A stretch of DNA of 42,700 bases, from assembly GCA_017854775.1 (NCBI GenBank), contig JAFMHC010000015.1:1-42700 (forward strand), read 5' to 3'. Within the stretch, counting starts at the first letter, position 1. Each line of letters starts with the position of its first letter. Of this stretch, positions 1-42,700 are shown one piece after another. The stretch is from Gammaproteobacteria bacterium (GTDB lineage: Bacteria; Pseudomonadota; Gammaproteobacteria; Arenicellales; Arenicellaceae). The notes under the pieces are model-generated. The model was not told the origin of the DNA, searched no databases, and saw only the letters and a list, made by a program, of their open reading frames with translations. A program made the position numbers and the translations under genes.

Positions 1-68
1 TGAGTCCAGATGAATATGAACGGGCATCTGCCCACAATTAAACAGTCCGCAAAACCGTGGCAGCCTCA
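1..68 (+). mobile_element. Right end of an IS3-family-like insertion sequence (partial)
   Basis: The window opens inside a reading frame (positions 3-41) that ends SPDEYERASAHN then TAA, which resembles the C-terminal tail of IS3-family OrfB transposases. Directly after the stop, positions 43-68 end in GTGGCAGCCTCA, which fits an IS3-type right terminal repeat with the family's usual CA end. Only the last residues and one end are present, so the family call rests on recall of typical tails and ends. The left end and the rest of the element lie outside the window. Confidence 0.45.
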
Positions 69-133
69 GAGTAACGTTAAGGCGCAATCGTCGACCCTAC
101 GGCAAACCAGGTTCTATACCGACAGAATAGCTA

Positions 134-196
134 TAATATTACTCTGACCCCGATTACTGGTAATATTACTCTGACCCCGATTACTGACCCCGATTA
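134..196. repeat. 27-bp-period tandem repeat, two and a half copies
   Basis: A 26-base unit that contains TATTACTCTGACCCCGATTA occurs at 134-159 and again at 161-186, giving a 27-bp period. A third partial copy, CTGACCCCGATTA, lies at 184-196. It sits just beyond the IS-like end and downstream of the stop of the stress-protein gene. Such repeats can be remnants of mobile-element ends. No function is evident. Confidence 0.8.
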
Positions 197-229
197 TTCT
201 ATTATTATGTTTTCTCGTCGACTCGAGAG

Positions 230-1156
230 TTATGCGTTTTGGGATATTTTGTCACTATGAATCGGAGGCGTAGTCAATATATCGCACTCCAAGCTATCGA
301 TCAGTAGCTCAGTTGTGCCTCCAATCAAAAGCCGTTTAAACAGACCTCTAGAGACAACGCCAATAACAACTAGGTCGGCTGAGATTTCACCTGCGATATG
401 ATCGATTGCTACAACCGGAAACTCATCGAGTAAGTGTTGTCTTGATTCGGGAATATCAAACTTTTTTGCTAAATCAGCAACAGCTTTTTTATGCTGAACA
501 CGCCACCTGTCAGTTTCCTCTTGTGGTGGAATATACTCCACATTCATTCGTGTCTTTTCGGAAGGAAATGCATGCCCTATATGAGCTTCACCTTTAAACC
601 AATCAGCAATTAGAGTAGCGTTTTCTAAAATTTTCTCGTCGAGAGCAGCTGGCTCGTCGTGCATATGAGTCGGATCCACGGCCGCCAACACTGTTTTATA
701 GGGTTTTACTGAATCACCATGAGCAAGCAAGACCGGAACCTTTGCGGTTCGCAATACTTCCCAATCTAAGTTTGACATGATCAACCTAGATAACTGGTTA
801 TGACGCTTCGTTGACATAATGATCATGTCAGCATCGCAATCTTCAGCCGCTTCGACGATTCCTTGGTCTGCAGGGTGACGCCAATCAACTTCTATTTCGG
901 TGGAAATACCAATATGGTTTAGATCATCAGCGATTTTTTTGAGCGCTGATTGCTGTCGGCTGATCATCGAGTTTCGAAACTCGTTCGATTGCGAGTTGCC
1001 TGAATACAATATGCTTGAAAAGTAATTCTGAGTTTCATAAATCGAGCTATAAAGTTTAACGTCAATTTCATGGTGTTCAGCGATAGATTTCGCTCGTTCA
1101 ATCACAGCCAAGTGAGAGTGTCCTGCATGTATTGCGATTAAGATTTTAGTTGTCAT
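230..1156 (-). CDS. Tandem universal stress protein (UspE-like)
   Basis: This is a 308-residue protein with two universal-stress-protein domains (about 3-150 and 155-305). The C-terminal domain keeps a readable nucleotide-loop pattern (VVIGVVSRGLFKRL, then GGTTE). In the N-terminal domain this loop is degenerate (IIMSTKRHNQLSRL), as in many UspE-type proteins. UspE-like proteins are cytoplasmic and help survival under stress, motility and aggregation; the exact role here is inferred. The ATG at 1156 has a GGAG ribosome site seven bases upstream. It stands alone, with a long non-coding stretch upstream. Confidence 0.88.
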   Translation of the reverse strand: MTTKILIAIHAGHSHLAVIERAKSIAEHHEIDVKLYSSIYETQNYFSSILYSGNSQSNEFRNSMISRQQSALKKIADDLNHIGISTEIEVDWRHPADQGIVEAAEDCDADMIIMSTKRHNQLSRLIMSNLDWEVLRTAKVPVLLAHGDSVKPYKTVLAAVDPTHMHDEPAALDEKILENATLIADWFKGEAHIGHAFPSEKTRMNVEYIPPQEETDRWRVQHKKAVADLAKKFDIPESRQHLLDEFPVVAIDHIAGEISADLVVIGVVSRGLFKRLLIGGTTELLIDSLECDILTTPPIHSDKISQNA

Positions 1157-1770
1157 GATTTAACTCCGCCAAAAATTAAGAAAAATATACAGCCAGACCG
1201 ATCATCGCACCTATAGTCGATGGCAGCCTGCCCTAGAAAGTCATGTGTTTTCGCATCGCACTAATCACTCACCCTATGTAAATATTTTAATACTCGAGTC
1301 ACTAAATCAATTAGAAAATTAGACCACAATGAATCATCTAGCCTTATGATCTAAATCAACTTTTCTGCTCTTCAATAGACATAGATGGCGGTCTAGAAGA
1401 ATAGCTGCACTCAGGATACTAGCGGCATCAAATCGCCAATGCGTTTGCAATCAAGTTGTGCGCTTATGCGGAAATGAACAATCACTACGATGTTGAATTG
1501 AATGCGCTCCGATATAGCAGCCGCTTGGAGTGATTTTGAGGTTGTGGAGCGAGGGATTCATTGGCGCAAAATCAGTTTTCTTGGGCTGAGTGCCTTTGTT
1601 ATTTCGTCTTGTTATTTCCGTCACGGTGTATCTATATGATCAACAAAAATTTGCGCTAAACCAAGGCTAATCGATCTGCCTCTTCGAACATCAGTCATGA
1701 TTAAGAAGGCGCCGATCTAATCAAAGCCTCGTTAACAAACTTTTCATAAATAATTTAAATAAGGGTGAAT
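1157..1770. other. Long intergenic stretch, possibly with a decayed gene fragment
   Basis: There is no credible complete gene in these 614 bases. On the plus strand, 1423-1530 stays open and translates with plausible composition (AFAIKLCAYAEMNNHYDV near its start) but has no start codon, ends at a TGA, and has a stop just before it. It could be the tail of a lost gene or chance. The stretch must hold the promoters of the divergent stress-protein and BLUF genes, but I see no clear operator. Confidence 0.35.
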
Positions 1771-2283
1771 ATGAGCAATTTAATACGATTGGTATATGTA
1801 AGCACGTCAACGAGCCCGATTAAGGTTGTCGATGGCGCTGTGCATAGCGATATTGGTCGCATCTTAATGCAATCACGAAAAAACAACCCAAAGCAAAAAA
1901 TTGGTGGGGTTTTGTATTTCAGCAACAATTGCTTCTTTCAATGTCTAGAGGGGGAAGAGGACTTAGTAAATGAGCTATACCAGAAAATTTCTACAGACCC
2001 GCGGCATGAAAATCTGAAAAGAATTTTGGTGAAAGATATTAGTAAGCGTCAGTTTGGCGACTGGTCAATGAAATATGTTGCCTTAAAAGATAATGTTACT
2101 GGTTTATTAGAGAAGAAGGGCATGTCCGTTTTCGACCCCTACGTATTTGATGAGAACATGGTTGACGAGATGTTAAGTCTCTTCATTACAGGAGTTGATA
2201 GCACACCACCAGATCAAAACAATAATAATGCAAGCATCAAAAACAAAACTAAAGGATTGTTTTCTAAGTTATTTAGTAAGTAA
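1771..2283 (+). CDS. BLUF-domain blue-light photoreceptor
   Basis: This 170-residue protein has an N-terminal BLUF domain (about 4-100) that binds FAD and senses blue light. The photocycle residues are present: Tyr9 (in RLVYVS), an Asn at 38 or 39 (SRKNN) and Gln57 (FFQCLEG). DPRH and FGDWSM, other family hallmarks, follow. The remaining roughly 65 residues are polar with no recognised output domain, so it probably acts by protein contact, as short BLUF proteins do; the partner is unknown. The ATG at 1771 is preferred over the GTG at 1765 because AAGG at 1761-1764 is correctly spaced for it. Confidence 0.92.
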   Translation: MSNLIRLVYVSTSTSPIKVVDGAVHSDIGRILMQSRKNNPKQKIGGVLYFSNNCFFQCLEGEEDLVNELYQKISTDPRHENLKRILVKDISKRQFGDWSMKYVALKDNVTGLLEKKGMSVFDPYVFDENMVDEMLSLFITGVDSTPPDQNNNNASIKNKTKGLFSKLFSK

Positions 2284-2336
2284 TTATATGGGCCGAGTCT
2301 TGATAGGCTCCGCTCTTATTTTAGCAATTCATGTAT

Positions 2337-2500
2337 AGCTTCTCATTACTTAATGAGAAGCTAGTAATTGAACGTCTAGTCAGATGACTTGCCCCACCTA
2401 GCCTAATAAACTCGATCGTGAGTTCGAGCACATGAGGCAAGTCAGCTGAAATTTTACGCTACAGCCAGACCCTCAGATCTACTAAAGTTCTGAGGTCTCA
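2337..2500. terminator. Three consecutive inverted repeats between convergent genes
   Basis: First, a perfect 26-base hairpin at 2337-2362 (arms AGCTTCTCATTA and TAATGAGAAGCT). Second, a larger structure at 2385-2444 with 9-bp arms TGACTTGCC/GGCAAGTCA and an inner CTCGA/TCGAG stem. Third, about 2466-2498, arms close to AGACCTCAGA/TCTGAGGGTCT. The last can terminate transcription from either side. The first two have no T-tract and may be structured RNA or repeats rather than terminators. Confidence 0.55.
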
Positions 2501-2505
2501 TTTTG

Positions 2506-3459
2506 TTAAATAGCACGTTGTAAGGTCTGCAATTCATTCATCGACAATTGATAGAAATCGATGTCTGGTTGTCGCCGAATTAATTGCTTATAGCTACGCG
2601 TTTGTAATAGAAATTCTGGCGCAGCGTAAGTCTGTTTAAAGGCAAATTTTTTCGGTAAATCTGAGTATAAAGAACGAGGTGCATTCCAGCTCTTATCCAT
2701 TTTTTTCACCTGCCAGCCAGATCTAGCGGTGTGGATAAATATTCGCTCAATACCCAATTCACAACGAATGAATTCAATAGCCGCACACAACAATGCTTCC
2801 GACCATAATTTTAAATATGGCTGAAACCAGTTAACGTACTTAAGCCTTTCTGAACACACTGAACATCGGCACCGCTTATAGTGTTTAGACATCGAGAGCA
2901 CTTTTCGCGTTGCGTCACTTTGCACTTCTTCAATCAACGCTTCATTAGTTTCAAAATCTAAATCAATTCGTGCCCACGCTAATGTTTCGCGAAAACTAGA
3001 TTTGCCGACTTCTGTTTGCACTGGATGGCTAGACCATGTTCCGTTCAATGTTGATTGGCAACTCGGATCTACCCAACGCTGATAGTGCCTGAGATTTTGC
3101 ATTGGCAAATTCAATTGCAATACTAAATTTTCTCCATGGCGAGAAGTCTGGTTCCAATATCGGCCACCATTTTTACCCCAGCGACTAACACTTAACAAAA
3201 AGGCCTGTGATGGCTCGCACCAGCTCGAGGCTAATAATTGGCGATCAAGTACACCGTCTCCACATTGACTGACAATTGGCTTAACACTTTTATGTTCAAG
3301 TAAACGCTTGAAACGAGTTTGTTTTAATTTATGAAGGTCAACTTGCTCCGGTAACATCATCGACAATAACCGCGAAGCATAAGCTCCCTGATAATATCGA
3401 TAATGTGTTTTTCCGGTGGGTAAGCAGGCGATCACTTCATCTAGCAATTGTGATTTCAT
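2506..3459 (-). CDS. Uncharacterised protein paired with RtcB, EEVQSD motif
   Basis: This 317-residue protein is one I cannot assign to a named enzyme family. It has no signal peptide or membrane segment. It carries EEVQSD at 177-182, a CxCxxC cluster at 197-202 (CRCSVC) that could bind metal, and then a helix-strand region (LLCAAIEF, then GIERIFIHTARSGWQ) at about 223-250. An (E)EIQSD motif followed by a Trp-rich helix and a strand of this type is, as I recall, typical of domains in large phage polyvalent proteins, so this may be a stand-alone version. It lies 142 bp downstream of rtcB on the same strand, which suggests a role in RNA repair or with RtcB. A terminator-like hairpin between them means the coupling may be partial. 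The ATG at 3459 has AAAGGA upstream. Confidence 0.75.
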   Translation of the reverse strand: MKSQLLDEVIACLPTGKTHYRYYQGAYASRLLSMMLPEQVDLHKLKQTRFKRLLEHKSVKPIVSQCGDGVLDRQLLASSWCEPSQAFLLSVSRWGKNGGRYWNQTSRHGENLVLQLNLPMQNLRHYQRWVDPSCQSTLNGTWSSHPVQTEVGKSSFRETLAWARIDLDFETNEALIEEVQSDATRKVLSMSKHYKRCRCSVCSERLKYVNWFQPYLKLWSEALLCAAIEFIRCELGIERIFIHTARSGWQVKKMDKSWNAPRSLYSDLPKKFAFKQTYAAPEFLLQTRSYKQLIRRQPDIDFYQLSMNELQTLQRAI

Positions 3460-3553
3460 AATATTCCTTTGCGCCTGCTTATTGGCAGGCCTTAATTAAT
3501 TCGTTTATCTTTCATTTAGTTAGGTGCGATTTTTTGATCGCATTAGTAGTTTG

Positions 3554-3590
3554 AAAAAGCAGCGCAGCCCGTAGGCCACGCTGCCGCTGT
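3554..3590 (-). terminator. Terminator-like hairpin after rtcB
   Basis: On the minus strand a GCAGCG/CGCTGC stem around a GC-rich loop is followed by TTTTT. It lies right after the rtcB stop at 3602 and before the downstream gene, so it probably ends or reduces rtcB transcription. Confidence 0.55.
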
Positions 3591-3601
3591 TTTATTGACA
3601 A

Positions 3602-4798
3602 TTAGCCCTTGATGCAAACAACTTGTTTTAAAGTGTGTACCACTTCAACCAAATCAGTTTGATCTTGCATGACTTTATCAATGTCTTTATAAGCCGCTGG
3701 AATTTCATCGACCACTGACTTATCAATACGGCATTCAACGCCGTCGGTTTGTTGCCTTAAATCGTCTTCGGTAAACAAGCGTTTGGCTTTGCTCCGGCTC
3801 ATTACTCTGCCAGCGCCGTGTGAGCATGAGCAAAACGATTCGCCGTTGCCTTTACCACGAACGATGAATGACTTTGCCCCCATGCTGCCTGGAATAATGC
3901 CCAGCTCACCTTCTCGAGCACGAATCGCACCTTTACGAGTAACAAATACATCTTCACCGAAGTGATGTTCTTCAGACACATAGTTATGATGGCAATTGAT
4001 GGCCTCCTTGGTAATGTTGAAATTGGGTAAACGTTTTGTTAAAACGCCTAACACCTTCTTCATCATTTCACGTCGATTGACCATGGCGTAATCTTGCGCC
4101 CATTCAACAGCCTCTATGTAATCATCAAAATGGTCAGTACCTTGACTAAAATAGGCGAGATCACGATCAGGTAAATTCATTTGAATTTTTTCCATATCGC
4201 GCCGCGCCATCTCGATAAAGTACTGGCCAATGGCATTGCCAACGCCACGACTACCAGAATGCAACATCACCCAGACGTCTTGGTTTTCATCCAAGCACAG
4301 TTCGATGAAATGATTGCCACCGCCTAGAGTTGCCAATTGGCGAACCCACGTTTGGTAGGGCCTTTTCTGCTTGCTTACCAACTTTGGGTGTTTCTCCCAA
4401 ATGCGTGATAAGCCGTTTGATAAAGACCGAATGGTTGAATTAGGTACGGCATCGTATTTATGCATATTGAAGCCGACCGGAACATCTCGTTCGATGGAGC
4501 TTCGTAATCCGCGTAAATTATCGGGCAATTGATGTGCCTTCAAACTCAAACGAATAGCATTCATACCACAGCCTATATCCACGCCAACTGCGGCGGGAAT
4601 AATCGCTCCTTTGGTTGGAATAACCGAACCGACCGTCGCACCAATTCCGCAATGAACATCAGGCATGGCGGCAATATGCGAGTGTATAAATGGCATTTGC
4701 GACATGTTGACTAATTGTTGGTAAGCACTTGGTTCAATATCATCAGTAAAGATTTTGACCGGTACTTTGCCTTTGGTAATAATTTTTTGAATTGGCAT
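3602..4798 (-). CDS. rtcB: RtcB, GTP-dependent 3'-phosphate RNA ligase
   Basis: This 398-residue RtcB (E. coli RtcB is about 408) joins RNA 3'-phosphate or 2',3'-cyclic phosphate ends to 5'-OH ends using GTP and Mn2+, in RNA repair. All signature elements are visible: VDIGCGMN with metal ligands D74 and C77, GGGNH with H163, HSGSRGVG with H180, NCHHNY around 269-273, and SHGAGR with H327, the residue expected to take GMP. The ATG at 4798 has AAGGAGAGG upstream. No rtcA cyclase, rtcR or archease gene is next to it; the partner here is the EEVQSD protein downstream. The upstream 600 bases hold dense hairpins that could form a regulatory leader. Confidence 0.97.
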   Translation of the reverse strand: MPIQKIITKGKVPVKIFTDDIEPSAYQQLVNMSQMPFIHSHIAAMPDVHCGIGATVGSVIPTKGAIIPAAVGVDIGCGMNAIRLSLKAHQLPDNLRGLRSSIERDVPVGFNMHKYDAVPNSTIRSLSNGLSRIWEKHPKLVSKQKRPYQTWVRQLATLGGGNHFIELCLDENQDVWVMLHSGSRGVGNAIGQYFIEMARRDMEKIQMNLPDRDLAYFSQGTDHFDDYIEAVEWAQDYAMVNRREMMKKVLGVLTKRLPNFNITKEAINCHHNYVSEEHHFGEDVFVTRKGAIRAREGELGIIPGSMGAKSFIVRGKGNGESFCSCSHGAGRVMSRSKAKRLFTEDDLRQQTDGVECRIDKSVVDEIPAAYKDIDKVMQDQTDLVEVVHTLKQVVCIKG

Positions 4799-5425
4799 AA
4801 TGCCTCTCCTTTTGTTTGTTTCGGTTTCACTCGACTATTTGACGATGTAAAACTTTTTCAAAAAACTATTCCATAATATGAATAGTTTCTTAGTGTTTAA
4901 TATTTGCTTTAGCTGGGTTCATTTTATGGCTCCTATTATTGTTGTTGTGTTTTGATTTATTTTCGGATTACTTATTTTCCCGATCGTGTTCTAGCGTTTT
5001 AAAAGTCGGCTTCGACTATGCTCTTGTGCATACCCACAAAGGGTACCGAGGTCCATGCCCGCATGACATACGGCACATCGTGTGCATAAAAAAACCTCGG
5101 GGCTTTATCAGCCTACCGAGGTTTTATTATCCTTAGAAGGCCGCATTAGCCTTCAATTTACTAGAGAGAAACTACGCGAATACGTAATCCACAACACACC
5201 GATGGCTGACCATTGCTGGCACGGCTTGGGTGGCCTGGATAATTTGTCGCTGCGTCGTTTTCATGGGGGCGGACTATACGTTGAAAATTAGTTGCGTCAA
5301 CAACTTTATTCAAGTTTGTTGGTTTTTAGGATGAACTGCATGAGGTGAAACATCTCAGACATCTTGTAATTCTATGACATAAGCGGCTTACCGACGTTTA
5401 TTGGTCCATGGGAACTGTCAGTCGT
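4799..5425. other. Hairpin-rich non-coding leader region upstream of rtcB
   Basis: These 627 bases hold no convincing protein gene. A 30-codon minus-strand frame at 5172-5264 (MKTTQRQIIQ... ending DYVFA) precedes a GAAGGC/GCCTTC hairpin (5136-5154) and then a strong terminator (5091-5123). The frame has no good ribosome site, so a leader peptide is only a possibility. Between the terminator and rtcB the sequence is AT-rich and probably includes the nearest promoter. Confidence 0.5.
5086..5124 (-). terminator. Strong intrinsic terminator in the rtcB leader
   Basis: The arms AAAACCTCGG and CCGAGGTTTT, plus an inner GGCT/AGCC stem, form a long hairpin. On the minus strand it runs into seven T residues; on the plus strand it ends in TTTT, so it may work both ways. 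A second copy of CCGAGGT at 5046-5052 can pair with the same ACCTCGG arm (5094-5100), giving a mutually exclusive alternative fold. Confidence 0.75.
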
Positions 5426-5620
5426 TTATGATGACTTAGCTGGGCAGGTATTGATGCCAAAGATTTTGTAGACTGGGCACACTCCAAAAATGCCCGTTAG
5501 CAGCGGCACCAAACCAATCAGCCCCCACAATGTCTGTGGGCCAACAATAATTAAGCTCAGAATAGCAAGACCAAACACCACTCGAATGGTGCGATCAATT
5601 GTTCCTTCGTTTGTCTTCAT
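5426..5620 (-). CDS. Small DUF2892-like (YgaP-type) inner-membrane protein
   Basis: This 64-residue protein has two hydrophobic segments (about 14-28 and 30-46) and the family pattern: N-terminal DRTIRVVFG, central WGLIGLVPLLTGIFG, and C-terminal CPVYKIFGINTC. The two cysteines and the INTC end are typical of DUF2892 proteins, which also form the membrane tail of rhodanese YgaP. Here there is no rhodanese domain. The family's function is not known. The ATG at 5620 has GAGG upstream. It stands between the rtcB leader and the ligase gene and seems to be transcribed alone. Confidence 0.9.
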   Translation of the reverse strand: MKTNEGTIDRTIRVVFGLAILSLIIVGPQTLWGLIGLVPLLTGIFGVCPVYKIFGINTCPAKSS

Positions 5621-5775
5621 GATTTTGAACCTCAGTATTTGAGCCCTAGCGGACTCTGCAGTGAGTAAAAAGCATTATTGCTCATATGAAGTATCCGGCC
5701 TCCAGCCGTTGCGCTTATTGATTCAAATCAACTGTTTCTAAATTAGATTATTCATGTCGAAAAAACGGCCCCTTA

Positions 5776-6609
5776 TTAATCTCGCACTCGCCAAAAAACT
5801 GGAAACCTTGGTTTACCGTTCTTAGTCAAACCATTATATTTATACGTTACCACTGTACCGAGAGGTGGTGGGTTTTCTCTTTGAACATCACTGAATCTCG
5901 ATCCAATTTTAAATCGAATACCATTTGGCATTTCTACCGTGATGCTGCCCATTACATCAGCCAAACGTCCCTTTCCTTTGTTGTGAGCAACAACCAGTGC
6001 TTCTGCATCGTTGCTTAATTTAACTTTTAGCAAATCATCAGATCGCCCGCCGCGATAAGCGGCCGCTTTCGATTTCAGCATAAAACCCTCGCCACCCTCG
6101 GCATCCAGTTTTATCAACATAGCTTGCAAATTTTCTAGTGTTTTAGGCGCTTCTTGTTGCTCAACAACCTGCCAGTATTGATTACCGTATTGAGCATGCA
6201 GCCGCTGCATGTGTTGATAACGCAGCGAAAAATCTCCCTTGGCCTTTGGTAACTCGAAAACCATTAAAGTGACTTTACGCCACCCTTCATGCGACTTATG
6301 TCGGCGCACTATACCCGAGACTTCATCAAAGGTTTTCCGGCCACCCCAAAGCTCGCCATCTAATGGCGTATTTGGTAGCGAATCGAGGAACCATTGTGGT
6401 GCTGCAAACTCTTGCCCCCCACGTGAAACTAAATGGCTACCATTCCAGTAAGCGCGAACACCGTCTAGCTTCTCACTTAAATAGTAATCACCCAAGGTGT
6501 GTTTTTGCGGGTCAAAGCTGCTAGCTAATAAGAACGAAAATCGAGGCTTTGCGGCTGCAGTACTAAACAATAGCTCGAGTAAAAAGAACAGTAAAATTAA
6601 AGCTTTCAT
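5776..6609 (-). CDS. Exported ATP-dependent DNA ligase (LigE type)
   Basis: This 277-residue protein is a minimal ATP-dependent DNA ligase: an adenylation domain (about 38-195) and an OB-fold domain (about 200-277) with no added DNA-binding domain. Motif I is EKLDGVRAYW with Lys47 as the AMP-accepting residue; DGELWGG (motif III), EGFMLK (IV) and LLKVK (V) follow. The first 20 residues are a hydrophobic leader ending STAAA before KP, so the enzyme is probably periplasmic. Periplasmic LigE-type ligases are known in several proteobacteria and may seal incoming or extracellular DNA, for example in uptake or biofilm; which applies here is inference. The ATG at 6609 has AAGGAG upstream. Confidence 0.92.
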   Translation of the reverse strand: MKALILLFFLLELLFSTAAAKPRFSFLLASSFDPQKHTLGDYYLSEKLDGVRAYWNGSHLVSRGGQEFAAPQWFLDSLPNTPLDGELWGGRKTFDEVSGIVRRHKSHEGWRKVTLMVFELPKAKGDFSLRYQHMQRLHAQYGNQYWQVVEQQEAPKTLENLQAMLIKLDAEGGEGFMLKSKAAAYRGGRSDDLLKVKLSNDAEALVVAHNKGKGRLADVMGSITVEMPNGIRFKIGSRFSDVQRENPPPLGTVVTYKYNGLTKNGKPRFPVFWRVRD

Positions 6610-6875
6610 CGTGAGTTTGCTCCTTGCGCTGACGAATAATTTGGTAAGTAAACTTTCTAACTTAGACGCGATCCTTGCATCTGGTGTTAGCTTAACAAAT
6701 AGCCACGGTCAAATGTAGTTATTCAAGTACTAGGTACCAAACCCTCGATTATTACCATGTAATTCACCCTCCCTTCCTGAAACCAGGCTTTCTGCAGAGC
6801 TTTCCCAACGTTAAAAATAATTCACATAGAAAGACTAATGTCCATTATTGTGCAGTATAAGGAATCATGGCGGGT

Positions 6876-6897
6876 ATGATTAACACGCGTTAATCAT
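6876..6897. promoter_or_regulatory. Perfect 22-bp dyad upstream of the secreted-protease operon
   Basis: The arms ATGATTAAC (6876-6884) and GTTAATCAT (6889-6897) are perfect inverted repeats around ACGC, about 100 bases before the first gene of the operon. It looks like an operator for a dimeric regulator. The regulator is not identifiable from the window. Confidence 0.6.
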
Positions 6898-6995
6898 GAT
6901 TTTATCCCTACTATTCACTCGCCATAACGGTTGCATTTTTGCGACAGTTGATACGGAAATGCATTGTTTACCCACACTTTAAGGAGCTTCTTAAT

Positions 6996-7586
6996 ATGAA
7001 AAAACCAAAATTTTTCTATCGATATCTATTCTTAACATTCTTGCTACTTCCCTTTCACGCCTCTTTGGCTACCACAGTAAAACCATTCAACCTTAGTCAA
7101 ATGACCGGTAATGCGGATAAAATTTTTCGCGCTGAAGTTATTGCGGTGAAGACTGGGGCAATCAATGTCGGTGGCGGCGAGCTCAGTACTACTATCTACA
7201 CACTGAGAGTGAACGACCTTATAAAAGGTCAGCTATCAAAGCAGTCTGGCAAAATTAATAACATCATTGAACTGCAAATGGTTGGCTCGCAAAAAAAGCC
7301 AAGCGCTGAAAACGGTTTACGTAATGTTGGCGGATTTAGAACACCGAAATTAATCACCGGCAATGAGTATCTACTATTCACAACCCCGCCGAGCTCTATT
7401 GGCCTATCCATGACAGTCGGAGTTGGCCAAGGTCTATTCAGCTTTAAAGACGGTAGCTTAGTTCGCAACGAGTTCAATAATGTCGGTTTGTTTCGCGGCA
7501 TGGCAAGCTCAGTCGATTTTCCATCACAAGGCCCTGTTGACTACAACACCCTTGTGCAACAAATCGAAAGCTTAATCAGCGAATAA
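6996..7586 (+). CDS. Secreted protein of unknown function, partner of the metzincin
   Basis: This 196-residue protein begins with a clear signal peptide (MKKPKFFYRYLFLTFLLLPF, then HASLA as the likely cleavage site). The mature part has patterned beta-strands and GNEYLLFTTPP followed by a Gly-rich stretch (TVGVGQGLFSF). I do not recognise a named domain. Small exported proteins of this sort can accompany metzincin-type proteases, so a chaperone, inhibitor or propeptide-like role is possible but not shown. The start is the ATG at 6996, nine bases after AAGGAG; an in-frame ATG at 6939 would place residues before the signal peptide and lacks a ribosome site. The next gene begins 10 bp downstream. 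Confidence 0.85.
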   Translation: MKKPKFFYRYLFLTFLLLPFHASLATTVKPFNLSQMTGNADKIFRAEVIAVKTGAINVGGGELSTTIYTLRVNDLIKGQLSKQSGKINNIIELQMVGSQKKPSAENGLRNVGGFRTPKLITGNEYLLFTTPPSSIGLSMTVGVGQGLFSFKDGSLVRNEFNNVGLFRGMASSVDFPSQGPVDYNTLVQQIESLISE

Positions 7587-7596
7587 GGAGGATAAA

Positions 7597-10503
7597 ATGA
7601 ACACTATTTTAAACATAACTAAATCGCTCTCTCGGACTCTGCTCCTTGCTCCTGTACTGATAGCTACCGCGCTGAGCTTTTCGATGTCTGCCAGAGCTGG
7701 CGGACCACTTGAAGTTTGTGAACCGGGTGTGCCGTATCTATGGCCAAACGGTGGACAGAACGTACCATTTAATCCGGACCAAGGTGCTCTGGGCATTCTA
7801 GACAGTGCCTCTGCTGTACAAGCAGTAACTGACGCATTTCAAGCTTGGGGGGACGTGCCAACGGCGACCATCAACTATTCCAATCAAGGCATCTTGCCAA
7901 TAGACGTTGATATTTCAAACTTCACTCCTTTCTTGCAAGCGACAGGCCCCGATGGCCTCTCGGCGATTGTGTTTGACGACACGGGTGAGATCTTCGACCT
8001 ATTGTTTGGCGCAGGTTCGGGAATTCTGGGATTTGCCGGCCCAGAATTTCTGGATGAGCCAACGTGTAGCATCGTAGAGGGGTTCTCTTTCTTAAACGGC
8101 CCAGCGATTGACAGTCTTGATGGCCTATTGGATTTGATGGTGCATGAGTTCGGCCACTATTCTAATCTTGCACACACCGAAGTGAACGGGCAGATTTATG
8201 GCAACGGCGACCCGAGTGGCCCGGGAGCGGACGACACCACCTTTGGCACTGCGCCATCACCGTTTGATCCAGGCTTTGATGTAATCGAAACCATGTTTCC
8301 ATTCTTATTCTCGGATATTGATCAAGTAGCACGTACACCACATGCTGACGACGAGGCTGCACTCTCTAGACTATATCCAGAAAATGACTTTGCCGCTACC
8401 ACCGGCAGCATCAGCGGCACCCTGCGGTTTGGTAACGCCAAATTAACCGGTATAAACGTTATTGCGCGAAACCTAGCCAATCCGTTTGAAGATGCGGTAT
8501 CAGCCATCAGCAGTGATTTTACCCGTGATTACAGTCAGGGCAATGCTGTGACCGGCACATACACTCTGAGCGGGCTAACTCCAGGAGCGGAATACGCTGT
8601 ATTCGTCAATGAGTTACTTTCTGGAGCCGATCGTTTTAGTACCCCTGCTAGTTCCCCGCCAGGACCGGAAGAGTATTTTAACGGTGCCAACGAATCTGGC
8701 GACGGTAATATCGACATTCCTACCGACTTTACAATTATCACTCCAGTTGCGGGTGCGCCAGTAAGCAATACCGACATTATTTTCAACTTGCCTTTACCAG
8801 GCGAGCCACTTAATACTGGAGACGATGGTAATGTCGCGCTTCCACTACCATTCGAATTTTGTATTGCAGGTGAAAGCTACAGCACGGTCTTCGTCAACGG
8901 CAATGGGTTTATGACCTTTGGTGCGGCCGACAGTTCCTTTTTGAATTTCTCAGAAAACGAAGCTGCTTTCTTATCCGGAGCTCCGCGGGTTGCCGCATTT
9001 TGGGATGATTTATCGCCTAACGTTAGCGGCAGTGTGTTTTATCAAGCAACCGATCATACTTTTACCGTAACCTGGGATTCAGTGCCTGAATTCGGCATCA
9101 TTGATGGCACCAGTTCGAATACTTTTAGCGTCGAACTACGCGATAATAGTTTCTTATGCACAAGCACCTCATCTGGTAATCGTCATTCCTTCAACAGGTT
9201 TCGCTCTGAAATTAAAATCACACATGGCGATATGACCGCAGTCGATGGATTGGTCGGCGTCAGTTCTGGCATAGCAACTACCAGTCAATTCGAGGCCGAG
9301 GTAGATTTAAGTGCCGAACGAGCGCACGGCTTTTTTGGGAAAATCCAACTGCTTACTGAAGCCGCGAGACACGAACTTTTCAGTGATCCAGATGAATTCG
9401 ATTTAGCTAACGGCGAACTGAAATTCATCGGTGTCGGCACCGGTTATCGTGACCGCTACGAACGCCGAACTCGTTATTTTAAGCGCAACAACTCATTAGA
9501 AACAGCCAGCAACATAAGGCTGCCGTTTGACAGTAAAGATACCTTTAGAGACTACACGGCTTTATCGCCATCGGGTGATGACGTGGATTTCTATCAACTT
9601 CGAGAGCCGCTAAAAGCAGGCACTACCTTGGTAGCAGAGGTGCTTACCGGGCAAATTGACAGCGTGTTAGGTCTCTACCGATGCAATAATCTGTCAGCGG
9701 GTAATCGGCACTCATATTCGGGTAATCGTTATTATCATGGTCGTTCTACTCGCTGTGATGCAGATGACGCTGAGTTAGTGGCGTCGAATGATGATAGCAA
9801 CGGCGTGTTATCGAAAATTGTTTATGAAGTACCTGAGGACGGTGTGTATGTGATTGCCGTCAGTTACTTTGGTGACTTGGACTTCGACGGTGAAGACCCT
9901 GGTCAAGGCGCCCCCTTTGACGGCGGACGATACGTTCTCGATGCCTTTGTTGTTGATGGGTCGCTTATTAGCTTAACTGACGACTCAGCATTAGAGCTTG
10001 ATCTCGGCTTCGACTTTGCCTATCAAGGGGCAAGCTACAACACTGTTTTTGTCAATTCTAATGGTTTCCTTACCTTTGGCGGCGACAGTGCGGGGCAGTT
10101 TTCACCAAGCATCGCTGACTTTGAAAGCGGCCTACCCCGAATCGCGCCCTTGTGGACCGACCTGAATCCGAGTGCCGGTGGATTAATTGTTGCAAGCCCT
10201 GACGATGGCAGTTCGAAAACCATCTCATTTGCCGGCGTACCTGAATTCTCGTTCTCAGGTGACGGAGGGACTAATTCATTCTCGGTGACGCTGAACGCAG
10301 ACAGCACTATTTCAGTGAATTTTGCTGATATCAGCGCACAGTCAGCTCTAACCGGAATCGCGGCGGGTGGCGGCGCAATAGGCACATCAACAGACCTATC
10401 AAGCGCAGCCGACCTTAGCGTGTTCGGAACGATTTACGAGGAGTTTTTAACCACCACTAACGAGTTCGACTTGGGTAATTCCACACTACAATTTGAACCC
10501 TGA
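7597..10503 (+). CDS. Large secreted metzincin-like metalloprotease with repeated beta domains
   Basis: This is a 968-residue exported protein. After a signal peptide (cleavage probably after SARA, about 34) comes a matrixin-like domain with HEFGHYSNLAH at 183-193, which matches the zinc site HExxHxxxxxH except that Asn replaces the usual Gly before the third ligand. A Met-turn candidate, ETMFPF, follows. Next is a region with a carboxypeptidase-regulatory or Fn3-like look (about 270-340). Then come two copies of a domain with TVFVNxNGFxTFG (about 405-610 and 790-968). Between them lies a PPC-like domain with DVDFYQL (about 625-770). The repeats probably bind or assemble on surfaces. AAGGAGG precedes the ATG. 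It is likely secreted and proteolytic; the substrate is unknown. Confidence 0.88.
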   Translation: MNTILNITKSLSRTLLLAPVLIATALSFSMSARAGGPLEVCEPGVPYLWPNGGQNVPFNPDQGALGILDSASAVQAVTDAFQAWGDVPTATINYSNQGILPIDVDISNFTPFLQATGPDGLSAIVFDDTGEIFDLLFGAGSGILGFAGPEFLDEPTCSIVEGFSFLNGPAIDSLDGLLDLMVHEFGHYSNLAHTEVNGQIYGNGDPSGPGADDTTFGTAPSPFDPGFDVIETMFPFLFSDIDQVARTPHADDEAALSRLYPENDFAATTGSISGTLRFGNAKLTGINVIARNLANPFEDAVSAISSDFTRDYSQGNAVTGTYTLSGLTPGAEYAVFVNELLSGADRFSTPASSPPGPEEYFNGANESGDGNIDIPTDFTIITPVAGAPVSNTDIIFNLPLPGEPLNTGDDGNVALPLPFEFCIAGESYSTVFVNGNGFMTFGAADSSFLNFSENEAAFLSGAPRVAAFWDDLSPNVSGSVFYQATDHTFTVTWDSVPEFGIIDGTSSNTFSVELRDNSFLCTSTSSGNRHSFNRFRSEIKITHGDMTAVDGLVGVSSGIATTSQFEAEVDLSAERAHGFFGKIQLLTEAARHELFSDPDEFDLANGELKFIGVGTGYRDRYERRTRYFKRNNSLETASNIRLPFDSKDTFRDYTALSPSGDDVDFYQLREPLKAGTTLVAEVLTGQIDSVLGLYRCNNLSAGNRHSYSGNRYYHGRSTRCDADDAELVASNDDSNGVLSKIVYEVPEDGVYVIAVSYFGDLDFDGEDPGQGAPFDGGRYVLDAFVVDGSLISLTDDSALELDLGFDFAYQGASYNTVFVNSNGFLTFGGDSAGQFSPSIADFESGLPRIAPLWTDLNPSAGGLIVASPDDGSSKTISFAGVPEFSFSGDGGTNSFSVTLNADSTISVNFADISAQSALTGIAAGGGAIGTSTDLSSAADLSVFGTIYEEFLTTTNEFDLGNSTLQFEP

Positions 10504-10525
10504 TGTATAAGTTGTAAAAAAGGAA

Positions 10526-10570
10526 GGGGCAGTGCGGCTGTCGAGATTCATTTGAATTCGTCACTGCCCC
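10526..10570. terminator. Long hairpin after the metalloprotease gene
   Basis: The arms GGGGCAGTG (10526-10534) and CACTGCCCC (10562-10570) enclose a second stem (ATTC/GAAT). On the minus strand a T-rich run follows, on the plus strand it does not. It lies between convergent genes and can act as a terminator or barrier. Confidence 0.6.
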
Positions 10571-10587
10571 GACTTTCAGTAATATTG

Positions 10588-10748
10588 TGAGGCCTCTGCA
10601 TAACTCTAGTGCAAAAGGAAAATGAGAAAATATTTTCAAGATTCTTATCAAAATTGAGTGTAATAGCGAGCTATTGCGGGATATTTTGGTAAAAATATTG
10701 GAAACTATTAGCCATTTTATCTTGTGCTAGAGTTATGCAGAGGTCTCA
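10588..10748. mobile_element. 161-bp MITE-like element with 27-bp terminal inverted repeats
   Basis: The left end TGAGGCCTCTGCATAACTCT... and the reverse complement of the right end TGAGACCTCTGCATAACTCT... match over about 27 bases with three mismatches. The interior is AT-rich and non-coding. TTG flanks both sides, a possible 3-bp target duplication. It has the form of a non-autonomous element moved by a transposase not encoded here. The ends look like those of an IS5-type element, which is a guess. Confidence 0.75.
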
Positions 10749-10867
10749 TTGTAAGGCTTCAAAAAGAAAACAGGTTCGGCCGGCTCCAACGCATTAGGCG
10801 AACGCTATCTCAATTGCATCAGTGGCATATCGTTGACTCCAAACAAACCTTGATTGAGAAACGCATA

Positions 10868-11734
10868 CTAAACTTGATAGATCCTATCTTCGCTTATGAT
10901 CGCGTTTTTAATCGGCCTGCCTGCTGAGATAATGGCGTTTGGCATTACAATTGTATTTTCTAAACAAGCGTTTCTTTCTACATACACATCGTGGTTCAGA
11001 ATTACCGATTCTAAGCGCGCGCCTTTGCCAACTCGGCAATGCCTCTCAATCATTACGTCTCTCTTATATGGCTTTAGTTGCGCGTCGACACGTGAGGCCC
11101 AGTGTTGTCGCTGACCCAACGTTTTATTTATTTGTATACTCGGCTCCAGCCCCGGAAACAAGTTCACTACAACATCAAAGTTAGCTTGGTGAAACTCTCC
11201 GATGGTGTTCAATTGGTTCATTACAACATTTTCTAGTTCGATTGGCATAGCGTTTATGATGAAATCCGAATTATTGGCTTTTAGCAAGGTAACCCCTAGC
11301 GTTTGCCCTGCCGATTTTGCTTCTACCAAACTGTAATCGCAGAGTTTCGCTTGCTTAAGAAATTGCTCTAGACATCGACTGCGTAAACGATCAACTTCAA
11401 TAATCAGTAGACCGTTTGGCGAGCTTAGTGATTTGTATTCGCGCAATACCTGATCTTTACTCAACGAATAATTCATCACCGTAATGTTGATGCCCCAGCG
11501 ACGGGTATCACCAATTAAAGTTTGAATCTGGGCGGCATTTTGGCGTGCCAAAATAATGCATTCCTGAATCTTCAAATCTTGAAGTTCCATTAGTAGGTGT
11601 TCGATAATCGTGCTTCCTGCAATCATTAGAGAAGACAAATCTTGTCGGCCAAAAACAGTTTTAAGATCGCTAGTAAGAGGCTGATCAGCCAAGATAATCG
11701 CTACTGGCTGGGGGTCTTTTGCTTGAGGCTTCAT
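10868..11734 (-). CDS. Nucleotidyltransferase-like protein, probably degenerate, of the EPS cluster
   Basis: This 288-residue protein has the shape of a sugar-1-phosphate nucleotidyltransferase: an N-terminal Rossmann-like half (VAIILADQPL) and a C-terminal part with hexapeptide-like turns (RCRVGKGARLESVILNHDVYV, in shorter words a left-handed beta-helix pattern). The glycine-rich nucleotide loop with Arg that starts active enzymes is replaced by LADQPLTSDLK, so it may be inactive or regulatory. The ATG at 11734 is chosen because it lies 23 bp after the previous stop; an upstream in-frame start at 11824 would overlap that gene by 67 bp. It is the last gene of the 13681-10868 operon. Confidence 0.68.
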   Translation of the reverse strand: MKPQAKDPQPVAIILADQPLTSDLKTVFGRQDLSSLMIAGSTIIEHLLMELQDLKIQECIILARQNAAQIQTLIGDTRRWGINITVMNYSLSKDQVLREYKSLSSPNGLLIIEVDRLRSRCLEQFLKQAKLCDYSLVEAKSAGQTLGVTLLKANNSDFIINAMPIELENVVMNQLNTIGEFHQANFDVVVNLFPGLEPSIQINKTLGQRQHWASRVDAQLKPYKRDVMIERHCRVGKGARLESVILNHDVYVERNACLENTIVMPNAIISAGRPIKNAIISEDRIYQV

Positions 11735-11757
11735 ATTTGTTTCCGAGAGTAGTCTAT

Positions 11758-12432
11758 TTAGTATGCGCCGCGGGCTTTCAGCACCGCAGGAATTGTTTTT
11801 AATAAAACCCAAAGGTCGAACCATAGGTTTTGTTTTTCAATGTATTGGATGTCGAGCTTCACCTGTTGTTCGAAGGGAATGTCGGAGCGGCCAGATATTT
11901 GCCATATGCAGGTAATACCTGGGGTAACGACCAATCGGCGCCGGTCGGCTCGCGAGTACTCTGATACCTCAGAGGGAAGCGATGGACGAGGCCCCACTAG
12001 AGACATTTCTCCTTTGAGCACATTCACCAATTGCGGCAATTCATCGATCGATGTTTTACGGATTAATATGCCCACACGGGTAATTCTAGGGTCGCGTTTC
12101 ATCTTAAATATTACCCCAGTCGACATCTCATTTTGTAATTCTAAGTCATGCCGCTGTGCTTCTGCATCGTTAGACATAGAACGAAATTTCCACATTGTAA
12201 ACGGCAAACCATTCAAGCCAACTCGGTCTTGTTTAAATAAAACGTCGCCTTTTGATTCGAGTTTTATTAAGGTCGCCACCAGCACAAATAGCGGGCTAAG
12301 CGATAACAGAGCGGCAAGTGCGACTAGGATATCTAGAGTGCGTTTGCTAAACGGCATAATCGCAAAACGAATTTTCCAGATAAAATGGCCAACTTTCGCT
12401 CTAAACGATAATTTAAGTTTAGAGCTGGTCAT
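11758..12432 (-). CDS. Initiating sugar-phosphate transferase (WcaJ/PglC-type)
   Basis: This 224-residue monotopic phosphoglycosyl transferase places the first sugar-1-phosphate on undecaprenyl phosphate at the inner membrane, starting repeat-unit assembly. It has the re-entrant membrane helix (about 33-58, broken at Pro47), FKQDRVGLNGLPFTMWKFRSM, the catalytic Asp130-Glu131 pair in SIDELPQL, and NVLKGEMSLVGPRP. C-terminal PGITCIWQISGRSD is also typical. It is a short form without the N-terminal membrane domain of WcaJ. It overlaps the upstream gene by 14 bases, so translation is probably coupled. Confidence 0.94.
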   Translation of the reverse strand: MTSSKLKLSFRAKVGHFIWKIRFAIMPFSKRTLDILVALAALLSLSPLFVLVATLIKLESKGDVLFKQDRVGLNGLPFTMWKFRSMSNDAEAQRHDLELQNEMSTGVIFKMKRDPRITRVGILIRKTSIDELPQLVNVLKGEMSLVGPRPSLPSEVSEYSRADRRRLVVTPGITCIWQISGRSDIPFEQQVKLDIQYIEKQNLWFDLWVLLKTIPAVLKARGAY

Positions 12433-13681
12433 TACTTAGCTCCTTGATTTCGGAACGTATTGCTTTGCTATCGCGTGAAGCACGCGCCGCGCGCAGCAAG
12501 AAGAGTGGGTTCCCGACTAAGTAACGGGCACCTTTATCCAACGGTTGCGCGGCTAGCCGCCAAACCCATTCTAATGACAGCTCGCGTAACCAAACAGGCG
12601 CGCGGGACACCTCCTCTGAATAGAAATCAAATAAGCCTCCAACACCAATAACCGCGTTGATTCTAAGATAGGGTGCATTGTTAGCGATCCATCGCTCTTG
12701 GCGCGGGGCGCCCAGAGCAACAAGCAATAGCTCAGCACCACTTTGATTGATTAAGCCATGTAATTTTTCGGGGTTAGTGTGGTGGCTAAACCCATCGCTA
12801 TAGCCCGCAACTTTAAGAGACGGATATTCAAGCTTTAATTTGGCGGCCACCTTATTAACAACCGAATTGCTAGCGCCGAGTAAATAGACACTCTTTTCGC
12901 TTGCGGCTAATTCATCGCATAAGAGTGGGAACATATCAGTGCCATTGACGTTTTCAGCCACAGCGATGCCTTGCCAGCGGGCCGCTATTTTAACTCCAAT
13001 GCCGTCAGCAAAGACTGTATCGAACTCATTCAACGTTTGTTTATAACTTGGATCCCGAGAATACTTATTGGCACAATCGGCGTTTACAAATGCGAACCGG
13101 GTGGCATCCCCTAGAATCGGCGTACGATTTAAACTTTTAATTACTCGGTTCACCGCCTCTCTCATACTCAGGTTGGCCAGTGTAACGCCCAGCAATTTAA
13201 ACCTTTCAGGAGCGTATAAACCGCGCGGAGCTGAGTTGATAAGACGTTGTAAAAACCAAATCGCAAAGATCTGCACTCGTCGAAGGTCGGTCGCTGTGTT
13301 GGCAAAGTCGCAAGCGAGTTGGTTCTCATCTTGATGTGCAATACCCGATACTCGTTTGATCTGAAAAGGAGAAATGATGCCCGGAGCAATGTTTAAACGT
13401 GTGCGTTTATCTCGATCTAATTTACTGGCCGCTTCAAATTCAATTGGGTGAGGCCCAATAAGGTCGTAGGCCCCCTTTAAATAGAGAAACCATGTATCAA
13501 TATCGCTTAGCGCTGTATTAGCTACGGTTACCGTTCGGTGTTGTAGGCGCTGCATATTTTTACCAGCGTATTGCTGTACATAAAGCGTGATCTTCTTTTG
13601 ATGGTACCAAGCCAATAAACACTGGAACCCAACTTTCGGTAACACCAGCAATAGCATTGTTACTCCTATAAATACTCTCAT
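12419..13681 (-). CDS. Fusion: degenerate sugar-transferase domain + WecG/TagA/CpsF glycosyltransferase
   Basis: This 420-residue protein has two parts. Residues about 1-150 look like a decayed phosphoglycosyl transferase: an N-terminal membrane segment, LYLKGAYDLIGPHP matching the NVLKGEMSLVGPRP motif of the adjacent gene, and IAPGIISPFQIKRVSG matching its PGITCIWQISGR. The Asp-Glu catalytic pair is lost (SDIDTWFLY where SIDELPQL is expected). Residues about 165-420 are a WecG/TagA/CpsF (GT26) transferase with FVNADCANKYSRDP, FADGIGVKIAARW, GAPRQERWI and GVGGLFDFYSE. It probably adds the second sugar. The ATG at 13681 has GGAG seven bases upstream; a TTG at 13729 is the alternative. Confidence 0.88.
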   Translation of the reverse strand: MRVFIGVTMLLLVLPKVGFQCLLAWYHQKKITLYVQQYAGKNMQRLQHRTVTVANTALSDIDTWFLYLKGAYDLIGPHPIEFEAASKLDRDKRTRLNIAPGIISPFQIKRVSGIAHQDENQLACDFANTATDLRRVQIFAIWFLQRLINSAPRGLYAPERFKLLGVTLANLSMREAVNRVIKSLNRTPILGDATRFAFVNADCANKYSRDPSYKQTLNEFDTVFADGIGVKIAARWQGIAVAENVNGTDMFPLLCDELAASEKSVYLLGASNSVVNKVAAKLKLEYPSLKVAGYSDGFSHHTNPEKLHGLINQSGAELLLVALGAPRQERWIANNAPYLRINAVIGVGGLFDFYSEEVSRAPVWLRELSLEWVWRLAAQPLDKGARYLVGNPLFLLRAARASRDSKAIRSEIKELSNDQL

Positions 13682-13695
13682 GACACCACTCCAAA

Positions 13696-13710
13696 TGATA
13701 AATATGATAC
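13696..13710 (+). promoter_or_regulatory. Tandem TGATAA site 1 (putative regulator-binding site)
   Basis: TGATAA-ATA-TGATAC: two direct half-sites with a 9-bp period, just upstream of the ribosome site of the WecG-fusion gene. It matches the sites at 13765, 13889, 13922 and 25265. Confidence 0.65.
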
Positions 13711-13764
13711 TATATATTACTTGATGCAATATTTATCATTTCAATCTCCAAGTCAACGCATAAA

Positions 13765-13779
13765 TGATCATTATTATCA
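13765..13779 (-). promoter_or_regulatory. Tandem TGATAA site 2
   Basis: On the minus strand this reads TGATAA-TAA-TGATCA, again with a 9-bp period. A further single TTATCA half-site lies at 13733-13738. Confidence 0.6.
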
Positions 13780-13888
13780 CTATAAAACATGTATTTAACC
13801 AATTTTTACAGTTTGATTTCTATAAATGGCTTTAATATTTACCATAAACCATTGTTATATATCAATTTAGTAACGATTAACCCATTAT

Positions 13889-13903
13889 TGATAAAAACGA
13901 TAA
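13889..13903 (+). promoter_or_regulatory. Tandem TGATAA site 3
   Basis: TGATAA-AAA-CGATAA, 9-bp period, one mismatch in the second half-site. It lies about 110 bases before the wza-like start. Confidence 0.6.
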
Positions 13904-13921
13904 TCGACCCATTGAATTTAA

Positions 13922-13936
13922 TGATAATAATGATAC
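13922..13936 (+). promoter_or_regulatory. Tandem TGATAA site 4 at the putative EPS-export promoter
   Basis: TGATAA-TAA-TGATAC, 9-bp period. A plausible promoter overlaps it: TTGAAT at 13912-13917 and TACTAT at 13934-13939 with a 16-base spacer. The site would then sit between or over the -35 and -10 boxes of the polysaccharide export operon. The promoter boxes are a weak match and are inferred. Confidence 0.6.
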
Positions 13937-14013
13937 TATGCTTCTATTGAAATAACCGCTAAGCAAACTTAGTGGCTGGACATTGCGACCAAAGCAAAAA
14001 TGAGGAAAACAGT

Positions 14014-15201
14014 ATGAAATCATTAAACACAGCGAGTAAATGCCTATTGCTGGCGTGCTTGATGTTGGTGCTCGGTGCGTGTGTGGTAGTGCCTAAGGAG
14101 CTTGATAGTCAAGATCAGGATGATGGGCAGCATTTTTCGCGCAAAGTTATTGATGCTAAGCCTATCAGCTTGCATGGCTATGCTGATCGGGCCACTGCAC
14201 TGAGCGAGCATGAGTCTGGTTGGTTTTACCAAACTACGTTTGTTCGCGGCGATATGCTGCGCTTTCAAATTGTCGGAATGGAGCAATACGATGGTCTATA
14301 TAAGGTGACCTCCGAAGGAAATATAGACTTGCCGTTTGCGCCATCATTTCCAGCGACTAAGTTAACTCGAAAAAACCTGATAAATAATATTGAGGCCGAA
14401 TTAGTCCGCTTGAAATGGTTCTATAAAGATTCGGTGAACGTTGATGTGAGTGTGGTGCAATTGGCATCGATCAATGTGTCGGTAATCGGCGCGGTATTTA
14501 ATCCAGGAAGAGTGACGATAAATAGTCAGCCAATCACAAAACCCGAAGAGGCAATACAGCAGGCTTCAGGGGCATTCTCTTCAGGTCGCAACTTAGTCTC
14601 GGCCTTAGGAGCTGCCGGCGGGATCCGACCCGATGCCGATATTTCTAGGGTCTATATTAAGCGTGGCAACAAGGTCTTACGTGTACCTCTAAACAGCCTG
14701 ATTGACGGCGACGGCTTCGTCGAGATGCCTAGCCTAATCAATGGCGACCAAATCATTGTTCAATCAGCAGGGTTTGTTAACCCATCCTTGATCAAACCCA
14801 GCCAAGTAACACCGCCAGGGATGAGGGTCTTTATGTCTAACCTAACGGCTCCCGCACTGAGTAATGCGCAATCGGCTGTGGGCTCGGATTCGACTCGTCT
14901 ACCTTATGGTTCATCATTACTCGACTCTGTCATTTCAGCGAACTGTATCGGCGGAACACATCAAGCCAATGCCTCTCGAAGTGTGGTGTTGGTGACTCGC
15001 AATCATGGCTCAAACCAACAATTGGTGGTGCAACGATCAATTAACCAACTGCTAGCCAACAGCAGCAATCGGTCGGTTAATCCTTTTATGATGCCAAATG
15101 ATGGTATCGCTTGTTACGATTCACGGTTCACTAATTTTCGCGATGTGGCACGCGGCATTGGCGAAGTAATCAGCCCTATATTGTTAGGACGCTTGCTATG
15201 A
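14014..15201 (+). CDS. Outer-membrane polysaccharide export lipoprotein (Wza-like)
   Basis: This 395-residue lipoprotein has lipobox LVLGAC with lipidated Cys23. The poly-export domain (about 75-165; GDMLRFQIVG, then DLPFAP) is followed by two SLBB-like regions (about 170-205, with NVSVIGAVFNPGRV, and 205-270, with GGIRPDADISRVYIKRGN). In Wzx/Wzy systems it forms the export channel. The C-terminal part (about 270-395) is longer than the SLBB core and contains cysteines. The ATG at 14014 is chosen over one at 13972 because of GAGG at 14002-14005 and the signal peptide. Its stop overlaps the next start (ATGA). It heads the plus-strand export operon. Confidence 0.9.
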   Translation: MKSLNTASKCLLLACLMLVLGACVVVPKELDSQDQDDGQHFSRKVIDAKPISLHGYADRATALSEHESGWFYQTTFVRGDMLRFQIVGMEQYDGLYKVTSEGNIDLPFAPSFPATKLTRKNLINNIEAELVRLKWFYKDSVNVDVSVVQLASINVSVIGAVFNPGRVTINSQPITKPEEAIQQASGAFSSGRNLVSALGAAGGIRPDADISRVYIKRGNKVLRVPLNSLIDGDGFVEMPSLINGDQIIVQSAGFVNPSLIKPSQVTPPGMRVFMSNLTAPALSNAQSAVGSDSTRLPYGSSLLDSVISANCIGGTHQANASRSVVLVTRNHGSNQQLVVQRSINQLLANSSNRSVNPFMMPNDGIACYDSRFTNFRDVARGIGEVISPILLGRLL

Positions 15202-16625
15202 ATTGGTCACTTTTTTTGCGCTACCTAATGGATGCTTTACTAAGCATTAAGTTTATCTTAATGGGTATGCTGGTGGTTGTTATGGTTTTGCTCGGCCTCT
15301 ATCTTGTGCTTGAAACGCCGAACTATAAAACCTCTTGGATTATGCTCCTACCGGGTACCGAGCGCGCATCAACGATCAGCCTCGATAACATCGGCGAAGC
15401 ACGCAGCAACGGCAGCAATGCTTACGGGAGCGTCTCGATTAGCCCTAAAAACACCTATAAAGAAATCGCCTTGAGCGATGCTGTAATTAACAAAGCAGCG
15501 AAAGAGTATGGCGTTGCCGCAAATGCCTTTAGCAAGCCCCGCATCACGCTGATCGACCAAACTCCCGCTATGAAATTCACGCTAATCGGTGAGTCTCAAG
15601 AAGAGTTAATCTTCAGAGCGCAACTCTATAACAAAACCTTTCATGCAACTTTGGATGACCTTAGGCGCAATGAGATTGATCGAAACTTTAAAGGCATTGA
15701 AATCAACCTCGAAGAAGCTAAGCGACGACTTGGCCAAGCCCGGCAAGATATCGTTGCCTATCAGATCAAAAGTTCTATTGTCTCCGATGACCAGTTTAAA
15801 CGTTGGACCGACGACACCGAGCAACTAAGAGCCGAACGTACTAAAACAGATATTGAGCTGGCCTCACTTAATGCGATGTTGGAGGTATCTCTAGCTCAGC
15901 TGGGTATTACCTCGCTTCAAGCCCAAGCACTTTTAACCCGCCAGGCAAATCCGACGGTTACCGAAACCCTGAAAACCTTGAGCGAGAAACTCGCCGAGTT
16001 GGCAAGTATTAGCTCTCGCTACGCCGCCGAAAACCCGATCAGAAAAACCCTCGCTCGCGACATCAAAGGCCTAACCATAGAGGTACGAAAGTTGTTAAAC
16101 GGCGTACCAGATTTGGCGCAAATAGATAATCATCACCTTTACGGTTTGTTGTCCATGAGTAACGTTGAAAATGTTAAGCAGGTAAATAAATCAATAGCTA
16201 AACTGAGTGGTTTAATCGCTCAACGCCAGGCTCTAATTGACAGTCGAGAGCAGTACCTTGCGCGAGTAAAAAATCATACTCAGGGCGCCGCAACACTTGC
16301 TGACTTGCAAAGAGTGCATCAGATCGCCGAGGCTATTTTCAGTTCGGCGCTGGCCAAGCTCGACACCAGTCGTTTAGACATCTACGCCACCTACCCATTA
16401 ACTCAGCTACTCACGCAACCAGGGGCAACGATCAAGCGTGATCGCCTACAGAGTAAGCTGATGATTGTCGCTAGTATTTTGGTATACGCAATGTTGGCCT
16501 TGGCCTTAGCACTCATACAAGTTCGTAAAAGAGTAATTTCAGCTACTAAAAAGACAACTGCTAGTAATCCGGCCAAAGGGCATGAATTTAAATCCTTCAG
16601 CTTGCTGACGGGTTCAGGTAAATAG
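15198..16625 (+). CDS. Polysaccharide co-polymerase / chain-length determinant (Wzz-like, no kinase)
   Basis: This 475-residue inner-membrane protein has a transmembrane helix near each end (about 17-38 and 430-455) and a long periplasmic domain rich in coiled-coil helices (about 150-240 and 320-380). This is the topology of Wzz/GNVR chain-length proteins. TYPLTQLLTQPGATIK before the second helix fits the proline-rich segment of the family. No Walker A or tyrosine-rich tail follows, so there is no Wzc-type kinase, and no separate kinase is seen in the cluster. It should set chain length with the Wzy protein downstream and the Wza-like channel. Confidence 0.88.
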   Translation: MNWSLFLRYLMDALLSIKFILMGMLVVVMVLLGLYLVLETPNYKTSWIMLLPGTERASTISLDNIGEARSNGSNAYGSVSISPKNTYKEIALSDAVINKAAKEYGVAANAFSKPRITLIDQTPAMKFTLIGESQEELIFRAQLYNKTFHATLDDLRRNEIDRNFKGIEINLEEAKRRLGQARQDIVAYQIKSSIVSDDQFKRWTDDTEQLRAERTKTDIELASLNAMLEVSLAQLGITSLQAQALLTRQANPTVTETLKTLSEKLAELASISSRYAAENPIRKTLARDIKGLTIEVRKLLNGVPDLAQIDNHHLYGLLSMSNVENVKQVNKSIAKLSGLIAQRQALIDSREQYLARVKNHTQGAATLADLQRVHQIAEAIFSSALAKLDTSRLDIYATYPLTQLLTQPGATIKRDRLQSKLMIVASILVYAMLALALALIQVRKRVISATKKTTASNPAKGHEFKSFSLLTGSGK

Positions 16626-16632
16626 GCAAGTC

Positions 16633-18003
16633 ATGAACACTCTAATAAAGCACATCAACCGCGATGAGCGATGGTCGACATTTGGCAGCTTAAATTTAGA
16701 AGAAAGAGCTGTTACCTGGTCTATCGCCTACACCTTCGTTTTTTACCTAGTAGGTGCCCTATACCTCGTCGCTCCCGTGGTTGGCTGGGCAATGATCGTG
16801 GTGTTAATCGGTCGATGGGCGATGGGGAATTCGTCGACTAAGCAAAGCGCGCGTTGGATAATTTACTGCTGGCTAGTCTGCGCTTTGATGCTCGAGCTAA
16901 CGCTTGTGATCGGTCATATCGACTTTAACCTAGGTCTGGGCAAGATTATAAAATCCACCATTGGTTGGGCCAAAGGCTGGGCGTTGCTAAGTGTTTTTAT
17001 TGTAGTCGGTTTCAGTTTGAATATTCGCTATCAAACGGTTTGCCGCGCCGCCTGTGTTGTTGGTTTGGTTGCATTGATGCTGACGCCTTTGCTAATACTG
17101 GCTTATGTCGTCGGGCTTCCTGATCACTTATATGTATCGCCACTAAAAGTTTTGGGTGGCGCAGGTGATGAATTTTTTACCGTCATTTTGTATGAAATTG
17201 ACCCAGGTAATGGCGCACCTCGCTGGCGCTTTTTCGCTCCTTGGGCGCCAGCCGTAGGCTTAGTCGCGAACATCTACTTTTTATGCGCATGGTTTGAAAA
17301 AGAAGCTAAGTGGCGCGTCATTGGTTTACTCGGTAATGCGCTAATGATCGTTATGGCCGCGTCGCGTATGGGCATGATCGTTATGTTGCTAGTGCCATTG
17401 GCTGTATGGGGACTATCTCGACTAGCCCGTCCTTGGTTGATGGTCAGCGCCGCGCTTACTTTATTGCTGCTGGTGATGTTTTTCGATCCGATTTCTCACG
17501 CGCTACTGACCCTGCTTGACGATATTAAAGGAGCTCGTGCCGATTCAACTCGTGTGCGTGCGGCGCTTGGTAACATAGCGGTCTATCGCTGGCAGTCTGA
17601 AGCCTATTGGTTTGGTCATGGTGTTGTTGAGAGTGGCAGCCACTTGGTCGAATTTATGCCCATCGGGTCTCACCATAATTGGTACGGGCTGCTATTTGTA
17701 AAAGGCATGGTCGGGTTTTTGAGCTTTCTAATTCCGTTTACCCTAACTACTTGTGTATTGTTAGTAAAAGCACAATACCAAGTAAGCGCGCGCTTGGCAT
17801 TGGGCATGTGTTTAATCATCGGCTTCTTTTCTCTTAGCGAAAATATTGAAGCTCTCGCCTATATGACATGGCCGGCGTGGTTGATAATCGGCATTGGCTT
17901 ACGCAGTGCAATCCGAGATATCGACACCTATCAAAACAATCTATTGGGTCAATTTAGATTACTCTCCGAGCAGCACAAGCACGCCACTGTGTTGTCGGCC
18001 TAA
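16633..18003 (+). CDS. O-antigen polymerase/ligase family protein (Wzy-like)
   Basis: This 456-residue membrane protein has about ten to twelve hydrophobic helices. In its C-terminal half comes a periplasmic loop with DSTRVRAALGN and later GSHHNWYGLLFVKGMVG, the type of His-containing region typical of Wzy_C/O-antigen ligase proteins. In this setting a polymerase that joins lipid-linked repeat units is most likely; a ligase cannot be ruled out. It starts 7 bp after the Wzz-like gene and is followed 25 bp later by a glycosyltransferase gene, so all are probably one transcript. As is common for this family, sequence conservation is low outside the loop. Confidence 0.85.
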   Translation: MNTLIKHINRDERWSTFGSLNLEERAVTWSIAYTFVFYLVGALYLVAPVVGWAMIVVLIGRWAMGNSSTKQSARWIIYCWLVCALMLELTLVIGHIDFNLGLGKIIKSTIGWAKGWALLSVFIVVGFSLNIRYQTVCRAACVVGLVALMLTPLLILAYVVGLPDHLYVSPLKVLGGAGDEFFTVILYEIDPGNGAPRWRFFAPWAPAVGLVANIYFLCAWFEKEAKWRVIGLLGNALMIVMAASRMGMIVMLLVPLAVWGLSRLARPWLMVSAALTLLLLVMFFDPISHALLTLLDDIKGARADSTRVRAALGNIAVYRWQSEAYWFGHGVVESGSHLVEFMPIGSHHNWYGLLFVKGMVGFLSFLIPFTLTTCVLLVKAQYQVSARLALGMCLIIGFFSLSENIEALAYMTWPAWLIIGIGLRSAIRDIDTYQNNLLGQFRLLSEQHKHATVLSA

Positions 18004-18028
18004 TTCATTTCATCGCAAAGGGGGTCGT

Positions 18029-18982
18029 ATGAAATTTTCAATTGTCATTCCGCTATATAACAAGCAAGACTCGATTCGCCGTGCTCTGCATTCTGTTTTT
18101 GATCAAGTAGATTACGACGCTACGCAGTATGAAGTTATCGTTGTTGATGACGGCTCGAACGATAACTCCCTAGATATCGTGAACAGCATTAAACGAGAGC
18201 ACTGCGATAGACAGATCACCGTCTATTCACAGATCAACGCCGGAGTGTCTGCGGCGCGCAATAAAGGGTTAGAGATAGCCCGTTCAGACTACATTGCTTT
18301 TTTGGATGCTGACGATACCTATGAGCCGAACTTTCTCAGCGAGATCGCAGGGCTGATCAACCAGTTTCCTTCGGCTGCGATGTTCGCCACAGCCTACCGC
18401 TTTGTCGACACAAGTGCCGGTACCCGACGAAACGCCAGTATTGCTGGTACTCAGAATTCGCTGAGGCCGCAACTACTTGAAGACTATTTCTATAGTGCGG
18501 CGAACGGCGATCTGCCGATTACCTCCTCTAGTGTGTGTATTGGTAAAAATGCACTCGAAGGCGTCGGAGGATTTCCAGTCGGTGAAAATATGGGCGAAGA
18601 TCAAGCTGTTTGGTCGCAAATTGCGCTCAAACACCCGATAGCTATTAGCCCAAATGTGTGCGCCAATTACTTTGAAGCAACCGCTAGTTCTCTGATGCAA
18701 GTGGTTGTGCCTAGTGATGAAATGCCGTTTAGTAAGCGCCTACAACAACAACTTGATCAAGGGCAGGTAGCCAACAGCCAAAGATCGTCGTTAAAAAAAT
18801 ACATTGCTGGCCATTTGCTTGATCTGGTCAGGCGCAATCTTAAGGCCGGCGATATGTCTAGCGCTAGATCCTTGCTCGATGACCGGCGGACACATAAACA
18901 GTTTAAACGTTACCTGTATTGGCGAGCGCAATTTTGTGTATTGAAACTTACTCAAACAGTTCGGCCCCTTTGTGCGATTTAG
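18029..18982 (+). CDS. GT2-family glycosyltransferase
   Basis: This 317-residue cytoplasmic GT-A enzyme begins SIVIPLYNKQDSIRRAL, has VIVVDDGSNDNS (nucleotide-sugar site) and AFLDADDTYEP, which supplies the metal-binding DxD. The acidic region GENMGEDQAVW fits the acceptor-side catalytic position. It would add one sugar of the repeat unit; donor and acceptor are unknown. The ATG at 18029 has AAGGGGG upstream; a frame open from 17894 would overlap the Wzy gene and gives no domain sequence. Confidence 0.92.
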   Translation: MKFSIVIPLYNKQDSIRRALHSVFDQVDYDATQYEVIVVDDGSNDNSLDIVNSIKREHCDRQITVYSQINAGVSAARNKGLEIARSDYIAFLDADDTYEPNFLSEIAGLINQFPSAAMFATAYRFVDTSAGTRRNASIAGTQNSLRPQLLEDYFYSAANGDLPITSSSVCIGKNALEGVGGFPVGENMGEDQAVWSQIALKHPIAISPNVCANYFEATASSLMQVVVPSDEMPFSKRLQQQLDQGQVANSQRSSLKKYIAGHLLDLVRRNLKAGDMSSARSLLDDRRTHKQFKRYLYWRAQFCVLKLTQTVRPLCAI

Positions 18983-19028
18983 CTCTATTTCGCGCACCGG
19001 CGCTGCCCGTATTTCAAGGATAAAAATT

Positions 19029-19913
19029 ATGAAAAAACCAACTAACTTGCCAAGCTTTATAGTAATTGGAGCTGCTAAATCGGGCACAACCACGCTATAT
19101 CAACATCTAAAAGCTCACCCCGATATCTTCATGCCAGATTTTAAAGAACCGCATTACTTTGTGTCTGAGCAGAAATTAAATTTTAAGGTAATTGCTAGCG
19201 AGGATGATTATCGACGTTTATTTTGCCGAAGCGGCCATGCATTAAGCGGTGAAGCCTCAACCGGCTATCTTTACTTTCCTGAGGCAGCGCAAAAAATAAA
19301 GCAACTAATCCCGGAATGCAAAATCATTGCATTGGTGAGAGACCCAAGCGCTCGAGCTTTTTCAATGTGGGGTCATCAGATAAGAGAAGGGCTTGAGGAG
19401 CTGTCGTTTGATGCTGCGGTACGCGAGGAGCTCACCGGAAAAACACGCCTACACAAAGGGGTAGAATACGGATTCAACTATTGTAAATTGGGGATGATAT
19501 CTGAACACTTAATTGAGTATCAAAAGCAGTTTGGTGAATCAAATGTGCTCATTGCTGACTATGAATTATTACGCACCAACCCAGTAAAACTGATGACTCA
19601 GATCTACCGTTTTCTAGACCTGCCGGATGCAGCGCCTATTGGGCTTCAAACGCGTTATAACGCCTCTGGAAAACCTAAATTTGATTGGCTGCACTCGTTT
19701 TTAAACAATAAGAGCCGCTTTCGTTCTATGATGACTTACCCTGTAAAGTACTTGCTAGGAGAAAAGTTTACCCACACTGTATGGCAAACACTCCGTAATA
19801 AAAATATTAACGCAGGAACACGCCACGCCATGTCGAAAGACACCGCAGCATTACTTGAAAGACACTTTGCAGAGGAAAAATCTAGATTAGCAACTCTTGT
19901 TACTCGAGGCTAA
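19029..19913 (+). CDS. Sulfotransferase of the exopolysaccharide cluster
   Basis: This 294-residue protein has both PAPS-binding elements of the sulfotransferase family. The 5'-phosphosulfate loop is FIVIGAAKSGTTTLYQHL near the N-terminus, and the 3'-phosphate site is IALVRDPSARAFSMW at about 97-111. KEPHYF after the first loop is common in heparan-type and bacterial carbohydrate sulfotransferases. It probably transfers sulfate to a sugar of the polymer or repeat unit, giving a charged polysaccharide. The ATG at 19029 has AAGGA upstream. It is the last gene of the plus-strand operon and converges with the minus-strand operon. Confidence 0.92.
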   Translation: MKKPTNLPSFIVIGAAKSGTTTLYQHLKAHPDIFMPDFKEPHYFVSEQKLNFKVIASEDDYRRLFCRSGHALSGEASTGYLYFPEAAQKIKQLIPECKIIALVRDPSARAFSMWGHQIREGLEELSFDAAVREELTGKTRLHKGVEYGFNYCKLGMISEHLIEYQKQFGESNVLIADYELLRTNPVKLMTQIYRFLDLPDAAPIGLQTRYNASGKPKFDWLHSFLNNKSRFRSMMTYPVKYLLGEKFTHTVWQTLRNKNINAGTRHAMSKDTAALLERHFAEEKSRLATLVTRG

Positions 19914-19967
19914 ATCTCATAGAGAATGTGAAAAATTAGGGACCTCCAATAGCCAGTCGTGTTGCTC

Positions 19968-20990
19968 TTAAATTATTCTATTCATTACTTTACGTTGTAG
20001 AGCTTGTGGCATTAAGGCCAAGCCAAGGCTGGCAACCGATGTTTCAATTGTCTTGCGCAGCTCTTGCGTTAGCGCAAGTGGGCTAGTTTTGAAGGCGTTC
20101 CACATTAAGCTTAACGCTAGCTTGCCCTGCCCCTGAAACACACATCTTCTTGCGAGGTAGCGATACTGAAATGCTTTAGCGATAGGGCCATATTGTTTTG
20201 CGAAGCGTGGCGCATAACTCTCAAGTTTTACTAACAACGCTGACCAGGTTTCAAATTGTTTGTCTACGTCGGCTGATAAGCCACCTGTGTTTAATCGGTA
20301 GTTAGTAAGAGGCTTGTCGATATAATGAAACTGAGCGCCAGTTAATAGAGCGATACGGGTCCAACAATCAACGTCCTCTGATTGTCTTAGCGCTTCGTCA
20401 AAGTACTGAATATATGGCAGGCCATTGTCGGTTTTGTCGTCCGTGGTAAAAGCGATTTGTTGCAATACGCCTTTACGAATGACTGGCACCGAACCATTGC
20501 CGATAGGGTTGCGGCAAAAAATATCGTTGGCCTGAAAACCGTGCTTTTTCTTTGGCGCTTGAAGTCGGCCAAGTGACTGGCTTTGTTCATCGACAAATAG
20601 CGATGAGCAAAAACTAACGCCGCAATTGGGCTCTGCTTGCATTAAGCGTATGTGCTGTTCAATTTTATCAGCCTGCCAGAAATCATCAGAGTCCAAAAAG
20701 GCGATGTACTCACCGTTAGCATTACGAATGCCGGTGTTACGTGCCCCAGCAAGGCCTCGATTTTTTTGCTGCACAATGCGAAGTCGCGGGTCGCTGAATT
20801 TTTGTTTTACAAGAGCGATAGACTGGTCGGGGCTTTGATCATCGACCACAATAATTTCCAGATTGAGATAGGTCTGTGCAAGCACCGAGCTAAGCGCTTT
20901 CTCGATATATTGTTCAACGTTATAGACCGGGATCACCACACTAACCAGTGGTGTTGATTTGTTTGTCTCGATGTTAGTGTGTTTTGGCAT
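19968..20990 (-). CDS. GT2-family glycosyltransferase
   Basis: This 340-residue protein is GT-A fold, family 2. It opens with VSVVIPVYNVEQYIEKAL and has IIVVDDQSPDQS and IAFLDSDDFWQADK, which contains the DxD. QSEDVDCWTRIA is the likely acceptor-side acidic region. It is a second chain-assembly glycosyltransferase of the cluster, but lies in the minus-strand operon with the nitric-oxide sensor genes. Its start overlaps the end of the flippase gene by 17 bases, so translation is probably coupled. The C-terminal 100 residues are basic and may contact the membrane. Confidence 0.92.
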   Translation of the reverse strand: MPKHTNIETNKSTPLVSVVIPVYNVEQYIEKALSSVLAQTYLNLEIIVVDDQSPDQSIALVKQKFSDPRLRIVQQKNRGLAGARNTGIRNANGEYIAFLDSDDFWQADKIEQHIRLMQAEPNCGVSFCSSLFVDEQSQSLGRLQAPKKKHGFQANDIFCRNPIGNGSVPVIRKGVLQQIAFTTDDKTDNGLPYIQYFDEALRQSEDVDCWTRIALLTGAQFHYIDKPLTNYRLNTGGLSADVDKQFETWSALLVKLESYAPRFAKQYGPIAKAFQYRYLARRCVFQGQGKLALSLMWNAFKTSPLALTQELRKTIETSVASLGLALMPQALQRKVMNRII

Positions 20991-22323
20991 ATTCAGTGTT
21001 ACCCAAGGTAGAGTTTGTTATTTTGCTTTGAGCCTCATGTGAGACTAGCAGCGCATCGTCGCCAAACACTTTTCGCCAAACGTAGGCTAAATAAAGTGGG
21101 TGGCTGACGGCATAGATAATTAAAATTGTACTGGCTACAGCGGTCAGGCTAATGTTCACGGCGATACTAACTGAGACAATAAAGATCACGGTAAACACCA
21201 TGTTCCATTTGAAATCGAGGTCGATACGGTCGGTGGCTAAAGTCAGCGCCGAGGCACTTTCGGCTAACGGTCTTGGCAATGCTGATAAACACAATAAAGT
21301 GAGAATAGGAACGGCGTTAAGCCATTGATCACCAAACACAATCGGTACATAAATAAAGGCTAAGCCAGCTTGTAGAGAGATCAGTGGCACCGCAATCAGG
21401 GCTATTTTCTTTAAGTTGCCAACGAAGCGTGCCTTTAATTCAATGGCATTGTCCTTTACCGCACAAAGGTTGGGATAGAGCGCTGAATTTATGGCGTTGA
21501 TCAGGGTTAAGCTAAAACCTAAGCCTGCATTGCGCGCAAAATAATAGAGCCCCAAGGCTTCCATCCCAAGTACTCGCCCAATGATCATGTTGTCGAGGTT
21601 TAGGCGCGCGGTTTTTAACAACTCTATACTTAAGTAGTAACGCCCAAATTGCAGCACATCACGCCAAAGCTTAAAACTGAAGAATGGGCCGCTTGGTTTC
21701 CAGCGATAAGCATAGCGATAACCAAACACCCAGATCGGTGAGGTAAGAAATTTAGGTAGAACGATGGCCCATGCACCTAAGCCTGATAGGGCCAACAATG
21801 TGGTGATCACGTTGTCGATGCCCACTTGACCGCCGTCAATTAAAGCCACCGTTTTTAAACGTTGGTCACGTTGTACTAACGAAGCTTGCACCATGCCGAA
21901 TGGCATTAACAAATAGGTTAATGATAATACTTGTAGCATCGGCACTAACTCTGGCGTGGCGTAAAACTGCGCCAAAGGATAAGCCGCGGCACATTGAATG
22001 AAGAATAAACTAATGCAAAATATAAAATTGAGACGATAGGCTGTGTTAGTAATTGCCTTCAAATCATGGTCTGAACACTGAACGATCTTGGCGCCAATAC
22101 CGTTTCGGTTAAATACACGTATCAGCTCGTTGACGGTTAACACCAACGCTGCCAAACCAAATAGCAAGGGGTCCATAACGCGGGCTAATACGACCGCCGT
22201 AATCAGACGCGTAATGCGCACAAAAAGTTCGCTAGCGCCAAGCCAACCTAAGTTATGTAGAAATAGGTTCTCCGCTCGACCCGATGTGAGAGCCTTTATG
22301 CTATTTTTTAGACGAATAAACAT
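20974..22323 (-). CDS. Oligosaccharide flippase (Wzx/WzxC-like)
   Basis: This 449-residue integral membrane protein has about 12-14 hydrophobic segments and belongs to the polysaccharide-transporter branch of the MOP superfamily. The N-terminus has NLGWLGASELFVRITRLITA followed by AVVLARVMDP. LYYFARNAGLGFSLTLINAINSA (helix 7-8 region, given in part) is typical of WzxC-type proteins. It moves lipid-linked repeat units across the inner membrane, supplying the Wzy protein. It is 15 bp downstream of the hybrid-kinase gene and so is co-transcribed with the regulator, sensor and kinase genes. This places export under the same promoter as its regulator. Confidence 0.9.
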   Translation of the reverse strand: MFIRLKNSIKALTSGRAENLFLHNLGWLGASELFVRITRLITAVVLARVMDPLLFGLAALVLTVNELIRVFNRNGIGAKIVQCSDHDLKAITNTAYRLNFIFCISLFFIQCAAAYPLAQFYATPELVPMLQVLSLTYLLMPFGMVQASLVQRDQRLKTVALIDGGQVGIDNVITTLLALSGLGAWAIVLPKFLTSPIWVFGYRYAYRWKPSGPFFSFKLWRDVLQFGRYYLSIELLKTARLNLDNMIIGRVLGMEALGLYYFARNAGLGFSLTLINAINSALYPNLCAVKDNAIELKARFVGNLKKIALIAVPLISLQAGLAFIYVPIVFGDQWLNAVPILTLLCLSALPRPLAESASALTLATDRIDLDFKWNMVFTVIFIVSVSIAVNISLTAVASTILIIYAVSHPLYLAYVWRKVFGDDALLVSHEAQSKITNSTLGNTEYAKTH

Positions 22324-22338
22324 GACGAGTATCAGCGC

Positions 22339-24087
22339 CTAACCCAGAGCATCCAACTCTTGTTGGATAAGTGGTTTTAGCTCTCGCATTATTTGATCAA
22401 CATCGGCAATATGCTTGCTGAGGTTACTTGAATTCGGTTCGTTTTCGATTTGCAAAAGAGCATTAGCTAAATGGCTTAGACCAATGCTACTAGCAGCGCC
22501 TTTAATTGAATGGCAGACACCTTTCACTTTGTCGGTGTTGCCGCTATTGGCAAATTCTTTGAGCTGCTCTAATTCACCATAGGCATGATCTAAAAAAGTG
22601 GGCGCTATGGCCTTAAAAATATCTTTGTGTGAATCGCCAAATTGGGTTTTAAGATAGGTAAAGTCGAACGATTCGAATTTTGCTTGTTCAACGATGCTAG
22701 TCGGCTCCATAAAACTACCTCCAAAATCAGGTTTGACCCACAGCGTTCTAGGCACGTCGTTCAGTGCCGCGGCTAGTTGGCCGAGGCCCAGAGGCTTGCT
22801 TAAAAAGGCATCAAAACCCAAATTCAACAAACGTTCGCGTTGATCTTGGTAACTTGATGCAGTAAGGGCAATGCAGTAGTGCTGCGAGGTTGCTTTTTTT
22901 GCTGCACGTATGGCCTTGATAGTTTCTTCACCGTTCATAACCGGCATCAGAATATCGAGTATCACCACGTCGTAATCGTTGTGTTCGAGCTTCGCCATGG
23001 CTTCGGCGCCATTATTGGTAACCTCTGCTTGTTGACCTAGTTGAGCCAATTGGGCGGTAATTACTTTTTGATTGGTAGGGTTATCCTCTGCCACCAATAT
23101 CTTTAAAGTCGGCAGTGACGCGATCGTTGGGCTTTTAGCACGAACAGCACCTTGATCTGCGTTGGCCAGTGCTTGTACCGGCAGATTAAGTTCAAAAATA
23201 CTGCCACGGCCGACTTTACTCTCGCAGGTGATTTTACCCATCATCAGCTCACTTAACTGCTGGCAGATTGCCAACCCAAGGCCCACCCCTTGATCGGGCC
23301 GACCAATTTGCTCGTAGGCGTTGAAAATCCGTATTATTTGATCCGCTGGAATGCCCACGCCGGTGTCGACGACCTTAACCTTAAGCATGCCCATGCCCTG
23401 CGAAATTACATCACTCTGATAAGAAATATCCACGAGGATGCCGCCTCGCTTTGTGTTCTTTAGCGCATTTGCAATAAGGTTATTAATAATTTGTTTATAG
23501 CGCCCTTTATCGATGGAAACCCTTTTCGGCACTGTATCATCCATTCGAAAATCCAACTTCAAGCCTTTGTCTTTGGCTTCTAAGCTAAACATCGTCATAA
23601 TATTTTTATGGATGCGGCGCATGTCTTCGGCTTGCGGGTTTATATTAACGCGCCCGGCTTCAATTTTAGTGATATCAAGCATATCGCTGAGCAATACGAT
23701 TAGCGATCTAGCTCCGCTGTTGATGGTATCTAGGTAATCGGCCTGAGCGTCGTCGAGTTTGCTTTTGAGTAAGATCTCCGACAAACCAATGATGGCGTTT
23801 AGTGGGGTTCTGACTTCATGGCTCATTTGCCCCATAAAAGCAGACCGATCGTTTAGCGATGCTTGTAAGCGCTGATTGGTGACACTGAGCTCATAGGTAG
23901 CTTGCTTGATGTCGTCCTCAAGTTTTAGCTGGCTCGACTCGAGCGCCTGGTTAGCCTCAAAAAGCTCTCGCGATTTCACTTCGAGTACGCTCTCAGCCTC
24001 AGCGCGCGCCTTCTTTAAACGCTTACACCGTGCCTGAGAAAGCTCCAGCCTTTTCTTTGTATCTTCTTCCATGACGCTGATCGGCAA
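22339..24087 (-). CDS. Soluble hybrid histidine kinase, HisKA-HATPase-REC-HPt (H-NOX partner)
   Basis: This 582-residue cytoplasmic kinase has no membrane segment. It begins with a coiled coil (about 8-80), then HisKA with FMGQMSHEVRTPLN (His90) and an ATPase domain with NALKNT (Asn207), DTGVGIP (241-247) and GVGLGLAI. A receiver follows (about 328-440; acidic pair at 334-335, phospho-Asp378 in ILDILMP, Lys431). A C-terminal HPt has VCHSIKGAAS (His526). With no sensor domain of its own, it should take input from the H-NOX protein encoded just before it, as in known H-NOX kinases. The start is TTG at 24087, next to the H-NOX stop, or ATG at 24072. Confidence 0.94.
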   Translation of the reverse strand: MPISVMEEDTKKRLELSQARCKRLKKARAEAESVLEVKSRELFEANQALESSQLKLEDDIKQATYELSVTNQRLQASLNDRSAFMGQMSHEVRTPLNAIIGLSEILLKSKLDDAQADYLDTINSGARSLIVLLSDMLDITKIEAGRVNINPQAEDMRRIHKNIMTMFSLEAKDKGLKLDFRMDDTVPKRVSIDKGRYKQIINNLIANALKNTKRGGILVDISYQSDVISQGMGMLKVKVVDTGVGIPADQIIRIFNAYEQIGRPDQGVGLGLAICQQLSELMMGKITCESKVGRGSIFELNLPVQALANADQGAVRAKSPTIASLPTLKILVAEDNPTNQKVITAQLAQLGQQAEVTNNGAEAMAKLEHNDYDVVILDILMPVMNGEETIKAIRAAKKATSQHYCIALTASSYQDQRERLLNLGFDAFLSKPLGLGQLAAALNDVPRTLWVKPDFGGSFMEPTSIVEQAKFESFDFTYLKTQFGDSHKDIFKAIAPTFLDHAYGELEQLKEFANSGNTDKVKGVCHSIKGAASSIGLSHLANALLQIENEPNSSNLSKHIADVDQIMRELKPLIQQELDALG

Positions 24088-24633
24088 TTACTCGCCGTCT
24101 CCAGTTCGTATCGTAAAGTGCGCCGACTTGTGGTCTTGCCCTATGTCGCTAGTGAGCAATTCTTCATTGTTACCGAAAAATTTAAGGCAGGCCCCAACCA
24201 GCGAATGCGCCACTAATGCTAGCGGGCGAGGTGAGGTGTAAGACAGGGTTAAGATAGCGCCCTGCTGAGTATAACTAAACGAGGGTAGTTCGGCATCAGG
24301 ATAGAGTTTTTTTACCTCTACGTGAATGTGGTCATCGATCTGTTTCAGCATTTCAGCGGCGCTTCCTACGTTATCAAAAAATAGGCTGTAGTCACGTTTA
24401 AAAACCATAAATAGATGGTCTGAAAACCTTCCTAGTAACACCGTTGCCTCGGTCTCAGTTTCAGCCACGGCTTGCGTCAGCAATTGGATGAGTTCTTGGT
24501 AATCATAGAGGCCGACTCTCGAGTAGGCTCCGTCTGATTTAACCCCGCTGTCATCGATTATTTTTTGAGCCGTGTCTTCGCCCAACTCTTGTTCGATAAA
24601 TTCAACGAACTCTGACAATATAATTCCTTTCAT
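24088..24633 (-). CDS. Stand-alone H-NOX haem nitric-oxide sensor
   Basis: This 181-residue protein is an H-NOX domain (MKGIILSEFVEFIEQELGE at the start). The proximal haem ligand is His104, in HIHVEVKKLYPDAELPSF, by spacing to Pro117. The YxSxR motif that holds the haem propionates is Y132-T-S134-P-R136. By my alignment the distal Tyr that lets some H-NOX proteins bind oxygen (Tyr140 in the Thermoanaerobacter protein) is Val141 here, so it should prefer NO. Bacterial H-NOX proteins usually inhibit or control a co-encoded kinase. It lies 5 bp after the HTH-receiver gene and abuts the kinase gene. A GAGGG ribosome site precedes the ATG. Confidence 0.95.
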   Translation of the reverse strand: MKGIILSEFVEFIEQELGEDTAQKIIDDSGVKSDGAYSRVGLYDYQELIQLLTQAVAETETEATVLLGRFSDHLFMVFKRDYSLFFDNVGSAAEMLKQIDDHIHVEVKKLYPDAELPSFSYTQQGAILTLSYTSPRPLALVAHSLVGACLKFFGNNEELLTSDIGQDHKSAHFTIRTGDGE

Positions 24634-24638
24634 AGTCG

Positions 24639-25223
24639 TTAACCCTCAGGCGAAGCATCAAGTGATAGTTTTTGCATGATGCTTTTCTTTAATTGTTCAA
24701 CGTCAACCGGCTTAGTAAAATAATCAACGCCCGATGGGATTCCACCTCGGTCTTGAATGCTCTCTGGGGTTAGCCCGCTAATAATAATAATTTGGTCGCT
24801 AGTCAATAGCTCTGATTTATACATCGAGCGAATCATTTGTAGGCCGTCCATTCCAGGCATATAAACGTCAGAGATAACCAAATCGGGCACTTTTCGCCCA
24901 ATCTCTACCAAGCCTTCAAAGCCATCGTTTTTAACCGTTACGCTAACCGGTAGGCCCCATGAATTGATTGCGGCCTCATAGAATTTTGAAACAGTTGGAT
25001 TGTCTTCTACAACTAACACATTTTTTTTGTCACCCTTAGTGTCATGAGTCGTTTGGTGTTTACTAATATATTCTTCAACAGATGCTGCAACAATTCGACG
25101 GTGACCACCGGCCGTTTTCCAGGCGTCTAATGCGCCACTCTCCACCCACAATTGCACCGTCCGAACGGATACGCCGAGTAGCTTTGCCGCTTCAACTGTG
25201 GAGTAATATTCTTTCTCTTTCAT
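24639..25223 (-). CDS. HTH (MerR/BldC-type)-receiver fusion response regulator
   Basis: This 194-residue regulator has an unusual domain order. Residues 6-46 are a MerR/excisionase-like winged helix (YYSTVEAAKLLGVSVRTVQL, then TAGGHRRI, as in BldC-type proteins). Residues 66-186 are a receiver with acidic pair E73-D74, phospho-acceptor Asp119 (VISDVYMPGMDG), Ser149 and Lys171 (YFTKP). Most response regulators have the receiver first. It should receive phosphate from HPt His526 of the neighbouring hybrid kinase. The ATG at 25223 has TTGGA upstream; an in-frame start at 25280 would encode a tail without domain sequence and overlap the TGATAA site at 25265-25279. It heads the sensor operon. Confidence 0.93.
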   Translation of the reverse strand: MKEKEYYSTVEAAKLLGVSVRTVQLWVESGALDAWKTAGGHRRIVAASVEEYISKHQTTHDTKGDKKNVLVVEDNPTVSKFYEAAINSWGLPVSVTVKNDGFEGLVEIGRKVPDLVISDVYMPGMDGLQMIRSMYKSELLTSDQIIIISGLTPESIQDRGGIPSGVDYFTKPVDVEQLKKSIMQKLSLDASPEG

Positions 25224-25264
25224 TTTCCAAGGATTCCAAATGTAGGGTTTCAAATTTAATAGTA

Positions 25265-25279
25265 TTATCATTTTTATCA
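25265..25279 (-). promoter_or_regulatory. Tandem TGATAA site 5, upstream of the HTH-receiver gene
   Basis: On the minus strand this reads TGATAA-AAA-TGATAA, a perfect tandem with a 9-bp period, 42-56 bases before the start codon. A further half-site (TGATAA on the minus strand) lies at 25315-25320. It suggests autoregulation by the HTH-receiver protein. Confidence 0.68.
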
Positions 25280-25374
25280 CTAATCAATATGAAAACGTGA
25301 CTTTTTAGCTATTTTTATCATTTAAATCGCCACCAAGTCAGTTTGAATTAATGGACACGTGGGTTCCAAGCGCG

Positions 25375-25535
25375 CTAATTTCTTCTAATCTTTGCCTTTC
25401 GCCTCTGACATGTAGCGACAAACAAAGTCTTAGTCCACGACACAGGCAAATGCAAAAATGAAGTAAGGCAACTCGCCATTAAATTGTTGTTGCTTAAGTT
25501 CGCTGAAACTAATCACTGGAAATGTATTACAACAA
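25375..25535 (-). pseudogene. Decayed 3' fragment of a sugar-porter MFS gene
   Basis: On the minus strand the sequence translates as QQQFNGELPYFIFAFACVVD, a stop, then DFVCRYMSEAKGKD and another stop. This matches the end of the intact MFS porter gene at 26699 (EQQFNGALPYFIFASFCVVA, then VWRYMPETKGKTLEE). DNA similarity is also clear. It carries in-frame stops and no upstream portion, so it is a relic of a second copy. It fills the gap between the polysaccharide cluster and the sugar-uptake locus. Confidence 0.85.
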
Positions 25536-25647
25536 GCCCGTCAATTAACAAAGTTGATGCAAGGTTCATTGCAGTAGGCGAGCTATCGAGATGAAAGATT
25601 TGAATGCCTGGTTTATCGAGGTTAGACCATTCCCTGGTTGAGGCTCC

Positions 25648-26670
25648 TTATTGACCGAAGTCTAGTGTTACACCTTGCTGGCTGCTTTGTATTCCTAGCT
25701 CAATCACTTTAATCACCACCGCCGCTTCTAGCGCTGTCACAGGAAGTAGTCGGTTATAGTTAATCGCGTCCGCTACTGACTGATAGTAGTGTTGATAGCG
25801 ACCAGTTTCAGTTGTGATTTTCTCGGAGGATCCGTCTCGGTAAAGTATCCCGTATTGTTCAGGAAGATCATGTCCATATATTTGATCTAGGGGCGATAAG
25901 CCCTCTATTAGTTGGCTTTCCTGAATATCCAATCCCGGTTTAATGAAGCTCGCTAAGTCACCCTGCAGATGATAACGTGTGTTTGTGCTCGCTGAGAAAG
26001 GACTAGAGTGCAGTATTACTTCTAAATGGTTGTAATGAAGAAGCACATGAAAATAATCGATTACTTGAGAATTTTCACGTAGCTCCAAACAGCGTGCGGT
26101 AATCGCGTTGGGCGTGCCGAACAAATGCAATGCTTGGTCAATCAGGTGAGCCCCTAAATCAAACCAAATTCCGCTGCCGGCACCAGGCTGTTCACGCCAG
26201 CGCTCTCGAACATGAGGTCTAAAACGGTCAAAATGTGATTCAAAAATGCGTAATTTTCCGAGCGCCTTGGTGTCGAGCAATTTTTTAACGGTGAGAAAAT
26301 CACCGTCCCAACGGCGGTTATGAAAGGCCGAAAGCTGTACGTTATTTTCTTCTGACAACTTGATCAGGCTTTGCGCTTCGGCATAAGTCGTTGTCATCGG
26401 TTTATCGACCACGACATGCATTCGTTGCTCTAAACAAAACTTGGCGAGTGAATAATGCACATCGTTAGGCGTGGCAATAACAACCAAATCTACGTGAGCG
26501 ATTAGTTCCTCAATCACTCTGCAATCAATAACGTCGGGATAATCAGTATTAATCGCATCTCTCTGGCTACTCATAATTGCGGTCAACCGCATATCAGGGC
26601 AAGCGCTTATTAGAGGCGCATGAAATGTTTTGCTTGCGAAACCATATCCGATGATACCAACATTAATCAT
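25648..26670 (-). CDS. Gfo/Idh/MocA-family NAD(P)-dependent oxidoreductase
   Basis: This 340-residue enzyme has an N-terminal Rossmann domain (MINVGIIGYGFASKTFHAPL) and VVDKPMTT, which carries the catalytic Lys of the family. WFDLGAHLIDQALHLFG in the second domain supplies the Asp and His of the active site. Such enzymes oxidise or reduce sugars and inositols with NAD(P). The neighbouring sugar porter suggests the substrate enters through it; the substrate itself is unknown. The ATG at 26670 lies 29 bp after the porter stop. The open frame extends to 26721 but the added residues have no family match. Confidence 0.9.
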   Translation of the reverse strand: MINVGIIGYGFASKTFHAPLISACPDMRLTAIMSSQRDAINTDYPDVIDCRVIEELIAHVDLVVIATPNDVHYSLAKFCLEQRMHVVVDKPMTTTYAEAQSLIKLSEENNVQLSAFHNRRWDGDFLTVKKLLDTKALGKLRIFESHFDRFRPHVRERWREQPGAGSGIWFDLGAHLIDQALHLFGTPNAITARCLELRENSQVIDYFHVLLHYNHLEVILHSSPFSASTNTRYHLQGDLASFIKPGLDIQESQLIEGLSPLDQIYGHDLPEQYGILYRDGSSEKITTETGRYQHYYQSVADAINYNRLLPVTALEAAVVIKVIELGIQSSQQGVTLDFGQ

Positions 26671-26698
26671 TTTCACGCCGAGTAAATAATGCGTCGCG

Positions 26699-28105
26699 TT
26701 AGCGTTCCCATATGCCCTCAATTTCCTCTAATGTTTTACCTTTAGTCTCTGGCATGTAGCGCCAAACAAAGACCAAGGCTACGACACAGAAAGAGGCAAA
26801 AATGAAGTACGGTAAAGCACCATTAAATTGTTGTTCATTGAGTTCACTGCGATTGATCACGGGGAATGCGTTAGCAACTATTCCATTGAACAACCATTGA
26901 GCACCTACGGCGATAGCCATGGCAAAACTACGCACTCTATTGGGGAACATTTCTGATAAAACGACCCATACCACTGGGCCCATCGACATTGCGAATGAGC
27001 CAATAAAAACTAAGATTGATATTAGCGATACGATACCAAGTTGCTGGGTATAAATAGTAAAACCAAGTGATGAGAGGCCTAGGAACATTCCGCTAGTACC
27101 TATCAGATACAGAGGCTTTCGACCCCATCGGTCGATGGTGAAAATAGCCACAAATGTAAATGCCAGATTGACGCCGCCTAACCACAATTGTTGCTTAAGT
27201 GCATCTTGTGGCCCGTAGCCCAGTGAGTTACTAAAAATTTCAGCGCCATAATATAGAATCGCATTAATGCCGGTGATTTGTTGAAATACGGACAACATAA
27301 CCCCGATGAAAATAGCGAAGGCTAATCCACCAGCGACGGCTTTGCTGTTGGACGTCGATGGTGTTTGATTAATTGATGCTTTGATTTCGGCCAGCTGCGC
27401 ATCAGCTCGAGACTTATCAACATACAGTTTAGCCAACACCGCGCGCGCTTGCTCATCACGTTGTTTCATAACCAACCAACGCGGGCTGTGAGGCACAAAA
27501 AACAACATCAGTAAGAATAGACAGGCTGGCAATAGTTCGGACCAGAACATAAACCGCCAGCCGTGGTTCAAGTTATCTTGATGAACCGCCGCCAGTTGCT
27601 CAACACTCGATTCGACGGCATTGCCACCACCGATATAATAGGTGGCTAAAAACACAACGAAAAAACCCAACACAATCGACAATTGATATAGCGATACCAT
27701 TTTTCCTCGCTGCTCTGCAGGTGAAATTTCAGCGATGTACATCGGCGCAGCCATTGATGCAAAACCGATGCCGATTCCGCCTATGATGCGGTAAATCACC
27801 AGCTCACTTAATGTACTAGCATCGCCTGAGCCCCAAGCAGAAACGCAAAAAAATAATGCCGAGAGCACCAAAGTGTATTTTCGACTGATAGCCTTAGTTA
27901 AGTAACCCGCGACTAGGGCTCCGACTAAGCACCCATATAACGCGCTGCCCACGGCCCAACCTTGTTGGCCGGGTGTAAGTTTAAAGTGCTCAGTAAAGTA
28001 CAACTGCGCACCGCCGATAACCCCTGTATCAAAACCAAAAAGGAAACCACCGATAGCGGCAATCATCGCAATTTTAGCGATATAAAACGTATTGTAATTG
28101 GTCAT
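26699..28105 (-). CDS. MFS sugar porter (XylE/GalP-like H+ symporter)
   Basis: This 468-residue 12-helix transporter has the sugar-porter signatures: GFLFGFDTGVIGGAQLYF, RIIGGIGIGFASMAAPMYIA then EISPAEQRGK, FQQITGINAILYYG, DRWGRKPLY and PETKGKTLEEIE at the C-terminus. The QQITGINAILYY segment supplies sugar-binding residues in XylE/GLUT-type proteins. It sits in the inner membrane and probably imports a monosaccharide or inositol released from material taken up by the TonB receptors. It lies upstream of, and is probably co-transcribed with, the oxidoreductase. A decayed partial copy of its 3' end lies at 25375-25535. Confidence 0.94.
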   Translation of the reverse strand: MTNYNTFYIAKIAMIAAIGGFLFGFDTGVIGGAQLYFTEHFKLTPGQQGWAVGSALYGCLVGALVAGYLTKAISRKYTLVLSALFFCVSAWGSGDASTLSELVIYRIIGGIGIGFASMAAPMYIAEISPAEQRGKMVSLYQLSIVLGFFVVFLATYYIGGGNAVESSVEQLAAVHQDNLNHGWRFMFWSELLPACLFLLMLFFVPHSPRWLVMKQRDEQARAVLAKLYVDKSRADAQLAEIKASINQTPSTSNSKAVAGGLAFAIFIGVMLSVFQQITGINAILYYGAEIFSNSLGYGPQDALKQQLWLGGVNLAFTFVAIFTIDRWGRKPLYLIGTSGMFLGLSSLGFTIYTQQLGIVSLISILVFIGSFAMSMGPVVWVVLSEMFPNRVRSFAMAIAVGAQWLFNGIVANAFPVINRSELNEQQFNGALPYFIFASFCVVALVFVWRYMPETKGKTLEEIEGIWER

Positions 28106-28206
28106 TTTTATTCTTATTTTTTATCGTTGTTAGTCAGTTAGTGAATAGTTAGAAAACACTAGGCTTTATTTTCTGCGCTTATGTTTCTACATCTACGTTT
28201 TTGCAT

Positions 28207-28914
28207 CTATGGCGCTGATTCAATGTTCAACTGGCTGGTAATGGTTAGTCGCATTGCACTTAATTTGCTAGTAGCCATCTGTTTATGGCTTAGCCGATGC
28301 AAGCGAATATTGCCAGAGTGGAGCAGTGACGCAGGGTAAATTACAGCACGATTAAACTTGGCATCAACCATTCCGATTTGCTCGAACAGCGGGGTATCGC
28401 CATTGACGTATTCTGCAGGCGGGAGGCCATGCGTGGTCGCTTCACGCCCTAGAGCCTGTTGAAAAACGCGCTCACTCTGGCCATCAATACGCTCTATATT
28501 GGTGCTGCGATGACGATAAAACGCAGTTCCACCCCACTCCGGCACGCATAGGTAGTGCACCAGAGCAAACTGCTGCTGACGAGCAGTATCGTAATGTGGG
28601 ATGCGCTGAATCGGCAACAACTCACTCGGCAGACTATTCGCTATGGCGTATACGCTAGCCTGCAAACCACCCACCGTGCCGCGCACTATGCCGAGCATGC
28701 GAGAAAAGTCATCGGCGTATCGGGCAAAATTTGTTGCATAACTATCGTCGTCAAGCGACTGCTTAACTCCTGGGTAAAAGTCGTTTTTATAAGGATCAAA
28801 ACGTGAGATATCACCGGCATTATTGACCAGTGTCGTTGGGGCTTGATGAAAGTCATCAATGACGACAATCGGCCAACGCCCGGTGCCAATAAAGAAATGT
28901 TCGAACTTACCCAC
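28207..28914 (-). CDS. DUF6445-like protein with 2-oxoglutarate-dioxygenase-like residues
   Basis: This 235-residue soluble protein matches, from memory, the DUF6445 family that accompanies halogenase-like and SapC genes near TonB receptors. It shows the spacing of an Fe(II)/2-oxoglutarate enzyme: IPHYDT (H107, D109), LLHSGNI (H199) and MRLTIT (R222), so a double-stranded beta-helix oxygenase is likely but not proven. GGTAFYRHRST is also characteristic. It starts with GTG overlapping the SapC stop (TAGTG), so the two are translationally coupled. Its substrate is unknown. Confidence 0.75.
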   Translation of the reverse strand: MGKFEHFFIGTGRWPIVVIDDFHQAPTTLVNNAGDISRFDPYKNDFYPGVKQSLDDDSYATNFARYADDFSRMLGIVRGTVGGLQASVYAIANSLPSELLPIQRIPHYDTARQQQFALVHYLCVPEWGGTAFYRHRSTNIERIDGQSERVFQQALGREATTHGLPPAEYVNGDTPLFEQIGMVDAKFNRAVIYPASLLHSGNIRLHRLSHKQMATSKLSAMRLTITSQLNIESAP

Positions 28915-29642
28915 TAAGCGCTCTCAAACCAACTTTTAGCGGTATCAAGCATTCGGTTTTTTCGCGCAATTAAATTTGGTAATTGATGCATAGATGTCTG
29001 TAAATTATGCATAAGACCGATTACCCCAGATCGATACAAACGCAGCACTACTTGATCGTCTAGCTCGGCCAATTTATTTTCGTCAATCATGTACGCTCCT
29101 TGCACAGCCTGCTTGCTTCTATCTGTAAACTCGATGTCGAGTCTGAACGGTGTCAGCAGCTTTAGCTCGACCAATTCGGAAACTAATTTCTGAGACTCAA
29201 TCTCACCGCTCAACAACTGGGTCAAAATCTGTTGAACCGTCAGCAAGTAATCACTGGCTTGCGATTGAGCGTTAAATAGTGGCTCACCATCATCATCGCT
29301 CAAGGCCAAGCTATCAGAGTCAAAGCAGACCACCTTGCTGTCTTGGTCGTCGCCAACGAAAAAAGGCTGTCGCTGAATTTGCAATGGCTCATAGTCGGCA
29401 TCCCACCGGCCCTCTCTAACGAATAGATTCTCTCCTGGCTGAAACCCCATCATGGCTGAAAAGGTAAACTCACCAGTGTCTGCATTTTTTGTCACGATAA
29501 TCGGAAAACATGAACTAGCTCTCCCAAACTCAGCTGGAACTACTGGCATTAAATGTTGATTGATCGCACTGCTATGGCGCTGGCTTGCTTGCACTCGTAG
29601 CTGCGAATGTTTATCAAAATTCAGTGATACGATATTGCTCAT
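28914..29642 (-). CDS. SapC-family protein
   Basis: This 242-residue protein fits the SapC family (PF07277), named after a gene near a Campylobacter S-layer locus and not the Sap peptide ABC transporter. Family features include FPIIVTKNADTGEFTFSAMM, GENLFV, and a WDADYEPLQIQRQPF segment. It has no signal peptide and no membrane segment. Its biochemical role is not known. In marine Proteobacteria it commonly sits beside halogenase-like and DUF6445 proteins and a TonB receptor, as here. A strong GGAGGAG site precedes the ATG at 29642. Confidence 0.86.
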   Translation of the reverse strand: MSNIVSLNFDKHSQLRVQASQRHSSAINQHLMPVVPAEFGRASSCFPIIVTKNADTGEFTFSAMMGFQPGENLFVREGRWDADYEPLQIQRQPFFVGDDQDSKVVCFDSDSLALSDDDGEPLFNAQSQASDYLLTVQQILTQLLSGEIESQKLVSELVELKLLTPFRLDIEFTDRSKQAVQGAYMIDENKLAELDDQVVLRLYRSGVIGLMHNLQTSMHQLPNLIARKNRMLDTAKSWFESA

Positions 29643-29700
29643 AACTCCTCCTAGGTTGCGCCGATTGTTTCGGCTGTTTTATTTTGAAACGCTTGTATTT

Positions 29701-31242
29701 TTAAATTGCCTGCATGCCGTAGTCGTGAATTTTATTAATCAGTTCACGGTGACTCGGAAGCTTAGCTAACGCTTGCTGAGTTATTTGAGCATTGCGCTGA
29801 TATTCTTGTTCAGCATGATCACGGCTTAACATCGAACGTCGATGGTTTTGCTTATCGATATCGAACCCCATGCCATATAAAACATACTGGTAACTTGCCG
29901 CCGGAAACACTTCATTGCTGGAATCGAAATCAAGATTACAGGGCACTTGATAGCGCCATAATTCAAGCTGCTCAGCTAGCGATTCAGACACTGAACTAGG
30001 GTCTGACATTGAACGCCAAAACGGCTCATCTCGTTTGCTTAGCAAGTAATGCAGTTTTAGAAAATCAATAATGCGTTGCCAGCGATATTGAAACGTTGTG
30101 TTGAATCGTTTGGCAACGATAGTCATCGCTGAACGTGTTGCCGGTAGCTGCTCAGCAATCATGTTAGCTGATAACTCAACAAGCACAATCGCGGATGCCT
30201 CTAGTGGCTCTAAAAAACCCGCAGACAAACCAACGGCGACACAATTTCGATGCCAAAAATAGTCACGGTGACCTGATTTAATATCAATACGGCGTGGCTC
30301 ATTAATAATTTTATGCTCACCAATATACTTTCGAAGCTCGTGTTCAGCTTGATCGTCACTGATGTAATCACTGCTGTAGACGTAACCAACGCCACGACGG
30401 TGTCGTAAGCCGATATCCCAAATCCAACCTGCGCTTTGGCCGGTAGAAATGGTGTGACAGGGTATCGGGCTGTCTGGCTCTGGGTAAGCAACATGTGATG
30501 CTAACGCACGGTCTATTTGCAGTACTGACGAGCAGTCATTAAACGGCACGCGGTAATGCTTGCCGATTAACAATGCGCTAAAACCGCTGCAATCGACAAA
30601 CAAATCACCCTCAATCTGGCCTGCCTGTGTGGTGACTAAGGCTTGAATATCGCCCTCCTCGTCGTTCAATGCCGTTTCTACGTCAGCGAGTATGTGAGTA
30701 ACACCAAGCGATTCTGTGCAATGCTTTTGTAGATACTGAGCAAACTTTCCTGCATCTAAATGATAGGCATAATTTGCCACCGAACTGTATTCGGGTGTAG
30801 AAATCAGTTTTGGGGCTATGCCATTTTCACAAAGTTGCTCTTGGAAACAGACCGCATTAGAGAATGAAACGCTATTCTCATTGCTTAGCCAATGAGTAGC
30901 GAGGTCGGTTGTTGGAAACCCTTGCGGGATCATCAACGGATGATAGTAGAAGTCGTTATCGCAATTTTCTGACCACTTAGCAAATTTCGCGCCTTGCTTA
31001 AATGTAGCGTCGCACTCCCGAATAAAATCCGTTTCACTTATTCCTAAGCGTTTAAGGGTGGCGCGCATGGTCGGCCAAGTACCTTCGCCAACACCAACAA
31101 TCGGGGTGTTCGGCGATTCAACTAAGGTCACTCGAACTGACCGATCTGGCCGCCGCTGTCGTTGTTCCACGGCAAGCCGCCCAGCCGTCAACCAGCCGGC
31201 GGTGCCGCCGCCAACCACAACTATCGAATCAATCGTTTTCAT
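29701..31242 (-). CDS. Tryptophan-halogenase-family flavoprotein
   Basis: This 513-residue FAD enzyme has the dinucleotide site GGGTAGW (11-17) and the catalytic-Lys region ATFKQGAKFAKW (Lys82) of flavin-dependent halogenases. The family signature WxWxIP is GWIWDIGL here (about 272-278), with Gly for Pro. VDCSGF and GFLEPLEAS are conserved FAD-side motifs. The family halogenates indoles and other aromatics with reduced FAD; members linked to TonB receptors have no proven reaction that I know of, so halogenation is not certain. No flavin reductase gene is next to it. AGGTGA precedes the ATG. Confidence 0.88.
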   Translation of the reverse strand: MKTIDSIVVVGGGTAGWLTAGRLAVEQRQRRPDRSVRVTLVESPNTPIVGVGEGTWPTMRATLKRLGISETDFIRECDATFKQGAKFAKWSENCDNDFYYHPLMIPQGFPTTDLATHWLSNENSVSFSNAVCFQEQLCENGIAPKLISTPEYSSVANYAYHLDAGKFAQYLQKHCTESLGVTHILADVETALNDEEGDIQALVTTQAGQIEGDLFVDCSGFSALLIGKHYRVPFNDCSSVLQIDRALASHVAYPEPDSPIPCHTISTGQSAGWIWDIGLRHRRGVGYVYSSDYISDDQAEHELRKYIGEHKIINEPRRIDIKSGHRDYFWHRNCVAVGLSAGFLEPLEASAIVLVELSANMIAEQLPATRSAMTIVAKRFNTTFQYRWQRIIDFLKLHYLLSKRDEPFWRSMSDPSSVSESLAEQLELWRYQVPCNLDFDSSNEVFPAASYQYVLYGMGFDIDKQNHRRSMLSRDHAEQEYQRNAQITQQALAKLPSHRELINKIHDYGMQAI

Positions 31243-31282
31243 CGTTCACCTACAATGCTCAAGAGTGTTATAAAGCACAAAA

Positions 31283-31307
31283 GGGCGACACCGAAACGGT
31301 GCCACCC
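31283..31307 (-). terminator. Terminator after the 31335-34175 TonB receptor gene
   Basis: On the minus strand a GGGTGGCACCG/CGGTGTCGCCC stem with a TTT loop is followed by TTTT. It separates the receptor gene from the halogenase-family gene, so the latter may depend on read-through or its own promoter. Confidence 0.75.
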
Positions 31308-31334
31308 TCGATACGCATTATTCTAATTTGCTAG

Positions 31335-34175
31335 CTACCAACTGCCTCGGAACCCGAGTGATAGCCGGCGACCGGAATCTTCGGCAAGTAGAAAATGATT
31401 ACTGAAACGGCCTCGCTTAGTAACCACTTCTTCGGTCAGATTAATGCCTTCAACAAACATCGTGAGACTGTCGTTAATGTCATAACTTGCGCTGAAATCC
31501 CATTGCGAATATTCATCAACAAATTGCACACCATCGCCATTAAGTTGAGTCAACGATTGTAAAAACTCGTCACGCTGGTTATAGGCTATTCGAGCTTGAA
31601 ATGGGCCGCGCTCAAAATAACCTACAAGATTTAACGAATCACTTAAGCCAGTTACCGCAAACGTTTGCGATATGTCAGCGGGGTTAAACGCACTGTCGGT
31701 ATCGACGAAGGTTGCATTGGCGATCACACCAAAACCACTATCGCCAAACTCATGTTGCACGGTTAACTCAAAGCCGTCTACGGTTGCTGCTTGGCCATTT
31801 GATGGCAGTGTATTGGTAAAAACAGCGACCGCATCACCGGCATCGGGGGCATCTGGATTACTGCCTGTTGATGGGTCGAGTAGTTGCGAACCATCGGCGA
31901 CAGTAAAGGTAAGATCTTCAGTGCCGGTAACGATAAAGTTATTTACATCTTTGCGAAAATAACCGATAGAAGCGTAGCTCACATCGCCATAATAGTACTC
32001 AAATGAGAAGTCCAAATTGTCCGATTCAAATGGCAGCAGTTCAGGATTACCAGAAGACGAGGTCAAGTTACCACCTTGTCGAGTAGTACCAATGACCGTC
32101 ACTGGCGCCATGTCACGTAAAGTTGGTCGAGTGAGCGTTTGGGACGCTGCAAATCGTGCCACTAACTGGTCATTTATCTCAAGTTTTGTACTCAATGAAG
32201 GCAACAACTTTGAATAACTCGATTTAGAGTTGATAAGATTTGCATTGCCGAACTGTGCCAACATTTCTGTTCGATCCAAAATACGCAAACCTGCAATAGA
32301 GGCTTCCGTTCCATTGACAGTCACGTCTGTGTCTTCGTAGCGTGCGCCGGCGGTCATGTAGATTGGCATGTCGCCGATTAGACCAGCAAAATCAAATTCA
32401 GCATAAAATGAGCTTGTTTCTTCTTCAACAGTAAACGAATTATCACGGATTACAGCATCAAAGTTTAGACCGCTAGACGCGCTCACAGAAGCAAATTGCG
32501 CTTCGCCGTTGTGCGATAACCATACTGCCGGAGTGCGGCCACTACCGCTAACCTCGCTCAAGAAACCATTGCCGCCATCCAAGCGCTGAACATCAATACC
32601 GGTGACCGCAGGCGCATCAGGATAACCGCAGAAGGTACAGTGAATGCCCGCGCCTTCGTTATCCCAGCGCGTTAATGACTTAGTTTCTGTTGAGCTCATT
32701 AATCCGAACTTGGCTTGAATCAAGCCCTGATCACTATCATTATTCCAAACACCGTCAAACTTGAATTGATCTACCTCATCTTCAACCGCCCAACCACGAC
32801 GCAACATCACGTGTGCCCGTAGGTTTGCTGGGTCAAGATAGTCGCTCACACCGGCCGGCGTAACTCCGTTTTGGTAAGCAATGCCATCGAGTTCCTGTTG
32901 GCCGCTGAAAACACCCGGACTCGCCGTTTGAAATTCACTGGTCCACGGTAAAACGGCACCATCACTTTGAAAACGCACTCGGTTGGCATAACCGATTAAC
33001 GATAAGAAATCGCCATTCCCCGATGGGCCTTCAAAACGATCAGCGCTTGAGGTATGGGCATCAAATGCCAGAGCTAAGTTATCGCTGACATCCCATTTAA
33101 GATTTAACGAAAGAGCATCCGTTTCGGTGATCCGACTGAATCGCTTAGCATGAAAGTCTGTCGCAAGACCGACTTCCTGACGCAAATCAACCGCTGTGCC
33201 GTTTTCGTCTAGCGTTACATCGGTGAGATTGGAACCGGTAAACCAATGACCGTAAGAACTAGTAGTATCATTAACATCAAACTCCGAGTATAGGTAATCT
33301 AGGCTAACTTCTAAGTCGTCGGTTGGTCGAAACTGCAACACAACATTGGCGTTAGTACGTTCACGTTCTTGCCTCGATTGCAGCAGATCAAAGTTTCTTG
33401 GAGTAAATGTATTACCAGAAGATCCAGCACCACCATTAATTTGCTCTTGAGGCACACCAACATTTTCTAACCAGCCATTGGTTTGTGCCCAATCTAATTG
33501 CACATCACGCTCTTGACGAGATACGGCGACCAAAACGCCGATGGTATCGTCGTTAAATGTATTGCTGTATAAGCCAGAAATACTTGGGCTAGTTTCTTCG
33601 CTCAATGATTCGTATTGAGCTTTAACGCTGCCGGCTATTTTCAAACCTGACGAATCAAATGGACGCATAGTACGGATATTAATCGTAGAACCTACGCCAC
33701 CGGACTGGGTGCTGGCTGACGCTGTTTTTGCTACGTCGATACCGGCTACCATTTCAGCCGCAATTGTATCGAAGCCAAAACCGCGAGTATCACTCTCAGA
33801 AGCTAATTGGCGACCGTTGAGTAATACCGTATTAAATTCTGGGCCAAAGCCGCGAACCGTAATCGACTGACCTTCGCCACCTGATCGGTCAATAGAAACG
33901 CCCGATATACGTTGCAATGATTCGGCTAAGTTATTGTCTGGAAATTTGCCGATACCTTCAGCTGAAATTGAATCAACCACGCCACCAGCAGAGCGCTTTG
34001 TATCCTGACCTCGTTTTAGCGCGCGACGAATCCCGCTCACCACAACTTCTTCTAATGTTGTTTGCGGGCTTACCTGTGCGCTACTGTCTTGCGCAATTGA
34101 CGTTGTTGGTAACGCGGCGGCCAAGCTTAACGCCACGGCTGACGAAAGTTTAGTCCTTCGAAATTTATTTTTCAT
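31335..34175 (-). CDS. TonB-dependent outer-membrane receptor, carbohydrate-uptake type
   Basis: This 946-residue receptor has a signal peptide (SAVALSLAAALPTTSIAQ), a TonB box (LEEVVVSGIRRAL, about 41-54), a plug domain (about 58-175; ISAEGIGKFPDNNLAESLQR, GVSIDRSGGEGQSITVRG) and a long beta-barrel ending SLGFRGSW with the usual aromatic C-terminus. The KFPDNN plug is typical of receptors in polysaccharide-use loci of marine gammaproteobacteria and Caulobacter relatives. It lacks the STN signalling domain, so it transports only. Neighbours (SapC, halogenase-like, MFS porter, ECF sigma/FecR) suggest import of a glycan or glycoside. GAGGAG precedes the ATG. Confidence 0.95.
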   Translation of the reverse strand: MKNKFRRTKLSSAVALSLAAALPTTSIAQDSSAQVSPQTTLEEVVVSGIRRALKRGQDTKRSAGGVVDSISAEGIGKFPDNNLAESLQRISGVSIDRSGGEGQSITVRGFGPEFNTVLLNGRQLASESDTRGFGFDTIAAEMVAGIDVAKTASASTQSGGVGSTINIRTMRPFDSSGLKIAGSVKAQYESLSEETSPSISGLYSNTFNDDTIGVLVAVSRQERDVQLDWAQTNGWLENVGVPQEQINGGAGSSGNTFTPRNFDLLQSRQERERTNANVVLQFRPTDDLEVSLDYLYSEFDVNDTTSSYGHWFTGSNLTDVTLDENGTAVDLRQEVGLATDFHAKRFSRITETDALSLNLKWDVSDNLALAFDAHTSSADRFEGPSGNGDFLSLIGYANRVRFQSDGAVLPWTSEFQTASPGVFSGQQELDGIAYQNGVTPAGVSDYLDPANLRAHVMLRRGWAVEDEVDQFKFDGVWNNDSDQGLIQAKFGLMSSTETKSLTRWDNEGAGIHCTFCGYPDAPAVTGIDVQRLDGGNGFLSEVSGSGRTPAVWLSHNGEAQFASVSASSGLNFDAVIRDNSFTVEEETSSFYAEFDFAGLIGDMPIYMTAGARYEDTDVTVNGTEASIAGLRILDRTEMLAQFGNANLINSKSSYSKLLPSLSTKLEINDQLVARFAASQTLTRPTLRDMAPVTVIGTTRQGGNLTSSSGNPELLPFESDNLDFSFEYYYGDVSYASIGYFRKDVNNFIVTGTEDLTFTVADGSQLLDPSTGSNPDAPDAGDAVAVFTNTLPSNGQAATVDGFELTVQHEFGDSGFGVIANATFVDTDSAFNPADISQTFAVTGLSDSLNLVGYFERGPFQARIAYNQRDEFLQSLTQLNGDGVQFVDEYSQWDFSASYDINDSLTMFVEGINLTEEVVTKRGRFSNHFLLAEDSGRRLSLGFRGSW

Positions 34176-34362
34176 TATTATTCTCCTCTATGGTCGGTAT
34201 TTAGCTGCTACTTAGACAGCCAAGACATAGGTGTTATTTGCACCTATTACCCATGAGACGAAGGCAGCGCCAAGATCCACCCCTTTTTATTTTTTATTGC
34301 CTCTTTGCAGCTAACAGCCTACTGTTTAATAACGGGCCTGCCCGATAATAGAACCAGAAATG

Positions 34363-34388
34363 AAAAACCCGCTTCGAGAGAGCGGGCT
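34363..34388 (-). terminator. Terminator after fecR-like gene
   Basis: On the minus strand the stem CCCGCT/AGCGGG with loop CTCTCGA is followed by TTTTT. It ends the sigma factor-FecR operon before the receptor gene, which therefore has its own promoter in the 243-bp spacer. Confidence 0.8.
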
Positions 34389-34418
34389 TAAATAATTGAA
34401 TAACTAGGCTGGTAGTGG

Positions 34419-35540
34419 CTAGCGTTTAGTACTCAAAACCGTTTCAAACGAACTTTGATTTATCTCCAGAGTCATTAGCTCAGCTAGCATTAACGGTAAG
34501 TCATCGATGCTGTCTACGCTGACTGATAAAGTAACTTTCTTTTCGCCTAAGGTGATGTCATCCAATCGAATCACCCCAGATTTAGAATATCGGTTGGCAT
34601 CGGCCAACACATCGCGTAAATCGGCACCGCGATACACCAGTCGCCCGTCAAGCCAAGCCACCAAGTCGTGCTCAGCTGCCACTTCTCGCACCACAATATC
34701 GCTGCTACCATCAGAGGTTACATGCTGACCCGCCGATACCTCTGTTGGCAACGGCTTAATTGGCAACCCCTTCGCTGGCAATGAGCTGTTAGAACTTAAG
34801 CGGGCTGACTCTCTGCCATTGAAGACCTGCACTATGCCTTCAACCACCGATACAGAGGTAGATTTTGCTAAACGCCTGACATCAAAACGTGTGCCAACCA
34901 CCTTTACCGATGCTTGCTCAGCTTCGACAAAAAACGGCCTATTGTGAGATTTAGCAACGTCGAAATAGGCCTCGCCTAAAACCAATTCTATCCTGCGGCT
35001 TGAGTCACTAAAGCTAACGTTAATCAATGAGTTTGGGCCAAGTGTCACTTTGCTTCCATCCGGCAAGGCAATCTCTCTAAGCTCGCCCGTGCTGCTATGG
35101 AATTGAGTTTGAAACGACTTCACGGCAACAACTTGAGTTGGCTCTACTTGACTACCGAACCACTCGAAATTGACGAGCGTTACCATAGCAAAGCACGCTG
35201 CTACGGCGATTGCACCGAGAAGCCATTTTACCGGCTTGCGTGTGCTAAGCAGAGGTGTAACGTTTGCTGACGAAGCCTGATCAACATCATCAGAAATGGT
35301 TAAAGCCTCTACTAGCTCGGGCCGCGCTGCAAGCTGAGCAAAACCATCGGCTAATAACTCGGCTTCGAGATAGGCCTGGCGATGCTCCTCACTGGTCTCC
35401 ATCCAACGGTCAAATTGTTGTTCAGTTTTTGCGCTTGTATCTCCGCACAGTCGCTCATGCCATTCAATCGCTTCAAGTTGAACGCTCGTGCTCTGCAGCG
35501 ACACTACGGTATTTGGATCAATATCTTTCATACTACTCAT
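34419..35540 (-). CDS. FecR-family anti-sigma / sigma regulator
   Basis: This 373-residue inner-membrane protein has an N-terminal cytoplasmic DUF4880-like part (AIEWHERLCGDTSAKTEQQF, about 23-60), one transmembrane helix (about 104-124, LLGAIAVAACFAMVTLV), a periplasmic FecR domain (about 140-240; IALPDGSKVTLGPNSLINV, VVGTRFDVR) and a C-terminal segment (about 295-370) that would meet a receptor's STN domain. It relays an outer-membrane signal to the ECF sigma factor. Its ATG overlaps the sigma-factor stop (ATGA). The STN-type receptor at 36374 is the obvious partner. Confidence 0.93.
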   Translation of the reverse strand: MSSMKDIDPNTVVSLQSTSVQLEAIEWHERLCGDTSAKTEQQFDRWMETSEEHRQAYLEAELLADGFAQLAARPELVEALTISDDVDQASSANVTPLLSTRKPVKWLLGAIAVAACFAMVTLVNFEWFGSQVEPTQVVAVKSFQTQFHSSTGELREIALPDGSKVTLGPNSLINVSFSDSSRRIELVLGEAYFDVAKSHNRPFFVEAEQASVKVVGTRFDVRRLAKSTSVSVVEGIVQVFNGRESARLSSNSSLPAKGLPIKPLPTEVSAGQHVTSDGSSDIVVREVAAEHDLVAWLDGRLVYRGADLRDVLADANRYSKSGVIRLDDITLGEKKVTLSVSVDSIDDLPLMLAELMTLEINQSSFETVLSTKR

Positions 35541-36109
35541 TTACGGCTCTCGCCGGTTCGCACTCTTAATACGTTCAACAAATCACTTAACGCTCGATTC
35601 ACGTGCTTTCTCACAACCGTTTCCGACAGGCTAAGCTGCCGAGATATTTCAGCATACGACAGGCCTTGCACTCGATTCATAATGATTAGTTTGCGCCGTT
35701 TTTTTGGCATATTTTTTAATGCTGATACCAAGACATCGAGCTCTTGTTTAACCGAAACATGTCGAAAGGGGTCAACACTTTCTACGTATTTTTGCGTATC
35801 CACACAGGCATCATCAACATGACGTTGCCCTACTTGCGAGTGTCGACAATAGTCTACCCCAGCGTTGTAAGCCGAGCGATACATAAATGCACGCGCATTC
35901 TTAATTGCTGAAAGCTTCTCCGGCCCCAACCGCAGCGCGCTCTCAAATGCACTCTGCACTGAATCTTCGGCGGCTTGCGGTGACAAATTTAATTTTCGCA
36001 CTAGATAATTGGCGATTTCACCATTCAATTCAAGATAGGCACGACTAAGCTGCTCTACGATCGGGTGTCGCATTTGTTTCGGGCTAAGGTTCTCTTGATG
36101 GATATTCAA
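35537..36109 (-). CDS. ECF-type RNA polymerase sigma factor (FecI-like)
   Basis: This protein of 190 residues (178 if started at the inner ATG at 36073) has sigma region 2 (LSPQAAEDSVQSAFESAL; ARAFMYRSAYN) and region 4 with a helix-turn-helix (KRRKLIIMNRVQGLSYAEIS then LSLSETVVRKHV). It directs transcription in response to the FecR-like protein encoded next. The start at 36109 is TTG without a well-spaced ribosome site, so the true start is uncertain. A region of 264 bp separates it from the STN receptor gene upstream. Confidence 0.93.
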   Translation of the reverse strand: MNIHQENLSPKQMRHPIVEQLSRAYLELNGEIANYLVRKLNLSPQAAEDSVQSAFESALRLGPEKLSAIKNARAFMYRSAYNAGVDYCRHSQVGQRHVDDACVDTQKYVESVDPFRHVSVKQELDVLVSALKNMPKKRRKLIIMNRVQGLSYAEISRQLSLSETVVRKHVNRALSDLLNVLRVRTGESRK

Positions 36110-36373
36110 ACCTTACTCATTACTGCCGGCTTTGGCATTATCGTATTTAACTATCTCTATGGGCTATTGTATTAGCTTCACCGCTCGCGCCCGCCAAAAA
36201 CTCATTAAGGGAAATTCGAGGTTCGCTATGAAAATACTCGGACTACTTAATTATGACGTGCAACCGCTAACAATCCGCTCCTTTTTTTAAAAAAATTAAT
36301 ACAAAAAGAACTCATCTGCTTATATGACGACCTAGATCAGGCAATCCGCCCCTAGGGTTACAAATAGAGAAAG

Positions 36374-39193
36374 CTAATAATTGAACGCCACATTCACACC
36401 GTAAGTCCGTGGTGGCGCGTAGTTAGCAATGAATCCATTTTCAGTGATAAATGTTCCCGATAAGGTTTTGATGTTCTCGTCGCTTACGTTCTTAACCCAA
36501 ATACTGATATTCCATAGCTCGTCGCGGCTCAATAATCCAGCGTTTAAATCAAACGTCACATACGACTGTTGCACACCCAAATTACGCCCACCGTTTGGCA
36601 GGCTGTCAAATACTCCAGCGGCCAATCGGTCACGATTATAGATATCTAGAAAGTAGTCATCAGACAAGGTTGCCGAACCACCAAAGTGAGCTTCGCCAAA
36701 TGAAAATTCATGGTGATATGAATAGATGAGATTAAACTTCCAATCCGGCACCCGCGGTGGCGAATTTCCCGAAAGATTCACGCTATCACTGGCATCAGCA
36801 CCTGAGGGACTAGAAAACGGGTTAAACAAATCGCCAAATAACGAATCTGGAATATCAAACTGCTTGAATCGTGCATCGGTTAACGCCAAAGAACCGCGCC
36901 AATTGTGAGACTTAGAAGGGCGCCACTGAAATTCCAATTCGACACCTTGAACTCGAGCATTAGACGCGTTGCGAACCACCGTGCTCCCGCCCGCATCAGC
37001 GACGCCATCACCATCGATATCAATACGGTCATCGTCGGAAAACTGTAGGTCATGATAGTTTGCATAGTAAGCTGCGCCATTTATTCTTAGTCGGTCGTTA
37101 ATCCATTGCGTTTTAAAGCCCAGCTCGTAACTAACAACAGTCTCGGGGTTAGCCGTATTGCCGGCATCTTGTATGTGTCCGGCTTTGAAACCACTGGCTA
37201 ATGACCCATAAAGCAATACATCGTCATTCCATTTGTGATCGAACCGAAATAGTCCAGAAACATTATTCCAACTGGCACGAATATCATTAACCTGTCTCAC
37301 CCAACACGGCTGTGATTCGATGCCTACCCGCCCGCCACCATCAAAGAATCGACCTTGTCGAATCGATTGCTGTACACCAGTGTCTGCAAAAATTTGATTA
37401 TCTAGAGGTGCGCCAGTGCCAAGAGAAGACGGTACCGAGTAGGGCCCAAACGCCGAAGGGAGAAGACAATTTATAGCGCGACCACCAGTATCAGATTTTT
37501 TATCTCGATTATAACGAGCTCCAAGAGTAACTCGAGTAAGATCGTTTAATCGATAGACGAGCTGCGAGTAGGCGCCAAATGATTGCGAGCGTCGCTCGGG
37601 TTGATTTGCAAACGATACGGCTGCGCCAGGTAAGCCGCTAATCCAACTCGGGACCGTGCTTGAGCGGCGTTGGCCGCCCCTGTTCTGTTGATCTACTGCA
37701 AAGACGATGCTATTCGACTCGCGCGAAGCAAACACCCCCGCAAGCCAATTTAACGGCAATTCTTCGGCACTCTTAAACAAAAGCTCATGGGAATAGAAAT
37801 CGAAGTCAGAACTTACTGTGCGCTCTACCTCAAAGTCTCCCGTACGACCTTGATCAGTATCATACAATTGACGACGACTCATGTTCGCTAACCCAAGATG
37901 ATATATCAGCGACGACCCGCGGCTAAAAGCCCATGTTAGCCTTGAACGTAGCACTTCATTTTTTAAGTCCACAAAGGGCTCTGTGTCTAGCACAACAGCC
38001 CTAATGCCGCGCTCAACAAGTGTCGGGTCTAACTCAGCGCTACCAGTACCCTTGTCTCGATAACGCTCAGCACTTACTAGCCACTCAATCGAGTCGTTCG
38101 GCTGCCATAGCGTAGACAGACGCCAACTATAACGATCCTCGGAATCGAGTCCGATTGCATCGCCTGCGCTCTGTTCGAACACTTCTAATTGAGAAACCGA
38201 GCTCGGGTATTGTGGTCCGAGCCCAGCGTAATTACCAAGTGTGGAGGTGTAGGGGGCGTGGCGTTGCTGCACTCCTGAAAAGCGCACCGCAAACTTGTCG
38301 GATGCCTTCCAGTTTCCCAACAACTGTGTTCGTTGCGAATTATAGTTACCAAAGCCAAACTGAAAACCCAGTTCAGAGGCTTGCAGGTTAGGCTCCCGAC
38401 TGTAGACATTGATCGATCCAGAAGATGAGTTTCGGCCAAACAGGGTGCCCTGTGGCCCACGTAGCACTTCAACATTATCAACGTCGTGCAATAGGCCCGC
38501 AACACCCTGAGATCGGGGCGAATAAATGCCGTCTAAGTGAATAGAGACGGGGCCATCAGCAATCTCAGTAATATTTGTAGTACCAACCCCTCGTAACTGG
38601 ACCAACACCGACTCCTGCGGACCCGTCGAGACAAACTCCAAGCCCGGGACCCAAGCGGATATATCACGTAAATCATTCAGTTTGTTGGTGTCTATATCAT
38701 GCGCTGATAAATGTGTTACGGCGACCGAAGAGTTTTGTAAATCAACACTTCGGCGGTCGGCAGTAACAACAACTTCTTCAAGAGCCACCATGCCCTTCGA
38801 ACTATCAAGCCTATTCTTTGGCGTATTAAACCGAGTGCCCCTTATTATCGATACTGAGTTATCACCAACAAAAGAATAGCTAAAGCCGCTGCCTATCAAT
38901 AGCTTGTCAAGCGCCTCGGTAGGTGTCATCAGTCCAGACACAGTAATACCCTCTACCGATTCCATTTCGGAAGACAAACCAATAATATTCAAACCTGACT
39001 GTGACGATAACACCATTAAGGCGTCACCAAGTTTCTGCACGGATATATCGATGTTTATTTTAACAGCTTGATCGCCTTCGACAACCGGCTTAGCCGCATT
39101 GCTCGTTGGCGCAAACACCAAGCAAAATAGTCCGATAACAACGTAAACACAAAAACTATAAAATGACAGCGCACCTTTAGGTAACGACTGCAT
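36374..39193 (-). CDS. STN-containing TonB-dependent receptor (surface-signalling type)
   Basis: This 939-residue outer-membrane receptor has a signal peptide (about 1-33) and an N-terminal secretin/TonB short domain (about 46-112; INIDISVQKLGDALMVLSSQ, SGLMTPTEALDKLLIGSG), the part that contacts FecR. A TonB box (LEEVVVTADRR, about 137-147), plug (about 150-260; VQLRGVG, VEVLRGPQGTLFGRNSSSG) and barrel follow. IRGPQGTLFGRN-type plugs are common in ferric siderophore, vitamin and glycan receptors. With the sigma factor and FecR downstream it completes a three-part signalling circuit. The ligand is unknown. GAGGAG precedes the ATG at 39193. Confidence 0.95.
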   Translation of the reverse strand: MQSLPKGALSFYSFCVYVVIGLFCLVFAPTSNAAKPVVEGDQAVKINIDISVQKLGDALMVLSSQSGLNIIGLSSEMESVEGITVSGLMTPTEALDKLLIGSGFSYSFVGDNSVSIIRGTRFNTPKNRLDSSKGMVALEEVVVTADRRSVDLQNSSVAVTHLSAHDIDTNKLNDLRDISAWVPGLEFVSTGPQESVLVQLRGVGTTNITEIADGPVSIHLDGIYSPRSQGVAGLLHDVDNVEVLRGPQGTLFGRNSSSGSINVYSREPNLQASELGFQFGFGNYNSQRTQLLGNWKASDKFAVRFSGVQQRHAPYTSTLGNYAGLGPQYPSSVSQLEVFEQSAGDAIGLDSEDRYSWRLSTLWQPNDSIEWLVSAERYRDKGTGSAELDPTLVERGIRAVVLDTEPFVDLKNEVLRSRLTWAFSRGSSLIYHLGLANMSRRQLYDTDQGRTGDFEVERTVSSDFDFYSHELLFKSAEELPLNWLAGVFASRESNSIVFAVDQQNRGGQRRSSTVPSWISGLPGAAVSFANQPERRSQSFGAYSQLVYRLNDLTRVTLGARYNRDKKSDTGGRAINCLLPSAFGPYSVPSSLGTGAPLDNQIFADTGVQQSIRQGRFFDGGGRVGIESQPCWVRQVNDIRASWNNVSGLFRFDHKWNDDVLLYGSLASGFKAGHIQDAGNTANPETVVSYELGFKTQWINDRLRINGAAYYANYHDLQFSDDDRIDIDGDGVADAGGSTVVRNASNARVQGVELEFQWRPSKSHNWRGSLALTDARFKQFDIPDSLFGDLFNPFSSPSGADASDSVNLSGNSPPRVPDWKFNLIYSYHHEFSFGEAHFGGSATLSDDYFLDIYNRDRLAAGVFDSLPNGGRNLGVQQSYVTFDLNAGLLSRDELWNISIWVKNVSDENIKTLSGTFITENGFIANYAPPRTYGVNVAFNY

Positions 39194-39536
39194 AGCTCTC
39201 CTCTTTTTTCGCAGTATATCATTTCTACCTAAATACTGAAGAATGGCGTTAACGCACTAACTTGATATACGGAGGCTCTCCAAGCAAGGCTAATCTGCAA
39301 AAACGCTCAGTAGTGCGAATGTGCTTTCAATGTATACCCATAGACTCCTTTCTTGATGGCTACTGCTTTCTTGATCGCGAATGCTGTCACGCCAATCAAA
39401 TTGCTATACACGATGCAAATTTAGGTGGGTAAGGTTAGCGCCATAAAAAAGGTGTGAAATTTCACACCTTTTTTATGGTTAAATACTCGTCAGCACATGT
39501 GCTCTAACCTGAGACCCTAAGAAGGGTGGCCTCGTT
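39194..39536. other. Intergenic stretch upstream of the STN receptor gene
   Basis: These 343 bases hold no convincing gene. The half next to the receptor must contain its promoter. The other half contains the long palindromic terminator at 39441-39478. Confidence 0.6.
39441..39478. terminator. Perfect 38-bp palindrome, bidirectional terminator
   Basis: The arms CCATAAAAAAGGTGTGAAA and TTTCACACCTTTTTTATGG form an uninterrupted stem with A- and T-runs on both sides of the GC core. It follows the stop of the diiron-protein gene on the minus strand and should terminate transcription from either direction. Confidence 0.85.
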
Positions 39537-40520
39537 TTAAGCCGCTTCTTTTAGTGCTCGTCGAGCTTCAATGCCTTTCAAAATACCATCATAGACGCCA
39601 GCTCGGGCATCTAGCATGCGTACTGCCGCATCGTACACTTTTTGAAACTCCTCTTTGGTATTCATATACGGCAGCCCTGCTGCAAACCATCCATCGCCAT
39701 GGTCTTCATCTAGCTCGCAGTGAACAACAAAGAATTTAACCAATTCTTCACTCAATCCTCGACGTCGTAGATGACCAAGCACTCTCCGCTGTTGTGCGGG
39801 GATGCTTAATTCAAGAGCGCCCATGCCACCCATGCCTGAGTGCAAGCCATCGGCAAACCAGCAAAGCGACATCTTGGTATTCAATAAATGAAATGTTTCA
39901 GGATTCCAGTCTTCGGGCCTTGCTCCTCCAAAATGATCCATTAATGGCTCAAATAAATTAGGGTGCGCTTCGTCAAAGTTACCTTCTCCAAACTCATCAT
40001 GTAAGTTTTCATAAAGTTCTTCCCTCATCTCAAACGGAACGAACAAGCTATAAGCCGCTACGTGTAAGTGGAACCTTTGCATGTTAACTCGATAGTTGGA
40101 AAGGAAGTATCTAATCTCGTCATCGGTCAACTCATCGCTGTCAAAGTAATTGAATAGAGAATGATGATTGACTCTGTGTTCTGCGATGCCGCCTTTTAAC
40201 CAAACTAAAAATTCTTCTGGGTCCTCTAAATGTTCAGGTATCGGTTCATTGGTGCGAGCTTCCTTTTCTAATCTTTCGGTTAAGTTCCTAAATTTCCATT
40301 CTACTTCTGCTCGATCAGTGCCTAGCGCAAAACCGTCCTTCATCAAGCGGACATTCATATCAAACAAGCTTTCTTGAAGTTTAGCCCAGAGCTGACCTCC
40401 CTTATCATTAATTGCTTCTCGAATAACCTGCTCGGCATGACTTACCGATGGTAAAGAGCTTAAGATCGACTCCTTGTCCTGCTGCGATATGCCCGCTGCT
40501 GCTACATTTTTTGCTACCAT
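39537..40520 (-). CDS. Haem-oxygenase-like diiron protein (iron-containing redox enzyme family)
   Basis: This 327-residue, mostly helical protein resembles the haem-oxygenase-like diiron oxidase/oxygenase superfamily. Candidate iron ligands fit three helices: LHDEFGEGNFDEAH (around E176-H186), GALELSI (E237) and HCELDEDHGDGW (H267, D271, H274). Members cleave C-C bonds or oxidise fatty acids, amino acids or small amines; the reaction here is not predictable. A poorly conserved N-terminal 110 residues precede the core. AAGGAG precedes the ATG. It is divergent from the TetR gene and probably controlled by it through the operator at 40621-40656. Confidence 0.83.
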   Translation of the reverse strand: MVAKNVAAAGISQQDKESILSSLPSVSHAEQVIREAINDKGGQLWAKLQESLFDMNVRLMKDGFALGTDRAEVEWKFRNLTERLEKEARTNEPIPEHLEDPEEFLVWLKGGIAEHRVNHHSLFNYFDSDELTDDEIRYFLSNYRVNMQRFHLHVAAYSLFVPFEMREELYENLHDEFGEGNFDEAHPNLFEPLMDHFGGARPEDWNPETFHLLNTKMSLCWFADGLHSGMGGMGALELSIPAQQRRVLGHLRRRGLSEELVKFFVVHCELDEDHGDGWFAAGLPYMNTKEEFQKVYDAAVRMLDARAGVYDGILKGIEARRALKEAA

Positions 40521-40620
40521 GAATTTCTCCTTAAGGGTTGGGTAACTTAATCCATTTGACGCATGACCGCATGGGCCAGTTATCTCTATTAACGAGTTAG
40601 AAACAGCTCGTTAGCGTCAA

Positions 40621-40656
40621 ACAATTCTCATTAGATAACGATTGATATCTAATTGT
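40621..40656. promoter_or_regulatory. Dyad operator between the diiron-protein and TetR genes
   Basis: The arms TTAGATA (40631-40637) and TATCTAA (40646-40652) are perfect inverted repeats with an 8-base spacer. Outer ACAATT/AATTGT extend the dyad. It is placed as expected for a TetR-family regulator acting on both divergent genes. Confidence 0.65.
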
Positions 40657-40739
40657 GTTAGACTAGTCATTTTTAAATAGAATTGCAAATTATTTTTCAA
40701 TCTTTTATGATGAAGCTTATTTAGTGGGGCGCCTAATAC

Positions 40740-41351
40740 ATGCGATACAGCAATACACATAAGAAACAAACTGAGCAGAATATCACAAACGCAGCTTTAG
40801 ATGAGTTTAGATCTAACGGCTATCACGGGGTTGGTATAGACGGCATAGCAAAATCTGCTGGTGTTACCTCGGGCGCGTTCTATACTCATTTCGGTTCGAA
40901 ATCTGATGCTTTTTTACGGGCAATCGAAGTAGGTCTCAAACAGGTCAGTAATGAGCTCGATCGAAGGCGCACTGAAGATACCGGTGAATGGTTGTCAGAG
41001 TTCTTAGATTGGTATCTGACGCCCCCTGATGCAGCCGATGCAATGAGCAAGGCGACGCTCCAGGCCTTTCCAATTCAAGGTGGCTGTGCTCTCACATCAC
41101 TAGCCCCGGAAGTGTGTCGGTCTGGCACCCAAGCGAAGCATGTATTCGAGAAAGAATTAATGACCACAATAGCGTTAATTAAAGATGGACTCGATGAAGG
41201 CGGAAACAAAGAGGCTTGGTCGATTCTCTCAAGCCTGATAGGGGCAATAACTCTTGCGCGATCAGTCAAAAACAATGATACCGCGGTGGAGATTCTGAGT
41301 TCGGTGCTGTCAACTACGCTTGATTTATTAAAAGAAACAGAGCCAGCCTAA
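40740..41351 (+). CDS. TetR/AcrR-family transcriptional regulator
   Basis: This 203-residue protein has an N-terminal HTH (about 10-56: ITNAALDEFRSNGYHGVGID, KSAGVTSGAFYTHFGSKSDAF) and an all-helical ligand-binding domain. It probably represses the divergent diiron-protein gene and itself, releasing on binding a small ligand. The C-terminal part has CALTSLAPEVCRS, like the C-terminal domain of TetR proteins near short-chain oxidoreductases. The ATG at 40740 follows a GGGG stretch. The ligand is unknown. Confidence 0.93.
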   Translation: MRYSNTHKKQTEQNITNAALDEFRSNGYHGVGIDGIAKSAGVTSGAFYTHFGSKSDAFLRAIEVGLKQVSNELDRRRTEDTGEWLSEFLDWYLTPPDAADAMSKATLQAFPIQGGCALTSLAPEVCRSGTQAKHVFEKELMTTIALIKDGLDEGGNKEAWSILSSLIGAITLARSVKNNDTAVEILSSVLSTTLDLLKETEPA

Positions 41352-41388
41352 CAACGGTTACCACTGGCTATTGATAATAAGGAAGAGC

Positions 41389-42141
41389 TTAGTCTAAACT
41401 GCAAAAACGCTTCACTAAGCCGTTAAATGTGGCGGATATTCTACTAGAATTGCCCGTCCAACTTTTTGCTTCCAAGGCCAGTTCAGCATCAATTGGCTGG
41501 ATGGCTCCAGCGGCCGAAGCTATTATTTGCAATTTTGCAGCACGCTCGAATTGCAGAGCTAAAATACAAGCTCTTTCAACCGAGTCTGCAACCACCACAA
41601 GGCCGTGATGAGCAAGTAAAGCGGCGCTCTTATCGCCCAAGGCCGCCGAAATTACTTCACCCTCGTCATAACCCACCGGAACACCAGGCCATTCCTTCAG
41701 AAAGCCGACATCGTCATACAATATACAAGTGTCCATATGAGAAATTATCAGAGGAGACCCTAACATCGACAACGCGGAAGTATAAAGTGGGTGGGTATGT
41801 ACAACGCATTTAATGTCGCTTCTCGCCTCATATAAACTGATGTGAAATCTATTAGCCGGGCTTGGTATTCCTTTGCCATCTACGACGTTTAATTCTTTAT
41901 CAACTTCTAAGAGAGTCCTTTCGTTCGATTCAGCAAGCCCAGCCCCCAGTGCTTGAGTAACGTATCTCTGTTCAGAAATTTTTGCAGTTATTTGGCCAGC
42001 CAACCCCGATTCATGACCAAATTCGGCCAGAATTTTGCAGGTGAAAGCTACCTTTTTCTTAATGCTTATATCCAACTGACTAAACTCACGCTCAATCTTG
42101 CCAATCTCTTTCTCAATAATAGACTTTTTATTAGATGTCAT
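41389..42141 (-). CDS. Class II aldolase/adducin-family protein
   Basis: This 250-residue protein has the zinc ligands of class II aldolases: HTHP (H115, H117) and AHHGLV (H178 or H179). FHISLYEARSDIKCVVHTHP supplies the upstream region. Relatives split sugar phosphates such as fuculose-1-phosphate or decarboxylate sugar acids, but many related proteins act on other substrates. It overlaps the upstream MFS gene by 11 bases, so it likely acts on a compound brought in by that transporter. GGGG precedes the ATG. Confidence 0.88.
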   Translation of the reverse strand: MTSNKKSIIEKEIGKIEREFSQLDISIKKKVAFTCKILAEFGHESGLAGQITAKISEQRYVTQALGAGLAESNERTLLEVDKELNVVDGKGIPSPANRFHISLYEARSDIKCVVHTHPLYTSALSMLGSPLIISHMDTCILYDDVGFLKEWPGVPVGYDEGEVISAALGDKSAALLAHHGLVVVADSVERACILALQFERAAKLQIIASAAGAIQPIDAELALEAKSWTGNSSRISATFNGLVKRFCSLD

Positions 42142-42700
42142 CTTTAATTCCCCAATCCCACTGCTTCTTCAAGACAGCATATTGCCATATAAAAACAATG
42201 CCAGCGATGCTGCCAAAGATAAGTATACTCGAGCTAAATCCAATAGACTCCGATGCATAACCTGCAATCACAGATGGCAACCCGAGGCCTAAATAAGCAA
42301 ACAAAGAGTAACCAGACACAGCCCTCGCTTTATGCTCACCAGCGGACTCAACAACAGTAAATAGTCCACCCAAATATATAAATCCAAAACCAGAAGCACC
42401 AGCCATAGTAGTAGCGATCATCACCAACGGCAGCGATTTAATCGAAACACCAATTAAAAGTAGTATGATCGAAAGAAAACTAAGAATATAGCCTACCCGC
42501 AACGACCATTGGGGCGTGTGCCTCCAAGACATTGGCTGGACTAATGCACCGGTAGATATTGACAAGAAAACGATTAACCCAGCCCAATTGTTATAGCCAT
42601 AATCGGTCACAATTAAGGGAACCATAGAAATAAATATTCCATTTACCGACCATGCAGCGAATACTCCCATGCATGGCAGCATCATTTCTGCCGTAAAATA
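42131..42700 (-). CDS. MFS transporter, C-terminal part (runs off the window)
   Basis: The frame is open to the window edge (it reads YFTAEMMLPCMG at that end), so only about the last 189 residues are present. They form about five to six hydrophobic helices (for example GLIVFLSISTGALV, YILSFLSIILLLIGV, GYSLFAYLGLGLPSVIAGYA), the C-terminal half of an MFS protein. YLGLGLPSVIAGYASESIGF is typical of drug- or metabolite-type MFS members. A Met at 42685 is internal and not the start. It is transcribed with the class II aldolase-family gene. Confidence 0.85.
   Translation of the reverse strand, partial: YFTAEMMLPCMGVFAAWSVNGIFISMVPLIVTDYGYNNWAGLIVFLSISTGALVQPMSWRHTPQWSLRVGYILSFLSIILLLIGVSIKSLPLVMIATTMAGASGFGFIYLGGLFTVVESAGEHKARAVSGYSLFAYLGLGLPSVIAGYASESIGFSSSILIFGSIAGIVFIWQYAVLKKQWDWGIKDDI

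Follow-up and report, generated by a model that had tools for sequence, protein, structure and literature searches.

The locus considered here raises the question which protein reads a short tandem motif that occurs both between two divergent operons for exopolysaccharide (EPS) and in front of a response regulator gene. The window, by which the whole analysed stretch of 42.7 kb is meant, is a single contig from a genome of 4.86 Mb in the Arenicella group, the nearest named relatives of which are Arenicella MAGs. The plus-strand EPS operon starts with a gene for an SLBB/Poly_export outer-membrane polysaccharide export protein (14014–15201; Pfam), which has orthologs in 11 further genomes of this genus, and the minus-strand operon with a WecG/TagA-type glycosyltransferase gene (12419–13681; Pfam and translation), the start of which was re-set to the ATG at 13681. 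The probable binder, encoded on the minus strand at 24639–25223, combines an HTH_17 (BldC/MerR-like) domain with a receiver, as indicated by Pfam, a PDB sequence match to BldC (6AMA) and an AlphaFold model. Its gene very probably starts at the ATG at 25223, which is conserved in orthologs, and not at the GTG at 25280 of the raw open reading frame; with that start, the tandem site of the regulator promoter lies 42–56 bp upstream, in noncoding DNA. A gene for a 968-aa protein with a nidogen-like (NIDO) domain (7597–10503) adjoins the EPS cluster, and elsewhere in the window (28207–31242) DUF6445, SapC and tryptophan-halogenase-like genes stand in a row, adjoining an MFS sugar transporter and a MocA oxidoreductase.

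The original prediction placed tandem TGATAA-N3-TGATAM sites at five positions, and sequence inspection together with a scan confirmed all five coordinates as well as the 9-bp distance between direct half-sites in each; the strict pattern holds at three of them. These are TGATAA-ATA-TGATAC at 13696–13710 on the plus strand, shortly before the start of the WecG-type gene; TGATAA-TAA-TGATAC at 13922–13936, also on the plus strand, which overlaps the TACTAT −10-like box of the SLBB operon and lies 10 bp downstream from where a TTGAAT −35-like box starts; and TGATAA-AAA-TGATAA at 25265–25279 on the minus strand, in the regulator promoter. The other two carry one mismatch each, in the second half: TGATAA-TAA-TGATCA (TGATAATAATGATCA; 13765–13779, minus strand), upstream of a TTGACT −35-like box in the promoter on the wecG side, and TGATAA-AAA-CGATAA (TGATAAAAACGATAA; 13889–13903, plus strand), 33 bp upstream of the site at 13922. 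Two single TGATAA half-sites on the minus strand complete the picture, one on the wecG side at 13733–13738, 41 bp from the half-site at 13779, and one at 25315–25320, 41 bp from the main autoregulatory site.

These arrangements are found again in related genomes. The 33-bp pairing of sites is also present in G003, G007 and G009, and the arrangement at 13765–13779 has counterparts in G006 and G015, with TGATCA as the second half, and in G007 and G009, with TGAAAA. The spacing of 41–42 bp seen at 13733/13779 recurs in the genus, and G003 has the 41-bp spacing at the regulator promoter too. That the tandem form is restricted to two intergenic regions, as had been noted by eye, is correct for the strict form within the window; a looser GATA-N5-GATA pattern also occurs in coding sequence.

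In the genome-wide scan that had been proposed with the motif, it proved to be rare, with only seven matches to TGATAA-N3-TGATAM in the whole 4.86-Mb genome. Three of these are in the window, against 0.06 expected under an even spread (P = 2e-5), a value to be read with the fact that the motif was itself chosen from this window. Of the four matches outside, three lie in open reading frames (on C62, C265 and C376) and one precedes a flavin reductase gene (C6:2985); the latter promoter was considered as a further target and rejected, the site being present in the source genome only and missing from the orthologs.

The motif is kept across this genus of marine bacteria in front of both the regulator and the SLBB genes, so that the lack of conservation in related clusters that would have spoken against the original prediction was not observed. 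In 14 of 15 Arenicella-group sequences, TGATA-N4-TGATA stands a few tens of base pairs before the start of the regulator ortholog, and the fifteenth (G015) has the one-mismatch version TGATAAAAATGAAAA. All 12 genomes that possess the SLBB gene have exact tandem sites upstream of it, usually two or more. By our own tally for the 14 regulator-bearing genomes of the genus, 38 of 91 matches to TGATAANNNTGATA are located in regulator or EPS promoters, which make up about 0.016% of the sequence, while none of the 14 matches in four genomes that lack the regulator is at such a promoter. Two genomes (G013 and G016) have the regulator and retain the site at its promoter only, as autoregulation by the HTH-receiver protein predicts; an SLBB ortholog was not found in either (G016 is 81% complete). 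Taken together, this comparative evidence supports the idea that the HTH-receiver protein is the binder and controls both EPS operons as well as its own gene.

Some further occurrences in the genus deserve mention in their own right. G011 has an extra divergent pair of tandem sites (L109, 1631 and 1665) upstream of a sugar-transferase (Bac_transf) gene of the EPS cluster, and in G008 TGATAAAAATGATA is found immediately upstream of a gene for a mandelate-racemase-fold, galactonate dehydratase-like protein (L112, ~1968). In two species TGATAAATATGATA lies with a Maf-like gene on one side and a Gfo/Idh/MocA gene on the other (L111, ~2041; L115, ~1992), which may be due to chance or to another protein that reads the motif. 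Because one of the two genomes concerned, G012 (the other is G007), is without the regulator, this site was discarded as regulon evidence.

For the HTH domain of the regulator, the similarity to BldC of Streptomyces (PDB 6AMA, 6AMK) is apparent at the sequence level (phmmer E = 4.2e-4 against 6AMA), with the GGHRR wing aligned, and the helix and strand order of a winged HTH is matched in the AlphaFold model (pLDDT 85). A fold search with the whole model gave receiver domains only among the 50 matches listed and is thus uninformative on the HTH. The BldC interface residues V23, W31, T42 and G44 are kept, as is H46 of the wing; F21 is replaced by L and I40 by W, both hydrophobic. In the BldC–DNA structure each protomer occupies one 9-bp direct repeat, head to tail, and Arg30 contacts the G of a TpG step (PMC5859096). 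The equivalent residue of the regulator is Leu, and Arg occurs only in some of its HTH-receiver relatives, so the base contacts must differ from those of BldC.

The receiver (Pfam Response_reg) has an acid pocket (E73, D74), a phospho-acceptor (D119) and K171, all invariant in 14 sequences. No second copy of the regulator is present in the genome; the remaining matches align to its receiver and not to the HTH.

The two systems further share 9-bp direct repeats of variable number, which in the present case are repeats read from the DNA, and a unit that on the matching strand starts with TG and has an AT-rich end (TGTCCGAAT for BldC, TGATAAWWA here). BldC is only 68 residues long and has no receiver, whereas the regulator carries one at its C terminus, and BldC also differs in its Arg30, its unit sequence and the absence of a link to H-NOX or a kinase. 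The protein is therefore termed BldC-like rather than BldC, in view of the receiver and the missing Arg30. The top PDB sequence match of the HTH is to CarH/LitR-type MerR-like regulators (8JBS), which have a cobalamin-binding output domain and no receiver. Classical members of the MerR family are different as well, having a C-terminal coiled coil instead of a receiver and a palindromic operator, whereas no inverted half-sites are found here.

The geometry of the sites is strikingly regular. In 27 promoter regions, 37 pairs of same-strand TGATA starts are 9 bp apart, against 0.2 expected from dinucleotide shuffles, and further same-strand peaks occur at 31, 33, 41 and 42 bp (4, 7, 7 and 4 pairs, with about 0.1–0.2 expected), distances that correspond to about three and four helical turns. 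There is no excess of inverted half-sites in these regions, convergent or divergent TGATA arrangements numbering three at most. A direct period of 9 bp is what a BldC-like HTH would require, and the suggestion that direct instead of inverted repeats fit such a protein is thus upheld by a strictly direct arrangement and a related HTH. With respect to promoter layout, TTGA[ACT] is found 7–10 bp upstream of 17 of the 36 exact sites, which implies that the second half-site overlaps the predicted −10 box; an example, with boxes read from the sequence, is TTGACT-N16-TACTAT in G014. On the wecG side, one site is located just upstream of the predicted −35 box in G000, G006 and G015. A complex bound to sites that fill the spacer would cover the core promoter.

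We consider it likely that an H-NOX-linked phosphorelay controls this BldC-type response regulator, which would bind head to tail on the tandem sites, regulate its own synthesis and switch the EPS operons, probably by repression. The tandem motif would then be the operator of the protein encoded at 24639–25223, with a pair of 9-bp units (consensus TGATAAWWA TGATA) occupied head to tail by two BldC-like HTH domains, and site pairs 31–33 or 41–42 bp apart would allow further subunits to bind on the same face of the DNA. In the promoters of SLBB and the regulator, the site would fill the −35/−10 spacer and overlap the −10 box, and with this coverage binding most likely blocks RNA polymerase, causing repression and negative autoregulation. 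Repression is the sign of control that we consider reasonably probable, on the basis of this position and of the functionally similar HnoC, which is a repressor (PMC8738867); the position of the wecG-side site upstream of the −35 box argues against it, being also suited to activation.

It is indeed possible, if somewhat doubtful, that the same protein acts on the same sites mainly as an activator, by MerR-like remodelling of the spacer or from upstream sites, so that EPS formation rises on binding. The sites lie in the −35/−10 spacer as they do for MerR activators, the wecG-side site would be an upstream one, and BldC imposes a bend of about 50 degrees on DNA (PMC5859096). On the other hand, the apparent spacers are about 16–17 bp long, with the second half-site reaching into the −10 box. 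MerR promoters have over-long spacers of 19–20 bp.

The signal that could govern such a repressor is suggested by its operon, the downstream part of which was absent from the original prediction. The regulator gene is followed on the minus strand by a gene for an H-NOX (HNOB) haem gas-sensor protein (24088–24633; Pfam E = 1.9e-28) with the YxSxR-type motif YTSPR, a hybrid histidine kinase gene with HisKA-HATPase-REC-Hpt architecture (22339–24087; Pfam), and genes for a Wzx-type polysaccharide flippase (20974–22323) and a GT2 glycosyltransferase (19968–20990), both assigned by Pfam and synteny. The acceptor residues of the REC and Hpt domains of the kinase are retained. This gene order is kept in four Arenicella loci (L016, L017, L019 and L020), and the first three genes also occur in order in a member of another family (L052, G034). 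A class-wide H-NOX survey gave no second close pairing of H-NOX and HTH-receiver genes outside the group, apart from a weak one (L266) with a weak 9-bp signal. The H-NOX sensor and the Hpt-bearing hybrid kinase may set the phosphorylation state of the regulator and thereby release or re-arrange it, by which EPS synthesis would be tied to NO or a similar haem ligand; NO itself is proposed by analogy with the H-NOX family.

Two known H-NOX circuits are relevant for comparison. HnoC is reportedly a tetramer that binds an inverted-repeat operator, and the V. fischeri syp pathway ends in the sigma54-type SypG. Like the present protein, HnoC of Shewanella oneidensis is a DNA-binding response regulator linked to H-NOX, and it represses its own H-NOX/HnoK network (PMC8738867). 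A system of the HnoC kind, in which a tetramer on an inverted repeat is released by phosphorylation, is a rival model that we regard as unlikely for this locus. The sites are direct repeats only, for which reason the regulator is not filed as an HnoC, a distinction drawn on the operator. HahK/SypF control of syp in Vibrio fischeri likewise connects an H-NOX-regulated hybrid kinase, through an Hpt phosphorelay, to exopolysaccharide genes, with output thought to run through the Hpt domain of SypF (PMC8738867), whereas here an HTH-receiver protein encoded in the operon itself and provided with tandem operators of its own would take that place. By analogy, the operator geometry is that of BldC, and signalling would proceed as with HnoC or in the H-NOX circuit of V. 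fischeri.

If the HTH-receiver protein reads the 9-bp repeat, its relatives may carry repeats of their own. Homologs were collected from 369 genomes of the class, 398 genomes of the phylum and named contigs, leaving 82 sequences below 65% identity, and the 200 bp upstream of each gene were scored for repeats with periods of 5–15 against dinucleotide shuffles. The mean z was 2.17 at period 9 and −0.17 to 0.28 at the other periods. A z above 2.5 was reached by 32 of the 82 regions at period 9 and by 0–3 at other periods, compared to 12 of 250 upstream regions of other genes at the same loci (Fisher P = 4e-13); the repeats had been spotted by eye in part of the set before scoring, and the phylum sample was drawn afterwards. 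The remaining 50 relatives are below this threshold and without a clear 9-bp repeat, a point against the proposed binding mode. The 9-bp repeat is a trait of the wider HTH-receiver family, a point that goes beyond the original prediction. A literature search, which left out most subscription journals, found no account of 9-bp tandem operators for HTH_17-REC regulators.

The repeat units vary. Units of the TGATAA type occur in L140, where about six follow each other in another gammaproteobacterial family, and in L172, L180 and L215. Upstream of other HTH-receiver genes are three copies of TGCAAGATT (L202), a near-perfect tandem CGGAAATAT of about five 9-bp units (L139), TGGACGATT on the reverse strand (L232), TGTCTCGTT-TGTCCTTAT (L177) and CGATTAAAA (L148). 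A YpG step that recurs in two or more units allowed 40 of the 41 periodic cases to be set in register, compared to 32.6 (sd 2.1) when columns were permuted. In permutations that ignore common descent, on cases picked by z > 2 and with the unit register set by rule, similarity between units tracks similarity between recognition helices (Mantel r = 0.21, null sd 0.07), and covariation with the third base of the unit is seen for residue 30 (p = 0.0005) and for residues 29–30 (p = 0.0005). With HY at residues 29–30 the unit starts with TGC in seven of seven cases, QL goes with A as third base in eight of 12 and KR with G in two of two, and TR, SR and RR (one case each) go with T; BldC itself (T29, R30) has TGT on the corresponding strand. 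Two relatives (L139 and L153) share the QLW helix of the regulator, yet have other units, which likewise counts against the proposal.

These family data also bear on explanations in which the regulator gene is merely a target. It is very unlikely that Fur, or some other palindrome-binding protein, recognises these sites: TGATAATAATGATCA at 13765 departs from the Fur 7-1-7 consensus by a single mismatch, but the promoters show no excess of inverted or convergent half-sites as a palindromic GATAATnATTATC-type box would, the conserved positions repeat directly, the sites accompany EPS genes and the regulator, and 9-bp repeats follow the HTH-receiver family even where the unit sequence is another. 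A Fur pattern search was too loose, giving 591 places with three mismatches against 382 for the reversed control. As sole cause, AT-rich promoter DNA (UP elements, −10-like boxes), acting by chance or promoter constraint, has a negligible probability and was ruled out by the shuffle and control tests. The overlap with the −10 box and the resemblance of TGATAAT to an extended −10 speak for it, yet dinucleotide shuffles give 0.2 pairs where 37 are observed, matches are rare across the genome, and the relatives are enriched at 9 bp only, unlike the 250 control regions.

The tandem repeats that distant relatives carry upstream of their own genes suggest head-to-tail reading of DNA, in a BldC-like manner, by a family of signal-controlled regulators that has received little study. 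We think it rather probable that an essentially uncharacterised family of BldC-like HTH plus receiver proteins across Pseudomonadota reads 9-bp direct repeats in this way with a readable code, in which units would begin with YpG and residues 29–30 would set the third base (TGA for QL, TGC for HY, TGG for KR, and TGT for TR or SR, as in BldC), phosphorylation setting the assembly of oligomers on the repeat. The reading of operators head to tail is known from BldC, described as the founding case of a structural family; two-component regulators in large number now show the same DNA geometry, and the strength of the covariation suggests that their operators may be predictable. If this is true, operators could be predicted from protein sequence and an unannotated class of response regulators would obtain targets that can be read from genomes, and at the present locus a gas sensor would be linked to EPS production via one small regulon.
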